Shown: positions 1-51,884 of the stretch, piece after piece | How the letters are laid out: each line of letters starts with the position of its first letter | How positions within the stretch are numbered: the stretch's first letter is position 1 | Assembly (NCBI GenBank): GCA_948442255.1 | Contig: CAOJRT010000007.1 | Span: 1 to 51,884 of the forward strand | DNA from: an uncultured Caryophanales bacterium | GTDB taxonomy: Bacteria > Bacillota_I > Bacilli_A > RF39 > UBA660 | Reading direction: 5' to 3' | DNA: 51,884 nt | Made by a program: the position numbers and the translations under genes | The notes under the pieces: generated by a model | The model's database searches: none | The model's input: the letters and a program-made list of their open reading frames with translations, nothing else | Told to the model about the DNA's origin: nothing

Positions 1-73
1 CAATGTTATTTCTTCTGAATATTAATTTTTATTATTTTTATGCGGTTGCCCTATTTAGTCTGTGCTTAACATT

Positions 74-1174
74 TTATTTCAGCAACTTCTCTAGATATCT
101 ATTATATTCTGTTTTTATATCCTTATCAGTTATTGTAAATCCATACTCTTTTCTTAATTCTTGCAAAGCTTTTACTTGGATAGTAGGATTTTCTTCTAAA
201 TATTTTGACGCTAATGTTTCTTTAATAGAATCTTCCACATCTTCTAAAGAAGCTTTTTCTTTTGTTTCTTCTCTTAAAATAACATGATAACCTAATTCTG
301 TAGTTATTACACTAGTTGAATATTCACCATCTTTTAAATTATAAGCCGCACTCACTAATTCATCATAAGAACTGCTTAATGTGTTTTTATTAATAAATCC
401 TAAGGATCCGCCATTATCTTTTGTGCTTTCATCGTTGGAATTTTCTCTTGCTAAAGAGGCAAAGGCAGCTTTTACATCTTCTTTGTTTGTGTTTTTCAAT
501 TCTGTAATAATGGCATTTATTTTTTCCTTTGCTTCGTTTTCTGCTTCTTTTTTCTCTTCAGCGGTCATATCATCGGTTACCTTAGCTGTTATTAGAATAT
601 GGTTAACTTTTATATCTCCAACGATTTCTTCGTCGTAGTATTTCTTTATATCTTTTTCTTTTAACTCTGCTTTTGCATAATCCATTATCGCTAGATTTTG
701 CAGATAATTAATGTAAATATAATTTTTATAAGCTTCTACACTTTGATATCCCGTATAGTATTGAATAGCAGATTCTAAATCATCTCCATACGATGCTTGT
801 AACTCTTTTATAGTCTCATTGGCAGATGCTTCGGCTTCGCTTAGATAATCTACATATTTTTCTTCCAAAATTTTTTTATCAACCATGTTTAGCAAAGTAT
901 TTAGTGCATATTGTTCTTTTAATTCATTATATAAATCATTGGCACTAATTGTTTTTTCCTCTTTTAAATAGACAACGCCTTCTTCCCCATTTGCTAATAT
1001 GGGTATTTCAATCTTTTCGTAGTCTTCCTTTGCTTCTTTCAACTCTGCCAATTCTTTTTTTACTTTGTCATAATCGCCTTTATTCAAATCAAAAAGAATA
1101 TAACTTCCTCCAAAGCCTATCAAAGTGCATAACACACCCACTAGAATAACAATAATCCAACTTTTTTTATTCAT
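74..1174 (-). CDS. prsA: PrsA-like membrane-anchored parvulin foldase (peptidyl-prolyl isomerase)
   Basis: Extracytoplasmic foldase that would help secreted proteins fold outside the membrane. The N-terminus is a short basic stretch (MNKKSWIIV) followed by one hydrophobic helix; a Cys lies in it but the preceding residues do not fit a lipobox, so it is probably a transmembrane anchor rather than a lipoprotein. After a coiled-coil-like, lysine/glutamate-rich part comes a parvulin domain at about residues 185-305, recognisable from VNHILI, NGGSLGF and ELGYHVILREE. The start is placed at the ATG preceded by AAGGA at 7 nt; an in-frame ATG 10 codons upstream has no ribosome site. It follows valS after about 70 nt with no obvious terminator, so it may be read from the T-box operon. 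Family assignment is firm; substrates are unknown. Confidence 0.85.
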   Translation of the reverse strand: MNKKSWIIVILVGVLCTLIGFGGSYILFDLNKGDYDKVKKELAELKEAKEDYEKIEIPILANGEEGVVYLKEEKTISANDLYNELKEQYALNTLLNMVDKKILEEKYVDYLSEAEASANETIKELQASYGDDLESAIQYYTGYQSVEAYKNYIYINYLQNLAIMDYAKAELKEKDIKKYYDEEIVGDIKVNHILITAKVTDDMTAEEKKEAENEAKEKINAIITELKNTNKEDVKAAFASLARENSNDESTKDNGGSLGFINKNTLSSSYDELVSAAYNLKDGEYSTSVITTELGYHVILREETKEKASLEDVEDSIKETLASKYLEENPTIQVKALQELRKEYGFTITDKDIKTEYNRYLEKLLK

Positions 1175-1247
1175 TACTAAATCCTTCTTTCTTATTTTTT
1201 TCATTACTTTTTATAAAAATGTTATTTAAGCAACGCTAAAACAACTC

Positions 1248-3797
1248 TTATCCTTTTAAATTACTTAATCTTTCAGTGATTTCTTTCAATTTTGCTTCTT
1301 CTTGCATCAAATTTTCTCTTTCTTGGGTTACGATCTTCTCAGGGGCTTTTGCAACATAGTTTTCGTTTGCAAGTAGTTTACTACGACGATTAATTGAATT
1401 TTCTAATTGTTCTTTTTCTTTTGTAAGATTATCTAATTCATCATTTTTTTGGTTCGTGTCATCATAATAAATTGTTACTCTATATTGATTTAGTGATACT
1501 TCTAGATTTCCAGACATATTACTGGTCGTAACTATTTTATCTTTTAGTTTCAACATATTTAGAATCAATTCATTTTTGATATTAGTTGTTACTTCAAATG
1601 CACTTGTAATACCATTTTCAGTTTTTCTGTTTCTAAATAGAGAAATATATTCGATAATGGTATCTATTTCTTTTCTTTCTTCTAAAAAAATAAGATTCTT
1701 TTCATAAACTGGATATGTACTAATCATAATAGAATCTGCATCTTTAATAGGAAGAAGATGATATATTTCTTCGGTAACAAAAGGCATAAAAGGATGGAGC
1801 ATCTTTATAATACCCGTTAAAACATAGGTTAAAACACTTTTTGTACTTGAACTATCTAAATTAAATTTAGCAAACTCTATATAACTACTACAGAAGTCAT
1901 CCCATATGAAATCATATAATTCTGTTCCTACTAGGTTGAGTTCATACTTATCCATATGTTTAATTGTTCGCCTTACTATTTCTTCGTATTTTGTTAAAAT
2001 CCACTTATCTTCTGGCTTTAAATCCGTTAAGTTCAATTTTTCTAGGCCTTCAATATTAAGCAATACAAATCGCGAAGCATTCCATAATTTATTAATAAAG
2101 TTCCATGTACTGGCTACTTTCTCTTTATCAAAACGAAGATCAGTTCCTAAAGCCACATCAGTTGCTAGATAAAAACGAAGAGCGTCTGCACCATATTCTT
2201 CTATTAATTCCATAGGATCTACACCATTACCCAAAGATTTAGACATTTTACGTCCTTCTTTGTCTCGAATTAACCCATGAATAATACAGTCTTTAAAAGG
2301 TCTTACTCCAGTAATGTGTTCTGCTTGGAAAACCATTCTTGCTACCCAGAAAAAGATAATGTCATAAGCTGTAACTAATACATCATTTGGATAATATCTG
2401 TCCATGTCTTCTGTTTTTTCAGGCCATCCCAAAGTACTAAACGGCCATAAAGCAGAAGAAAACCAAGTGTCTAAAACGTCTTCATCTTGAATCCACCCAT
2501 CTTCTTTTGGAGGCTCTATACCAACATAGATTTCTTCCCCTTTATACCAAGCAGGAATTCTATGTCCCCACCATAACTGTCTAGAAATACACCAATCGTA
2601 TGAGATTTCCATCCAGTGATTTAATATTTTTTCAAATCTTTCCGGAACAAAGTTTACTTTCTTTTCTTTTTTCGCTTGTGTTTCTAATACATGACTAGCT
2701 AAATCTCCCATCTTTACAAACCATTGCTTTGATAAATATGGTTCAACCATAACGCCTGTTCTTTCACTATGTCCAACTGAATGTTTCATTGGTTCTATTC
2801 TGATTAATAAATCTTGCTCTTTTAAATCTTTAAGTAACTCTTCACGACATTTTTCCCTACTTAAACCTGCATATTGTAAGGCTGCTTCATTCATAGTCGC
2901 GTCAGGATTCATAACAATGATTCTTTCCAAATTATGTCTATCGCCCACTTCAAAATCATTAGGGTCATGTGCAGGAGTTATCTTAACTACGCCTGTTCCG
3001 AATTCTGGATCTGCATGTGTATCACCAATAATAGGAATTTTTTTATTTACAATCGGTAAAATAACCTTTTTACCTATTAAATCTTTATATCTTTCATCGT
3101 TAGGATTGACTGCTACAGCAGTATCTCCAAATAAGGTTTCTGGTCTTGTTGTTGCTACATCTAAGTAGGAGTCACTCCCTTCAATAAAGTATTTCAAATG
3201 ATAAAAAGCTCCCTCTACTTCTTTATAGATAACTTCCTCATTAGAAAGGGCTGTTTGGGCTTGCGGATCCCAGTTAATTATTTTTTCCCCCCTATAAATA
3301 ATTCCTTCGTTGTAGTAATCTACAAAGACTTTTGTAACCGCCTTATTTAAACCTTCATCTAATGTAAATCTCTCTTTATTATAATCTACAGAAATTCCCA
3401 TTTTTGCCCATTGACTTCTTATATTTCCTCCATATTCATGAGTCCAGTCCCAACAAGCATTTAGGAAGTTTTCTCTTCCATATTCGTATTTGTCTATACC
3501 AGCTTCCTTTAATTTTTTTACTACTTTTGCTTCTGTTGCAATAGCTGCATGGTCCATCCCAGGTAACCAAAGTGTATCAAATCCTTGCATTCTTTTATAA
3601 CGGATAATAATATCTTGAATGGATACATCCATAGCGTGCCCTAAATGAAGCTTTCCAGTTACATTTGGGGGAGGAATAACAATACAAAATGGATCTTTGC
3701 TTTTATCTCCTGAATTAAAATACCCCTTTGTTTTCCAATCACTATATTTATTTTCTTCTATTTTTTTATGATTATATTTTGATTCTATGTCTATCAT
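1248..3797 (-). CDS. valS: Valyl-tRNA synthetase
   Basis: Class I aminoacyl-tRNA synthetase charging tRNA-Val. The signature HIGH motif appears as HLGH at residues 51-54 and KMSKS at 517-521. An editing (CP1) domain lies between them (TTRPETLFGDTAVAVNP, GTGVVKITPAHD), and the C-terminus carries the valine-type coiled coil (KEKEQLENSINRRSKL, KAPEKIV). At 849 residues it is full length. The ATG chosen has GAAAGGA 9 nt upstream; a TTG three codons earlier overlaps that site and is unlikely. The start overlaps the 3' end of the HD-domain gene, implying translational coupling, and both lie behind the T-box leader, so expression should rise when tRNA-Val is uncharged. Confidence 0.97.
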   Translation of the reverse strand: MIDIESKYNHKKIEENKYSDWKTKGYFNSGDKSKDPFCIVIPPPNVTGKLHLGHAMDVSIQDIIIRYKRMQGFDTLWLPGMDHAAIATEAKVVKKLKEAGIDKYEYGRENFLNACWDWTHEYGGNIRSQWAKMGISVDYNKERFTLDEGLNKAVTKVFVDYYNEGIIYRGEKIINWDPQAQTALSNEEVIYKEVEGAFYHLKYFIEGSDSYLDVATTRPETLFGDTAVAVNPNDERYKDLIGKKVILPIVNKKIPIIGDTHADPEFGTGVVKITPAHDPNDFEVGDRHNLERIIVMNPDATMNEAALQYAGLSREKCREELLKDLKEQDLLIRIEPMKHSVGHSERTGVMVEPYLSKQWFVKMGDLASHVLETQAKKEKKVNFVPERFEKILNHWMEISYDWCISRQLWWGHRIPAWYKGEEIYVGIEPPKEDGWIQDEDVLDTWFSSALWPFSTLGWPEKTEDMDRYYPNDVLVTAYDIIFFWVARMVFQAEHITGVRPFKDCIIHGLIRDKEGRKMSKSLGNGVDPMELIEEYGADALRFYLATDVALGTDLRFDKEKVASTWNFINKLWNASRFVLLNIEGLEKLNLTDLKPEDKWILTKYEEIVRRTIKHMDKYELNLVGTELYDFIWDDFCSSYIEFAKFNLDSSSTKSVLTYVLTGIIKMLHPFMPFVTEEIYHLLPIKDADSIMISTYPVYEKNLIFLEERKEIDTIIEYISLFRNRKTENGITSAFEVTTNIKNELILNMLKLKDKIVTTSNMSGNLEVSLNQYRVTIYYDDTNQKNDELDNLTKEKEQLENSINRRSKLLANENYVAKAPEKIVTQERENLMQEEAKLKEITERLSNLKG

Positions 3798-4518
3798 ATT
3801 TATCAATCCTTTCGTCTAAATATTGTATAACTTCTTCATATGCATCCTTAAATCTTTCGTTTCCCTTTATTGAGTTATGAAATCTAATAAAATTATTTTT
3901 ATATTCTTCTAAAACAGCATTATAATAAATATTAAATGCAAATCCATATTGTACAGCAGTAAAATCACTTTTTGTTTTAGCATATCTGCGATCAATTAGA
4001 GAGTGTTTCTTTATAAAATCCATTATTTCTTTGCTAATTTCACTACCATCTCCTTCAATCGTTCCAGCAGTTGCTACTAATATATCTACTATGTCGGTAT
4101 CTCTAATTAATCTCGCATGTTTAAGTATTCTCTCATCCTTAATTTGAGGAATATCTAATTTATTATGATTTCTAACAGCAAACTCGATAATAGGATACCA
4201 CTCTTCTTTAATAGTAAAATTCCTAATTAGCTTCTTTTTAAATAATTGTTCTACACTATAGTCGGCATGGTCTATCATAGTGTCACTAAAACTATTATAA
4301 ACTTTTAATTATTCGAATCTCCCTATATCATGTAACAGTCCAATTAAAGTGGCAAGTTCAATATCTTCTTTCTTAAATCCAAGTCGTTTAGCATATTTAT
4401 AGGACAACTCCATGACTCGTAAAGAATGGTCATACTTTAATTTGATTTTCTCATTAGATAAATCATACTCTTTTACATATTTATTAAATTCCTCTATATA
4501 ATGGTTAAATTCATTCAT
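3772..4518 (-). pseudogene. HD-domain hydrolase interrupted by an in-frame TAA
   Basis: First gene behind the T-box leader, with a good site (GAAAGGGG) before its ATG. The first part contains the HD phosphohydrolase motifs: a His in YDHSLRV and the HD pair in GLLHDIGRFE. Immediately after GRFE the same frame has TAA, then continues LKVYNSFSDTMIDHADYSV and runs open for about 180 more codons to the stop inside the valS start region. In this family GRFEQ is followed by a short loop and DHA(x)nG/S-V, so a CAA (Gln) to TAA change explains the break with one C-to-T transition. The downstream half has an ATG (MIDHADYSV) but no convincing ribosome site. It could be a recent pseudogene, a strain polymorphism, a sequencing error or a readthrough site. 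Substrate unknown. Confidence 0.85.
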
Positions 4519-4541
4519 AAAGATTCCCCTTTCTTGAAAAT

Positions 4542-4745
4542 AAAAAAAGTTATAAACTTAAGGACGAGATTTCCCGCGGTACCACCTTAATTTATAACTC
4601 TTGTTATACATCTTTCTCTATTTAACGCATAGTAACGGTTCTTACTCCCAAGCAACCTTCTTCTATTTGTTTTGTTCATTTTCACCATCCATGAACTCTC
4701 TTTAAAAACAATATAAAATACTCCTCTTGTTCTTTGTAATTACTC
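4542..4745 (-). promoter_or_regulatory. T-box leader (tRNA-Val sensing) ahead of the HD gene-valS operon
   Basis: The conserved T-box core GGTGGTACCGCGG lies at 4574-4586 on the minus strand. A competing terminator is formed by AGTTATAAATTAAGG pairing with CCTTAAGTTTATAACT and followed by a run of seven T (4535-4599). Upstream are a probable stem I with an AG-bulge-like AAAGAGA and GGATGGTG loop near 4680-4710, and the AACCGTTA stem III element near 4630. The UGGU bulge expects an ACCA tRNA end, in line with tRNA-Val. I could not place the specifier codon with confidence. Known mechanism: uncharged tRNA stabilises the antiterminator and allows readthrough into the operon. Confidence 0.92.
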
Positions 4746-4747
4746 TT

Positions 4748-4776
4748 ATTATAAATCAATTGCTTTTTTTTTTCAA
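4748..4776 (-). promoter_or_regulatory. Sigma-A promoter of the T-box/valS operon
   Basis: TTGAAA at 4771-4776, a 17-nt spacer made largely of A, and a consensus TATAAT at 4748-4753 just before the T-box leader. It abuts the stop codon of the prepilin peptidase gene. Confidence 0.85.
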
Positions 4777-5538
4777 TTAGAATGTTCCAAAAACGACATT
4801 TAAAAAACTTCGTATTGGTTCCATGAATAAAAAGACAAGTAATAAAGCTCCTATCAAGAAAGGTCCAAAAGGAATTTCCTTTTCTTTATGAGAAAATATC
4901 GTATATATTGCATAAGGAAAAGCAAGAAGAGAGCCCATAATTAAACTTACTATACTCAGTCTTACCCCAAGGCAAAATCCAAAAAAACTGGCGAGCTTAA
5001 TATCTCCTCCGCCTAAGGTATTCGCCTTAAATAATTTGTCTCCTATTTTTTTTATTCCATACATAAATAGGAATAAGCAAACTCCACTTATGATAGAAAT
5101 CATAAATGTTCTAAAACCAAAGAAAATCGTTTTAGCAATAAGAATCAAGACGGACCCGATAATTAATACCTCGTTACTTATAACATAATAACGAAAATCA
5201 CTTACACATATGATAATAAATAAACTTGAAATAATTAAAAGAGCAATCATTTCATAACTAAAGTCATACAAAACATAAGAAAGACAAAATAGGAAAGCAG
5301 ATAAAAGTTCTAAAAAAGGAAACCAAAGGCTTTTTATTTTATGACAATAGGGACACTTTTTTAGATGCGAAAACAAAGGAATTAATTCATACCAAGCATA
5401 AATCTCTTCACAGTGCATACAAGTATTTATTCCACCCTTTCCTTTTAGAGGAAGTTTTAATCCAGTAATGATAAAGAATGTCCCAAAAAATAAGCCAGTA
5501 ATTAAAAATAGTACAATAGTATATAATTGGATTGTCAT
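4777..5538 (-). CDS. comC: Type IV prepilin peptidase (ComC/PilD family, A24)
   Basis: Membrane aspartic protease that cleaves, and in some family members methylates, prepilin leaders, here probably of competence or type IV-like pilins. The N-terminal cytosolic domain has two CxxC pairs (CMHCEE and CPYCHK) that bind zinc. The A24 catalytic aspartates are visible in SDFRYYVI and in the GGGDIKLASFFG motif, set among about seven hydrophobic segments. Length (253 residues) is typical. The start is the ATG with AAAGGA 9 nt upstream; a TTG two codons earlier is too close to that site. No pilin or comG genes are nearby, so the substrates are encoded elsewhere. Confidence 0.92.
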   Translation of the reverse strand: MTIQLYTIVLFLITGLFFGTFFIITGLKLPLKGKGGINTCMHCEEIYAWYELIPLFSHLKKCPYCHKIKSLWFPFLELLSAFLFCLSYVLYDFSYEMIALLIISSLFIIICVSDFRYYVISNEVLIIGSVLILIAKTIFFGFRTFMISIISGVCLFLFMYGIKKIGDKLFKANTLGGGDIKLASFFGFCLGVRLSIVSLIMGSLLAFPYAIYTIFSHKEKEIPFGPFLIGALLLVFLFMEPIRSFLNVVFGTF

Positions 5539-5635
5539 TTCCAAAATTCCTTTCTTCTCTTATTTTCCTCTTCATTATATCATATAAAATTAATTTTTAG
5601 ACAAATTCATCATATACTATATTGAGGTAATGTAT

Positions 5636-5854
5636 ATGAATAATGGTTTTTCCTTTTTAAAAATAGTTTCTGGTCTGTCAAAAACATTAAATGTTGCGAA
5701 TCAACTTATCCCTCTTTATAATCAAGTTAAGCCAATGATTGCGAATGGTTCAAAGATTCTTTCTACTCTAAATAAGAAGACTTCTTCACCAATAAAGTCA
5801 AGCACTTCTACTCCCGTAATTTCTTCTAATAATTTCCCGACTTTTTTTCAATAA
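5636..5854 (+). CDS. Small YqfQ/VrrA-like protein
   Basis: A 72-residue protein, one of the few plus-strand genes. Its start is the ATG 7 nt after TTGAGGT, not the ATG two codons upstream which touches the site. The middle (NQLIPLYNQVKPMIANGSKI) resembles the repeated QQYGPMIKN-type core of YqfQ/VrrA proteins, and the C-terminus is a Ser/Thr/Pro/Asn-rich low-complexity tail. In Bacillus yqfQ lies beside trmK (yqfN) and sigA, and the same neighbours occur here, which strengthens the call. YqfQ is thought to be sporulation-associated; function here is unproven. It converges on trmK with a shared terminator. Confidence 0.5.
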   Translation: MNNGFSFLKIVSGLSKTLNVANQLIPLYNQVKPMIANGSKILSTLNKKTSSPIKSSTSTPVISSNNFPTFFQ

Positions 5855-5879
5855 AAAAAGCTACTTTAAAGCTTTTTTG
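5853..5879. terminator. Bidirectional terminator between yqfQ-like gene and trmK
   Basis: AAAAAAAGCT, a 7-nt loop and AGCTTTTTT give a symmetric hairpin with T-runs on both strands. It overlaps the trmK stop codon. Confidence 0.75.
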
Positions 5880-6502
5880 TATTTTTTATAATCTCTGTAC
5901 GCTGTTATTTTTGCTTTTATACTCGTGAAAGGAATCTTTTTTTGTATCTTTTTTAATTGCTCTAATACTACTTGATTATATGCTGGATTATTTAAATAGC
6001 CATAAAGGATTTCTCTTTCTTTATTTTTTTTATTGCTCTGAATAAATAGCATCGAAACATACCATTTGCCTTTATCTAAAACTACTCGTTCCTCTTTTAA
6101 ATAATAACCCAAATCATTTAAACTTTTTCTTAATTTAGCATGCTCATTATTTGATTGTAAGATAATTTTTTTGATATTTTTTATTTTTTCTTTCGCCTCT
6201 AAAATATGTAAAATTGTGCTTGTTCCCATGCCACTTATTAGTAAAGCGTTTATTCCCTTTAAAGGGATATTTTCTAATCCATCACTTAAAACAGTGTCTA
6301 TTTTTAATTTGCTTTTCTTAATATTTGCTTTGGCACTTTGTAAAGCATTTTGATTTATGTCACTTGCCATTATATACTTGCACAAATTATTTCTCTTTAA
6401 AAAAATGCTTAAATATCCATGATCACAACCAACATCAACAATACTATCCTCTTTTTCTACAAAGTATATAAGAGAATCTAATCTTTTACTTAATTTATTC
6501 AC
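5861..6502 (-). CDS. trmK: tRNA (adenine(22)-N1)-methyltransferase TrmK
   Basis: SAM-dependent methyltransferase that makes m1A22 in tRNA. The Rossmann motif I is [14 protein letters not shown] (residues ~22-35), followed by ASDINQNAL and the family motif [10 protein letters not shown]-terminal lysine-rich helical part matches the YqfN/TrmK architecture, and 213 residues is a usual length. The start overlaps the rpoD stop by 8 nt, so it is translationally coupled to rpoD, the same dnaG-sigA-yqfN order seen in Bacillus. Confidence 0.93.
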
Positions 6503-7595
6503 CTAGAAAGTCCTTTAATTTTTTAGCACGAGAAGGATGTCTTAGTTTTCTTAATGCTTTTGCTTCAATTTGTCTAATTCTTTCTCTTGTAACGTTAAAT
6601 TTTTTTCCTACTTCTTCTAGGGTATGACTAGTTCCATCAACTAAACCAAAACGTAATTCCAATACTTCTTGTTCTCTTTCCTGAAGTGTTAATAAAACAT
6701 TCTTTATTTCTTCCTTTAGAATCTCATTTGTAGCATATTCTTCTGGACTCATACTTCTTTCATCTTTAATAAAATCACCTAAATGAGAGTCATCTTCTTC
6801 TCCAATAGGTGTTTCTAAAGAAACAGGGTCTTGGCTAATTTTCATAACTTCTCTTACTTTATCAACTGTAATTCCCATTTTTTCTGCTAGTTCTTCTTCG
6901 CTTGGTTCTCTATTTAATTCTAAAGTCATTTGTCTTTGTACTCTTGCCATTTTATTGATTGTTTCTACCATATGAACTGGAACACGTATCGTTCTTGCCT
7001 GATCGGCTAAAGCACGGGTAATGGCTTGTCTAATCCACCAAGTTGCATAGGTACTAAATTTATACCCTTTATCATAATCGAATTTTTCTACCGCTTTCAT
7101 TAAACCGATATTTCCTTCTTGAATTAAATCAAGAAATAATAATCCTCTTCCAACATAACGCTTGGCAATAGAAACTACTAAACGTAAATTGGATTCCGCT
7201 AAAATATTTTTTGCTGCTTCATCTCCGTTAGCGATACGAATAGATAAATCTGCTTCTTCTTCTGGACTTAAAAGACTAATGCGACCAATTTCTTTTAAAT
7301 ACATTCTTACTGGGTCGTTAATATTTATATCTTTCGTGATTTCTTCATCAGATAGGACGAGGTTTTCTTCCTCTTCCATTAATTTTGGCCCATTGCCACC
7401 CTCACCTGATGCTTCACTTACAACTTCAATCCCATTTTCCATTAAGACATTATATAAATCGTCTAAAGAATCATTATCAATCTCCAATCCTTTTAAAGCT
7501 TCTGCCAATTGTTCAAAAGTTAAAATATTATTATTCTTTTTTCCTAGAGCAATTAAATCCTTTTTTCTATCCTCAAAACTTTTAATTTCTACCAT
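6495..7595 (-). CDS. rpoD: Primary sigma factor RpoD/SigA
   Basis: Housekeeping sigma subunit of RNA polymerase. Region 1.1 is at the N-terminus; region 1.2/2 follows with [39 protein letters not shown] and the region 2.3-2.4 block [18 protein letters not shown]. Region 3 is [13 protein letters not shown] and region 4.2 is [20 protein letters not shown]. At 366 residues it is standard for Firmicutes. The ATG chosen is 11 nt after AAGGA; an ATG four codons earlier overlaps that site. dnaG ends 1 nt before it, giving the conserved dnaG-rpoD pair. Confidence 0.98.
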
Positions 7596-7596
7596 T

Positions 7597-9348
7597 TTAA
7601 AACACATCCTTCTTTAAATCTGCAATTTGCATTGCTATTTTCATTTTTTTATCTACATCCAGTTCATTTTTCATCATGTCTTTTAAACGATTAATTTCAT
7701 TTTTAGTCATTACTTTTGAAATAGCTCTTAAATAATCTTCCATTGCTTCCATAGTAACTTCTTCATTACTTGCCTCGTTTACAATATCCATAACTTTTTT
7801 TTGAATACTTTCTTTATCTATTACATAGGTGATAAAATCAGCTACATTGATTTGCCTCCCATGCTGTTCTTGATAATAAAGAATTTCGTTAGCAATTTCA
7901 CGATATAAAGCATCGCTAAAATAACCTAACTTCTTTTGATATTTTTCAATGTATTCTACTCCATTCATCATATAATACAATATTCTTTCACAAGCTTTTT
8001 GGTAGCCTTCCTTTTTTTCTTTTGGTGGAACTTTTCTTACTTCTTTTTTCTTCACTTCCACAGGAGACAATTCTTTTAATTTGTCCTTTAAAACTTCAAT
8101 AGATAGATGATGTTCTTCACTTAATTGATTTAATGTCAATTCTCTTAATATTACATCATCGTTGTTACTTAACTCTTTTAATACATTATTTATATATAAT
8201 GTTAAGTCCTCTACTTTGTTTAAATCTTTTCCCTGTTTTAAGTAATTCATTTTAAAATCAAAGAAAGTTATAGGATGTAACACATTCTCTTTAAATGCGT
8301 CTATCCCATTTTTGATTATATACTCATCGGGATCTTTCTCTCCACTTAAGCGAATAACTAAAGTTTCAACCCCTTGCTTTACAAGTTCTTCTCCATTAGT
8401 GATAGTTGCTAGCAGCCCAGCATTATCATTATCAAAGCAAAGAATAACTTTTACACGTATTTTTTTTAGCATTTGTGCTTGTTCATGCGTCATAGCAGTT
8501 CCACATAATGCCACTACATTTTTCACACCATTAACCGAAAGGCGAATGGCATCCATAAAACCTTCAACCAAAATGATAGCTTTTTCTTTTTTCGCTATAT
8601 CTTTTGCTTTGTGAAAATTATATAAAGTTTCTCCTTTTTTGAAGATTCTAGTCTCTTTACTGTTTATGTATTTGGAAACATTTTGTTCTCCACGATAAAC
8701 TCTTCCGCTAAATCCTACAACACGCCCTTCTTTATCCCACAAGGGAAAAGTAATACGTCTTGTAAAAAGGTCATATCTATAGTCTTTTCCCTCTCCTACA
8801 AGTGATAACTCTTCTAAAGTTTGGAGATTATAATTTTTTTTTGTGAGCAACATTTCCAGAGCATTTGTTTCATCTAAACTTAGTCCAATTCCAAACTCCT
8901 TAATCGTCTCATCATCTATACCTCGATTATGCAAGTATTCCAAAGCAGGAACTCCTACTTGGGTTTTAAGATTATTTTGGTAGAATTTGTTAGCCAGTTC
9001 CATTATGGCATATTCTTCTTTAAAAACACTTGTCGTAGTAATAGTATAAGAATTTTCAGATAATTCCATACCACATTTATTCGCCACAATGCTAATCGCT
9101 TCACTAAAAGATACATTTTCATATTCTTTTACAAAGGTAAATACATTTCCTGTCGCCCCACAAGCAAAACACTTATAGATTTGTTTTTCCTCTGAAACAC
9201 TCATACTTGGTGAATGATCATCATGAAAAGGACAAACACATATAAAATTTCTTCCTCGTTGTGTAAGGGGGATATAACTTCCAACTATATCCACTATATT
9301 GGCAGTCTGTCTTATGCTATTAATTTCAGTATTTGAAATAAATGCCAT
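7597..9348 (-). CDS. dnaG: DNA primase DnaG
   Basis: Synthesises RNA primers for replication. The N-terminal CHC2 zinc domain shows [11 protein letters not shown] and [11 protein letters not shown] (about residues 38-66). The TOPRIM catalytic core has [10 protein letters not shown] and the acidic FDNDNAG motif, and the C-terminal helical part would bind the replicative helicase. 583 residues is normal. GAGGGTGATTTT precedes the ATG. It is the first gene of the dnaG-rpoD-trmK operon and is separated from the surface-protein gene upstream by two terminators. Confidence 0.97.
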
Positions 9349-9405
9349 AAAATCACCCTCTACTAATACTTATTATCGCAATCCCCCTTATTTCCTTCTT
9401 TTTTA

Positions 9406-9440
9406 CAAAAAAAAATGCAAAAAATGTCATTTTTTTGCAT
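9406..9440 (-). terminator. Second terminator between surface-protein gene and dnaG
   Basis: ATGCAAAAAA, a short loop and TTTTTTGCAT followed by nine T on the minus strand. Together with the next hairpin upstream it insulates dnaG from the strong promoter of the surface-protein gene. The dnaG promoter must lie in 9349-9405, where I see no clear consensus. Confidence 0.75.
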
Positions 9441-9500
9441 ATTTTAGCATAAAATTGGAATAATAGATACTTTTTTCTCTTAAAAATTTGATTTTCAATC

Positions 9501-9529
9501 TTTTTAAAAAGCTAAAATTTTAGCTTTTT
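9501..9529. terminator. Palindromic terminator at the end of the surface-protein gene
   Basis: AAAAAGCTAAAA / TTTTAGCTTTTT is a perfect inverted repeat with T-runs on both strands, touching the stop codon of the surface-protein gene. Confidence 0.8.
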
Positions 9530-11025
9530 TAGTAAGCAATTACATATGGTGTGGTGCTAGAACCATCTCCACTTAAAAAGACTGTAGTAGGTTTAAGTGA
9601 AATGACAGGTCTTACTCCACCACTTTCAGACACAGGTGTACGAAGAGGATGAATATCATGATATAGTCCAAATGCGTTTGCAACTAAATCTGAGCCAAAA
9701 AAGTTAGGAGAAAGTGACCAATACCACGAGCCTGTATAAAGATAGTAACTTCTATTTGAGCCAACATCATCGCTACTTATATACCCACGTCCACCCGCTA
9801 ATACTACTTCATCCACCGTAATAAGTCCGACTGGATAGATTAATGCGCCATTCCCAATATCTCCACTTACTGTAAAGATATCACTCTTTTCAGAAGCTCC
9901 TAGTTTTATTGTCGTATTAGGAACAGTCTCTGCATAATTGTCTAACTTATTCCCCCAAATACGTTGTCTTGGAGCAAAACTATAAGCCAAAGTATCCCCT
10001 GTCACATAATCTCTTTCATTATAAAACGGTGTATCTTCTAAATAAACTTGGTATTCTATTAAATTAGTAGCAAACCAAGTATCTAATACTCCTTTTATGG
10101 TAGAATCTTTTGTATTATCATCATACATATATCCTACATATTTAGGGTCATTATCTTCCGTATTAAAGGCACTTCTTCCTATCTCCGTGTCTGTTCCTGT
10201 ATTATTACATACTCCTTGATTTGGTATACCATTATAAATGAGTTTGATTCCTCCTGTGTTTGTTGTACGTATTATCTTCCAACAAAAACTCCCAAAAATG
10301 ACATTGTTATTTGTTACTTCTCCTCGATAATAGTAAATTGGATTGGCTGTATTTACTGTTCTATCTAAAGTGTATACTCCCTTTCCATTCGTATCACTTG
10401 AAATAGCCCCCAAATTAATTCCTGTATCTAATTGCGTCTCTTTAACAATTTGTTGATATAAAGAGTTTTTACTTCTGCTTACTCCTTCTCCATCATCCTG
10501 ACTATAATCTATTTTTCCTGTAAATTCAATTGTTTCAGCCACAGTTGGCAAATCGTTTGCATCTTTTATATCTTTATATTCTATTAAAACACGGATACTA
10601 TCTTTTTCTCCTGCTCTTAACAAATCATTTTCTTTTATTTCTATTCCATCTTTATAAGTAATAGTATAATTTAAATATTTTTGTTGAGATGGAGTCAAAA
10701 CCGTTTTTACTATTCCACCAATTTTAGCATCTATGGAGCCACTATTTACTATATCTACATAATACTCATAGAACTCAAGTGGATTGTTTAGTGTTAAAGA
10801 TAAAGAGATACTCAATCTATCGCTCCCTATTGTTGGCAACGTATCTCCTGTGCTTCCCTCTCTTACTACGACATTCTCAAAATGAACGTCCCAAGTTGTT
10901 TTAGCAATTTCTGTTGCCCCATTAATTTTTAGTACTTCTGATAAATAAGCTAAACCAATGCCCATAAATAAGAAACATACTAATACAATACAAATCACTT
11001 TATTTTTATTTCCCTTACTTCTCAT
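9529..11025 (-). CDS. Secreted protein with TasA/camelysin-like N-terminus and a GVRPVISL-type C-terminal domain
   Basis: A 498-residue exported protein. The N-terminus has a basic segment and a hydrophobic helix ending near AYLSEVLKINGATE, then a beta-rich part (about 35-180) of the kind found in TasA/CalY-like fibre proteins. Residues ~190-498 form a second domain ending SWYWSLSPNFFGSD ... GGVRPVISLKP, resembling DUF6273-like gut-Firmicute surface domains (family number is from memory). No LPXTG or other sorting signal is present. It has its own promoter (TTGACA-17-TATTAT) and two downstream terminators, so it is a monocistronic, probably well-expressed gene. A truncated paralogue of its last ~135 residues lies at 38100-38516. 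Function unknown; a surface-exposed structural or binding role is an inference. Confidence 0.75.
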   Translation of the reverse strand: MRSKGNKNKVICIVLVCFLFMGIGLAYLSEVLKINGATEIAKTTWDVHFENVVVREGSTGDTLPTIGSDRLSISLSLTLNNPLEFYEYYVDIVNSGSIDAKIGGIVKTVLTPSQQKYLNYTITYKDGIEIKENDLLRAGEKDSIRVLIEYKDIKDANDLPTVAETIEFTGKIDYSQDDGEGVSRSKNSLYQQIVKETQLDTGINLGAISSDTNGKGVYTLDRTVNTANPIYYYRGEVTNNNVIFGSFCWKIIRTTNTGGIKLIYNGIPNQGVCNNTGTDTEIGRSAFNTEDNDPKYVGYMYDDNTKDSTIKGVLDTWFATNLIEYQVYLEDTPFYNERDYVTGDTLAYSFAPRQRIWGNKLDNYAETVPNTTIKLGASEKSDIFTVSGDIGNGALIYPVGLITVDEVVLAGGRGYISSDDVGSNRSYYLYTGSWYWSLSPNFFGSDLVANAFGLYHDIHPLRTPVSESGGVRPVISLKPTTVFLSGDGSSTTPYVIAY

Positions 11026-11049
11026 TTATAACATCCCTTTATTATCTTA

Positions 11050-11078
11050 ATAATAACTTTTTTATCTTTATTTGTCAA
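11050..11078 (-). promoter_or_regulatory. Strong sigma-A promoter of the surface-protein gene
   Basis: TTGACA at 11073-11078, 17-nt spacer, TATTAT at 11050-11055; 25 nt from the ATG, which has AAAGGGA before it. Confidence 0.88.
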
Positions 11079-11079
11079 T

Positions 11080-11802
11080 CTAGTCTTTCCAACGCACTAA
11101 AACCTCTTCCTCTATAAGAGAAGCATCAAAACGATAATGTGCTGTTACTTCTGCTTTTTCTAAATAATCTTCTTCTCTAACTGGTTGTCCTCCATTATGA
11201 ATGACATAAGGAATTCCGTCTTTGTTTCGACGATCCGATATGATTCCAATATGTTTTCCCTTATTTAAAACAACAATATCTCCTGGTTGAAATTCTCCAA
11301 TTTCATTGTAATCTGTTGTGAGAGATACAGCATATTTTTTTAAGAAAACATTTAAATTCATGACTCTTCTAAAATCAATATTTTTATCTCTATCTATTAC
11401 TTCTTTATAGTCTTCTGGATACTTTTTAATATCTTCATTTACCATATCTCTTAAGCTATACCCCGCTGATTTAAAGGCTCTCCATATTACATCTGTACAT
11501 ACACCTTCGTTATCTGGAGGATATGCGTTTTCATAATATTTACTTACATAGGTAGGATGATTCTCTGCATCTTTTCGAGCTCCTATAACAAAATCTGTAT
11601 AGTCATCAATCTTATCATTATCAAAATCTACTTTACTATAAATGGTTTTGATATTAAAATCACTTGCTTTAAAGTATTCTTTTTCAATTAAATTATAATA
11701 ATCCATTATAAATAAAGTAATTAGACAGATAAAAACAATACTTATAATAAGTATAAATGTTCTTAGTACTTTCTTTTTTAGTTCATCTTTTATCTCGTTC
11801 AT
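11080..11802 (-). CDS. DUF1287 family membrane-anchored NlpC/P60-like protein
   Basis: About 240 residues with one N-terminal transmembrane helix (~12-34) and an outside domain of the DUF1287 family. Visible features are a calcium-loop-like DFDNDKIDDYTDFV, the putative catalytic Cys in GVCTDVIWRAF, and histidines in KHIGIISD and VIHNGG, a Cys-His arrangement like papain-fold NlpC/P60 hydrolases. A cell-wall hydrolase role is inferred only. The ATG is preceded by AGAAAGAG; a TTG two codons upstream is less likely. It precedes the surface-protein gene, whose promoter starts right at its stop codon. Confidence 0.8.
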   Translation of the reverse strand: MNEIKDELKKKVLRTFILIISIVFICLITLFIMDYYNLIEKEYFKASDFNIKTIYSKVDFDNDKIDDYTDFVIGARKDAENHPTYVSKYYENAYPPDNEGVCTDVIWRAFKSAGYSLRDMVNEDIKKYPEDYKEVIDRDKNIDFRRVMNLNVFLKKYAVSLTTDYNEIGEFQPGDIVVLNKGKHIGIISDRRNKDGIPYVIHNGGQPVREEDYLEKAEVTAHYRFDASLIEEEVLVRWKD

Positions 11803-11835
11803 AGGCAACTCTTTCTATCTTTATTATACAAAAGA

Positions 11836-11858
11836 AAAAAACACTTTAAAAGTATTTT
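11836..11858 (-). terminator. Terminator after the YwaF-like gene
   Basis: AAAATACTT, TTA loop, AAGTGTTTT followed by a T-run on the minus strand; one G-T wobble. Confidence 0.65.
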
Positions 11859-11861
11859 ATT

Positions 11862-12596
11862 TTATTTTTTTAATTCTTTGTTTCTCGTTACAATTAAGAA
11901 GCGATATATGAATAAAGAGATAAGTAATCCTAATACTTCTAATACTAAAAGAGGAGGAAATTTCTCGATAAAGGGATATAGCTCTACTACATTTTCTGGG
12001 ATATAGTTTGTAAAAATATAGTTTGTATTTAATAGATTATTAAAGGGATAAACAATAAGTAATAGGACATTTAATAAGATAAAAGTTTTTATATAATCTT
12101 TTTTTGTTACTTTATATCCTAAGGCATAATAAGAAAACAAGGATATGTTCATAAAGAAATGATGGGATATTATAAGTTGCCAGAAATTAAAATTGTCTAT
12201 TGTAGAGACTAAATCTGGCCATAATATAGCTGGGATTGGCCCAATAAAGCACATGAATATCGTTAGTTTTAAAATACTTTCTTTTTTAAAAAGAATTCCA
12301 ATCATGAATAAGTAATTGGCTATAAAGCATAGATGGAAAGGAAGCATATTTTCATAATCAAAGGAACCATAATATATATTACCCACTGTATAAATTATCA
12401 TATTTAATAGTAGTATGATGGCACTTACTTTTAGGATTTTGATGCTTTTTTCTTTGGGTATTTTTGCTATTTTGTTTCTTTTCATTATAATGATTATCAT
12501 AGCTAGGATGGCAGAAAATGTAAATAGGTTATGAATAAAACCAAAAGGTTTAAATAAAAAAACAGGGTTTTCATTGACAAAAAATTCTCTAATCAT
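11862..12596 (-). CDS. YwaF/TIGR02206-type integral membrane protein
   Basis: 244 residues with seven or so hydrophobic segments. The pattern LPFHLCFIANYLFMIGILF in the middle, with YGSFDYENMLPFHLC ahead of it and IISHHFFMNISL later, matches the YwaF (TIGR02206) membrane family, whose biochemical role is not established. It is 15 nt downstream of the metal-exporter-like permease, so the two are probably one transcript, ended by the terminator just after it. Confidence 0.75.
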   Translation of the reverse strand: MIREFFVNENPVFLFKPFGFIHNLFTFSAILAMIIIIMKRNKIAKIPKEKSIKILKVSAIILLLNMIIYTVGNIYYGSFDYENMLPFHLCFIANYLFMIGILFKKESILKLTIFMCFIGPIPAILWPDLVSTIDNFNFWQLIISHHFFMNISLFSYYALGYKVTKKDYIKTFILLNVLLLIVYPFNNLLNTNYIFTNYIPENVVELYPFIEKFPPLLVLEVLGLLISLFIYRFLIVTRNKELKK

Positions 12597-12611
12597 TTTT
12601 TTACTTCCTTT

Positions 12612-13445
12612 TTAACCTATTATTTCTAATAGAATTCCTACAAATACAGCAATTAGATAAGTTATACCTAATATAGTTATATTTTCTAATTTATTTTTAT
12701 TTTCTTTCCATAATAACATGATAGCTACTCCGCTACAAGATAATAAACCTGAAAGCATCGCACCAAAATTAATCGCCCCATTTAAATATAGCTCAGTTAA
12801 AATAACACTTGATGCACAGTTAGGAATCAAACCAATTAAGCTAGATAGAAAGGGAGAAAAAAGGGAATTCTTTAATAAAAATTTTGCAACAAATTCCTCT
12901 CCAACATAATGAAAAACTATATTTAGTATAAAAGTGGTTATAAAAATAAATAGAAAGGTCTTAAATGTATGTTTCCCTGTTGCTTTTAAAAGATGATGTT
13001 CACAATCACAAGAATCATCGCAAAGTTCATTGATTTTTACTTCTTGCTTTTTATGTCTTAAAAAAAAGTCAATTAGGTAACCAAAGATAAGACCTGTAAC
13101 TAGTTTAATTCCAACTATTTTTAAAATAAGGGATGCACTTACTTGTTCGGATAATAAAATAGGCAACATCTCATCAGAAGTAGATAAATAAATGGCAATT
13201 AAAGTTCCTAACGAAATGATTCGTGTCACATAAAGATTAGTTGCTACAACGGAAAAACCGCATTGAGGAATAATGCCCAATGTACTACCTACAAATGGTC
13301 CTAGTTTGCCACTTTTTTCAATAATTTTATTTGTTTTACTACTAAATTTGTGTTCTATAATCTCAATAAGTAAAAAAGCAACGAATAAAAAAGGAAGCAA
13401 TTTTAAACTATCTAATAGGGTATCTAAGATTATTTCTTTCATCAT
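12612..13445 (-). CDS. Putative heavy-metal exporter-type permease (ArsP_2-like, 10-TM family)
   Basis: 277 residues with about eight to ten membrane helices arranged as two similar halves: SLGIIPQCGFSV-type sequence (GSTLGIIPQCGFSVVATNL) in the first and SLIGLIPNCASSVILTELY in the second. Between them is a cytosolic loop rich in Cys, Asp and His (CDDSCDCEHH), a likely metal site. This internal duplication with IPxC motifs is typical of the putative arsenic/manganese exporter family (PF11449). The transported ion cannot be told from sequence. It has its own promoter and heads a two-gene operon with the YwaF-like gene. Confidence 0.75.
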   Translation of the reverse strand: MMKEIILDTLLDSLKLLPFLFVAFLLIEIIEHKFSSKTNKIIEKSGKLGPFVGSTLGIIPQCGFSVVATNLYVTRIISLGTLIAIYLSTSDEMLPILLSEQVSASLILKIVGIKLVTGLIFGYLIDFFLRHKKQEVKINELCDDSCDCEHHLLKATGKHTFKTFLFIFITTFILNIVFHYVGEEFVAKFLLKNSLFSPFLSSLIGLIPNCASSVILTELYLNGAINFGAMLSGLLSCSGVAIMLLWKENKNKLENITILGITYLIAVFVGILLEIIG

Positions 13446-13474
13446 AATTCTTCTTTCTGCATCATTTCTTTACC

Positions 13475-13503
13475 ATTTTATAGTATCCTTCTTTATTCGT
13501 CAA
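13475..13503 (-). promoter_or_regulatory. Promoter of the permease operon
   Basis: TTGACG at 13498-13503, 17-nt spacer, TAAAAT at 13475-13480, 30 nt before the ATG. Confidence 0.65.
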
Positions 13504-13537
13504 GAAAAATGTCTTAGATAGAAACGTTCCTTTTTTA

Positions 13538-13642
13538 TTACAAACCTTTATTTATAAAGAAACTAAAAGTAAAAGAAAGTACACAAAGCAAGATAATGGT
13601 TAATATAATGAATAGATTTTTTAATTTTGACTCTTTTTCCAT
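13538..13642 (-). CDS. 34-residue single-helix membrane peptide
   Basis: An unannotated-size frame with an excellent ribosome site, GAGGAG six nt before the ATG. It encodes MEKESKLKN, then an uninterrupted hydrophobic stretch (LFIILTIILLCVLSF) and ends INKGL, i.e. a charged N-terminus plus one transmembrane helix. It lies between the CmpB-like gene (which ends in a terminator) and the permease operon, so it should have its own promoter; CATACTA at 13660-13666 resembles a forespore sigma-G/F -10. No family recognised. Confidence 0.65.
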   Translation of the reverse strand: MEKESKLKNLFIILTIILLCVLSFTFSFFINKGL

Positions 13643-13689
13643 AGCTATCTCCTCTTTTTTAGTATGTTTTATACAAGCAATCTCATACC

Positions 13690-13715
13690 AAAGAAAAAGA
13701 ATAGATTATCTATTC
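13690..13715 (-). terminator. Terminator containing the stop codon of the CmpB-like gene
   Basis: GAATAGAT-A-ATCTATTC (13699-13715) followed by TTTTTCTTT on the minus strand; the TAA stop lies in the hairpin. Confidence 0.8.
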
Positions 13716-14341
13716 CAACGATTATTAAACATATTGTTTAAATAATTCACCCCAAAATATTGGTCTAATTTTTCTTCTATCCAATTATTAGGAGAAACTC
13801 CTTTATCAAATTCTTTTCCTCGATGTACTGCTGCAAAGGATAAAAGACAATCTAAGAAAAGAAAGATAGTCATAAACTTTATAATTTGAATTCCCTCAAG
13901 AACAGGAATCCTCGCTATGCTTTTTTTTAATCTGGGATAAATTAATTTAATCCAAACAATTCCTAAAACTCCCCAGAAAAGAGAGAATAACAAGCAGATT
14001 CTTCCATTTATATTAAGAGGTTTTGAAGAATAATTCCAAGCTACAAAGCCCACAAAATATTCCATAATAAGGCTCATTGCATATTCAAGGACAGAACCCG
14101 TAATAAAGGAAGTCATGAAAATTTTTATGTAATTACTATTTCTTATTTTATAAAGCATTAATGTTAATACGATAGCTCCTACTCCATAGACTAAATTGAT
14201 AGGTCCAATAACAAAAGCAGAATGGTTTATAAAGACATTTTTTTTAATTAAAGTCCAAATTCCTTCTATTAACCAACCAAAAAAACATCCAAACAGGAAA
14301 ATAAAAAATAAATCATATAAAGTTAATTTTTCTTTTTTCAT
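13706..14341 (-). CDS. CmpB-like membrane protein (putative ABC-transporter type IV, PF06541)
   Basis: 211 residues, five or six membrane helices. Family marks are FFGWLIEGIWTLI, FINHSAFVIGPINLVYG, SVLEYAMSLIMEYFVG, WNYSSKPLNINGRICL and LFWGVLG. The same domain forms the C-terminal half of the larger protein at 25732-27276, so the genome carries at least two versions. The family name suggests a transport role but no ATPase partner is nearby and the function is unknown. Own promoter and terminator: a single-gene unit. Confidence 0.8.
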   Translation of the reverse strand: MKKEKLTLYDLFFIFLFGCFFGWLIEGIWTLIKKNVFINHSAFVIGPINLVYGVGAIVLTLMLYKIRNSNYIKIFMTSFITGSVLEYAMSLIMEYFVGFVAWNYSSKPLNINGRICLLFSLFWGVLGIVWIKLIYPRLKKSIARIPVLEGIQIIKFMTIFLFLDCLLSFAAVHRGKEFDKGVSPNNWIEEKLDQYFGVNYLNNMFNNRWNR

Positions 14342-14363
14342 CTCATCACTTCTTATTTATTTT

Positions 14364-14392
14364 ATTATAAAAAGATTTACTACTTTATGCAA
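14364..14392 (-). promoter_or_regulatory. Sigma-A promoter of the CmpB-like gene
   Basis: TTGCAT at 14387-14392, 17-nt spacer, TATAAT at 14364-14369; it overlaps the MYG1 stop codon. Confidence 0.75.
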
Positions 14393-15311
14393 CCGAATTA
14401 GTTTCTATCTCTAATGTTTTCTTGGAAAGAGCAATTGCATCTTCTAAGGTATCTGTACAAGCAAGGAAGCCTGTTGCGTGTATAAAACGAATGGTAGGAA
14501 TTTGCGTTACTTTTTTTAGTTCCTCTTCTTTTAGTCCCCACCACTCTTGTGGAAAATTAATAACAAGTGTTTTCTCTTCTTTACTGGTAGCCATTGGTTT
14601 AATATTGTATCCACCTCTATTAGAAGGAGTAATGACAATTTTTATATTTCTTGCTTTTGGATTTTTGGAATCACAAATAGCATCTTTAAATGGCATACTC
14701 TCTTGTAATACTAAGATATTGCCTACTGTCTTTTCTATTTCTTGTTCTATTATCTTCTTGGCTTTCACTCTTGCTTTTTCTTTTTTTATTAGTTGATCAA
14801 AAATTTGTTCTGCTATATCACAAGCAATTAGGAAAAACTCATCACTATCTTTTTTTTCATCCCAACATGTATTAAATAAGTCAATCACATAGTCTAAATC
14901 CATTAAACTATAATCGGCTGTTATAGTGGGAAAATTTCCGTTGTCAATTCCATCAATCTGCATTACCAATTTTTCCTCAATAATAGTAAATAATTCCTCT
15001 ATGTTCTCATTTTCTACTTTTTTTAAGTAATCACGACCAAAATCGTTCCATAGTAAGCCAAAAGAACAATATTTTATTTTTTCGTTACGCATTTTTGCTT
15101 CTTTGCCATGATGGTCATAAATACCAAGACCAATATCATAAACGATAGCATTTGGATTTCTGTTTTCTACACTTGCTACACGAGCAATTAAAGGCTTTTT
15201 TAGTAATTTCGATAAAAGAACAGTAGAAAAAACATCATCTGGATGAAATCTTCCAGTATGTGTAATTAAGTTTGCCTTCCTTGGATCTTTCGTTATTTTT
15301 CTTTTATTCAT
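14385..15311 (-). CDS. MYG1/UPF0160 family phosphohydrolase-exonuclease
   Basis: 308 residues. Motifs of the DHH-like MYG1 family are present in order: THTGRFHPDDVFSTVLL near the N-terminus (metal-binding H and DD), YDIGLGIYDHHGKEA (DHH), QIDGIDNGNFP, and the C-terminal IRFIHATGFLACTDT and FPQEWWGL. Eukaryotic MYG1 is an RNA exonuclease; bacterial members are poorly studied, so nuclease activity is inferred. AAGGAGT precedes the ATG. Its start overlaps the end of the P-type-ATPase-like gene by 8 nt, indicating translational coupling. Confidence 0.88.
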   Translation of the reverse strand: MNKRKITKDPRKANLITHTGRFHPDDVFSTVLLSKLLKKPLIARVASVENRNPNAIVYDIGLGIYDHHGKEAKMRNEKIKYCSFGLLWNDFGRDYLKKVENENIEELFTIIEEKLVMQIDGIDNGNFPTITADYSLMDLDYVIDLFNTCWDEKKDSDEFFLIACDIAEQIFDQLIKKEKARVKAKKIIEQEIEKTVGNILVLQESMPFKDAICDSKNPKARNIKIVITPSNRGGYNIKPMATSKEEKTLVINFPQEWWGLKEEELKKVTQIPTIRFIHATGFLACTDTLEDAIALSKKTLEIETNSVA

Positions 15312-16350
15312 TATTTCTTACTCCTTTTATTTTGGTGAATCTAGCTAATTTTATTAATTCTAATGGTGTGACAAAAAAGATACTTGTAATTAGACAAGCT
15401 ATATAATTTTGTACTCCTACAATAGGCTTTCTAAAAAAGAAAATTCCAATACTAGCCAGAGCAATTCCTATTATATAAATAAGCATAGCTTTTGTATTTC
15501 TACATTCTACTATATTCTTAGCTATGGCGCTATCGCTGTATTCATAAAGAGTGACAAAGAGATTACTAAATACAAATACTAGCAAGTAAATAGTAAAAGA
15601 AATTTCTACATTTTCTATATTTACTATAAAAAACATATAAGGCAAGGTAAGAGAAAATAAAACAAGTGCTACTTGCATAAAAAGGAAAAATTGTTCCTGT
15701 AACTCTTGCAAATGATCTAAGTTATATGGTCTTCTTTTCATGATATCTTTTTCACAAGGGATTTTTTTATAGACATATTCAGTTACAAATAAAGTTGTAA
15801 TTTTACAAAGTAAAGAAATTTCTATTGTGATTTTAAAAGGAAAACCTAATAACAAAAATAAAAAATAAGATATTACAATGGGTAGATACGTTGTATATAT
15901 ATAATTCTTCGCTTTCAAAAAGTTGTCGTACTCACATCTGCTCTTTTTTATTTTTTGATATATATTTTTTTCATAAGTGCTTTTTTCTTTGCTTTTGATT
16001 ACTTTAATATGTGCTTTTTTAAATAAGGAGAGTTCTTTTTTATCTATTTCTTCTTTACAATAAATTTTGTCTATCCCACTATATTCATCTTTTAAGGAAA
16101 AAGGAAGAGAAGTTGGTAACAAAAAAATAAATAAGGAAATGCTATTTATCTTATTTCCTCTTTCTAAAAAGGAAGCAATTAGAAAGTAAATAGTTGACAG
16201 AATTATACATAGAAGAAGACATCTTTTTTTTCTATTTTGTTCTTTTTTAAAAAGAGAAAGTTGTTTATTTGGTATCGTTTTTTTCCTTATTATCCCTTTT
16301 AAAACTAAGAAAAAGATTATTAAAAAGATATTTTTACCTATTGTATACAC
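15304..16350 (-). CDS. Membrane protein resembling a P-type cation ATPase without catalytic domains
   Basis: 348 residues, GTG start behind GAGGTGAG. Segments align in order with a P2-type ATPase: LLPTSLPF (76-83) like the helix-4 PEGLP; GIDKIYCKEEID (92-103) where GSxxVICSDKTGT should be, with the phosphorylated Asp motif lost; SLFKKAHIKVI (108-118) like LKKAGIKVxMITGD but lacking TGD; then FLLLGFPFKITIEISLL and EYVYKKIPCEKDIMKRRP (about 157-199) like the LGxPxPLT...EPPExDIMKRPPR block, followed by four more helices. The actuator and nucleotide-binding domains, roughly 500 residues, are missing. It is therefore unlikely to pump ATP-dependently. The frame is intact and coupled to MYG1, suggesting it is kept. 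Homology is my reading of motif order, not a search result. Confidence 0.6.
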   Translation of the reverse strand: MYTIGKNIFLIIFFLVLKGIIRKKTIPNKQLSLFKKEQNRKKRCLLLCIILSTIYFLIASFLERGNKINSISLFIFLLPTSLPFSLKDEYSGIDKIYCKEEIDKKELSLFKKAHIKVIKSKEKSTYEKNIYQKIKKSRCEYDNFLKAKNYIYTTYLPIVISYFLFLLLGFPFKITIEISLLCKITTLFVTEYVYKKIPCEKDIMKRRPYNLDHLQELQEQFFLFMQVALVLFSLTLPYMFFIVNIENVEISFTIYLLVFVFSNLFVTLYEYSDSAIAKNIVECRNTKAMLIYIIGIALASIGIFFFRKPIVGVQNYIACLITSIFFVTPLELIKLARFTKIKGVRNNE

Positions 16351-16372
16351 TTTCTCACCTCTACTTCTAACA

Positions 16373-16392
16373 AAAAAGTGCTATAGGGCACT
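16373..16392 (-). terminator. Short terminator at the end of the 158-residue gene
   Basis: AGTGC-CCTATA-GCACT followed by TTTTTTG; it includes the TAG stop and lies 23 nt before the next start, so it may act as an attenuator. Confidence 0.6.
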
Positions 16393-16857
16393 CAATTGCT
16401 TTGCTTTTTGCTTCTTTTCTTGTTTTTTTAATGTCGTTGTAAAAATTTTTTCTTCAGACGAATCAGTCTGGTTGTATTTGGTTATCGTAACAACAGATGT
16501 AACTTTATCTATTATAGTTTCACTGGTTCGAATAAGCTTTGGTTCATCTTCTACACAAAGTCTAGTGATATCCAAATAGATTCGTAGTTCTTCTTTGTTT
16601 TCCATCACATAGGCTTCTAAACAACGATTTTCTACTCTTTCGCCATCAGTTAAGGTTAGGGCACCCGTAATAGAAACCATATCTTTTTCTTTTACAGCCG
16701 TTAATGTTTTTATTTCTAGTTCTGTTATAAAGGAATCTTTTAATGGGTAAGCAGTATCACGAATCTCTTTGCAATAATTTAAAACTTTAATAATATGATC
16801 TTGGTTCTTTTTTTGTATTCCAACAAAGTTATAAATTGGTTCGTTGTGCTTTTCCAT
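16381..16857 (-). CDS. Hypothetical soluble protein (158 aa)
   Basis: Not recognised. The protein has no signal or membrane segment and is predicted mixed alpha/beta with a strongly basic C-terminal tail (LKKQEKKQKAKQLSAL). A repeated T/V/I pattern (TSVVTITKYNQT) suggests beta strands. The ATG chosen is 9 nt after AAGGAG; one two codons earlier is too close to it. A consensus sigma-A promoter lies upstream; a terminator hairpin follows, leaking perhaps into the two downstream genes. Confidence 0.6.
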   Translation of the reverse strand: MEKHNEPIYNFVGIQKKNQDHIIKVLNYCKEIRDTAYPLKDSFITELEIKTLTAVKEKDMVSITGALTLTDGERVENRCLEAYVMENKEELRIYLDITRLCVEDEPKLIRTSETIIDKVTSVVTITKYNQTDSSEEKIFTTTLKKQEKKQKAKQLSAL

Positions 16858-16981
16858 ATTCATTTACTCCTTTTTTTGTATTCCTTGTTTTTCTTCCTTC
16901 TCTTCTTTCTCCGACTTATAAAAGCAAAAAATGGTTTCTTTTTTATGATATATTTTCTCTTTTAGTTTCCATTAATAAGCT

Positions 16982-17010
16982 ACTATAACAAGGATATCTA
17001 GGGATGTCAA
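16982..17010 (-). promoter_or_regulatory. Consensus sigma-A promoter
   Basis: TTGACA at 17005-17010, 17-nt spacer, TATAGT at 16982-16987. The -35 contains the stop codon of the preceding gene. The transcript has an untranslated leader of about 120 nt, T/C-rich on the plus strand (A/G-rich RNA), in which I see no riboswitch. Confidence 0.88.
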
Positions 17011-17558
17011 TAGACGATATTGCTGTAACTTAGGATATAGGTTTCATAAGCATTGTTTAAACGAACCTCTATTATATGTTTTTTATTCGTTATAATAGTA
17101 ATCTCAGTCTTTAATGTATTTAAAGTGACTTCGTAAGAAAAGATTTTACTTGTATCATACTCTTTTATAGTAGGCGTCTTTTCTTTTATTAAAGCAAAAA
17201 TATAGTCCACCTCTAAGTAAGAGATATTTATTTCTCTTAAAACTTCTTTTTTCGTCGTTTCGTTATATGAAATTTCTTGGGGTTGTGTACATACACCTTC
17301 TTCTTTTTCTTTTTCTTTTTTTCCACTACATTTATAAGAAACAGCTGTACTGCCTATACTTGATAAAACATTGACTTTATATTCATACTGTTGATTTAAT
17401 AGTCCCTCTTGCATATTCAGTAGACTTTTCTCAACAGGGAGTTCTGTATCACTTTTCTTTTCAAACATTTTATCAGGGGCAATAAACACAATAAAGACAA
17501 GTAAAGCCAAGATAAAAAAAGCATAAATCATGAGAAAATAGTTTCTTTTCTTTTTCAT
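17007..17558 (-). CDS. Membrane-anchored hypothetical protein
   Basis: About 183 residues: a basic N-terminus (MKKKRNYF), one membrane helix (MIYAFFILALLVFIVFI) and an extracytoplasmic domain with two cysteines (YKCSGKK and GVCTQPQ) that could form a disulfide around a lysine/glutamate loop. No family recognised. An upstream GTG in the same frame is possible, but neither start has a strong ribosome site; it overlaps or abuts the fmt stop, so translation is probably coupled to fmt. Confidence 0.6.
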   Translation of the reverse strand: MKKKRNYFLMIYAFFILALLVFIVFIAPDKMFEKKSDTELPVEKSLLNMQEGLLNQQYEYKVNVLSSIGSTAVSYKCSGKKEKEKEEGVCTQPQEISYNETTKKEVLREINISYLEVDYIFALIKEKTPTIKEYDTSKIFSYEVTLNTLKTEITIITNKKHIIEVRLNNAYETYILSYSNIVY

Positions 17559-17559
17559 T

Positions 17560-18495
17560 TTACTCACAAATAGTATTTATAAGCTTTTCTTTGTTGATTC
17601 CGTTAATATAATCTAAGGCAAGCATTTCTTTTTTGCCAAATGGTTTTACTTTAGTAATGTAGACGTTCTTATCTTTTGTACAAATGCCAATCGCCTCTTT
17701 TTTTATGGCACATATTGTTCCAGGAGATAAAGTTGATTCCTCTTCGCTTATATAGCCTGCTAATATTTTTACTTCTTCTTCTTTAATTATGGTATACGCT
17801 TTCGGCCATGGATATAAGCCTCGTATTTGGTTGTAAACTTCCTTCGCAGAAGCATTGAAGTTAATATGTTCTTCTTCCCTACTAATATTCCATGCATATG
17901 TAGCTTCTTCTTCTATTTGAGGAAGTCGAGCATTTGTTTTCTGTATAATACTAGGCAAGGTTTCTAAGAGTAATTCTTTGCCCATTTGACTCAAAGTATC
18001 ATGTAAAATCCCAACATTATCTGTATCTTTTATTATATATTCTTTTTTAGAAATGATATCTCCTGTATCCATTTTTTTATCCATATACATTATAGTTACT
18101 CCAGTTTTCTCTTCCCCATCTATAATGGCATGATGAATAGGAGCTCCTCCTCTTAAACGCGGAAGTAAAGAAGCATGAACATTTATACAACCTAAAGGGG
18201 GAAAATCTAAAATGGCAGATGGAATAAGTTGTCCATAAGCACAAGTGATTATAATATCTGGATTTTTATCTAAAATAGCTTGAAATTCTGATTTAATATG
18301 TGTGGGTTGCCATACTTCTATATTATGATCTAACGCAACTTTTTTTATTGGAGTGGCTTCCAATTTATGATTACGCCCTACTTCTTTATCTGGCTGGGTT
18401 ACAACACCAATTACATTGGTTGTAGCAATTAATCCTTCTAAAATAGGAACTGCAAACTCAGGAGTCCCCATAAAGATTACTTTTGTGCTTTTCAT
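17560..18495 (-). CDS. fmt: Methionyl-tRNA formyltransferase
   Basis: Formylates initiator Met-tRNA using 10-formyl-tetrahydrofolate. Seen: N-terminal FMGTPEFAVPIL, the catalytic block INVHASLLPRLRGGAPIHHA (Asn and His), and TGVTIMYMDKKMDTGDII with the catalytic Asp, followed by a C-terminal OB-like domain with IRGLYPWPKAY. 311 residues is standard. It has an extended -10 promoter of its own after the dnaI terminator. fhs in this window would supply the formyl donor. Confidence 0.97.
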   Translation of the reverse strand: MKSTKVIFMGTPEFAVPILEGLIATTNVIGVVTQPDKEVGRNHKLEATPIKKVALDHNIEVWQPTHIKSEFQAILDKNPDIIITCAYGQLIPSAILDFPPLGCINVHASLLPRLRGGAPIHHAIIDGEEKTGVTIMYMDKKMDTGDIISKKEYIIKDTDNVGILHDTLSQMGKELLLETLPSIIQKTNARLPQIEEEATYAWNISREEEHINFNASAKEVYNQIRGLYPWPKAYTIIKEEEVKILAGYISEEESTLSPGTICAIKKEAIGICTKDKNVYITKVKPFGKKEMLALDYINGINKEKLINTICE

Positions 18496-18510
18496 ATTAT
18501 CACCAATTCC

Positions 18511-18519
18511 ATTATATCA
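18511..18519 (-). promoter_or_regulatory. Extended -10 promoter of fmt
   Basis: TGATATAAT immediately after the dnaI terminator, 16 nt before the fmt start; no clear -35. Confidence 0.55.
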
Positions 18520-18549
18520 AAAAAATAGCAAAGAGTTTGCTATTTTTAC
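18519..18549. terminator. Terminator after dnaI
   Basis: AAAAATAGCAAA / TTTGCTATTTTTTT hairpin with T-runs on both strands. Confidence 0.8.
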
Positions 18550-18561
18550 ACTTCTTTACTA

Positions 18562-19446
18562 TTATTTTCTTTTATTTTGACCAAGCAATTCCATATCTTC
18601 AGTTAATTGGCGAATTCTCTCAATAATTCTTCTAGCTTTCACCACTTCATCTGTATTACCATTCATTATTAAATGACTTTCTAACTCTTCTATTGTAAGA
18701 TTAGATGTAAAAAAGGTAGTTTTGTAATTATTCATACGATGTTGTAATATGGTTCCTAGTATTTCATCTCGACTCCATTCGGTTACTTTTTCTGCTCCTA
18801 TATCATCAATGAGTAATAAATCCACATCTTCTAAATAAGCAATTCGATCAGCAAAGGAGTCAAAATCACTTTTTAAATCCCTTAAAAGTTCTGGTAAATA
18901 GACAATCTCTCCTCTAATTCTTTGCTTGGCTAGTTCGTTAAAGACAGCTGAAATCAAATAGGTCTTCCCACAGCCGAAGGTCCCGTGTAAATATAGCCCT
19001 TTGTTATTTTTATTTTTGTCGTAAGAATCACAAAATTGATTTAACCATTTTAACACAGGTAATCTCCTTTTATCAGTTAGTTCAATGTCTTTCATGCTAG
19101 CTAAAGCAATTTCTTTATCTCGCGTCATTCGATTCTCTTCTTGCTCTTTTTTTATTTTTTCATACTTACAAGGTATATAAGAAAAGATTAATTGTTTCTT
19201 CTTTTTATTAGGATAGATAACATGTCCCTCTAGTCTGTTCTTACAAAAAATCAAACCCGGACATTCGGAACAATTTTTTAATTCTTTAACTGTATTTTCA
19301 AGAGAAGAAGTATATTTCATTGCCACCTCTCCATCTATATCTAGTGTTTTTACTAACTTTCTAAAAGAGGGATTTTGACAAGATTTTTTAAATTCTTCTT
19401 TGAGTGCTTTTTGATTTACTTCACTACTTATTCTTATTTTTTCCAT
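18562..19446 (-). CDS. dnaI: Primosomal protein DnaI (helicase loader ATPase)
   Basis: AAA+ ATPase that loads the replicative helicase with DnaB. Walker A is GTFGCGKTY (about residues 154-162) and Walker B LLIDDIGAE, followed by the family stretch WSRDEILGTILQHRM and the sensor FFTSNLT. The N-terminal domain carries cysteines in CSECPGLIFCKNRLEGHV that in Bacillus bind zinc. 294 residues is close to Bacillus DnaI. It lies 4 nt after dnaB, the standard dnaB-dnaI operon, and the transcript ends in a clear hairpin. Confidence 0.93.
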   Translation of the reverse strand: MEKIRISSEVNQKALKEEFKKSCQNPSFRKLVKTLDIDGEVAMKYTSSLENTVKELKNCSECPGLIFCKNRLEGHVIYPNKKKKQLIFSYIPCKYEKIKKEQEENRMTRDKEIALASMKDIELTDKRRLPVLKWLNQFCDSYDKNKNNKGLYLHGTFGCGKTYLISAVFNELAKQRIRGEIVYLPELLRDLKSDFDSFADRIAYLEDVDLLLIDDIGAEKVTEWSRDEILGTILQHRMNNYKTTFFTSNLTIEELESHLIMNGNTDEVVKARRIIERIRQLTEDMELLGQNKRK

Positions 19447-19450
19447 AGCA

Positions 19451-20722
19451 TCACCTATACTTCTTAAACATTTCTTCTAATTCTGCAATCTCTTCTTCTG
19501 TCATCTCTTCTTTTGTAAATTCTTGATTAAACCATACAGGTTCTTCTTTTCTTGTTTTCTTGTTATCTATTTTTTTACTATATTTCGTATTTTCTTTTTT
19601 TGCTAATTCCATCGCTTCGCTAGCTGTTTCGACCTTGCATCTCTTCCATTGCCCAGCAATAGTTTCTACAAAAGCTGTATTTAATTTATTGTTATTCTTC
19701 TTTAAAACATAATCAATTAAAACATTTACAACGGCCGGTTGTAAATTTAAATCAACTAACAGAGTTTCTAATAATCTTAAGTCCCTACTGGTTGGATTTG
19801 CCCCTTTATTCTTCATTTTCAAAAAATCATAAGGAGTAGTATTTTCAAACATATAAATAATTTGTGCAAGAGGATTTGTATTACCTTCTGGTGTCTTCAA
19901 ATATTCAGGTTGTGTTCTATATACCAAAGTAGGAAGGGCTCCATTGTTATTATACGCATAATACTTTCTCGCTTTTTTGCGAAGTTCCTCTTTATCAAAA
20001 GCGCCTTTTTCTGTTACAACGATTCTTAATAACTCTACTATTTTTAAGGTATCTAAATCATAGATAAAGGCGAGTTGCTCTAATAATTCTCTATTTTTTT
20101 TATTTAATGCACTTTCTTTTAAAAGACCTTTTGGCATAGAAGAAAGCACTAAATCAAAGTCTATTTGGCTTTCTAATTTTAAACCCAAAGTATTTTTTTC
20201 TTTCGTTTCAAAAGGTTCTACTACACACGATGGTTTGAAAGTAGCATTGAGCTCCTTGGTAATTTCTTCGTATTCTTTCAAATCAATAGATGGAAGAGCA
20301 AACTCTAATTTAATCAATTCGTATTCTTTTTTGCCAATATTATTGTACAGCGTTATATTTAAAATTGGATTTTGGAAAAATTCTTTCGCCGATAATGGGG
20401 AGAAAAGTTCATACACATAACTATTTGGTTCTCCTTCTTTAAAAAAACTCTTCAGAAGTCCAACTCCTTCTAAAGACTCACGCGCAAGTTTTATCACATC
20501 TAAGCTGCTTTTCATAAAAGTCATTAAATGGTGGTGTGTGTAATCTTTACTTATAAATTCTGTTAGCTTTAAATCACGAAGGAAAGTAAAATAAAGACTT
20601 ATTGCCAAAGGACCAATAATAGGTTCATATAACGAAATTATATTTTTTTTATCTTCCTCAGTAATGATACTTTTATTTACTACGGTATAAGTATCAGCAG
20701 GAAGTAAGGAAACTAATTTCAT
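19451..20722 (-). CDS. dnaB: Replication initiation and membrane attachment protein DnaB (helicase loader)
   Basis: Firmicute-specific DnaB that works with DnaD and DnaI in helicase loading. The N-terminus (MKLVSLLPADTYTVV, then SLYEPIIGPLAISLYFTF) is the winged-helix part; the C-terminal half holds the DnaB/DnaD-type helical domain, PTSRDLRLLETLLVDLNLQP followed by VLIDYVLKKNNNKLN and IAGQWKRCKVETASEAM. 423 residues. The ATG is chosen because the family begins there and GAAAGGGTGAGG precedes it; the frame is open 23 codons further upstream without initiation signal. Confidence 0.92.
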   Translation of the reverse strand: MKLVSLLPADTYTVVNKSIITEEDKKNIISLYEPIIGPLAISLYFTFLRDLKLTEFISKDYTHHHLMTFMKSSLDVIKLARESLEGVGLLKSFFKEGEPNSYVYELFSPLSAKEFFQNPILNITLYNNIGKKEYELIKLEFALPSIDLKEYEEITKELNATFKPSCVVEPFETKEKNTLGLKLESQIDFDLVLSSMPKGLLKESALNKKNRELLEQLAFIYDLDTLKIVELLRIVVTEKGAFDKEELRKKARKYYAYNNNGALPTLVYRTQPEYLKTPEGNTNPLAQIIYMFENTTPYDFLKMKNKGANPTSRDLRLLETLLVDLNLQPAVVNVLIDYVLKKNNNKLNTAFVETIAGQWKRCKVETASEAMELAKKENTKYSKKIDNKKTRKEEPVWFNQEFTKEEMTEEEIAELEEMFKKYR

Positions 20723-20743
20723 GGTCCTCACCCTTTCAATAGT

Positions 20744-20772
20744 ATTATAAACGATATACTTCTTTTTTGAAA
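20744..20772 (-). promoter_or_regulatory. Probable dnaB-dnaI promoter
   Basis: TATAAT at 20744-20749 with a weak TTTCAA 17 nt upstream. The -35 lies in an ACTTCTTTTTT / AAAAAAGAAGT hairpin that could also end the preceding operon. Confidence 0.5.
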
Positions 20773-20784
20773 GAAAAAAAGAAG

Positions 20785-21594
20785 TTAACAAACTTCATCT
20801 AAAGTGCAACTATCTTTTAAATAGATAGCTAACATACTACTATAGATTTCTAAAATTTGTTTTTCTTCCTCAGTAGTTAAATCGCGAAGGCTTCCATTTA
20901 CTTCTCTTTTATGTTCTTCTAAAGTACCTGTATGGGAATTAATAATAGTCCCATTTTTGCAAGTAATAACAAGAGGGGCAGATAAACGCTTTTCTCCTAC
21001 TAGAACTGGCTTTCCATTTTTTCCTGTTAATTCATACTCATTTAAAACAGGATCTAATGCTTTTAACAGGTCTTGATAAGAAGAGTCCCCCTCTCTTTCT
21101 TTTTGTAATTTATTGTTGGCATCTAATTTATAAGAATCTCTAATATCTTTTTCCACTTTATCTTCTGGTCTTACATTGACATAGTATAAGCGTTCAAGCC
21201 CATTTTCAAACGCTGCTTCAAGCAAGAGAGGAACCGCATTACGACACCAAGGACAAGCCGCAAAACCAAAATAGATTACTCCTTCCCCTTCTTTGATAAT
21301 TTCTACCGCTTCTTTTGAAGTAATATATTTTACTTTATTATCTTCCATTATCGAAATAGTTTTGTTCGGAATTCCAGTACTTCTTAAAGTACCATTTAAC
21401 GACTCATATTCTTCTTTAAACTGTTTTTCCTCTTCCGTTATACTTATTTTTGAAGTCTTTTCTTCTCTCAAAGCATTTTCTTTATACGTGTAAGCAAAAT
21501 ATCCACCAACTAATAATAAAATTATTAAAAGTGTGGAAGCTATTACTTTTAAATATTGCTTATTTTCTATTTGAGCTACGTTTTCTTTATTCAT
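20785..21594 (-). CDS. Membrane-anchored thioredoxin-like protein
   Basis: 269 residues. One N-terminal helix (VIASTLLIILLLVGGYFAY) anchors an extracytoplasmic domain. The thioredoxin signature is FAACPWCRNAVPLL (active-site CPWC near residue 115), and the remainder of the fold includes LSAPLVITCKNGTII with the cis-proline position (APLV). It ends SCTLDEVC, giving two further cysteines. The family resembles the bacteriocin-accessory/thioredoxin-like proteins; a disulfide reductase or oxidase role outside the membrane is an inference. Its ATG overlaps the upstream stop (ATGA), so it is co-translated with the OB-fold membrane protein. Confidence 0.8.
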   Translation of the reverse strand: MNKENVAQIENKQYLKVIASTLLIILLLVGGYFAYTYKENALREEKTSKISITEEEKQFKEEYESLNGTLRSTGIPNKTISIMEDNKVKYITSKEAVEIIKEGEGVIYFGFAACPWCRNAVPLLLEAAFENGLERLYYVNVRPEDKVEKDIRDSYKLDANNKLQKEREGDSSYQDLLKALDPVLNEYELTGKNGKPVLVGEKRLSAPLVITCKNGTIINSHTGTLEEHKREVNGSLRDLTTEEEKQILEIYSSMLAIYLKDSCTLDEVC

Positions 21595-22331
21595 GTTCTC
21601 TCACCTATTTCTACTAACTCTGCATTATATATATATAGGATATATCCATTCTTACTTAGCTCTCTATTTTTTATAGTACCAATAATAGTGACCTCTTCTT
21701 TTTCCTCAATATTTAGAAGAGCTTCTTCCTCGTTTTTAAAAAAGACACTTAATAAAATATCCTCCGTAAAGGTAATTTCACCATTCTCTTCCTGATAAGG
21801 AGCAAACTCAATATAATTTAAAGCTCCTTTTTTGCTAATTTTTCCTTTTAATTTAATAGAAGTATCTTTGTAATCTTCATAACTTTCTACTATTGTTTTA
21901 AAAAAAAAGTTTGTGTCTACAGCTTCTAAATGCAAAGCGTCACATAAATAACCATTTTCATAAAATGGAACAACGAGAATATTTTGGTAGTCCTTTTTAT
22001 TGCATTGCCAGACTTTAATTCCGATAGCATTATAAACTCGAGTATTCGCAGTTGTTGTAATGTTATAAGAAAATATGGGAATTCTTTTTAAACTATAAGC
22101 TAGTATGGAATCGCATAATATACTTACTAACAAAAGAAAGAAAAAGACAAAAGGCGTATTTTTTTTAACACACTTTTTCTCCTTATAAAAATAATACGTA
22201 ATGCCTATAAGAGCGATGAGGAAAAAAAGAATTCTTATCATCATTGCCCTATCAAGGAAAAGAACTAACCCAATAATTAATAAAGAAAGAATTAAAGTTA
22301 GCAAATTTTTTGTGTGTACTTTTTTATCCAT
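21591..22331 (-). CDS. Membrane protein with C-terminal OB-fold-like domain
   Basis: 246 residues with three N-terminal hydrophobic helices (LLTLILSLLIIGLVLFL, ILFFLIALIGITYYFY, FVFFFLLLVSILCDSILAY) and an extracytoplasmic half with KLKGKISKKGALNYIEF and VTIIGTIKNRELSKNG...YNAELVEI, a pattern like the tRNA_anti-like OB fold. Two cysteines (WQCNKK, YLCDAL) may pair and could be a client of the thioredoxin-like protein encoded next. AAGGA is 9 nt before the ATG. Function unknown. Confidence 0.6.
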   Translation of the reverse strand: MDKKVHTKNLLTLILSLLIIGLVLFLDRAMMIRILFFLIALIGITYYFYKEKKCVKKNTPFVFFFLLLVSILCDSILAYSLKRIPIFSYNITTTANTRVYNAIGIKVWQCNKKDYQNILVVPFYENGYLCDALHLEAVDTNFFFKTIVESYEDYKDTSIKLKGKISKKGALNYIEFAPYQEENGEITFTEDILLSVFFKNEEEALLNIEEKEEVTIIGTIKNRELSKNGYILYIYNAELVEIGERT

Positions 22332-22372
22332 AGAAACACATCCTTACTTATAAGTATAAACTTTTCCAAAAG

Positions 22373-22400
22373 AAAAAGCCATACTATTCTATGACTTTTT
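22373..22400 (-). terminator. Terminator of the HU gene
   Basis: AAAAAGTCAT, 8-nt loop, ATGGCTTTTT with one G-T wobble, then further T. Confidence 0.75.
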
Positions 22401-22415
22401 ACATTCACTGCACTA

Positions 22416-22688
22416 TTAGTTAATAGCGTCTTTAAGTTTGCTTCCAGCTTTGAATGAAGCAACTGTTTTAGCAGGAATTTTAATAGCTTCTTTAGTTAAT
22501 GGGTTAATACCTTCTCTTGCAGCTCTTGTCTTAGCGCTGAAAGTTCCGAAACCAACTAAAGCAACCTTTCCTTCTTTTTTAAGTCCAGTAGTAATTCCTT
22601 CTAAAGCTGCGTCTAATGCACGAGTTGCATCAGCTTTTGTTAATCCAGCTTTAGCTGCGATAAATTCTACTAATTCTGCTTTTCCCAT
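22416..22688 (-). CDS. hup: DNA-binding protein HU
   Basis: 90-residue histone-like protein. Typical sequence: MGKAELVEFIAAKAGLTKAD, then GFGTFSAKTRAAREGINP and PAKTVASFKAGSKLKDAIN. Own promoter and terminator, and GGGAGGT before the ATG. Its base composition is visibly richer in G/C (many GCT/GCA alanine codons) than its AT-rich neighbours, as expected for a very highly expressed gene. Nucleoid compaction and DNA bending are the family role. Confidence 0.97.
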   Translation of the reverse strand: MGKAELVEFIAAKAGLTKADATRALDAALEGITTGLKKEGKVALVGFGTFSAKTRAAREGINPLTKEAIKIPAKTVASFKAGSKLKDAIN

Positions 22689-22745
22689 AAGTTTTACCTC
22701 CCAATAAAAAAATTTATTTTTGTAAGATATTACCCTTACATATTA

Positions 22746-22774
22746 ACCATAGCAGAAATACAATTTGAAATCAA
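22746..22774 (-). promoter_or_regulatory. Sigma-A promoter of hup
   Basis: TTGATT at 22769-22774, 17-nt spacer, TATGGT at 22746-22751, with a 57-nt leader. Confidence 0.8.
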
Positions 22775-22826
22775 GTTAATTTGTTAATTTTATAGAAAAA
22801 ATCATCATTTTTACATTATTTCCAAT

Positions 22827-22856
22827 TAAAAATACAAGCGTTTTTTGTACTTGTAT
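22827..22856 (-). terminator. Terminator after the zinc-ribbon membrane protein
   Basis: ATACAAG / CTTGTAT stem with an 11-nt loop and TTTTT, touching the stop codon. Confidence 0.7.
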
Positions 22857-24115
22857 TAAGGAATTTGTGCGTCTGGAGTTTGATTTTCTTGTCCTTCAAC
22901 ATTTGGAGATTCTGCTCCATTTGTATCTCCTTCAGGAGTTCCACTAACCGGCTCTTCTGGCGTTTCTGGAACAACTTCTTCTTTACTATTACCGATTATA
23001 TCAGCATATAAGCTAAAAGCATTATAATACATATTGATAGAATCAAGTGCTTTTACGGATTCATCAGCATAAGAAATATTGCCCATTAACGAAAGAACAG
23101 TAGCAGCATTTGCTTCTTTTACACTATCACTTAGATAAACAATGGTTGCACCAATAATTAAGTTGGAACCACCATTAATAAAATAACTTTCCACAGGATA
23201 AGAAACGCTTGTTTGTGTATTAACATTGTAACTCATCAAATAGGCATCTTTTCCACCAATGGTTGTTGCCTCTACCTTCGGATTTGACAGTCCATCTCTA
23301 CTACTTAGATAGGTCTCTATTACTCCTTTATCAAAATCACTTAAATTATAAGAAAAATGCTCCAATTTAATAACTACAGAATCATCGCTTTTCTTAAGTA
23401 ACACATTATAGCTATCTTCTTCAATAATCCACCCCTCTTCATATTTAAGCTTATACCCATTAGTTATTGCTTCTTTTAAAGCCACTTCTTTTGTTCCTTC
23501 ATCAGGAGTTTGATTGGTTTGATGATTATTGTTAGCTGGCGTATTAGGCGTCATAGAACTTATATTATTGTTAGACATCATCATATAAACAACAATAATT
23601 AAAACAATAGCTAAAGCGCCAAAGATAATTACTTTTTGGTTTTTGGAAAATCCTTTTTTCTTCGCTTTTTTCTCCACTGGTTGCGTTTCTTCTTTCACAA
23701 TTGTTGTCCCTGCTGGAAGATTAGGGATAGGTTGTGGAGTACTCGCAATCGAAACCGAAGGAGCAATTGTATTTAAACTTGGTTGTGTTGTTGTGTTTAT
23801 ACTGGAATTAGCACCTAGGTTACTTGGTGTTACACTTGGTTGTGGCGCTGTTGGTGTAGAATTAATCGTTTCTACATTTTGTACTCCTGTAGGTGTGGTT
23901 ACATTATTAGTTGTTGGCGATACAGAAACTGGTTGACTACTATTTGTTATACCTGCTGGAGTCATTTGCGTCATATTATTTGTTCGAGGCATAGTTTCTA
24001 AAGGATTTTGTTGAGCAATATTTCCTTGTACCTCGCTTCTATTTGTACCACAAATTGGACAGATTGTTACTCCTGGTTGTAGTGGGTTTCCACATTTTTG
24101 ACAGTTATTCATCAT
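22856..24115 (-). CDS. Zinc-ribbon, transmembrane protein with low-complexity linker
   Basis: About 419 residues. The N-terminus is a zinc ribbon (NCQKCGNPLQPG ... CPICGTNRS, two CxxC pairs). Residues ~25-150 are Pro/Thr/Ser/Asn/Gln-rich repeats of TTxx/QPS type. One helix (VIIFGALAIVLIIVVYMMM) follows a lysine cluster, so the ribbon is inside the cell and the C-terminal ~215 residues outside. The outer part has an unrecognised alpha/beta domain and an acidic Pro/Glu tail. GGAGGT is 9 nt before the ATG, whereas the longer open frame has no site. Such ribbon-TM proteins are common in Firmicutes; role unknown. Confidence 0.75.
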   Translation of the reverse strand: MMNNCQKCGNPLQPGVTICPICGTNRSEVQGNIAQQNPLETMPRTNNMTQMTPAGITNSSQPVSVSPTTNNVTTPTGVQNVETINSTPTAPQPSVTPSNLGANSSINTTTQPSLNTIAPSVSIASTPQPIPNLPAGTTIVKEETQPVEKKAKKKGFSKNQKVIIFGALAIVLIIVVYMMMSNNNISSMTPNTPANNNHQTNQTPDEGTKEVALKEAITNGYKLKYEEGWIIEEDSYNVLLKKSDDSVVIKLEHFSYNLSDFDKGVIETYLSSRDGLSNPKVEATTIGGKDAYLMSYNVNTQTSVSYPVESYFINGGSNLIIGATIVYLSDSVKEANAATVLSLMGNISYADESVKALDSINMYYNAFSLYADIIGNSKEEVVPETPEEPVSGTPEGDTNGAESPNVEGQENQTPDAQIP

Positions 24116-24176
24116 TTTACAATGACCTCCTATTTTGTTCATTATACTATATTTCAAATAAAAAAGCCATAGTAAA

Positions 24177-25655
24177 TTATATCACTATAGCTATTAAGTT
24201 ATTTGAACCCTTATTGACAATCTTCGTAACCGTTTGCGATAATTTATATCTTGTGTTTTCAGGAACAACAGATAATTTTGCTTGGATTCCCTCTTTTACA
24301 ATGACATCAAGACTTCTACCAAATATCTCACTTCGCCAAATATTGGTTGGATCCGTTTCATAATCTTTCATCAAATAATTGATTAGTTCTTTACTTTGAA
24401 TTTCACTTCCTATAATTGGTTCAAATGTTGAAACAACATCAGCTTTAATAATGTGATAAGAAGACGCTGTTGCTTTTAGTTTAACACCAAAACGTGACCC
24501 CTGTTTAATAATTTCTGGCGTATCAAGTTGCATATCTTTTAAGGAAGGATAAACAATTCCATACCCTGTTTGTTTGGCAGAGCGAAGTGCTATCTTAATC
24601 ATTTCTGTTTCTTCTTTTGATTCTTTGTAAGAACTAAATATTTTTAACATACCTGCCTTTGTATTTACTGTTTCGCCCATCATTTCATTTAAAACAGTAT
24701 TGTATAATTCCTCTGTACTATCTAAGTTAATATTTACAACTCCAGTTGCCGTATCTACTGTATTTATATAAGCTTTACTAATATAAGAACTATCTTTGAA
24801 ATAGTGAAGAATATTATCAACATCTTTTAGTTTGCGTACTTCTAATGTAGAAGATTTTATTTTTTCTATGTACTCTTTTTTTACATAATGTTCATTATTT
24901 AATACATGAACCCATTCTGGTAATGAAATACTAATATCTAACACAGGAAATTCATATAAAGCATTTTTTAATATTTCATAAATTTCTCTTTCTCTCATAT
25001 TTTCTACACTAATTGGTAATACAGGTATTCCAAAACGATTTTTCAAATCATCAGCGATTTCTTTTGTTTCTTTTGCTTCTGGATGAGTTGTGTTTAATAC
25101 AACAATAAATGGTTTGTTGATACTTTTTAACTCTGTAATGACTTTTTCTTCTGCTTCGATGTAACTTGCTCTTTCTAACTCACCAAAAGAACCATCCGAT
25201 GTCACCACAATTCCTATAGTAGCATGGTCTTTTATGACTTTTTCTGTTCCTATTTCAGCGGCTTCTGTAAATGGTATAACATCATCGAACCAAGGTGTTT
25301 TTACCATTCTCGGATTTCCATTTTCATCTTCATAGCCATTAGAACCAGGTATAATGTAACCGACACAATCTATCAACTTGATATTAGTCGTAAATTCATC
25401 TACTTTAATCATAGCTCCATTCGATGGAACAAATTTTGGCTCGGTTGTCATGATTGTTTTTCCTTGAGCACTTTGTGGTATTTCATCTAAACAATGTTTC
25501 TTTTCGTACTCATCTTCAATATTAGGAACAATTAAATTTTCAATAAATCTTTTAATAAATGTACTTTTTCCCGTTCGGACTGCTCCTACTACGCCTAAAT
25601 AGATTTCACCATTGCCTCTTTTTGAAATCGATTCAATAATATTGTTATTTTTCAT
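24177..25655 (-). CDS. spoIVA: Stage IV sporulation protein A (spore coat basement-layer ATPase)
   Basis: Mother-cell morphogenetic ATPase that polymerises on the forespore surface and supports coat and cortex assembly. The N-terminal TRAFAC-like domain has Walker A GAVRTGKST (about residues 24-32), the sequences PQSAQGKTIMTTEPKFVP, LIDCVGYIIPG and the NTTHPEA motif. The middle and C-terminal domains match family length (492), ending RYKLSQTVTKIV ... LIAIVI, which anchors it on SpoVM. Its presence is the strongest evidence in the window that the organism sporulates. Confidence 0.97.
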   Translation of the reverse strand: MKNNNIIESISKRGNGEIYLGVVGAVRTGKSTFIKRFIENLIVPNIEDEYEKKHCLDEIPQSAQGKTIMTTEPKFVPSNGAMIKVDEFTTNIKLIDCVGYIIPGSNGYEDENGNPRMVKTPWFDDVIPFTEAAEIGTEKVIKDHATIGIVVTSDGSFGELERASYIEAEEKVITELKSINKPFIVVLNTTHPEAKETKEIADDLKNRFGIPVLPISVENMREREIYEILKNALYEFPVLDISISLPEWVHVLNNEHYVKKEYIEKIKSSTLEVRKLKDVDNILHYFKDSSYISKAYINTVDTATGVVNINLDSTEELYNTVLNEMMGETVNTKAGMLKIFSSYKESKEETEMIKIALRSAKQTGYGIVYPSLKDMQLDTPEIIKQGSRFGVKLKATASSYHIIKADVVSTFEPIIGSEIQSKELINYLMKDYETDPTNIWRSEIFGRSLDVIVKEGIQAKLSVVPENTRYKLSQTVTKIVNKGSNNLIAIVI

Positions 25656-25680
25656 ATAACACCCCTATCATTTCTAGTAA

Positions 25681-25688
25681 AATGTATG
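25681..25688 (-). promoter_or_regulatory. Possible sigma-E -10 box of spoIVA
   Basis: CATACATT fits the sigma-E -10 (CATAcA-T) about 25 nt before the start, but the -35 region is weak. Confidence 0.35.
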
Positions 25689-25731
25689 TAAGGCTTTTGG
25701 GTTTAGAACACCAAAGCATAAAAAAAGAAGT

Positions 25732-27276
25732 TTATTTTTCTTTTTCTTCTATTTCATAAGTTAAATTTTCTCCACTACGAGGATAGATGTGAGACACGAG
25801 TTGATCACACATAAAACAACCTAGTAAACAGAAACAGAGAATATATTTTAATTCTGCTTTTACTTTTTGAAATAAGTTATCTAAAATAGGGGCAAAAATA
25901 TAAGTAAAGGCACACCCTCCAATACCAAAAAGAATTAAAAATTCTAGACAAATTCTTCCTTGTAAATTTAAAAAATATCCATGGTAATCCCAATATCTTG
26001 TATGCAAGAAAGTTTCTAAGTACCATCCTGCTGAATACTCAATCACCCCACATAATAAGAAAGAAGCAAGAAATAAGCGTTCTGGTTTGCTTCGCAAATT
26101 CTTTAAAAAGAACAAAATACATATTCCCCCTATTCCATAAATTGGTAACCACGGACCATAAAGGGTGCCTTTATTTACAAATGCACCATTTACTCTTAGG
26201 GTTAAAAACACTTCCCAAATCCAACCAAAAATAGAAAACGCAAAGAATAACAAGATATAAGAAGAAAGAGAATACTCTTTGAAATAATCTACTTTTAACC
26301 ATTTTCGTTGTTTGTTTAAAGGGATAGAAAAATTCTTTTCTAAGTATCTTGCATTTTCTGTCCACTCAATAAATAAATATTCATCATTCAAAAGATGTCC
26401 ATTTTTGATTTTTTCTTTCTTTTCTTTTCTCAACTTTGCATAGATTTCGGCTTTTATACATTCTTTATACCCTTTATAAAAGAAGATGCCAACTAAACCT
26501 AACGAAAGATAATCTAGTAATATCCAACCAAACAAAGATAGATCTAAGTAAAATACATTTTTCTTTTCTCCCTCCATCAAATCGGCAGAGAGACGAAACA
26601 CATCTTTTACATTAATATTAGGGTTTTCAGCTAATATGTAAGGGATTAAAAGGTATTCATAGTGTTTAATAAATCCCCCTATTATAGTAAGACTCCATAA
26701 AAATTCTTTACAATATTTTAAAAATAAAATCCAAGATAAATGAAGTGTTCTTTTTACGCGATAAGGAAACAAAAGACGTTCCATCTTTGTTTTAAAATAA
26801 ACACGATGTTCTAAAAAGTACCTTGCTTTTCCTACTTGAATAACATTTTGTAAAAAAACAAAAAAGAAAAAAGAAATTAGAGTAGTTCCTATCATAATAA
26901 TAAAGGAAGAAAGCTTTCCACTAAAGATATATTTATTGACAGCATTGACCATTCCTAGTATTAATGAATCACTAGCTGTTATTTCATTTACTATATTTGC
27001 TAAAACGCCTTTTGTATATTTATGATTTATTTTTGTTTGCTTTTCTTTTAGTATGTGAAGGGAGTCTTGAATGATTTCTACATCAGTTATATTGTTGTCT
27101 ATTGTAATAGAGTCGATATATTTATTATCTGGAATTGTAAATGTCACCTTTCTTGTACCATAATCGTACCCTCCTACTAGTAAAACACTAGCAATGAATA
27201 CAACTATAATATTACGGAAATAATGATTTTTTAAACTTTTTTTGGCGGTATTTTTTATTTCTTCTCCATACTTCAT
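25732..27276 (-). CDS. DUF975-like membrane protein fused to a CmpB-like domain
   Basis: 514 residues. The first ~300 resemble the DUF975 membrane family: MKYGEEIKNTAKKSLKNHY, several helices and a soluble loop, then ENPNINVKDVFRLSADLMEG before a further helix pair. The last ~200 are a PF06541 domain: FSIFGWIWEVFLTL, GAFVNKGTLYGPWLPIYGIGG, CGVIEYSAGWYLETFL and YFLNLQGRICLEF, the same family as the protein at 13706-14341. A fusion of the two in one frame suggests they act together in the membrane. The ATG is taken after AGGTTGTGGTG; upstream GTGs overlap that site. Function unknown. Confidence 0.75.
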   Translation of the reverse strand: MKYGEEIKNTAKKSLKNHYFRNIIVVFIASVLLVGGYDYGTRKVTFTIPDNKYIDSITIDNNITDVEIIQDSLHILKEKQTKINHKYTKGVLANIVNEITASDSLILGMVNAVNKYIFSGKLSSFIIMIGTTLISFFFFVFLQNVIQVGKARYFLEHRVYFKTKMERLLFPYRVKRTLHLSWILFLKYCKEFLWSLTIIGGFIKHYEYLLIPYILAENPNINVKDVFRLSADLMEGEKKNVFYLDLSLFGWILLDYLSLGLVGIFFYKGYKECIKAEIYAKLRKEKKEKIKNGHLLNDEYLFIEWTENARYLEKNFSIPLNKQRKWLKVDYFKEYSLSSYILLFFAFSIFGWIWEVFLTLRVNGAFVNKGTLYGPWLPIYGIGGICILFFLKNLRSKPERLFLASFLLCGVIEYSAGWYLETFLHTRYWDYHGYFLNLQGRICLEFLILFGIGGCAFTYIFAPILDNLFQKVKAELKYILCFCLLGCFMCDQLVSHIYPRSGENLTYEIEEKEK

Positions 27277-27361
27277 TTTCACCACAACCTAAGTTTATTA
27301 TAGCATATCTTCTTTTTAGAATAAAATTCCTCTCTTTTTTCATTAAATAGAGAGAATATTA

Positions 27362-27370
27362 TGTTATAAT
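27362..27370 (+). promoter_or_regulatory. Extended -10 promoter of the sortase gene
   Basis: TGTTATAAT, 28 nt before the start; the -35 region is poor. Confidence 0.65.
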
Positions 27371-27398
27371 GGAAAATAATAGAGAGGAGAAGCTACTT

Positions 27399-28808
27399 AT
27401 GAAGAACGAAAAGAATGATGTAATTGTGAAGCAAATCAATTCTCCAACTCCCCTTAATGATCTTGAAAAAACAACGATTTTAGAGTTTACTTCTCTTACA
27501 AAAGAAGAATTACCTAAAAAGAAAATTAATTTAGGAGATACTATTCGTTTAAAATTAAGTGATTTACGTGAAAAGATGGAAGAGCAGTTGGAATTACCTT
27601 CTAAGAAAAAAAATCTTTATGATACAGTTATTTTAAAATTAGACGATTTAGTCAATCGAAAGAACGCCCTTCAACATTTAGAAGCAAAAAAAGTCACTAG
27701 TGAAGAAGAAACGAATATTTCTAAAAAATATACTATGTCAATACGAAAGTTACCAATTCCAACTTCTTTATCTGTTACAAGTGATGCATTTGGAAAACAT
27801 TTGTATACTCTAAATAAAATGGCTCTTTCCGAATTAAGCGAAGGAAAAGAGACTGTAAGAAAACAAACTCCTTTAGCAAAATTGCAACACATAGAAAAAA
27901 TTACGATTAACAAAGAAAATTACCAAAAATATGAAAAAGATTTAAATAAATTCGCTATTAATAAACTTTATTATAAATTTGCTCCTAAAGAAACAAACAA
28001 ATATAAAATATATAAATATAGTTTTCTTTTAGTAGGTATTCTTTTCTTTGCTAGCTTGTTTTCCGTATTGTCTTGGTGTATGGAAGGCAATAAAACAAAA
28101 GAAATGCATTTATCATTATTAGATAATGTTTTAATAGAACAAGTTTATAGTGGAGAAATTATTCCAAAGACAACGAGTATAAATAATTCTACAGCAGAAC
28201 AAAAAGATATGTATACTCGCTATATGAATACCCCTCTAGCTTCAGTAGATTTTAAGCCTGTTTTAGAAATCAATCCAGACACAATTGGATGGCTCATTGT
28301 TCCTAATACAAATGTTAATTATCCAGTTGTACAAACAAAAAATAATGACTATTATTTAAAACACTCTTTTGACAAATCAAATAATCCTGCGGGTTGGGTA
28401 TTTGCTGATTTCCGTAATCAATTTTCCCCATTTAGTACTAATACAGTGATTTATGCACATGGCCGAAAAGACAAAGTGATGTTTGGCTCTTTAACAGATG
28501 CTTTAAATCCAAATTGGTACAAACAAAAAGAAAATCAAATCATTCAGTTTTCCACTTTAGAAAATAATACGATGTGGCAGATTTTCTCTATTTATACTAT
28601 CAAAGCTGAATCTTATTATATAACTACCGATTTTAGTTCTCAAGAAACTTTTACAAAATTTCTAGAAACCATGAAGTCTCGTAGTATCTACGACTTTCAA
28701 GCTCCTGTGTCAACAGAAGATAAAATACTTACTTTATCCACTTGCTATAATGACCAAGGAGAACGCTTAGTTATTCAAGCAAAATTAGTAAAAATTCAAA
28801 ACCGATAA
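27399..28808 (+). CDS. srtB: Class B-type sortase with a long cytosolic N-terminal repeat region
   Basis: 469 residues. The transpeptidase domain is at the C-terminus: catalytic His354 in IYAHGRKDKVMF, Cys449 in LTLSTCYN and Arg456 in QGERLVIQAKL, with the class B-like DTIGWLIVPNTNVNYPVV ahead. The only membrane helix is at ~207-227, so about 205 residues precede it inside the cell, whereas ordinary SrtB proteins start with the anchor. That N-terminal part has two similar units, KKKINLGDTIRLKLSDL (39-55) and KKKNLYDTVILKLDDL (68-84). The ATG follows GAGGAG by 9 nt; an earlier ATG lies inside the -10 box. No sortase substrate motif was seen in the window. Confidence 0.88.
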   Translation: MKNEKNDVIVKQINSPTPLNDLEKTTILEFTSLTKEELPKKKINLGDTIRLKLSDLREKMEEQLELPSKKKNLYDTVILKLDDLVNRKNALQHLEAKKVTSEEETNISKKYTMSIRKLPIPTSLSVTSDAFGKHLYTLNKMALSELSEGKETVRKQTPLAKLQHIEKITINKENYQKYEKDLNKFAINKLYYKFAPKETNKYKIYKYSFLLVGILFFASLFSVLSWCMEGNKTKEMHLSLLDNVLIEQVYSGEIIPKTTSINNSTAEQKDMYTRYMNTPLASVDFKPVLEINPDTIGWLIVPNTNVNYPVVQTKNNDYYLKHSFDKSNNPAGWVFADFRNQFSPFSTNTVIYAHGRKDKVMFGSLTDALNPNWYKQKENQIIQFSTLENNTMWQIFSIYTIKAESYYITTDFSSQETFTKFLETMKSRSIYDFQAPVSTEDKILTLSTCYNDQGERLVIQAKLVKIQNR

Positions 28809-28837
28809 AAAATCGACTACTTGTGAGTCGATTTTTT
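28807..28837. terminator. Bidirectional terminator between sortase and fhs
   Basis: AAAAAATCGACT, 7-nt loop, AGTCGATTTTTT; serves both convergent genes. Confidence 0.88.
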
Positions 28838-30392
28838 AATGTATCCCTACAATATTATCATCTTCTAAAAAGATGTTTTCATAATTAGGTTTTTTTGGTA
28901 ATCCAGGCATCGTAATTATGTTGCCTAAATAGATAGTTATAAAGCCTGCTCCATTGTATAATTTGATATCTTTAACGGTTATATCAAAATCGATAGGATA
29001 CCCTAACTTTTCTTTATCATCGGATAATGAATACTGAGTCTTAGCAATACAGATTGGTAATTTATCTAAATTATTTTCTTTTAAAGAAGCTATCTTTTCT
29101 AATGCTTTTTTAGTATATTTTATATTTTTAGCATGTAAAAGTTCTTTACCAAGCTTGTCTATCTTAGTTTCCAAAGCGTCGCTAACACTATATAATTCCT
29201 GATAAGTCGTTTCTTTTAGAGAAGATAAAACCTCTTTTGCTAAGGATATCGCTCCCTTCCCTCCTTCTTTATAAGAAGTAGAAACACTAAAATGAGCCTT
29301 GTTTTGTAAAGAAAATTCTTTTATAAAAGCGATTTCTTCTTCTTTGTCCGAATCAAATTTATTTAGACAGACGGTTACTGGTACTTCAAAGTGGCTTAGT
29401 ATATCTAGATGAGCTTTTAAATTTTGGATTCCTTTTTCTAAATTTCGTTCTCCATTATATTTTAAAGCTTTAATGGTTGTGACTAATACAACTGCATCTG
29501 GTTTTAAATTGCTACTTCTAGCAACAATGTCATAGTATTTTATAGCTCCTAAGTCACTACCAAATCCCGCCTCTGTAATACAATAGTCTGCTTTTTCTAG
29601 TCCCAAGCTTGTCGCTAAAACACTTGAAGTACCATGCGCTATATTAGCAAAAGGCCCTCCATGGATTAAAACAGGGTTTTCTTCTAATGTTTGCACTAAA
29701 TTTGGTTTTATTGCTTCTTTTAAAATTGCTAATAAAGAATCTGTTATATTTAAATCTTTAGCAAATATAGGCTTGTTGTCTTTAGAGTAAGCAATCAGGA
29801 TGCGATCTAGTCGATTTTTCAAATCTTCTACCGATGTTGAAAGACAAAGAATCGCCATCATTTCTGAGGCAGCAGTAATGGAAAAATGCTCTTCTCTTTC
29901 ATAAGAAGAAAGAATTGTTATTTTTTTTAACGCACGATCATTTATATCTAAACAACGGCTATACTCAATTCGTAATTCATCCATTTGCAAAGCATTTCCT
30001 TGATAAATATGATTATCAATCGCCGCACATAACAAATTATTGGCTACTTCGATAGCGGCAAAATCTCCTGTAAAATGCAAATTGATATCGGCCTCAGGAA
30101 CCAAAGAAGAAAGTCCGCCTCCTGTTGCTCCTCCTTTCATTCCAAATACAGGACCCAAAGAAGGTTCTCTTAAAGAGGCGGTTGCTTCGTATCCTAGTGT
30201 ACAAAGGGCGTCTAATAGGCCAATCGACATCGTTGTTTTGCCTTCTCCATAAGGAGTGGGACTAGTGGCCGTTACTAAAATAAGATTCCCCTTCTTTTCA
30301 AGAGGAATATCTCTTACTTTAGCTTTATATTCCCCATACATCTCATATTCTTTTATATTTAATTTACTTGCCAATTCACTTGCTTTTAACAT
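28836..30392 (-). CDS. fhs: Formate-tetrahydrofolate ligase
   Basis: ATP-dependent synthesis of 10-formyl-tetrahydrofolate from formate, feeding purine synthesis and Fmt. Motifs: nucleotide-binding TPYGEGKTTMSIGLLDAL, LREPSLGPVFGMKGGATGGG, EADINLHFTGDFAAI, HGGPFANIAHG and EAGFGSDLGA. At 518 residues it is about 35-40 shorter than typical enzymes; one visible shortening is between ALKKITIL and FSITAASEMMAI. The core motifs are intact, so it is probably active. It ends at the shared terminator and lies just downstream of spoVIF. Confidence 0.95.
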   Translation of the reverse strand: MLKASELASKLNIKEYEMYGEYKAKVRDIPLEKKGNLILVTATSPTPYGEGKTTMSIGLLDALCTLGYEATASLREPSLGPVFGMKGGATGGGLSSLVPEADINLHFTGDFAAIEVANNLLCAAIDNHIYQGNALQMDELRIEYSRCLDINDRALKKITILSSYEREEHFSITAASEMMAILCLSTSVEDLKNRLDRILIAYSKDNKPIFAKDLNITDSLLAILKEAIKPNLVQTLEENPVLIHGGPFANIAHGTSSVLATSLGLEKADYCITEAGFGSDLGAIKYYDIVARSSNLKPDAVVLVTTIKALKYNGERNLEKGIQNLKAHLDILSHFEVPVTVCLNKFDSDKEEEIAFIKEFSLQNKAHFSVSTSYKEGGKGAISLAKEVLSSLKETTYQELYSVSDALETKIDKLGKELLHAKNIKYTKKALEKIASLKENNLDKLPICIAKTQYSLSDDKEKLGYPIDFDITVKDIKLYNGAGFITIYLGNIITMPGLPKKPNYENIFLEDDNIVGIH

Positions 30393-30422
30393 AAGTAATC
30401 ACCTACATTAAGTATATAACAA

Positions 30423-30665
30423 TTAAAACATTTTATCTACACCTTTAGGTACTTTATCTTTTAAGATTGTATCAATAATCTTGTCCTCTTTTTCCTGGGA
30501 AACTTTTTTTCCTGTTAAAGAAGAAAGCGTTCTTATTACTTCACGTAAAGAAGATTCTTCTTTTAAATTTCCACTATTTAATTTTTGAGCTAAAGAAAGA
30601 ATTGTTTCTTTATCTACTTTTGTTTTTTTCTCTACTTTCGAGAAAAATTTGTCATCAAAATTCAT
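30423..30665 (-). CDS. spoVIF: Probable stage VI sporulation protein F
   Basis: 80 residues. The pattern FSKVEKKTKVDKETILSLAQ, then LREVIRTLSSLTGKKVSQEK and EDKIIDTILKDKVPKGVDKM follows the SpoVIF (YjcC) layout of EKKTGV..DI..LA..., VR.L...V...A...VS.EKED.IV.AI. AGGTGAT precedes the ATG. SpoVIF is needed for outer-coat assembly in Bacillus. It is read divergently from the DUF1540 gene across a 57-bp region holding sporulation-like -10 boxes. Confidence 0.7.
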   Translation of the reverse strand: MNFDDKFFSKVEKKTKVDKETILSLAQKLNSGNLKEESSLREVIRTLSSLTGKKVSQEKEDKIIDTILKDKVPKGVDKMF

Positions 30666-30673
30666 TTTATCAC

Positions 30674-30706
30674 CTAGTATACTTTATGCTTTTTTATCCA
30701 TACTAG
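30674..30706. promoter_or_regulatory. Divergent promoter region with CTAGTAT/ATACTAG inverted repeat
   Basis: The repeat makes a CATACTA on the plus strand (30699-30705) and a TATACTA on the minus strand, both like sigma-G/sigma-F -10 boxes; AGTATA lies 17 nt upstream of the plus-strand box. Inferred from motif match only. Confidence 0.4.
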
Positions 30707-30722
30707 TTACTGGGTGATTTTT

Positions 30723-30896
30723 ATGGATACACAAATTGGATACAATCAAAAAATAGAATGCACAGTACGAGATTGCGTACATTGTATGAATGGCTGCATT
30801 TGTTCTTTAAATAAAATAAATGTATCAAACGATACAATGAATGCTTGTGATAAACACAATACGATGTGTCAAAGTTATGAAGAAAAGATAAGCTAA
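30723..30896 (+). CDS. DUF1540 cysteine-rich small protein
   Basis: 57 residues with the DUF1540 pattern: IECTVRDCVHCMNGCICSLNKI, followed by MNACDKHNTMCQSYEEK, i.e. eight cysteines (CTVRDC, HCMNGC and so on) that probably bind metal. GGGTGAT precedes the ATG; a GTG three codons upstream is part of that site. Family members are often linked to sporulation in clostridia and bacilli; the CATACTA box just upstream fits forespore expression, but this is inferred. Confidence 0.75.
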   Translation: MDTQIGYNQKIECTVRDCVHCMNGCICSLNKINVSNDTMNACDKHNTMCQSYEEKIS

Positions 30897-30928
30897 TATC
30901 TTTTTTCCTTTTTCTATATAATTAATTA

Positions 30929-30937
30929 TGATATACT
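30929..30937 (+). promoter_or_regulatory. Extended -10 promoter of the PdaC-like gene
   Basis: TGATATACT, 23 nt before the ATG, with GAAAGGA between; no clear -35. Confidence 0.55.
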
Positions 30938-30959
30938 ATAGAAGAAAGGATGCCTTATA

Positions 30960-32330
30960 ATGAAGAAGTATATTTTTATTACTATTTTTATTCTGTCTCT
31001 CTTTATTGGAGGAGGAACGTTATTCTTTTTTCTTAATTCAAAAGAAAAACCTATTATGGAAGAGCAAGTAATCAAAGAGAGAAAAGCCAATTACGATATT
31101 CAAATTAATTATCCTACTTTTCAGGATAAGAAACTAAGTAATAAAATAAAAGATTATGTTAATACATTACAAAAGAATTTTAAAAAACAAGTAAAAGATC
31201 TTGATGATTCAACAGATTATGAATTAATTATTTCTTATGATTATAGTATCGTTGATTCTATTTACTCTATTCACTTTCGTGTCTTTTACTATTTAGGAGG
31301 AGCTCATTATCAAAGAGAAGATGCTGTATATTATTATGATAGCTCACATAAAAAAGAAGTCTATTTAAGTGACCTAGTTCATTTAGATGAATCGTTCTAT
31401 GCAGATTTATCTAAACTAACAAAAAAAGATTTAGAAGAGAAAAAAGAAGAACTTTCTCTATACGATACAGAAGAATTAAAAGAAGGTTTACTTCCAACAA
31501 AAGAAAATTTTCAATATATTTTATTTAGTGATTCTGTAGAAATCTTATTTCCTCCTTATCAAGTGGGTCCTTGGAGCAGCGGGGAAATTCATGTCAATAT
31601 TGACTATCGTTATCTTATTAAATATTTAAATAAAGAATATTTTCCAAGTATTAAGGTCACTTCTATTGATGCTGTTTTCGATGGACCAAGTGGAGAAGAA
31701 GAAACAAAGCGAGACTTAGAAGCATTAAAAAACAAAAAATTAATTGCCTTTACTTTTGATGATGGACCGAATTATAGTGTTACAGAAAATTTTTTATATG
31801 CACTTGATGAATATCAAGCGAAGGTATCATTTTTCGTTTTAGGTAACCGAGCAATAAAGCAACCAAACTTGATAAAATTAATGTATAGTAAAGGGCATAC
31901 GATAGGAAGCCATACTTACGATCATAAGAATCTCTTTAATTTAAAAGAAGAAGAAATTCTTTATGAAATTAATAAGACAAACGAAGTATTAGAACAAATT
32001 ACAGGTGCTAAACCACGTTATTTAAGACCGCCTTATGGGAACTATAATGGTAAAATCTTACAAATGACACCGATGACATTTATACTTTGGAGTGTAGATA
32101 CAAACGACTGGAAATATAAGGATAGTGACCGAATCGCTAACTACATTGTTGAAAATGTAAAGGATGGAGACATTGTATTATTACATGATTTATATCAAAC
32201 AAGTATTGAAGGGGTTTTAAAAGCAATGGAAATGTTAAAAGAAGAATATGCTTTTGTTTCTATAGAGGAACTTGCTCAAATAAAAGGAGTTACATTAGAA
32301 GAAAGTACTGCTTATCGTTATATAAGATAA
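30960..32330 (+). CDS. PdaC-like membrane-anchored polysaccharide (peptidoglycan) deacetylase
   Basis: 456 residues: N-terminal membrane helix (5-25), a DUF4163/DUF3298-type domain (about 40-235, with YDIQINYPTF, YYLGGAHYQRED and FPPYQVGPWSSGEI), then a NodB deacetylase domain. Catalytic motifs are TFDDGP (265-270, base and metal Asp), HTYDH (318-322, metal His), RPPYG (356-360) and LLHD (407-410). This order matches Bacillus PdaC. Substrate could be MurNAc or GlcNAc in peptidoglycan. Intact and probably active; single-gene unit with its own promoter and terminator. Confidence 0.88.
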   Translation: MKKYIFITIFILSLFIGGGTLFFFLNSKEKPIMEEQVIKERKANYDIQINYPTFQDKKLSNKIKDYVNTLQKNFKKQVKDLDDSTDYELIISYDYSIVDSIYSIHFRVFYYLGGAHYQREDAVYYYDSSHKKEVYLSDLVHLDESFYADLSKLTKKDLEEKKEELSLYDTEELKEGLLPTKENFQYILFSDSVEILFPPYQVGPWSSGEIHVNIDYRYLIKYLNKEYFPSIKVTSIDAVFDGPSGEEETKRDLEALKNKKLIAFTFDDGPNYSVTENFLYALDEYQAKVSFFVLGNRAIKQPNLIKLMYSKGHTIGSHTYDHKNLFNLKEEEILYEINKTNEVLEQITGAKPRYLRPPYGNYNGKILQMTPMTFILWSVDTNDWKYKDSDRIANYIVENVKDGDIVLLHDLYQTSIEGVLKAMEMLKEEYAFVSIEELAQIKGVTLEESTAYRYIR

Positions 32331-32356
32331 GAGGAATCACGCATGATTCCTCTTTT
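32329..32356. terminator. Bidirectional terminator between PdaC-like gene and priA
   Basis: AAGAGGAATCA, CGCA loop, TGATTCCTCTTTTA; perfect 11-bp stem, overlapping the priA stop. Confidence 0.85.
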
Positions 32357-34529
32357 ATATTTGCATAGGATTGTTATCAATTTCAATATTTACTATTTTA
32401 TTCATTATATAAAACGAATCTAACTCTTTTAGTGTTTTCATTAAATTTGGTTCTTTTTTATACTTTAAAAGAATTTGAAAACGATAAATGTTATTTAGTT
32501 TAAAAAAAGAAGCAGTTGTAGGTCCTAAAATGATAGTGGATTTGCTTACATTTTTTTCTATATACTGTTTTACCTTTACAATTTCTTTCGAAGCTAGTTC
32601 ATACTCTTTTGAAGCTATTTTAATACTCGTAATAAAGTAATATGGAGGGTAATCCAACTTATGCCGATTATTCATTTCGTATTGATAGAACTTATCATAA
32701 TTATTTTCTTTGACGCAATTCAAGGTATAATTATCAGGATTGAATGTCTGAATAACGACCTCCCCTTCTAAACTGCTCCGCCCTGCTCTTCCAGCTACTT
32801 GTGCTAACAAAGCAAAGGTACGTTCCCCACTTTTAAAATCAGGTATATTAAGGGTTGCATCAGCATTAATGATACCAACTAAAGTTACGAAAGGAAAATC
32901 AAGTCCTTTTGCAATCATTTGTGTCCCTAATAAAATATCATATTCATGGTTTTTAAAAGCATTGATAATTTTTTCGTGAGCTCCTTTTTTAGTCGTTGTA
33001 TCTGCGTCCATTCGAATGACTCTTGCCTCTTTAAAAATTTTATTGAGCTCTAATTCTAACTTCTCTGTACCAAGGCCATGACTGCCTAACGCTTTTTCTT
33101 TACAGCTTGGACACTCCTCTTGCATTTTTATTACGTATCCACAATAATGACATCGTAAATTATTCGCTGCTTTATGATAGGTTAAAGTAATATCACAATT
33201 AGGACATTCAAACGTATAGCCACAAGATTTACAGGAGATAACACTTGAATAACCTCTTCTATTCAATAATAAAATAACTTGCTCTTTTTTTACTAAACGT
33301 TCGTTTATTTTTTCTTTTAATTGGGTAGAAAAGATAGTATTTCTTTTTTTCATCTCTTCTGCCATATCGACAATTTCTATTTTAGGTAATTTAGAGTCTC
33401 CTATACGAGAAGGCATTTCTATTAATTCATAAACTCCTTTTTTAGCCCGAGCCATTGATTCTAACGAAGGAGTTGCACTTCCAAGTAATAGAGGAATTTG
33501 ATGGTACTTGGCTCTATACTCAGCCATATCAATTGCGTGATAACGTGGGTTTGAATCTTGCTTATAGTTTTCACTATGTTCTTCATCCATAATAATAATA
33601 CCTAAGTTTTCTAAAGGGGTAAAAATAGCACTTCGTGTCCCAATAACAATATGAACTTCTTTTCTTAATATCTTAAGATATTCATCATATTTTTCTCCCT
33701 CCGATAAAGCACTATGAAAAATAGCTACATCTAAACCAAAGCGATCATAAAAGCGATTTACAATTTGCGTCGTTAATGAAATTTCAGGAACAAGTAAAAT
33801 AGCAGTCTTTCCCTCTTGTACAACTTTTTTTATTAATCTTATATAGACTTCTGTTTTTCCAGAGCCTGTTACTCCATACAAAAGATACGTACGATGTTCG
33901 TTCAATTTTACTTTGTCACATGCACTTTGTTGTTCACTCGTTAAAGGTGGATCTTCTTTAACTTTTTTTGGGGTATGCAAGCGATAGACTTGTTCGCCTA
34001 TTATTTTGATTATCTTTCTTTGTAATAAGGAATCTACCGCACTTTTACTAAAACTATTTTTTAATTGTTTTCCTTCTTTTAATTTCTCTATAATTTCTAT
34101 TTGCGTTTTAGCCTGGGGCTTCGTTCTTTTAAATTCGTCTATGTCTATTCCTTCAACTAATTCAATATAAGAAATATATTTGGCATAATGTGTTTCTTGC
34201 TTTTTTACTTTTAAAGAACTTGGAAGCATTGTTTGATAGGCGGTTATTTTAGTACATAGTGTTTTTTCTTCTAAGAGATTCCCTAAAGACATTAATTCTT
34301 CATTTAAACATAGGTATTCATCTACTAAGGAATTTATTTCTTTTAATTGATGAGATTCGTTCCACACCTCTTTTATTCCTGTGACAAAGCCATTGATTAT
34401 CTTATTACCAAAAGGGACTAAAACTTTCATTCCTCTTTTGATTTTATTTTCTAAGGAATGAGGAATTAAGTAAGTAAATGTTTTATCTATTGCTTTAGCG
34501 CTATACTCAACTAATACTTCTGCATACAT
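32355..34529 (-). CDS. priA: Primosomal replication-restart helicase PriA
   Basis: Superfamily 2 helicase for restart of stalled forks. Walker A GVTGSGKTEVYI (residues ~214-225), DEEH box IIMDEEHSENYKQ, and motif VI VAGRAGRS. The zinc module between the helicase lobes shows CKSCGYTFECPNCDITLTYH and CHYCGYVIK ... CPSCKEKALGSHGLGTEKLE (eight cysteines). The N-terminal DNA-binding domain begins YAEVLVEYSAKAIDKTFTY. 724 residues is slightly short but complete. GGGAGGTG precedes the ATG and a sigma-A promoter lies just upstream. Confidence 0.96.
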   Translation of the reverse strand: MYAEVLVEYSAKAIDKTFTYLIPHSLENKIKRGMKVLVPFGNKIINGFVTGIKEVWNESHQLKEINSLVDEYLCLNEELMSLGNLLEEKTLCTKITAYQTMLPSSLKVKKQETHYAKYISYIELVEGIDIDEFKRTKPQAKTQIEIIEKLKEGKQLKNSFSKSAVDSLLQRKIIKIIGEQVYRLHTPKKVKEDPPLTSEQQSACDKVKLNEHRTYLLYGVTGSGKTEVYIRLIKKVVQEGKTAILLVPEISLTTQIVNRFYDRFGLDVAIFHSALSEGEKYDEYLKILRKEVHIVIGTRSAIFTPLENLGIIIMDEEHSENYKQDSNPRYHAIDMAEYRAKYHQIPLLLGSATPSLESMARAKKGVYELIEMPSRIGDSKLPKIEIVDMAEEMKKRNTIFSTQLKEKINERLVKKEQVILLLNRRGYSSVISCKSCGYTFECPNCDITLTYHKAANNLRCHYCGYVIKMQEECPSCKEKALGSHGLGTEKLELELNKIFKEARVIRMDADTTTKKGAHEKIINAFKNHEYDILLGTQMIAKGLDFPFVTLVGIINADATLNIPDFKSGERTFALLAQVAGRAGRSSLEGEVVIQTFNPDNYTLNCVKENNYDKFYQYEMNNRHKLDYPPYYFITSIKIASKEYELASKEIVKVKQYIEKNVSKSTIILGPTTASFFKLNNIYRFQILLKYKKEPNLMKTLKELDSFYIMNKIVNIEIDNNPMQI

Positions 34530-34546
34530 TTGTTTTCACCTCCCTC

Positions 34547-34575
34547 ATTATAGCAAATAAAAAGAAGGAACCCAA
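34547..34575 (-). promoter_or_regulatory. Promoter of priA
   Basis: TTGGGT at 34570-34575, 17-nt spacer, TATAAT at 34547-34552. Confidence 0.65.
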
Positions 34576-34580
34576 GCCCT

Positions 34581-34845
34581 TTATTTATTATATACATGGA
34601 TTTTCTTTTGCATTTGACATGTTTTTCTATACCATATTGAAGGCTTTACAATTTCTCCAATTTTTACTATATCTCCTTACTATCCGTTACAACAATACCA
34701 TAGTTATAAAAGTTTTTTTGACAGAAAAAAGAAGCATCACACTCTGTATTATAATTATTATTCTTTTTAGAATTTAAGCAAAAGAAAAGAACTAAATCAA
34801 TCGTTAGTCCCTTTCCTTTGGATAGGCATCCTTGATGCAATATCA
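34581..34845 (-). other. Gene-free stretch with possible decayed coding remnant
   Basis: Between deoD and priA. Minus-strand reading gives a start-less frame of about 58 codons (34667-34843: ...CLNSKKNNNYNTECDASF... to TDSKEI) and then, one frame over, a second of about 30 codons ending at 34581 (GDIVKIGEIVKPSIWYRK...VYNK). The two look like one peptide broken by a frameshift, but there is no start, site or recognised family. Nothing else is seen here. Confidence 0.25.
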
Positions 34846-34870
34846 CACTTTCCCTTTTTATTTATTAGAA

Positions 34871-35596
34871 CTAGATAAGTGCATCTAGTGCTAACCCTAT
34901 CATGTCATCTAGAGAAGTTTGTCTTTCTTCTGCAGATACTATTTTATCTGTAAACTTTGAGTCTGTCGCTGTTACTAAAACAGCCGCTTCTCGATTAAAA
35001 CTATTTGCTACATGGATTAAACCGAAAGCTTCCATTTCTTCACCTAAGATATTTAAATTTTTTGGCGCACGTGCAAGGATGGCATCGTCATCTACATAAG
35101 GTCCAAAAACATCAGTTGTCATTAGAGTTCCTACATGAATATTGGTGTTTTTTTCTTTTGCTACTTTTATAATGCTATCTACTAAACAAGCAGATGGTTT
35201 TACAATGTTACCTTTGTATCCATTATAAGAATAAGCATAGTTTGATTCGCTGTATACTTGATCAGCTACTATAATCTCAGGAATATTCACTGATTTAGAT
35301 TCGACACCACATGTTCCTATACGAATGATTTTCTGCACGTTGTAAAAATAAAATAGTTCAAATGCATATAGACCACATGATGGCATACCCATTCCGTGTC
35401 CCATGACAGTTACTCTTTTTTCGCCATAATAACCTGTATACCCAAGCATATTTCTTATATTTGTTACTTCTTTTGCATTTTTTAAAAATTTTTCTGCAAT
35501 GTATTTTGCTCTTAAAGGATCTCCAGGAAATAAAACAAGTTCTGCAATATCCTCTTTTTTAGCATTCATATGAATGGGTGTATTCTGTGGTTTCAT
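34871..35596 (-). CDS. deoD: Purine nucleoside phosphorylase (DeoD type)
   Basis: Phosphorolysis of purine (deoxy)nucleosides for base salvage. Trimeric/hexameric NP-I family motifs: LFPGDPLRAKYIAE, NIRNMLGYTGYYGEKRVTVMGHGMGMPS, RIGTCGV, GEEMEAFGL and VTATDSKF. 241 residues is standard. GGAGGAAAC lies before the ATG and a TATAAT box upstream at 35620-35625. Monocistronic. Confidence 0.96.
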   Translation of the reverse strand: MKPQNTPIHMNAKKEDIAELVLFPGDPLRAKYIAEKFLKNAKEVTNIRNMLGYTGYYGEKRVTVMGHGMGMPSCGLYAFELFYFYNVQKIIRIGTCGVESKSVNIPEIIVADQVYSESNYAYSYNGYKGNIVKPSACLVDSIIKVAKEKNTNIHVGTLMTTDVFGPYVDDDAILARAPKNLNILGEEMEAFGLIHVANSFNREAAVLVTATDSKFTDKIVSAEERQTSLDDMIGLALDALI

Positions 35597-35619
35597 TATG
35601 TTTCCTCCTCTATGATACC

Positions 35620-35625
35620 ATTATA
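35620..35625 (-). promoter_or_regulatory. -10 box of deoD
   Basis: GATATAATGG context; candidate -35 TGTACA at 16 nt is weak. Confidence 0.5.
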
Positions 35626-35651
35626 TCTTATTTACGTTTTTTGTACACCAA

Positions 35652-35689
35652 CAAAAAACATTGTTTACGCAGTTATATGTAAACAATGT
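35652..35689 (-). terminator. Terminator of the membrane XRE regulator gene
   Basis: ACATTGTTTAC and GTAAACAATGT form a perfect 11-bp stem around a 10-nt loop, followed by TTTTTTG. Confidence 0.88.
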
Positions 35690-35694
35690 ATACA

Positions 35695-37221
35695 CTACTT
35701 AGTCAACAAATCTTTTAAATTATTAATTGTTGATTCGTATTCTTCTATTCTATTTATATAATTTTCCTTTTCCTCTAACAAATTTACTATTTGCTCACGA
35801 AGATAATCGTTCTCGTCTCTTACTTCTTTTAATTCGTCTTGATAATAAATATCAATTCTCTCTTCTTTTTTCTCTTTCATTGTCTTTTGTAATTTTGTGA
35901 TTGTCTCCTTACAACCTACTATTTTATATTCTGTATTGTCTAAAGGATAACTATAAATCTTTTTCTCTTTTATATTATCTTTTATATCATTAATTATCTC
36001 TTTGGCATTTATATTATTCATTGTATTTATTTGATAAGAATTAGTTCCCTCATTGAGATAAACTGATTTTTTATAATACTTGTTATTCATATAAATTATT
36101 TTGATTTGATCTTTTGATATTGTATTATCTATTTCGTAAGTAATATTCCCATCATAAAAGTAATATCCACTATTTTCAAAATATATATTCTCTTTATATG
36201 GAAGCGTTTGACTGATTTTTTTTTCTTCCATATTACTAGGGAGTCCTTCTATAAATTCATATTGTGTTAGTTCGATTAATGAAATACCTAAAGAAAGTCC
36301 GACAATTATTGTATTTATAAGCAAAGATATAAAAATCCTTTTTAAGTTAACTTTACTACTAAATATAAAATGAAAAAACCAGTTTAGTAATGTTATTGTT
36401 AATGCTATCCCTCCAATTGTAAAAAGGATAAATCCTACAAAAATAAGATGATCAAATACCCCCATGACTAAAATAGAAAGAAGTATACATAAAGAAACTA
36501 AAACACAAACTAGTCCTAAAGAACAGAAAAATAAGATGCCTTTTAAGAAATAGATAATAATTTTCATTAATAAGTTGGTAAAGCTTAAATAGGATTTTGT
36601 TTCAATTATTTTTACTTCTTCTTTTTCTTTTTTTAGTTCTAATTCTTTTTTCACTTCCTCCTTTTTTATTTCTGGTACTTTTTGCTCGTCTATATATCTA
36701 ATTTTAAAAATATGCGAATAAATTATAGCAGCAATTATCCAGTAAAGAACTTGAACGATTATCTTAAGAAGCTCTCCCACCATAACAAAAAGACTTATAT
36801 TCAAATTATGAAAACTTTTAGAAATCATATAGAGAATAATTGAAATTGGCAGATTACACAAATAAAAAATAAATAAAAACAAGAAAAATTCTATCCCAAT
36901 ACGCAACAATTCTTTTGGTTCCCGTGTTGTTAAAAAGCGGTAAACCCTTTCAATACTACCAAAGAAACTATCTACTAAGTTCTTTGGTGTTACTTTTTCT
37001 TCCTTTGTAACATTAATTTCTTTTACCTCATCATTTGTTAATTCATCTAAGGAGCAAGAAAATATTTTACAAAGTTGAAGTAATTTATCCATTTCTGGAT
37101 AAGATGTTCCCGATTCCCACTTGGAGACAGATTGTCTAGAGACATCCATTAAAACGCTTAAGTCTTCTTGACTCATTTTTTTTGCTTTTCTTAAAGTTTG
37201 TAGTTTTTCACTAAACTTCAT
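35695..37221 (-). CDS. XRE-family regulator fused to a multi-span membrane domain
   Basis: 508 residues. An N-terminal HTH (MKFSEKLQTLRKAKKMSQ, then LSVLMDVSRQSVSKWESGTSYPE) is followed by about seven hydrophobic segments between residues ~100 and 315, interrupted by a highly charged Lys/Glu loop, and by an extracytoplasmic part (about 320-450) ending in a coiled coil (DENDYLREQIVNLLEEKENYINRIEEYESTI). Such one-component membrane regulators could sense an envelope signal and bind DNA directly. The ATG is 6 nt after GAGGTG; longer starts lie inside or upstream of that site. The promoter region holds GGTTGC repeats that may be its own operator. Confidence 0.8.
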   Translation of the reverse strand: MKFSEKLQTLRKAKKMSQEDLSVLMDVSRQSVSKWESGTSYPEMDKLLQLCKIFSCSLDELTNDEVKEINVTKEEKVTPKNLVDSFFGSIERVYRFLTTREPKELLRIGIEFFLFLFIFYLCNLPISIILYMISKSFHNLNISLFVMVGELLKIIVQVLYWIIAAIIYSHIFKIRYIDEQKVPEIKKEEVKKELELKKEKEEVKIIETKSYLSFTNLLMKIIIYFLKGILFFCSLGLVCVLVSLCILLSILVMGVFDHLIFVGFILFTIGGIALTITLLNWFFHFIFSSKVNLKRIFISLLINTIIVGLSLGISLIELTQYEFIEGLPSNMEEKKISQTLPYKENIYFENSGYYFYDGNITYEIDNTISKDQIKIIYMNNKYYKKSVYLNEGTNSYQINTMNNINAKEIINDIKDNIKEKKIYSYPLDNTEYKIVGCKETITKLQKTMKEKKEERIDIYYQDELKEVRDENDYLREQIVNLLEEKENYINRIEEYESTINNLKDLLTK

Positions 37222-37239
37222 ATTCATCACCTCGGCACA

Positions 37240-37316
37240 ACTATAACAAATCAACTCGGTTGCCAAAACCAATTTTAAGTTGTTTTTTGTTACTTTTTGG
37301 TTGCAACTTCATTATA
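37240..37316 (-). promoter_or_regulatory. Promoter region with repeated GGTTGC boxes ahead of the XRE regulator
   Basis: TATAAT at 37311-37316 and a second, extended -10 TGTTATAGT ending at 37240. Between them GGTTGCCAAAACC (37258-37270) and GGTTGCAAC (37299-37307) share GGTTGC about 41 bp apart, and GTTGCAAC is palindromic. Autoregulation is inferred. Confidence 0.45.
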
Positions 37317-37322
37317 CCATAG

Positions 37323-37353
37323 AAAAAATGACTAGTTGGTGACTAATCATTTT
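37323..37353 (-). terminator. Terminator-like hairpin
   Basis: AATGATTAGT / ACTAGTCATT (one wobble) followed by TTTTTT on the minus strand. Confidence 0.55.
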
Positions 37354-37625
37354 ATAAAAAGCGATTTATTTCAAAAATCTTTTGCATATCGATTCTTCCC
37401 TTTTAATTAATGAGTTCCAATCTATTAGAAAATTTCGTTAATATTGGCCTAGGAATGAGCTTGCTACAAAAAAACATGTACAAAAAGAGTTAGATAAGAG
37501 AAAGTAAATGGAAATTTAAAAAGCCCTAAAGTACCAGAAAAATCATTTTTACATATTCATTTAAAAAGGTCTTTCTCTAGTACTGGAACAAGAAAGTTAA
37601 TTAAGATGATATTAGAGAAAGAAAA
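37354..37625 (+). other. Gene-free stretch with possible plus-strand coding remnants
   Basis: Two short start-less plus-strand frames lie in tandem: WPRNELATKKHVQKELDKRK (ending ~37507) and KSPKVPEKSFLHIHLKRSFS ... KMILEKEN (ending at 37629). They read like protein rather than random AT-rich sequence, but no family is recognised and stops interrupt them. Possibly a dead gene. Confidence 0.25.
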
Positions 37626-38015
37626 TTAATTTCGGTAAGTTCCAAACCAAGATGGTAATAATTTTTCTAAGGCTATAGTTTCAAACTTATTATTTTTTAA
37701 AACAATGCAATCTGGAGTAGATAATGCATATAAGTCATATAAGGCTTCTTCACAAGGAAGTATAATCTCATCAATTTCATTTAAAAGAAGAATATGAGTT
37801 ACATCAGAATCATTTGCATTAATCATTTGCATAATTGCATTTTTCTCAGCACTCATCGTAATACCTTCTAAAGTAATATTTGTTCCTACATAATAATTAT
37901 TTTTTTTGGTTCTTATGACACAACGATATTCTCCTTTCTTTATAAAAGGAGATATTTCTTTTGTAGTAACTACTTCTTCTGTTTTTTTATATAATGTCTG
38001 CCATATATTTTTCAT
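37626..38015 (-). CDS. Cytidine-deaminase-like protein lacking zinc ligands
   Basis: 129 residues, the size and fold order of small cytidine deaminases: N-terminal IWQTLYKKTEEV helix, strand GEYRCVIRTKKNNYYVGTNIT, then TMSAEKNAIMQMI (residues ~53-65) where the enzyme has (C/H)AE, and LPCEEALYDLYAL (~86-98) where it has PCxxC. The first ligand is Ser55 and the third is Ala91, leaving only the Glu and one Cys, so zinc-dependent deamination looks lost. Frame intact, with GAAGGTGGA before the ATG and a good promoter, so a non-catalytic role is possible. Confidence 0.6.
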   Translation of the reverse strand: MKNIWQTLYKKTEEVVTTKEISPFIKKGEYRCVIRTKKNNYYVGTNITLEGITMSAEKNAIMQMINANDSDVTHILLLNEIDEIILPCEEALYDLYALSTPDCIVLKNNKFETIALEKLLPSWFGTYRN

Positions 38016-38036
38016 GAATCCACCTTCTTGTAATTT

Positions 38037-38065
38037 ATATTAACATAAGTAGAACTCTTTTACAA
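38037..38065 (-). promoter_or_regulatory. Promoter of the deaminase-like gene
   Basis: TTGTAA at 38060-38065, 17-nt spacer, TAATAT at 38037-38042, 22 nt before the ATG. Confidence 0.6.
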
Positions 38066-38099
38066 AGAAAATAGATTAGAATATTTAACCTATTTCTTA
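38066..38099 (-). terminator. Terminator-like hairpin after the truncated paralogue
   Basis: AAGAAATAGGTTA / TAATCTATTTTCTT imperfect stem with a 6-nt loop. Confidence 0.5.
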
Positions 38100-38516
38100 T
38101 CAAATAATGTAAGGAATTTCTTGTGTGCCGCTTCCTTTGATATATGTCGTACTTGGCTGAAGAGATATAACAGGACGCACTCCGTTGCTAGTGGTTACGG
38201 GAGCACTTCCAAAACGTCCAATCGAATGCACATGAATAATAATTGCAATAGAATCCGAACGAAATCCATTAGGTGAAAATGTCCAATAAACTGTACCACT
38301 ATGTAGAAAATAATTTCTATTTTCTCCTGTATCACTGTTGTCTATAAATGCTCTGCCTCCTGCCATAACCACTTCATCTGACGTAATGAGTCCCACTGGA
38401 TAAGTTAATGCTCCATTTCCTATCTCACTACTTACTGTAAAGATGTCTTCCTTGTTTGTTGCTCCTAATCGAATTGTTGTATTAGGTACTGTTTCTGCAT
38501 AATTGATAATGTACAA
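38100..38516 (-). pseudogene. 5'-truncated paralogue of the surface protein C-terminal domain
   Basis: Encodes the last ~135 residues of the same domain as in the 9529-11025 gene: NYAETVPNTTIRLGA, IGNGALTYPVGLIT, DEVVMAGGRAFI, then YFLHSGTVYWTFSPNGFRSD and NGVRPVISLQPST. Similarity begins abruptly at NYAETVP (about 38508); upstream there is no ATG, no ribosome site and no signal peptide, only a TTG. The two copies are clearly diverged, with most differences between the YW(S/T)xSP and GVRPVISL motifs. Read as a gene remnant; a silent donor cassette is an alternative. Confidence 0.75.
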
Positions 38517-38570
38517 TACATGTTAACCCCACCATAAAGGGTAATCACTTGACTAGTATGTTAGAATAAT

Positions 38571-38643
38571 TAGTCACAGAGGAATTGAACCAACTTTTAA
38601 ACTATGAAAATAGATATCAAATTTTTAACTGATATATAGACAA
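38571..38643 (-). other. Possible decayed tRNA-Met-like relic
   Basis: A 73-nt block reads as a degraded tRNA: TTGTCTA / GTGACTA acceptor arms (partial match), D-arm TATC...GATA enclosing AGTT, a TTCATAG loop with CAT at the anticodon place, and a T-arm GTTGG-TTCAATT-CCTCT with the invariant TTCAATTCC. The anticodon and T stems do not pair properly and the variable loop is only 2 nt, so it cannot be a working tRNA. Confidence 0.25.
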
Positions 38644-38741
38644 TTAACATCCTTATTTTAGAAATCAAATGGTAATGAAATAGCAAAATGAATCAAACTA
38701 TTTAGTAAATTATTTACTTAATAATACAAAAAAAGCAAACA

Positions 38742-40538
38742 TTATTTGTCTGCTTTTAATACAGCTAAAAACGCCTCCTGTGGAACTTCTACTCTTCCCA
38801 CCATCTTCATTCTCTTTTTTCCTTCCTTTTGCTTTTCAAGAAGTTTTTTCTTACGAGAAATATCTCCTCCATAACACTTAGCAAGTACATTTTTACGCAT
38901 AGCACTTATTGTTTCTCTAGCAATGACTTTACTACCAATACTAGCCTGCAAAGGAACCAAAAACATCTGTCTTGGTATAATTTCTTTTAAATTTTCGACT
39001 ATTTTCTTTCCTCTTTGATAAGCTAAATCTTTATGTACTATAACCGATAAAGCATCTACAACATCCCCATTAATTAAAATATCCATCTTCACTAAATCAG
39101 ATTTTTTATAACCACATAATTCATAATCAAAAGAGGCATATCCCTTTGTAGTACTTTTTAATTTATCAAAAAAATCATAAACAATTTCCGCTAAAGGAAT
39201 CTCATAATGAATATTTACACGCGTTGGATCAATGTACTCTATTCCTTTATAGTCTCCCCTCTTATCTTGACATAACTCCATAATTGGACCTATATATTCA
39301 CTTGGAACAAATATATTCGTTTTTATATAAGGTTCTCTTATTTCTTTCATACTACCTCGATCAGGCATTTTAGTCGGACTATCAATAATTTGTATTTCTC
39401 CATTTGTCATTTCTACTTCATAAATAACAGAAGGACTTGTAGCAATAACGTCTAGGTCAAACTCTCTATCTAAACGTGTCATTATAATATCCATGTGTAA
39501 AAGCCCTAAAAATCCAGTTCGAAACCCAAAACCTAAAGCCTCACTTGTTTCTGGCTCAAAAGTTAAAGCAGCATCATTTAAACGCAATTTTTCTAGTGCT
39601 TCACGTAAAGCTGGAAACTTATTTGGTTCCACAGGAAATATTCCACTATATACCATAGGTTTCATAGGCTGATATCCTGGTAATTGCGTCAATGCTTCAT
39701 TTCTCTTAACGGTTAAAGTATCCCCTACTCTTACACTTCGAATATCTTTAATAGAACCACTAATCCAACCAACTTCTCCCGAAACAAGTTCGCTTTTTAT
39801 TTCTTCTTTTGGATGATTAACTCCTAAGTCTACTACTCCATACTCATCCTTAGTCGCTAACATTTTTATTGTATCTTTGCTCGTTATTTTCCCATCAAAG
39901 ACTCTTACAAGAGCAATGACTCCTCTATACGCATCAAAATGACTATCAAAAATCAAAGCCCTCGTTGGCGCATTATTATTAATTATGGGCGCAGGAACAC
40001 GTTCAATCACAGCTTGAATTAACTCTTCTACTCCTTGTCCAGTTTTTCCACTACAAAGCAAAATATCATCTTCTTGAAATCCTAATACATCATGTAATTC
40101 TTTTATAACCTTTGGTACATCTGCATTAGGTAAATCAATTTTATTAATAACAGGGATAATCACTAAATCATCAGAAAGAGCCAAATATAAATTAGCTAAT
40201 GTCTGTGCTTCAATTCCTTGTGCTGCATCTACAACCAAAATAGCACCCTCACAAGCAGCCAAACTTCTAGAAACTTCATAACTAAAATCAACATGTCCAG
40301 GAGTATCTATTAAATGCAAGGTATAATCTTCCTCTTTATAATGATACTTTAGTTGCACAGCATTTAACTTAATCGTAATTCCTCTTTCTCTTTCTAAGTC
40401 CATACTATCAAGCATTTGCTCTTTCATATCATGTTTATCTACACCACCTGTAATTTCTAAAATACGGTCAGCTAACGTACTTTTCCCATGATCAATATGT
40501 GCTATAATCGAAAAATTCCTTATATTTTCCTGTTTCAT
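38742..40538 (-). CDS. lepA: Elongation factor 4 (LepA) back-translocating GTPase
   Basis: Translational GTPase acting on the ribosome. G1 [15 protein letters not shown]2 RGITIK, G3 DTPGHVDF, G4 NKIDLPNA, then domain II and the LepA-specific C-terminal domain ([20 protein letters not shown]). 598 residues is exactly the usual size. TAGGTGAAG precedes the ATG and an extended -10 promoter is close by. Confidence 0.98.
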
Positions 40539-40557
40539 CGTTCTTCACCTAGAAAAA

Positions 40558-40566
40558 ATTATATCA
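40558..40566 (-). promoter_or_regulatory. Extended -10 promoter of lepA
   Basis: TGATATAAT 20 nt before the start. Confidence 0.6.
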
Positions 40567-40590
40567 TATTACATAAAATTTAACCACATG

Positions 40591-40614
40591 AAAAAAAGAC
40601 TCCTATAAGGAACT
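40591..40614 (-). terminator. Terminator of the frameshifted membrane gene
   Basis: AGTTCCT-TAT-AGGAGTC stem followed by TTTTTTT. Confidence 0.6.
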
Positions 40615-41050
40615 TTATTTTTCATCACTAGTAGCTTCGTCTATTTTTAATAGATTATTGGATTCATTTTGTTCCTTATTAGGAATTTCTACATAGACTT
40701 CTTTAGAAACACAAGTATAATCATTTTCTTTCATATTTTCGACAAAATCTTTATAATTCATATTAGCTACAACCATTTCATCATCATTTGTAGCAGAAAG
40801 AATTTCTTCCCTAGTTGCTCTACAGTTAAAAGTTGCTCTAGTCCCATTCAAAGTATTTTTACATGTTAGTCCTAAATCCCCACTCAATTTTCTTTTGACT
40901 TCGTTTTCTCTTATCCTTTATCCTGATTTTCTGTTTTAACCTCTTCTTTTGATTCAAGTAAGCCAAAAAATTCTGTTTTAACTCCCACAAATACAAGGGA
41001 AACAACTAATACAACAAAAACCATCACTACTACCCATATCTTTTTTTCAT
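40615..41050 (-). pseudogene. Membrane-anchored Cys-containing protein broken by two frameshifts
   Basis: The ATG at 41048-41050 has a strong site (GGAGAG, 7 nt) but the frame stops after six codons. A seven-A run follows; with eight A the product would be MKKKIWVVVMVFVVLVV..., a single-anchor protein that continues as FGLLESKEEVKTENQDKG. A second one-base loss near 40919 is needed to join the remaining open frame IRENEVKRKLSGDLGLTCKN ... YTCVSKEVYVEIP to its stop. All three pieces then form one ~145-residue protein: one helix plus an outside domain with three cysteines. A promoter and terminator flank the locus. Either a recent pseudogene, sequence errors in A-runs, or slippage. Confidence 0.75.
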
Positions 41051-41072
41051 AACTACACTCTCCTATAATCGA

Positions 41073-41100
41073 AGTATAAATGATTAAAAAAAGAAAGCAA
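41073..41100 (-). promoter_or_regulatory. Promoter of the frameshifted membrane gene
   Basis: TTGCTT at 41095-41100, 16-nt spacer, TATACT at 41073-41078. Confidence 0.55.
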
Positions 41101-41112
41101 GAAAAAAGAAGA

Positions 41113-43131
41113 CTACTCGCCTTCATAAGAACAAGAACTACAATGAATTTTATTTTTCTTTTCGACTAACATTTCTCCACAATTAGGACATCTTTGGTTA
41201 ATTGGTTTATCCCAATAAGCAGTTTTACATTTTGGGTACTGATTACAACCATAAAATAACTTTCCTCTCCTACTTTTCTTCTCTATAATCTTCCCGTCAC
41301 AATTCGGGCAATCACATATTTCTAAAATAGAAGCTTCATCCTTTTTTATATATTTACAAGTTGGATAATTACTACAAGCAATAAATTCTCCATATCGCCC
41401 ATTACGAATAACTAAAGGACTTCCACAAGTCGGACAATTCTCTCCTACTTCTTCTGCTTCCTTTTTTTCCATATGCAAAAAAGCATCTTCTACTAATGGT
41501 TCAAATTTATCATAAAATTCTCTTAAAACAGTAACATGATTTAATGAATGATCTGCTATTTTATCTAAATCGTTTTCCATATTAGCTGTATATTGAACAT
41601 TAACTATATCGCTAAAACCTTCTTGTAATTTATCTGTAGTTTCTATTCCTATCTTTGTAGGAACAAATTTTTTATCTTCTACTTTTACATAATCTCTCGC
41701 TTTAATTGTTTCCATAATAGTAGCATAAGTACTTGGTCTTCCAATACCAAGACGTTCTAGTTCTTTAATTAAACTACTTTCTGTATAACGAGCTGGAGGT
41801 TTTGTAAAATGTTGTTCTTTTATCACTTCATTAGCAAGTAACTCTTTTATTCCCGTAAGATCAGGCAATAAAACATCTTCACTACTTTCATAGGGAGCAT
41901 ACACCTTTAAATATCCATCAAAAATAAGAACACTTCCAGTTGCTTTAAATTCATACCCTTGGTTAAGTAAAACAACACTGGTTGCCAATACTTTTGCATC
42001 ATGCATTAAAGAAGCAAGACTTCTAGCATAGATTAAACTATATAATTTATATTCATCATTCGATAAATATTTTTTTAAAGATTCTGGAGTACGATAAGCA
42101 CTCGTAACACGTATTCCTTCATGTGCATCTTGCATCGTATCATTTTTTTTGTTTTCTTTTACATGTCCCAAATATTTTTTTCCATAGTGCTCTTCAATAT
42201 ATTGAAAGGCTTCCTTAGCAAAAACAGGACTTATTCTCTCACTATCAGTACGCATATAGGTAATTAAACCGACAGTTTCATTTCCTATATCAATACCTTC
42301 ATATAATTTTTGTGCTATACGCATGGTTTTACTACTTGCAAAACCAAGTTTATTCACAGCAACTTGTTGCAAGGTACTTGTCTTAAAAGGCATAACACCT
42401 TTTTTATTTTTTTCTTTACTTAAGACTTCAGAAACAACAAATGTTTCATCTAACGCATCAAGAATAAATTGTGCTTCCTCATCCGTTTTAATCTCTAATT
42501 TTTTGCCTTTATATTTTTCTGCAACAGCATCCATTTCTTCAAATTTAGCCGTAATTGTATAGTATTCCTCTGGCACAAAAGCTTCAATTTCTCTTTCTCT
42601 GTCTACTATAAGTTTTAAAGCAACACTTTGTACTCTTCCTGCACTTTTCCCGCCTGTCTTCGATTGCATCAACTTAGATAAACGAAAGCCTATAATTCGA
42701 TCCAATATTCTTCTTGTTTCTTGACTCTTGACTAAATCAATATCAATATCTCTAGCTTCTTTAAAAGCACTTTTTACGACATCTTTTGTTATTTCATTAA
42801 ATGTTACTCGCTCATATTTTTTTAAATCCAAAGCTTCTTTTAAATGCCAAGAAATAGCTTCTCCTTCACGATCAGGGTCGGTCGCTAAATAAACAACAGC
42901 ACTATCTTTAGCTAGTTTTTTCAAATCGGTAATTACTTTCTTTTTTCCTTTCATAGGAATATAAGAAGGAGTAAAATCATTTACAACATCAACTCCAAGA
43001 CCAAACTTTCCACTAGTAGCTAAATCACGAATATGTCCCATACTAGCTACAACTTTATAATCATCTCCCAAGTATTTTTCAATCGTTTTACTTTTACTAG
43101 GAGACTCCACGATAACTAAATTTTTTGCCAC
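41113..43131 (-). CDS. topA: DNA topoisomerase I
   Basis: Type IA topoisomerase relaxing negative supercoils. TOPRIM domain at the N-terminus (LVIVESPSKSKTIEKYLG, YLATDPDREGEAI), catalytic Tyr in LITYMRTDSERISP, PPARYTESSLIKELE near the middle. Three C-terminal zinc ribbons are visible (CPTCGSPLV ... CSNYPTCKY; CPNCDGKII ... CNQYPKCKT; CPNCGEMLV ... CSSCSYEGE). 672 residues. GTG start after AAGGTG, with a consensus promoter ahead. Confidence 0.97.
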   Translation of the reverse strand: MAKNLVIVESPSKSKTIEKYLGDDYKVVASMGHIRDLATSGKFGLGVDVVNDFTPSYIPMKGKKKVITDLKKLAKDSAVVYLATDPDREGEAISWHLKEALDLKKYERVTFNEITKDVVKSAFKEARDIDIDLVKSQETRRILDRIIGFRLSKLMQSKTGGKSAGRVQSVALKLIVDREREIEAFVPEEYYTITAKFEEMDAVAEKYKGKKLEIKTDEEAQFILDALDETFVVSEVLSKEKNKKGVMPFKTSTLQQVAVNKLGFASSKTMRIAQKLYEGIDIGNETVGLITYMRTDSERISPVFAKEAFQYIEEHYGKKYLGHVKENKKNDTMQDAHEGIRVTSAYRTPESLKKYLSNDEYKLYSLIYARSLASLMHDAKVLATSVVLLNQGYEFKATGSVLIFDGYLKVYAPYESSEDVLLPDLTGIKELLANEVIKEQHFTKPPARYTESSLIKELERLGIGRPSTYATIMETIKARDYVKVEDKKFVPTKIGIETTDKLQEGFSDIVNVQYTANMENDLDKIADHSLNHVTVLREFYDKFEPLVEDAFLHMEKKEAEEVGENCPTCGSPLVIRNGRYGEFIACSNYPTCKYIKKDEASILEICDCPNCDGKIIEKKSRRGKLFYGCNQYPKCKTAYWDKPINQRCPNCGEMLVEKKNKIHCSSCSYEGE

Positions 43132-43157
43132 AAAATATCACGCACCTTCATTTATAT

Positions 43158-43186
43158 TTTATACTAATATTTCTTTCTTTTGTCAA
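43158..43186 (-). promoter_or_regulatory. Consensus sigma-A promoter of topA
   Basis: TTGACA at 43181-43186, 17-nt spacer, TATAAA at 43158-43163. Confidence 0.88.
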
Positions 43187-43242
43187 CAGCCTTCTAACGA
43201 AGAAAAAAATTTTTTTATGTCTAGAAAAAGAAGCAAAAGATC

Positions 43243-45309
43243 TTATTCAATAGAGGAAACTTTATACGAATTAAATCTTGCATCTAAAGCTTGAAAATAA
43301 TTTGTTTTTATTGCCAATTGTGATAACAAAATTCGTTGTCCTACTTCTTGATTAATTTTCTTTAACTCTTCTTTTTCATAAGAATCCCCTACATTTGTTG
43401 GAATAAACTTTCCTAAAGGAGAACTATAATGACCTTTATTATCTTGCCATGACCCATCAGAAAATATAACACGATTTTCATAAGTATTACTAAATATATC
43501 TTTTCCAACATATAGTCGTGGATCATAAGATAAATCAAATAAATTAGCAAGCGTTGGTGTAAGATTCACATAAGAAGTAAATGTCTTATATTGTGTAGAC
43601 GTTAAAGTAGGATTATATATCACAAAAGGAACACGATTTTTTTCGATGCCTTCTCCATGTAAAGAAAGCTCTGTCAACATAGAAGAAGATGTATTTCCAT
43701 ATAAAACAATTACCGTATCTTCTAACTTCTCTTGTTTGGCTAAACCTTCTAATAAAATACCAATTGCATTATCAAACTCTTTTAACTTCGATAAATATCT
43801 TTTTGTAGATAAGGAATAATTTGTATCTTGTAGTATATCCAAATATTTATCTCCCAATTCGCTCGCTTCTGTATAAGGTGCTCTAGCCGATGCAGAAGTA
43901 AGCCAAACCATGAATTTTTCTTGGTCTTCTGTAAGTGTTAACATCTTATGAATAAGCTCTACATCACTAGGCCACTCTTTATACCCTTCGCTATATGGAA
44001 TACCAAGTTCAGATACCCCATAATATTTACCACTACCTAAATTAGGATGAATAAGAGAACGATTCATTTCTTTATTCGTATAGTTGTAATAACTGCTTGT
44101 TTCATAGCCAGCTTCCCTAAATAAATGAAATAAAGATTCAGGATATACATTAGAAGCATAGTCTTTTAAAATACATTGATTATTCAAAGGATATAAAGAG
44201 ACAATACTTGCTATCTCATTATCTCCAGAACACAAACTTCTCGAACTATAAGCATTAGAAAAAGACCAACCTTCTTTATATAATTTATAGACATTAGGAA
44301 ACAATTCTTCATTAATTAGATAATCATTTGTAGAATCCATCATAATAAAAACCAATTTTTTATTTTTAAACATTCCCGTATAATCATTCTTATCTGTTAT
44401 TTCTTGACTAATATAATACTGACTTAAAAGTTTATAGTTTTGATTCCTCTCTTCGGCAATAGCTCTCTCCCATAAAGAATCATCTATATAACGTGTATAT
44501 GTTCCAATCTTTTGATCTTGTTTATCATATCCATATAAGTATTGTTCATTCTCTTCTTCATAAGTAAGAGAAGGAAAAAGAACGTTTTTTACATCTAAAA
44601 AAGCATACACACTATAACCATATTGACTAACGGCTATAGTTGGAATATCAATAGTACGAAATAAAAGCTTATTATTCTCTATTTGTAAAGAATTCTGCAT
44701 AAATGGAACAACAGTCGTAAGATAAAATAAAAAACAAAAAATACAAATAATAAAAAGAGAACCTAAACGATTAGAAAGTAAAATCCTTTTCTTTTTTGCT
44801 AACACTTTTGCCTCATTTAATTGTTTCCTTTCTAAAGAATCAAATTTATCTGAAAAATCAATTTGTTCATTTAATTCTAAAATCTGCACTTTTTTATCAA
44901 TAAAAAGGATAAAAACAAATAATAAAAAGAGAGGAAAAAATAAAAACAAATAATAAAAAGGAATATTAGCAAAAAAAAGTTCTACTTCTTCTCCATAAGA
45001 AAAAATATAAGAAATACTTTTCATTGAAAAAAAATTTCCTATATAACGATAAAATCCAGCTTGCACATAACCATATAAAGAAAAAAGAAAGCAGAAGAAA
45101 AAAACAAATAAATTATTTATTGTTCTTTTAGCAAAAGTAAATAATACGCCAAAAAACCAAGCAATTATATTAATACCAATAAAAATACGCAACAAAGCCC
45201 AGTCAAAGATTGGCAAATGAAGAAAAATTCGCATAAGAATTTCAGTAAAAAGCAAAGTCCCCGTTATTAAAAAGCTATTCTTTAAAACTTGGTTATAAAA
45301 GATTTTCAT
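43243..45309 (-). CDS. LTA-synthase/sulfatase-fold membrane protein without catalytic residues
   Basis: 688 residues: four or five N-terminal helices to ~137, a charged loop, another helix (~183-203), then an extracytoplasmic sulfatase-fold domain laid out like lipoteichoic acid synthase. At the places of the enzyme's ligands stand: FIMMDSTND (D325 for the Glu), SRSLCSGDNEIAS (C360/S361 for the nucleophile Thr), WLTSASARAPYT (no His), and YGNTSSS (N539-T540 for the YGDH Asp-His pair). The fold markers VPFVIYNPT and VNLTPTLANLFDL remain. It is therefore probably not a polymerase. The start overlaps rnhB by 17 nt, so it belongs to the rbgA-rnhB operon. Confidence 0.75.
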   Translation of the reverse strand: MKIFYNQVLKNSFLITGTLLFTEILMRIFLHLPIFDWALLRIFIGINIIAWFFGVLFTFAKRTINNLFVFFFCFLFSLYGYVQAGFYRYIGNFFSMKSISYIFSYGEEVELFFANIPFYYLFLFFPLFLLFVFILFIDKKVQILELNEQIDFSDKFDSLERKQLNEAKVLAKKKRILLSNRLGSLFIICIFCFLFYLTTVVPFMQNSLQIENNKLLFRTIDIPTIAVSQYGYSVYAFLDVKNVLFPSLTYEEENEQYLYGYDKQDQKIGTYTRYIDDSLWERAIAEERNQNYKLLSQYYISQEITDKNDYTGMFKNKKLVFIMMDSTNDYLINEELFPNVYKLYKEGWSFSNAYSSRSLCSGDNEIASIVSLYPLNNQCILKDYASNVYPESLFHLFREAGYETSSYYNYTNKEMNRSLIHPNLGSGKYYGVSELGIPYSEGYKEWPSDVELIHKMLTLTEDQEKFMVWLTSASARAPYTEASELGDKYLDILQDTNYSLSTKRYLSKLKEFDNAIGILLEGLAKQEKLEDTVIVLYGNTSSSMLTELSLHGEGIEKNRVPFVIYNPTLTSTQYKTFTSYVNLTPTLANLFDLSYDPRLYVGKDIFSNTYENRVIFSDGSWQDNKGHYSSPLGKFIPTNVGDSYEKEELKKINQEVGQRILLSQLAIKTNYFQALDARFNSYKVSSIE

Positions 45310-45937
45310 GTATCACACCCTGCTCTCTTATTGCAATTACAGGTTTATAAGTAAATCTGTAATTAGCTAAAACCCCATATTTTTTTATTGCTTCTAAATG
45401 TGCCTTCGTTGGATATCCTTTGTGTTTAGCAAAGCCATACAGAGGATATTCTTTATCTAGCTCATACATCATTCTGTCTCTTGTTACTTTTGCTATAACT
45501 GAGGCAGCTGCAATAGATAAGGACAAGGCATCTCCATGGGTAATATCTTTATAAGGAATATCTATATTATGAAGTTTCATCGCATCACTTAAAACATATT
45601 CAGGTTGCACCTTCATATCTAAAATAGCTAATTTCATCGCTAACCGAGAAGCTTCTAAAATATTAATTTCGTCTATTGTTTTCGCATCAACAATGCCTAC
45701 GCCAACAGCAATGGCATCTCTCATAATAATATCATAAAAAAACTCTCTTTTCTTTTCTGTTAATTGTTTACTATCAATCAGGCCTGGTAACTCATAATTT
45801 ACAGGCAAAACAACACTTGCGGCAACAACGGGTCCCACTAATGGTCCGCGTCCCGCTTCATCTGTTCCTGCTATCAAAGTAATATTTTGCGCATAAAGCT
45901 CCTTTTCATACTTTAATAAATCACAAGTTCCATCCAT
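45293..45937 (-). CDS. rnhB: Ribonuclease HII
   Basis: Removes RNA from RNA-DNA hybrids and misincorporated ribonucleotides. Motifs GTDEAGRGPLVGPVVAA (catalytic D-E pair), GLIDSKQLTEKKRE, LSDAMKLHNIDIP (Asp) and ITHGDALSLSIAAASVIAKV. 214 residues with the ATG preceded by AAAAAAGGA; an in-frame start 11 codons earlier lacks a site. Overlaps both neighbours, in the conserved rbgA-(x)-rnhB order. Confidence 0.96.
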   Translation of the reverse strand: MDGTCDLLKYEKELYAQNITLIAGTDEAGRGPLVGPVVAASVVLPVNYELPGLIDSKQLTEKKREFFYDIIMRDAIAVGVGIVDAKTIDEINILEASRLAMKLAILDMKVQPEYVLSDAMKLHNIDIPYKDITHGDALSLSIAAASVIAKVTRDRMMYELDKEYPLYGFAKHKGYPTKAHLEAIKKYGVLANYRFTYKPVIAIREQGVIHENLL

Positions 45938-46571
45938 TTTTTTCCTTTTTTCCTTCATATCTTGCAACAATCTCCTTATTTACTTTTAAACTCTTTATTT
46001 CGTTAAAATCCATGTCTTCTAAATCTATATTGGAGAGCCAAGCCATAACTTCCTCTATACTAGAAAACATTTGATAGGATTTCTCATATTTAGATTTAAC
46101 AAAAATAGACGCGAACTCTTTATCTGAAGCATGAACTAAATTATTCCAGTTAGCTTTATCATAACTTGATTTCTTTATAAGACAATATCTAGCAAAAATT
46201 TTATTTACTCCCACCATATAATCTTTTGTTTTATTAACTAATTTTTCTTTTCTTATAGAATTTTCTTTGTTCTCTAAGACTCCTAAGAATAGATATTTAA
46301 CATATAAATCATCCAGTATATTTAAAATAGTAGGCATATTAATTAAAATAGGAATTATATTTTCAGAAGAAAGATTAATTGCTCTTAAAAAAGTAGCTAA
46401 TTGTTCTAGTTTTTGTTCAAGAAAATTAAGTGTTCTCCCATTAATTGAGTCTTTTCTTCCATGATTCAAATATCGAGTCATTACAGCTAAAAAGGTAGTT
46501 TGAGTATCTTCACAATAGTTTGCTAAATTTAACTTTGTATAAAGCAATTGAATAAATTCTTTGTCTAACAC
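45921..46571 (-). CDS. Unknown helical protein between rbgA and rnhB
   Basis: 216 residues, predicted nearly all helical. The stretch LSSENIIPILINMPTILNIL resembles a helical repeat of the mTERF kind, but only one unit is clear, so no family is assigned. No membrane segment or signal. Its ATG shares a base with the rbgA stop and its 3' end overlaps the rnhB start, so it is translated as part of the operon. Most Firmicutes have rbgA directly followed by rnhB, making this an insertion peculiar to this lineage. Confidence 0.65.
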   Translation of the reverse strand: MLDKEFIQLLYTKLNLANYCEDTQTTFLAVMTRYLNHGRKDSINGRTLNFLEQKLEQLATFLRAINLSSENIIPILINMPTILNILDDLYVKYLFLGVLENKENSIRKEKLVNKTKDYMVGVNKIFARYCLIKKSSYDKANWNNLVHASDKEFASIFVKSKYEKSYQMFSSIEEVMAWLSNIDLEDMDFNEIKSLKVNKEIVARYEGKKEKNGWNL

Positions 46572-47452
46572 TATGCATCCATCCTATCAAAAGTAATTCC
46601 TGTTACTCTTTCATTTTTTATATCTTCTAAAATAGTTTTGCTTACACGGTCATAATCAACTTCTCCCCCAGAAACTAACGCTCCTATTTTACGACCAATA
46701 ACCTCATAAACATATTCTAAATCATTATTATCCATTTTATCTAAATTATAACGATTTTTCAATAGGTCTGGATAATATTTATCTAATTTGTTCAAAATAT
46801 GAATAGCGACTTGGTCAACAGGTAAAATATCTCTTGGAATAGCACTGAAAGCAGCTAAATTTAAAGAGCCTTCTATGTTTTCTAACTTGGGCCACAAAAT
46901 CCCAGGACTATCTAGCAATAAAATATTACTACTCGTTTTTAACCAACTTAAACTTTTTGTTACCCCTGGATTATTCCCAATAACAGCAACTTTTTTTCCT
47001 ACCATTCGATTAATTAATGTTGACTTTCCTACATTTGGTATCCCTATAACTAATGCACGCACTTCCTTTTTAGCAAGACCTTTACTTTCTCTTTTTTCTT
47101 GGATGTCTTTTGTGATTTTATGCGTAAGTTCAACAATTTCATTTACACTATTATTCTTTGTTAAATCAACGCATAATACAAAATAGCCTTTGTTTTCGTA
47201 ATAAGAGACCCACTTTTTCGTTACTGTCTTATCGCACAAATCCTCTTTCGTCATAATTAAAATCCTAGGTTTGTTTTTTATTATATCATCCCCATCTTTT
47301 ATTTTAGAAGATTTAGGCATCCTTGCATCAATCACCTCATATACAATATCTATAAGTTCATACTTTTCTTTAATTAATCTCTTAGTCTTAGCCATGTGCC
47401 CTGGGTACCAGTTTATATTTGTCGAATTTTGTCCTTTATTGTCGTTCATCAT
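46571..47452 (-). CDS. rbgA: Ribosome biogenesis GTPase RbgA (YlqF)
   Basis: Circularly permuted GTPase for late 50S assembly. NINWYPGHMAKTKRLI at the N-terminus, then G4 (TKEDL) before G1 GIPNVGKSTLINRM, and G3 LLDSPGILWP, the permuted order typical of the family. About 293 residues. Start is the ATG after AAGGA (7 nt). The first ~14 codons overlap the stop of the HAD gene, and the piece NSTNINW is duplicated at 49688-49709, which suggests that the present 5' end was supplied by an insertion (see findings). Confidence 0.95.
   Translation of the reverse strand: MMNDNKGQNSTNINWYPGHMAKTKRLIKEKYELIDIVYEVIDARMPKSSKIKDGDDIIKNKPRILIMTKEDLCDKTVTKKWVSYYENKGYFVLCVDLTKNNSVNEIVELTHKITKDIQEKRESKGLAKKEVRALVIGIPNVGKSTLINRMVGKKVAVIGNNPGVTKSLSWLKTSSNILLLDSPGILWPKLENIEGSLNLAAFSAIPRDILPVDQVAIHILNKLDKYYPDLLKNRYNLDKMDNNDLEYVYEVIGRKIGALVSGGEVDYDRVSKTILEDIKNERVTGITFDRMDA
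47408..47429. repeat. 22-bp direct repeat, copy within rbgA
   Basis: CCAGTTTATATTTGTCGAAT plus TT, identical to 49688-49709; codes for NSTNINW of RbgA on the minus strand. Confidence 0.95.
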
Positions 47453-48218
47453 TATCTCTTCCTTCACTTAACAATTCTTTAATTGCATAATAAACACCAT
47501 CTTCATTATTAGAATATTCAGTAACTATATCTGCATTTTCTTTTACTATTTCTGGTGAATTTGACATTGCTATTCCACAACCAACATATTTTATCATATC
47601 TATATCATTATCCCCATCACCAATTGCTACAACATTTTCTTTGTCAATGTCTAATTTATTTAACAATAATTCAATTGACTTAACTTTTGTCATTCCTTTG
47701 TTAACAAATTCTATCCTATTTAATTCGCTACTAGTTATTTCTAAATTTTCTAATACTTCTTTAGGTAAATTACTTCTAATTTTGTTTATTACACTAGGTG
47801 TTGATACACCAACCATTTTATATATCTTATTTTCGTTTGCAAACTTCTCAATATTGCTTATTTCGTTTCTTAATAATCTATTATCATACAGATAATAAGT
47901 CCAATCTATTTTATTATCTAAAATGAAATTATCTATTTTAATAACTACACTTTTATCAATATATGATGAAAATATTTCGGATTCTTTGTTATTAACTATT
48001 AAAGAACCATTGAAGCAAATTGTATAATTATTTTCGTCTAACAAACCTAAATTTTCCAAGTAAGGTTTTATAGTACAAAATTGTCTAGCACTTGCTGGAA
48101 TTATTTTTAAATTATTTTTAATTTGTCTCAAATAATGTATTGTTTTGTCGCCTATTTTTTTATTATCATCTAACAATGTTCCATCAAGATCTAAAATAAT
48201 CGCTTTTATTTTATTCAT
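47436..48218 (-). CDS. Cof-type HAD-superfamily phosphatase
   Basis: 260 residues. Motif I ILDLDGTLLDD, motif II PASAR (Ser/Thr position), the Lys of motif III near GMTKVKSIELLL, and motif IV AIGDGDNDIDMIKYVGCGIAMSN; a C2-type cap lies between. Typical of Cof/YwpJ-like sugar-phosphate or flavin phosphatases; the substrate cannot be told. GGAGGAAGGT precedes the ATG. Its end overlaps the rbgA start, so it now drives or couples rbgA translation. Confidence 0.9.
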   Translation of the reverse strand: MNKIKAIILDLDGTLLDDNKKIGDKTIHYLRQIKNNLKIIPASARQFCTIKPYLENLGLLDENNYTICFNGSLIVNNKESEIFSSYIDKSVVIKIDNFILDNKIDWTYYLYDNRLLRNEISNIEKFANENKIYKMVGVSTPSVINKIRSNLPKEVLENLEITSSELNRIEFVNKGMTKVKSIELLLNKLDIDKENVVAIGDGDNDIDMIKYVGCGIAMSNSPEIVKENADIVTEYSNNEDGVYYAIKELLSEGRDNDERQ

Positions 48219-48242
48219 ACCTTCCTCCAAAAACTATCTATA

Positions 48243-48512
48243 TTAATTCTTTAATACATTAGTCAGACAATCTTCTGCTGTTAAATCTGTGTTTTCTGAA
48301 AATCTAATTCTAACTAATTTTCCATTTACCTTAAATATATAAGGATTTTTTGTCTTCATAATAAAATCTAATATTCTTTCTTTGCTAGGTTTTCTTCTAT
48401 CTATTTTTATAGAAGTTATTTCATCTACATCCTCTAATTTTACATCATCGAGATTTACATTTCTACAACGTTTTAATTTTTCAGCTATTTCTTCAATATT
48501 ATATTTCTTCAT
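48243..48512 (-). CDS. DUF6870-like small protein
   Basis: 89 residues. The C-terminal half (KIDRRKPSKERILDFIMKTK, NPYIFKVNGKLVRIRFSEN) resembles the DUF6870 family of mobile-element-associated small proteins in gut Firmicutes (family name from memory). GGAGTG lies 9 nt before the ATG used. Acidic N-terminus, no membrane segment. Function unknown; it sits between the HAD and KilA-N genes in the inserted segment. Confidence 0.65.
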   Translation of the reverse strand: MKKYNIEEIAEKLKRCRNVNLDDVKLEDVDEITSIKIDRRKPSKERILDFIMKTKNPYIFKVNGKLVRIRFSENTDLTAEDCLTNVLKN

Positions 48513-48576
48513 AAAATCACACTCCAACTAAATTATATATTTAAAATATAGCTACTGTTAAATGTGCAATTTTTAT

Positions 48577-49467
48577 TTAACCATTAATTGTACTTTCTAT
48601 TTTTTGTTCCTCATCCTCATATTGATTCTCTTCTTTATTATTTCCTAGTAATTTTATCTTTTCTGCATTACTAAGTATATTAAGTTGATACTTAGCAATT
48701 TCATTTAATATTTCAAATCTCTCTTCTTTACTTTTGCCATCTTTAATTAATTCAGCGTTATGCGATTCTAAATTTGATAGTACGGTTAATTCATTTATTG
48801 TAGCATAGTCTCTAACATTTGAATTTTTTGCCAAATCTGGATTCAATTCTCTCCATCTCTTAGCAGTTGTATTAAATAAGGCTACATTTAGAATGTCTGC
48901 TTCCTCAGCGTACTTTATCCACTCTCTATCTTTATAGTAATCATTATCAGGCAATATATAATTCTTAATAGCGTCCGTATGAATTATATAATTATTTTTT
49001 GTTAGAATTCTCTTAACGTCCCACTCTCTATTTTCATTTTCTAATGTTTTTAACCTTTCAAATTCTTTTATTAAATATAGTTTGAAAACAGGACTAATTT
49101 GAGCAGCAAATTCAAACGCTATATCCTTATGAGCATAAGTTCCCCCATACTTTCCTGATTTTGAATATATCCCAATAGCATTTGTTCTTTCGCACCACTC
49201 ACTAACACTAGGGGTAAATGTTAATAACCCAACTTGTTTTCTAAAGTGTTCAGATTCGAACACTTTAAAATTAGGGTTATAAATTTGTTCCCAAGCAGTT
49301 AAAAAATCTAAAGTACTTCTATTTCGGAGCCAATTTCTAATTACATCAGCAGCACGTGATTTATCACTTTTCGCTTTTGCTATATCCGAAATACATATAT
49401 AATCATTTTCATTTATATGAGAAACATTAACTTTTATATTTTGAACTTCAATCATTTTATTTGCCAT
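48577..49467 (-). CDS. KilA-N domain DNA-binding protein
   Basis: 296 residues. The N-terminal ~120 residues are a KilA-N domain: NENDYICISDIAKAK, VIRNWLRNRSTLDFLTAWEQ, then YGGTYAHKDIAFEFAAQISP. The rest is helical with a Lys/Glu-rich end. Such proteins are found on phages and mobile islands as anti-repressors or host-take-over factors; no phage structural genes are nearby. GAGGCG precedes the ATG. An imperfect palindrome overlaps its promoter. Confidence 0.88.
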   Translation of the reverse strand: MANKMIEVQNIKVNVSHINENDYICISDIAKAKSDKSRAADVIRNWLRNRSTLDFLTAWEQIYNPNFKVFESEHFRKQVGLLTFTPSVSEWCERTNAIGIYSKSGKYGGTYAHKDIAFEFAAQISPVFKLYLIKEFERLKTLENENREWDVKRILTKNNYIIHTDAIKNYILPDNDYYKDREWIKYAEEADILNVALFNTTAKRWRELNPDLAKNSNVRDYATINELTVLSNLESHNAELIKDGKSKEERFEILNEIAKYQLNILSNAEKIKLLGNNKEENQYEDEEQKIESTING

Positions 49468-49512
49468 TTTATTCGCCTCTTTTATATATTTTAATATGAA
49501 TTTTATATGGGG

Positions 49513-49526
49513 TTACAACGTCGTAA
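49513..49526. promoter_or_regulatory. Imperfect palindrome in the KilA-N gene promoter
   Basis: TTACAACGTCGTAA, symmetric at 12 of 14 positions, overlapping a TTGTAA -35 (16-nt spacer to TATTAA). Possible operator; binding protein unknown. The rest of the 49468-49721 gap holds only this promoter and the rbgA start relic. Confidence 0.4.
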
Positions 49527-49687
49527 TCACCTATCTAATACTTATCATAAATATCTCTGAAATCACTGTATTTTTATAAATTTCCAATAATTTTAAAACT
49601 TTTTCAACTAAAATGTGTAAGATCTATAATCGTATAATTTCTTTATTTATAAGACTTTGACTAAGGTTGTCTTTTTATCCCTATATC

Positions 49688-49709
49688 CCAGTTTATATTT
49701 GTCGAATTT
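49688..49709. repeat. 22-bp direct repeat, displaced rbgA 5' copy
   Basis: Identical to 47408-47429. On the minus strand an ATG at 49727-49729 starts MNNENW, then TGA, then NSTNINW; it has the same 42-nt spacing from ATG to the repeat end as the live gene. Confidence 0.95.
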
Positions 49710-49721
49710 CACCAGTTTTCA

Positions 49722-50422
49722 TTATTCATTTGCTTCACTTCCTTCAATACAAGCCACTTCAAAACCAGCACTAACTGCTTTTTTATATAATTCCACAGTA
49801 TCAAAACGCATTAATATTAATTTTTCTTTTTCTAAATTGATAATATCATCATACTTGATATGAGCATCATATGTTTCTGTTGCAATTTCTGTATATATTG
49901 TTTTTATAGTTTTATCTTCACACAATTCCTTTATAAATTAATATCATTTGTATCCCCTGTATAATAACATTTTCCCAACTTATCTTGAAATATTATACCA
50001 AAACATTGTAATTTTGGTGTGTGAGTAGTTCTTTGCATATTAAGTTTTAAATCATTGATGCTAAAAGATGAATCCCTAATAAATTTAACAAGTTTTTTAT
50101 CTACTCCAGTTAGTTTTAGTAATTTTTTTTAATTGTGTACACATTTAAAATTGTTATAAATTATTTTAGGATTTATATTCAAATTGAAATTACAATACCA
50201 AATAAAAACTCCTAATCCAGCCACATGATCAAAGTGAGTATTTGTAATTGCAACATAGATATTCTTTATATCTTTAAACGCATTTGCCTTTTCTAATTTT
50301 TCAGTCGCTCCCTCACACATATCTATAACTAAAAGATTATCTTCCTCTTTTAAATAAGAACAATTTCCACCTAATTCAATATTAGTAGCCCCACCTATAC
50401 CAATAAAACTTAATTTTTTCAT
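49722..50422 (-). pseudogene. Metallo-beta-lactamase-fold hydrolase with two frameshifts
   Basis: Starts MKKLSFIGIGGATNIELGG after GAGGTGG, with the metal-binding HFDHVAGLG. The frame stops after KCVHN at a run of eight A (about 50120-50130). Another frame goes on as KLLKLTGVDKKLVKF ... KCYYTGDTND with the MBL Gly-Asp, stops after NDINL, and a third frame continues as KELCEDKTIKTIYTEIATE ... EGSEANE to its TAA. Joined, they make one ~235-residue MBL-fold protein. A dead gene, with both breaks of one or two bases. Its stop abuts the displaced rbgA start. Confidence 0.85.
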
Positions 50423-50434
50423 ATTCCACCTCAA

Positions 50435-50527
50435 CTATTTTTTGGATTTTTTCTAATAATAAATTAAAATCCGATTTATACAATTTATATTCTATATTTT
50501 TCAAAGTTCGATTAGCGCTTAGTTACT
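50435..50527 (-). other. Short start-less frame upstream of the MBL pseudogene
   Basis: Reads NRTLKNIEYKLYKSDFNLLL, then EKIQKIVEVEYEK, overlapping the MBL start; no start codon except TTG and no site. It may be the remnant 3' end of a gene. Confidence 0.25.
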
Positions 50528-51034
50528 TTATTTTATATCATAATGATATTTAACTTGAACGATTCTCTTATTATCGTTATCTTCATCTTCTGCAATTAAT
50601 CGTCCACCCATCTTTTCATAAAATATACGTGCATTTGTATTATATTTATTACATGAAATAAAAAATCTATTATAATTTTTATTTTTAATCTCATTATACC
50701 CTAGATTAAATAGTTCTCTACCTATCCCTTTTCGTTGAAAATCTTTTCTTAAATACAATAGACCTATTTCTTGTTCATAGTTATCAAATTCTCTACTTGG
50801 AACTCCAACATCCATGTAGCCCACTAATTCTTTGTTACCTTCAACAATGTAAAGTGATATATTATCATTATTAATTATATTAAGGAAATTTTCTTCCGCT
50901 TTTTTATAATCAAATTTATCAATTAAATCGTTACTATATATTCCTCGATATGTTTCACTCCATACTCTTTGCTTTAACACCGCTAAATTTTTAACATCAC
51001 CTTTAGTAGCTATCCTAATTTTATAATCCATCAT
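50528..51034 (-). CDS. GNAT-family N-acetyltransferase
   Basis: 168 residues. Acetyl-CoA binding motif A is LYLRKDFQRKGIGRELFNLG and the C-terminal FISCNKYNTNARIFYEKMGGRL motif B is typical of GNATs. N-terminal YKIRIATKGDVKNLAVL and VWSETYRGIY match the RimI/PhnO-like group. The acceptor is unknown. AGGTAATAA precedes tandem ATGs. Likely cargo of the accessory region. Confidence 0.9.
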   Translation of the reverse strand: MMDYKIRIATKGDVKNLAVLKQRVWSETYRGIYSNDLIDKFDYKKAEENFLNIINNDNISLYIVEGNKELVGYMDVGVPSREFDNYEQEIGLLYLRKDFQRKGIGRELFNLGYNEIKNKNYNRFFISCNKYNTNARIFYEKMGGRLIAEDEDNDNKRIVQVKYHYDIK

Positions 51035-51049
51035 TTATTACCTCTTTTT

Positions 51050-51214
51050 TTACCTATGATACGCTAATTTTTTATCAATATAAGACAAAGTCTTTTTTCT
51101 TAATAATTCCAATTTATCATTATCTAATTTATAATCAAATCGATCAAATAAAATATTAATATAATCTTTTTCCTTTGTTTTAGAATTTTCTATATCAATT
51201 ACTTTATTATCCAT
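51050..51214 (-). CDS. 54-residue charged hypothetical protein
   Basis: An open frame between the GNAT and the right-hand gene: MDNKVIDIENSKTKEKDYIN, then LFDRFDYKLDNDKLELLRKK ... KLAYHR. It begins 9 nt after the neighbour's stop, suggesting an operon, but the ribosome site is weak. Highly charged and probably helical; no family recognised. Confidence 0.45.
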   Translation of the reverse strand: MDNKVIDIENSKTKEKDYINILFDRFDYKLDNDKLELLRKKTLSYIDKKLAYHR

Positions 51215-51222
51215 ATTTTATT

Positions 51223-51657
51223 TCATTTATTTTCATTTTTAATATATTCTTCAATCTTTATAGAATATTGTTTTAAATCTTTCACAAAATCAGGTTTAAA
51301 TTGATTTAAATAATCAAGAATTAAATTAGCATAGTCATCAATATTGTTATCTTTTACTACATTTGCCAAATACTTACTAATTCCTTTTTTTGTATTTATT
51401 CTGTCTACATAAAATGCTAATAAATGAGTTTCTCCTATTTTTTCTTTAACTGCTAAAACTATCGAAGACAATTGTTCTCTAGATATAGAATATCTAGGTT
51501 TAAATCCACTTGCTCTAGAAAACATGATTAAAACACAACCTATAAAAAGTTTATCAGTTCCGTTTTGCGGAAATGTTTTCTCCGCAAATTCAATTAGACT
51601 CTCTATATTATTCTTTTCATAATCATCATATAATTCCATTAATAATCTATTTATCAT
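51223..51657 (-). CDS. Hypothetical helical protein (144 aa)
   Basis: Starts MINRLLMELYDDYEK with GGAG at 6 nt; an earlier ATG carries the site itself. All-helical prediction with LFIGCVLIMFSRASGFKP and a C-terminal basic coiled part. Not recognised; no signal peptide. First gene of the small operon running to the GNAT. Confidence 0.6.
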   Translation of the reverse strand: MINRLLMELYDDYEKNNIESLIEFAEKTFPQNGTDKLFIGCVLIMFSRASGFKPRYSISREQLSSIVLAVKEKIGETHLLAFYVDRINTKKGISKYLANVVKDNNIDDYANLILDYLNQFKPDFVKDLKQYSIKIEEYIKNENK

Positions 51658-51794
51658 ACTTATCTCCATTTATTTATGAATCACTTCTTACTTACTTTAT
51701 TATCTCTTTTAAAAGTATTATACTCTATAATTTAATTCATCTATACTTATAAGAAAAATTCCTTCCATATAATAGAGCATCTATATACAGATAT

Positions 51795-51803
51795 ATTGTA
51801 CCA
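51795..51803 (-). promoter_or_regulatory. Probable extended -10 promoter of the right-edge operon
   Basis: TGGTACAAT; no convincing -35. The 138-nt leader down to the start shows no recognised riboswitch. Confidence 0.45.
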
Positions 51804-51863
51804 TAATTAGGTCCTTTTAAAAAGGCAACTGCGTTACTATTCACAGCCTAAAAATAAGCAAGC

Positions 51864-51884
51864 CAAAAAGAGCGACTATTCGCT
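51864..51884 (-). terminator. Terminator-like hairpin at the right edge
   Basis: AGCGA-ATAG-TCGCT followed by CTTTTT on the minus strand; the stem may continue beyond the window. Confidence 0.55.

Follow-up and report, generated by a model that had tools for sequence, protein, structure and literature searches.

A catalytically dead membrane protein, almost certainly reduced from a P2-type cation ATPase, encoded beside a MYG1-family nuclease

What remains of a P-type ATPase once the part that handles ATP is gone, and what can that remainder do? P-type ATPases are usually viewed as all-or-none machines, and a natural deletion of the ATP-handling part, with the membrane bundle kept by selection, is a ready-made experiment on the bundle's own capacity. 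The question is raised by an open reading frame in a 51,884-nucleotide contig (the window, meaning the whole stretch of DNA analysed), which a first-pass annotation had read as a P-type ATPase relic coupled to a MYG1 nuclease gene. The frame starts with GTG, has no internal stop and encodes 348 residues on the minus strand. We refer to its product as the pseudo-pump. The features at the locus are:

15304..16350, minus strand: pseudo-pump, a reduced P2-type ATPase homologue (348-aa ORF, orthologues, BLASTP, family profile)
14385..15311, minus strand: MYG1-family (DHH) nuclease gene (PF03690, E 2.3e-52; overlap read from the sequence)
16376..16393, minus strand: terminator-like hairpin at the end of the upstream gene, immediately upstream of the pseudo-pump (consensus scan; by itself no evidence of function)
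16381..16863, minus strand: gene for an upstream 160-aa protein, a syntenic neighbour in most congeners (ORF)

Descent from P2-type cation ATPases

The window protein alone matched no significant family in Pfam, and its best NCBIfam match (TIGR01106, E 8e-4, residues 132–247) fell below the cut-off. BLASTP against an intact ATPase (L113) gave E 2e-12 over residues 128–298, and a genome search with the window protein alone recovered short orthologues in congeners and, through residues 128–345, intact ATPases of 830–844 aa with E-values down to 1.4e-12. A contig search with the single protein gave no match, while the same search with the family alignment did. It is the relatives that make the descent recognisable, because the orthologues and the family profile settle what the window copy alone leaves hard to see. 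Orthologues of 348–418 aa were found in 13 of 15 genomes of Candidatus Coprovivens, whose members are uncultured gut bacteria, the two others being 64–65% complete. PMC8035907, which named the genus, assigns it to order RF39, family CAG-1000; we infer that the window belongs to it through the orthologue L041, which matches congener G193. Ten of the 13 orthologues match Cation_ATPase_C (PF00689, best E 3.6e-15), and in the genome search most of them exceeded the gathering cut-off. The 13-member profile found the intact 820–845 aa ATPases at E-values down to 4.5e-26 and, in the PDB, H,K-ATPase at 1.9e-10 and LMCA1 at 5e-6, as well as Na,K-ATPase and the Ca-ATPases SPCA and SERCA. No better match to an unrelated membrane family was found.

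The landmarks on which the first-pass annotation relied do lie in pump order: PTSL at residues 79–82 (M4), IYCKEEID at 96–103 (the DKTGT strand), LFKKAHIKVI at 109–118 and PCEKDIMKRRP at 198–208 (the M6–M7 loop). Judged together with the BLASTP and genome searches, their agreement is beyond chance. The proposed P-type ATPase origin is thus borne out by BLASTP, by the family profile and by the fold of an orthologue (below), and we regard the gene as almost certainly derived by reduction from that of a P2-type cation ATPase, its product being catalytically dead.

Trees built from M5–M10 placed the 13 reduced proteins in one clade, grouped with the 820–845 aa ATPases from other genera of the same family. 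These carry PEEL, PEEI or PEEF as their M4 motif (the 'PEExP' subfamily); their nearest NCBIfam model is TIGR01522, below cut-off. The grouping persisted when the longest branches and the short proteins of genus g25 (described below) were left out (99/98). PEExP ATPases are the closest sequence relatives of the pseudo-pump and, unlike it, carry DKTGT and GDGxND. By this placement, its ancestor would have been a PEExP ATPase; no intact member of the subfamily was seen in the pseudo-pump's own genus.

At least five congeners encode an intact ATPase of a different type, PEGLP-type (LMCA1-like) and 862–877 aa long, whose gene shares contig and strand with that of the pseudo-pump and lies 9–14 kb downstream of it (about 872 aa in G193, G199, G200, G203 and G204). 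Local duplication of this neighbouring 872-aa ATPase was ruled out as the source by the trees: the pseudo-pump is not a local copy of the PEGLP-type ATPase, because the latter sits on a separate branch.

Parts lost and parts retained

The structural picture comes from an orthologue of 415 aa from Candidatus Coprovivens excrementavium (L041), whose model has a mean pLDDT of 81 and a pTM of 0.82. All of the 50 Foldseek matches listed for it were P2-type ATPases. VIA-align superimposed 398 of its 415 residues on human SPCA1 (Z 29.2, rmsd 3.3), beginning at chain residue 100, so that its first helix corresponds to M2. M3 and M4 come next, then a small beta/alpha stub where a pump has its P domain, then M5 with a long stalk, and finally M6–M10; the best orthologue model is therefore that of a P2-ATPase membrane domain. 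The window copy's own AlphaFold model was too poor to use (pLDDT 60.6, noise-level fold matches, no P-type ATPase among the 50 listed), and the structural claim is based on L041, which is 31% identical to the window copy. The anatomy of the window copy is based on alignment, in which its layout is that of L041 and its stub is shorter:

16282..16344, minus strand: M2 equivalent, N-terminal helix, residues 3–23 (helix in the window model; the L041 model begins at about SPCA1 residue 100, that is M2)
16156..16230, minus strand: M3 equivalent, residues 41–65, directly after M2 with the A domain missing (alignment with intact PEExP ATPases; models)
16090..16149, minus strand: M4 equivalent, residues 68–87, PTSL replacing PEEL/PEGL (alignment; site table)
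15967..16071, minus strand: P-domain stub, residues 94–128 (motif scan; beta-alpha-beta in models)
15850..15966, minus strand: M5 stalk and M5, residues 129–167, R138 and N143 invariant (13 of 13 members and intact pumps)
15763..15834, minus strand: M6 equivalent, residues 173–196, with Lys in place of the ion-site Glu and no Asp (site table)
15727..15759, minus strand: M6–M7 cytosolic loop PCEKDIMKRRP, residues 198–208 (D202, I203, R206 and P208 invariant; highest segment conservation)
15340..15702, minus strand: M7–M10 equivalents, residues 217–337, with invariant K334 and R337 at the end (models; 13-member alignment)

The first-pass annotation had described a pump reduced to its membrane half, with both the phosphorylation and the ATP-binding domains missing. 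The N domain is indeed gone: the interval between M4 and M5 is 35–75 residues across the family, which leaves no room for it. The P domain, however, is gutted to a stub rather than wholly absent, and in the window copy the strand IYCKEE at the DKTGT position is followed by a helix and the strand LFKKAHIKVI. The membrane half is kept, as proposed, but M1 is missing too, which leaves an M2–M10 bundle. The A domain is absent, M2 adjoining M3 in both models and alignment. A motif scan found DKTG(T), TGD/TGES, KGA and GDGxND in none of the 13 members. At the ion sites, both M4 Glu residues are lost in all 13, with the M4 Pro kept in 10; the M6 Asp and the M6 Glu are also lost in every member, the latter being Lys in nine.

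The pseudo-pump thus shares with P2-type ATPases (P2A/SPCA, LMCA1) the order and fold of M2–M10, the R...N of the M5 stalk, the DIM.R.P of the M6–M7 loop and the Cation_ATPase_C domain. In contrast to them, it lacks M1, the A and N domains, DKTGT with its Asp, the actuator TGES, GDGxND and the ion-site acids, and has a P domain only as a stub. M-domain homology is therefore the one defining feature of a P2 ATPase that it shows; by its catalytic features it does not qualify as a P-type ATPase, and annotating it as a pump would be wrong, though it is clearly pump-derived. The ATPase cycle depends on a site of phosphorylation, a domain that binds the nucleotide and acidic residues at the ion site, and the pseudo-pump, having none of them, would be unable to run it.

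Invariant in the 13-member alignment are the R and N of the M5 stalk, DI..R.P in the M6–M7 loop, three asparagines and the C-terminal K and R. Segment conservation was 2.60 for the M5 stalk, 2.71 for the M6–M7 loop and 2.50 for the C-terminus, compared to 1.6–2.4 for the transmembrane helices.

Selection and the MYG1 neighbourhood

All 13 orthologues carry the same deletion and lie beside MYG1, and their frames are all open, as had been said of the window copy. In the two closest pairs dN/dS was 0.28 and 0.23 for the pseudo-pump and 0.17 and 0.10 for MYG1, ratios that are rough since dS is about 0.8–1.1, near saturation. The pseudo-pump evolved faster than MYG1 in all five pairs compared. Because its ratios are well under 1, the protein is under purifying selection within this one genus, as far as such ratios can be read, and the constraint is weaker than that on MYG1. 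The label 'relic' is therefore best taken to mean 'reduced but maintained'.

Coupling to MYG1, the other part of the earlier reading, is also upheld: the pseudo-pump stop overlaps the MYG1 ATG (start 15311) by 8 nt, and the two genes abut or overlap in all 13 genomes: relative to the final base of the pseudo-pump, MYG1 starts at –55 to +3 nt when alternative starts are counted. Most often a gene for CDP-alcohol phosphatidyltransferase comes first, followed by one for a 160–174 aa protein, the pseudo-pump and MYG1; in the window the order is fmt, a 186-aa protein, the 160-aa gene, pseudo-pump and MYG1. The upstream 160-aa protein matched no Pfam family over the cut-off and nothing in NCBIfam. 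A TGnTATAAT box lies directly 5' of the pseudo-pump's ribosome-binding site in eight of 10 aligned leaders, while the window leader has a weaker box, TGTTAGAAG, after the terminator-like hairpin. Since the genes abut, a box precedes the pseudo-pump and a terminator-like hairpin lies upstream, the pseudo-pump and MYG1 are probably read as one transcript.

MYG1 also occurs without the pseudo-pump. This is the case in other genera and in one congener (G197, L133:1503-1620), where a 164-aa gene is followed by MYG1 after about 116 nt. The G197 leader resembles that of its relatives, the old leader sequence being still present, which indicates that the pseudo-pump was cleanly lost. It is thus dispensable, at least in that species, and MYG1 has no strict need of it.

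Two further arrangements around MYG1 were seen. In G193 (L108:11811-15278), MYG1 is followed by a gene for a 1156-aa protein of no assigned family; several congeners encode, after MYG1, proteins that begin in a similar way. The 1156-aa protein is missing after MYG1 in the window. In a different genus (G069, L114:1498-3852), MYG1 divergently adjoins an intact P2-type ATPase gene, possibly by coincidence.

Possible roles and parallels

Loss of the catalytic parts together with maintenance of the rest suggests that the protein was given a new, non-pumping job. In the best overall explanation, for which the case seems to us evenly balanced, a reduced protein derived from a pump uses its cytosolic face to act as a membrane scaffold or regulator. 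Loss of M1 and of the A and N domains, shrinkage of the P domain to a stub and replacement of the phosphorylation and ion-site residues would have meant that pumping was abandoned. In an intact pump, the region of the P stub, the M5 stalk, the M6–M7 loop and the C-terminus transmit movement between P domain and membrane. In the pseudo-pump the stub, stalk, loop and basic C-terminus could instead form a docking surface, for a soluble protein or for another pump. We favour such a role because what selection has kept is the connection between the cytosolic side and the membrane bundle; that the protein is, specifically, a non-pumping membrane scaffold or regulator is a plausible but tentative assignment. 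MYG1 is the first candidate partner, because it is made next to the pseudo-pump, although a doubtful one: it is a candidate only, and in G197 MYG1 and the 164-aa gene persist without the pseudo-pump. The faster evolution relative to MYG1 also counts against the explanation, as does the partly ancestral nature of the conserved cytosolic residues, which are shared with pumps and may reflect folding rather than binding.

Another partner would be the resident LMCA1-like ATPase of 862–877 aa, of which the pseudo-pump might be a subunit or dominant regulator. An intact P2 ATPase is present in nearly all congeners, and the position of the LMCA1-like gene downstream on the same strand in at least five of them fits such a relationship. 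The pseudo-pump did not, however, descend from this ATPase, the two genes are not directly adjacent, and one genome with the pseudo-pump (G033, 85% completeness) yielded no intact PF00689 ATPase. No P2 ATPase is known to require such a partner, which we also count against this rather unlikely proposal. Nor would we readily expect the pseudo-pump to be simply an anchor whose sole role is to place the MYG1 nuclease at the membrane. The adjoining or overlapping genes and presumed shared promoter are what this predicts, but gene overlaps are common in compact genomes, MYG1 does without the pseudo-pump in other genera, and its persistence after the clean loss in G197 argues the same way.

The retained bundle, with its helix-breaking M4 Pro in 10 of 13, could alternatively be a passive channel, leak path or carrier for an ion or lipid, working without ATP. 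This seems quite improbable: conservation is lower in the transmembrane cores than in the cytosolic loops, and a cation channel in particular is less likely because the intramembrane acids are gone from all 13 and Lys occupies the M6 site in nine. That the gene is a slowly decaying pseudogene is very unlikely. It evolves fast, was lost once, sits on a long terminal branch in the window and has a degraded promoter-like box there, but the purifying selection, the 13 open frames and the family-specific invariant K334 and R337 weaken this reading. Finally, an assembly artefact, or a chance resemblance of another membrane family to ATPases, is hardly credible, for although the window protein alone matches neither a Pfam family nor, through its poor model, a listed ATPase fold, independent genomes agree, an orthologue matches the pump fold over its full length and the family profile reaches PDB ATPases, so that the orthologues refute it.

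The open-licence literature yielded no description of a maintained membrane half of a P-type ATPase, pseudo or truncated, apart from the debate over human TMEM94/ERMA, the nearest published parallel that we found. This pump-like membrane protein, whose nearest pump structure is SPCA, was found to lack both a phosphorylation cycle and the TGES motif (PMC12134183), and its status is contested by a report of it as a Mg2+ ATPase (PMC13322241). TMEM94 still has ten helices and domains resembling A, P and N, whereas the pseudo-pump has lost those domains and offers a bacterial test case for pseudo-transporters such as those at issue in that dispute.

A second, smaller reduction of the PEExP subfamily was seen in two species of genus g25, which encode proteins of 192–201 aa consisting of M5–M10 only (PF00689, E 3.1e-11 and 2.2e-10):

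L104:3769-4371, plus strand: M5–M10-only remnant (PF00689)
L105:3220-3795, minus strand: M5–M10-only remnant (PF00689)

They share the subfamily origin of the pseudo-pump, grouping with PEExP ATPases in the trees, but lack M2–M4, the P stub and the MYG1 neighbour, and adjoin instead a membrane protein of about 140 aa and a phosphotransferase-like gene. Their branch is long, which allows either one shared reduction or two independent ones. If a pump membrane domain did become a dedicated cytosol-facing receptor or scaffold for a MYG1-family nuclease, with a second reduction of the subfamily in another genus, P-type ATPases would yield pseudo-pumps as kinases yield pseudokinases; we think this full scenario unlikely.

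The pseudo-pump was found nowhere else in 386 genomes of the family and 385 of the order (partly overlapping samples, four candidates per genome being scored), and no intermediate form lay beside MYG1 in other genera. One further candidate (G000:C50, L101, PF00689 at 5.6e-4) was rejected as a second case since it reads as a signal-peptidase-like membrane protein. Stand-alone Cation_ATPase_C frames in a survey of 120 Bacilli genomes came mostly from TGA-recoded genomes or were short frames close to contig starts, with a few other short frames (for example 560 aa in G548 and 369 aa in G572). The pseudo-pump shows that Cation_ATPase_C matches on short reading frames are not always fragments.
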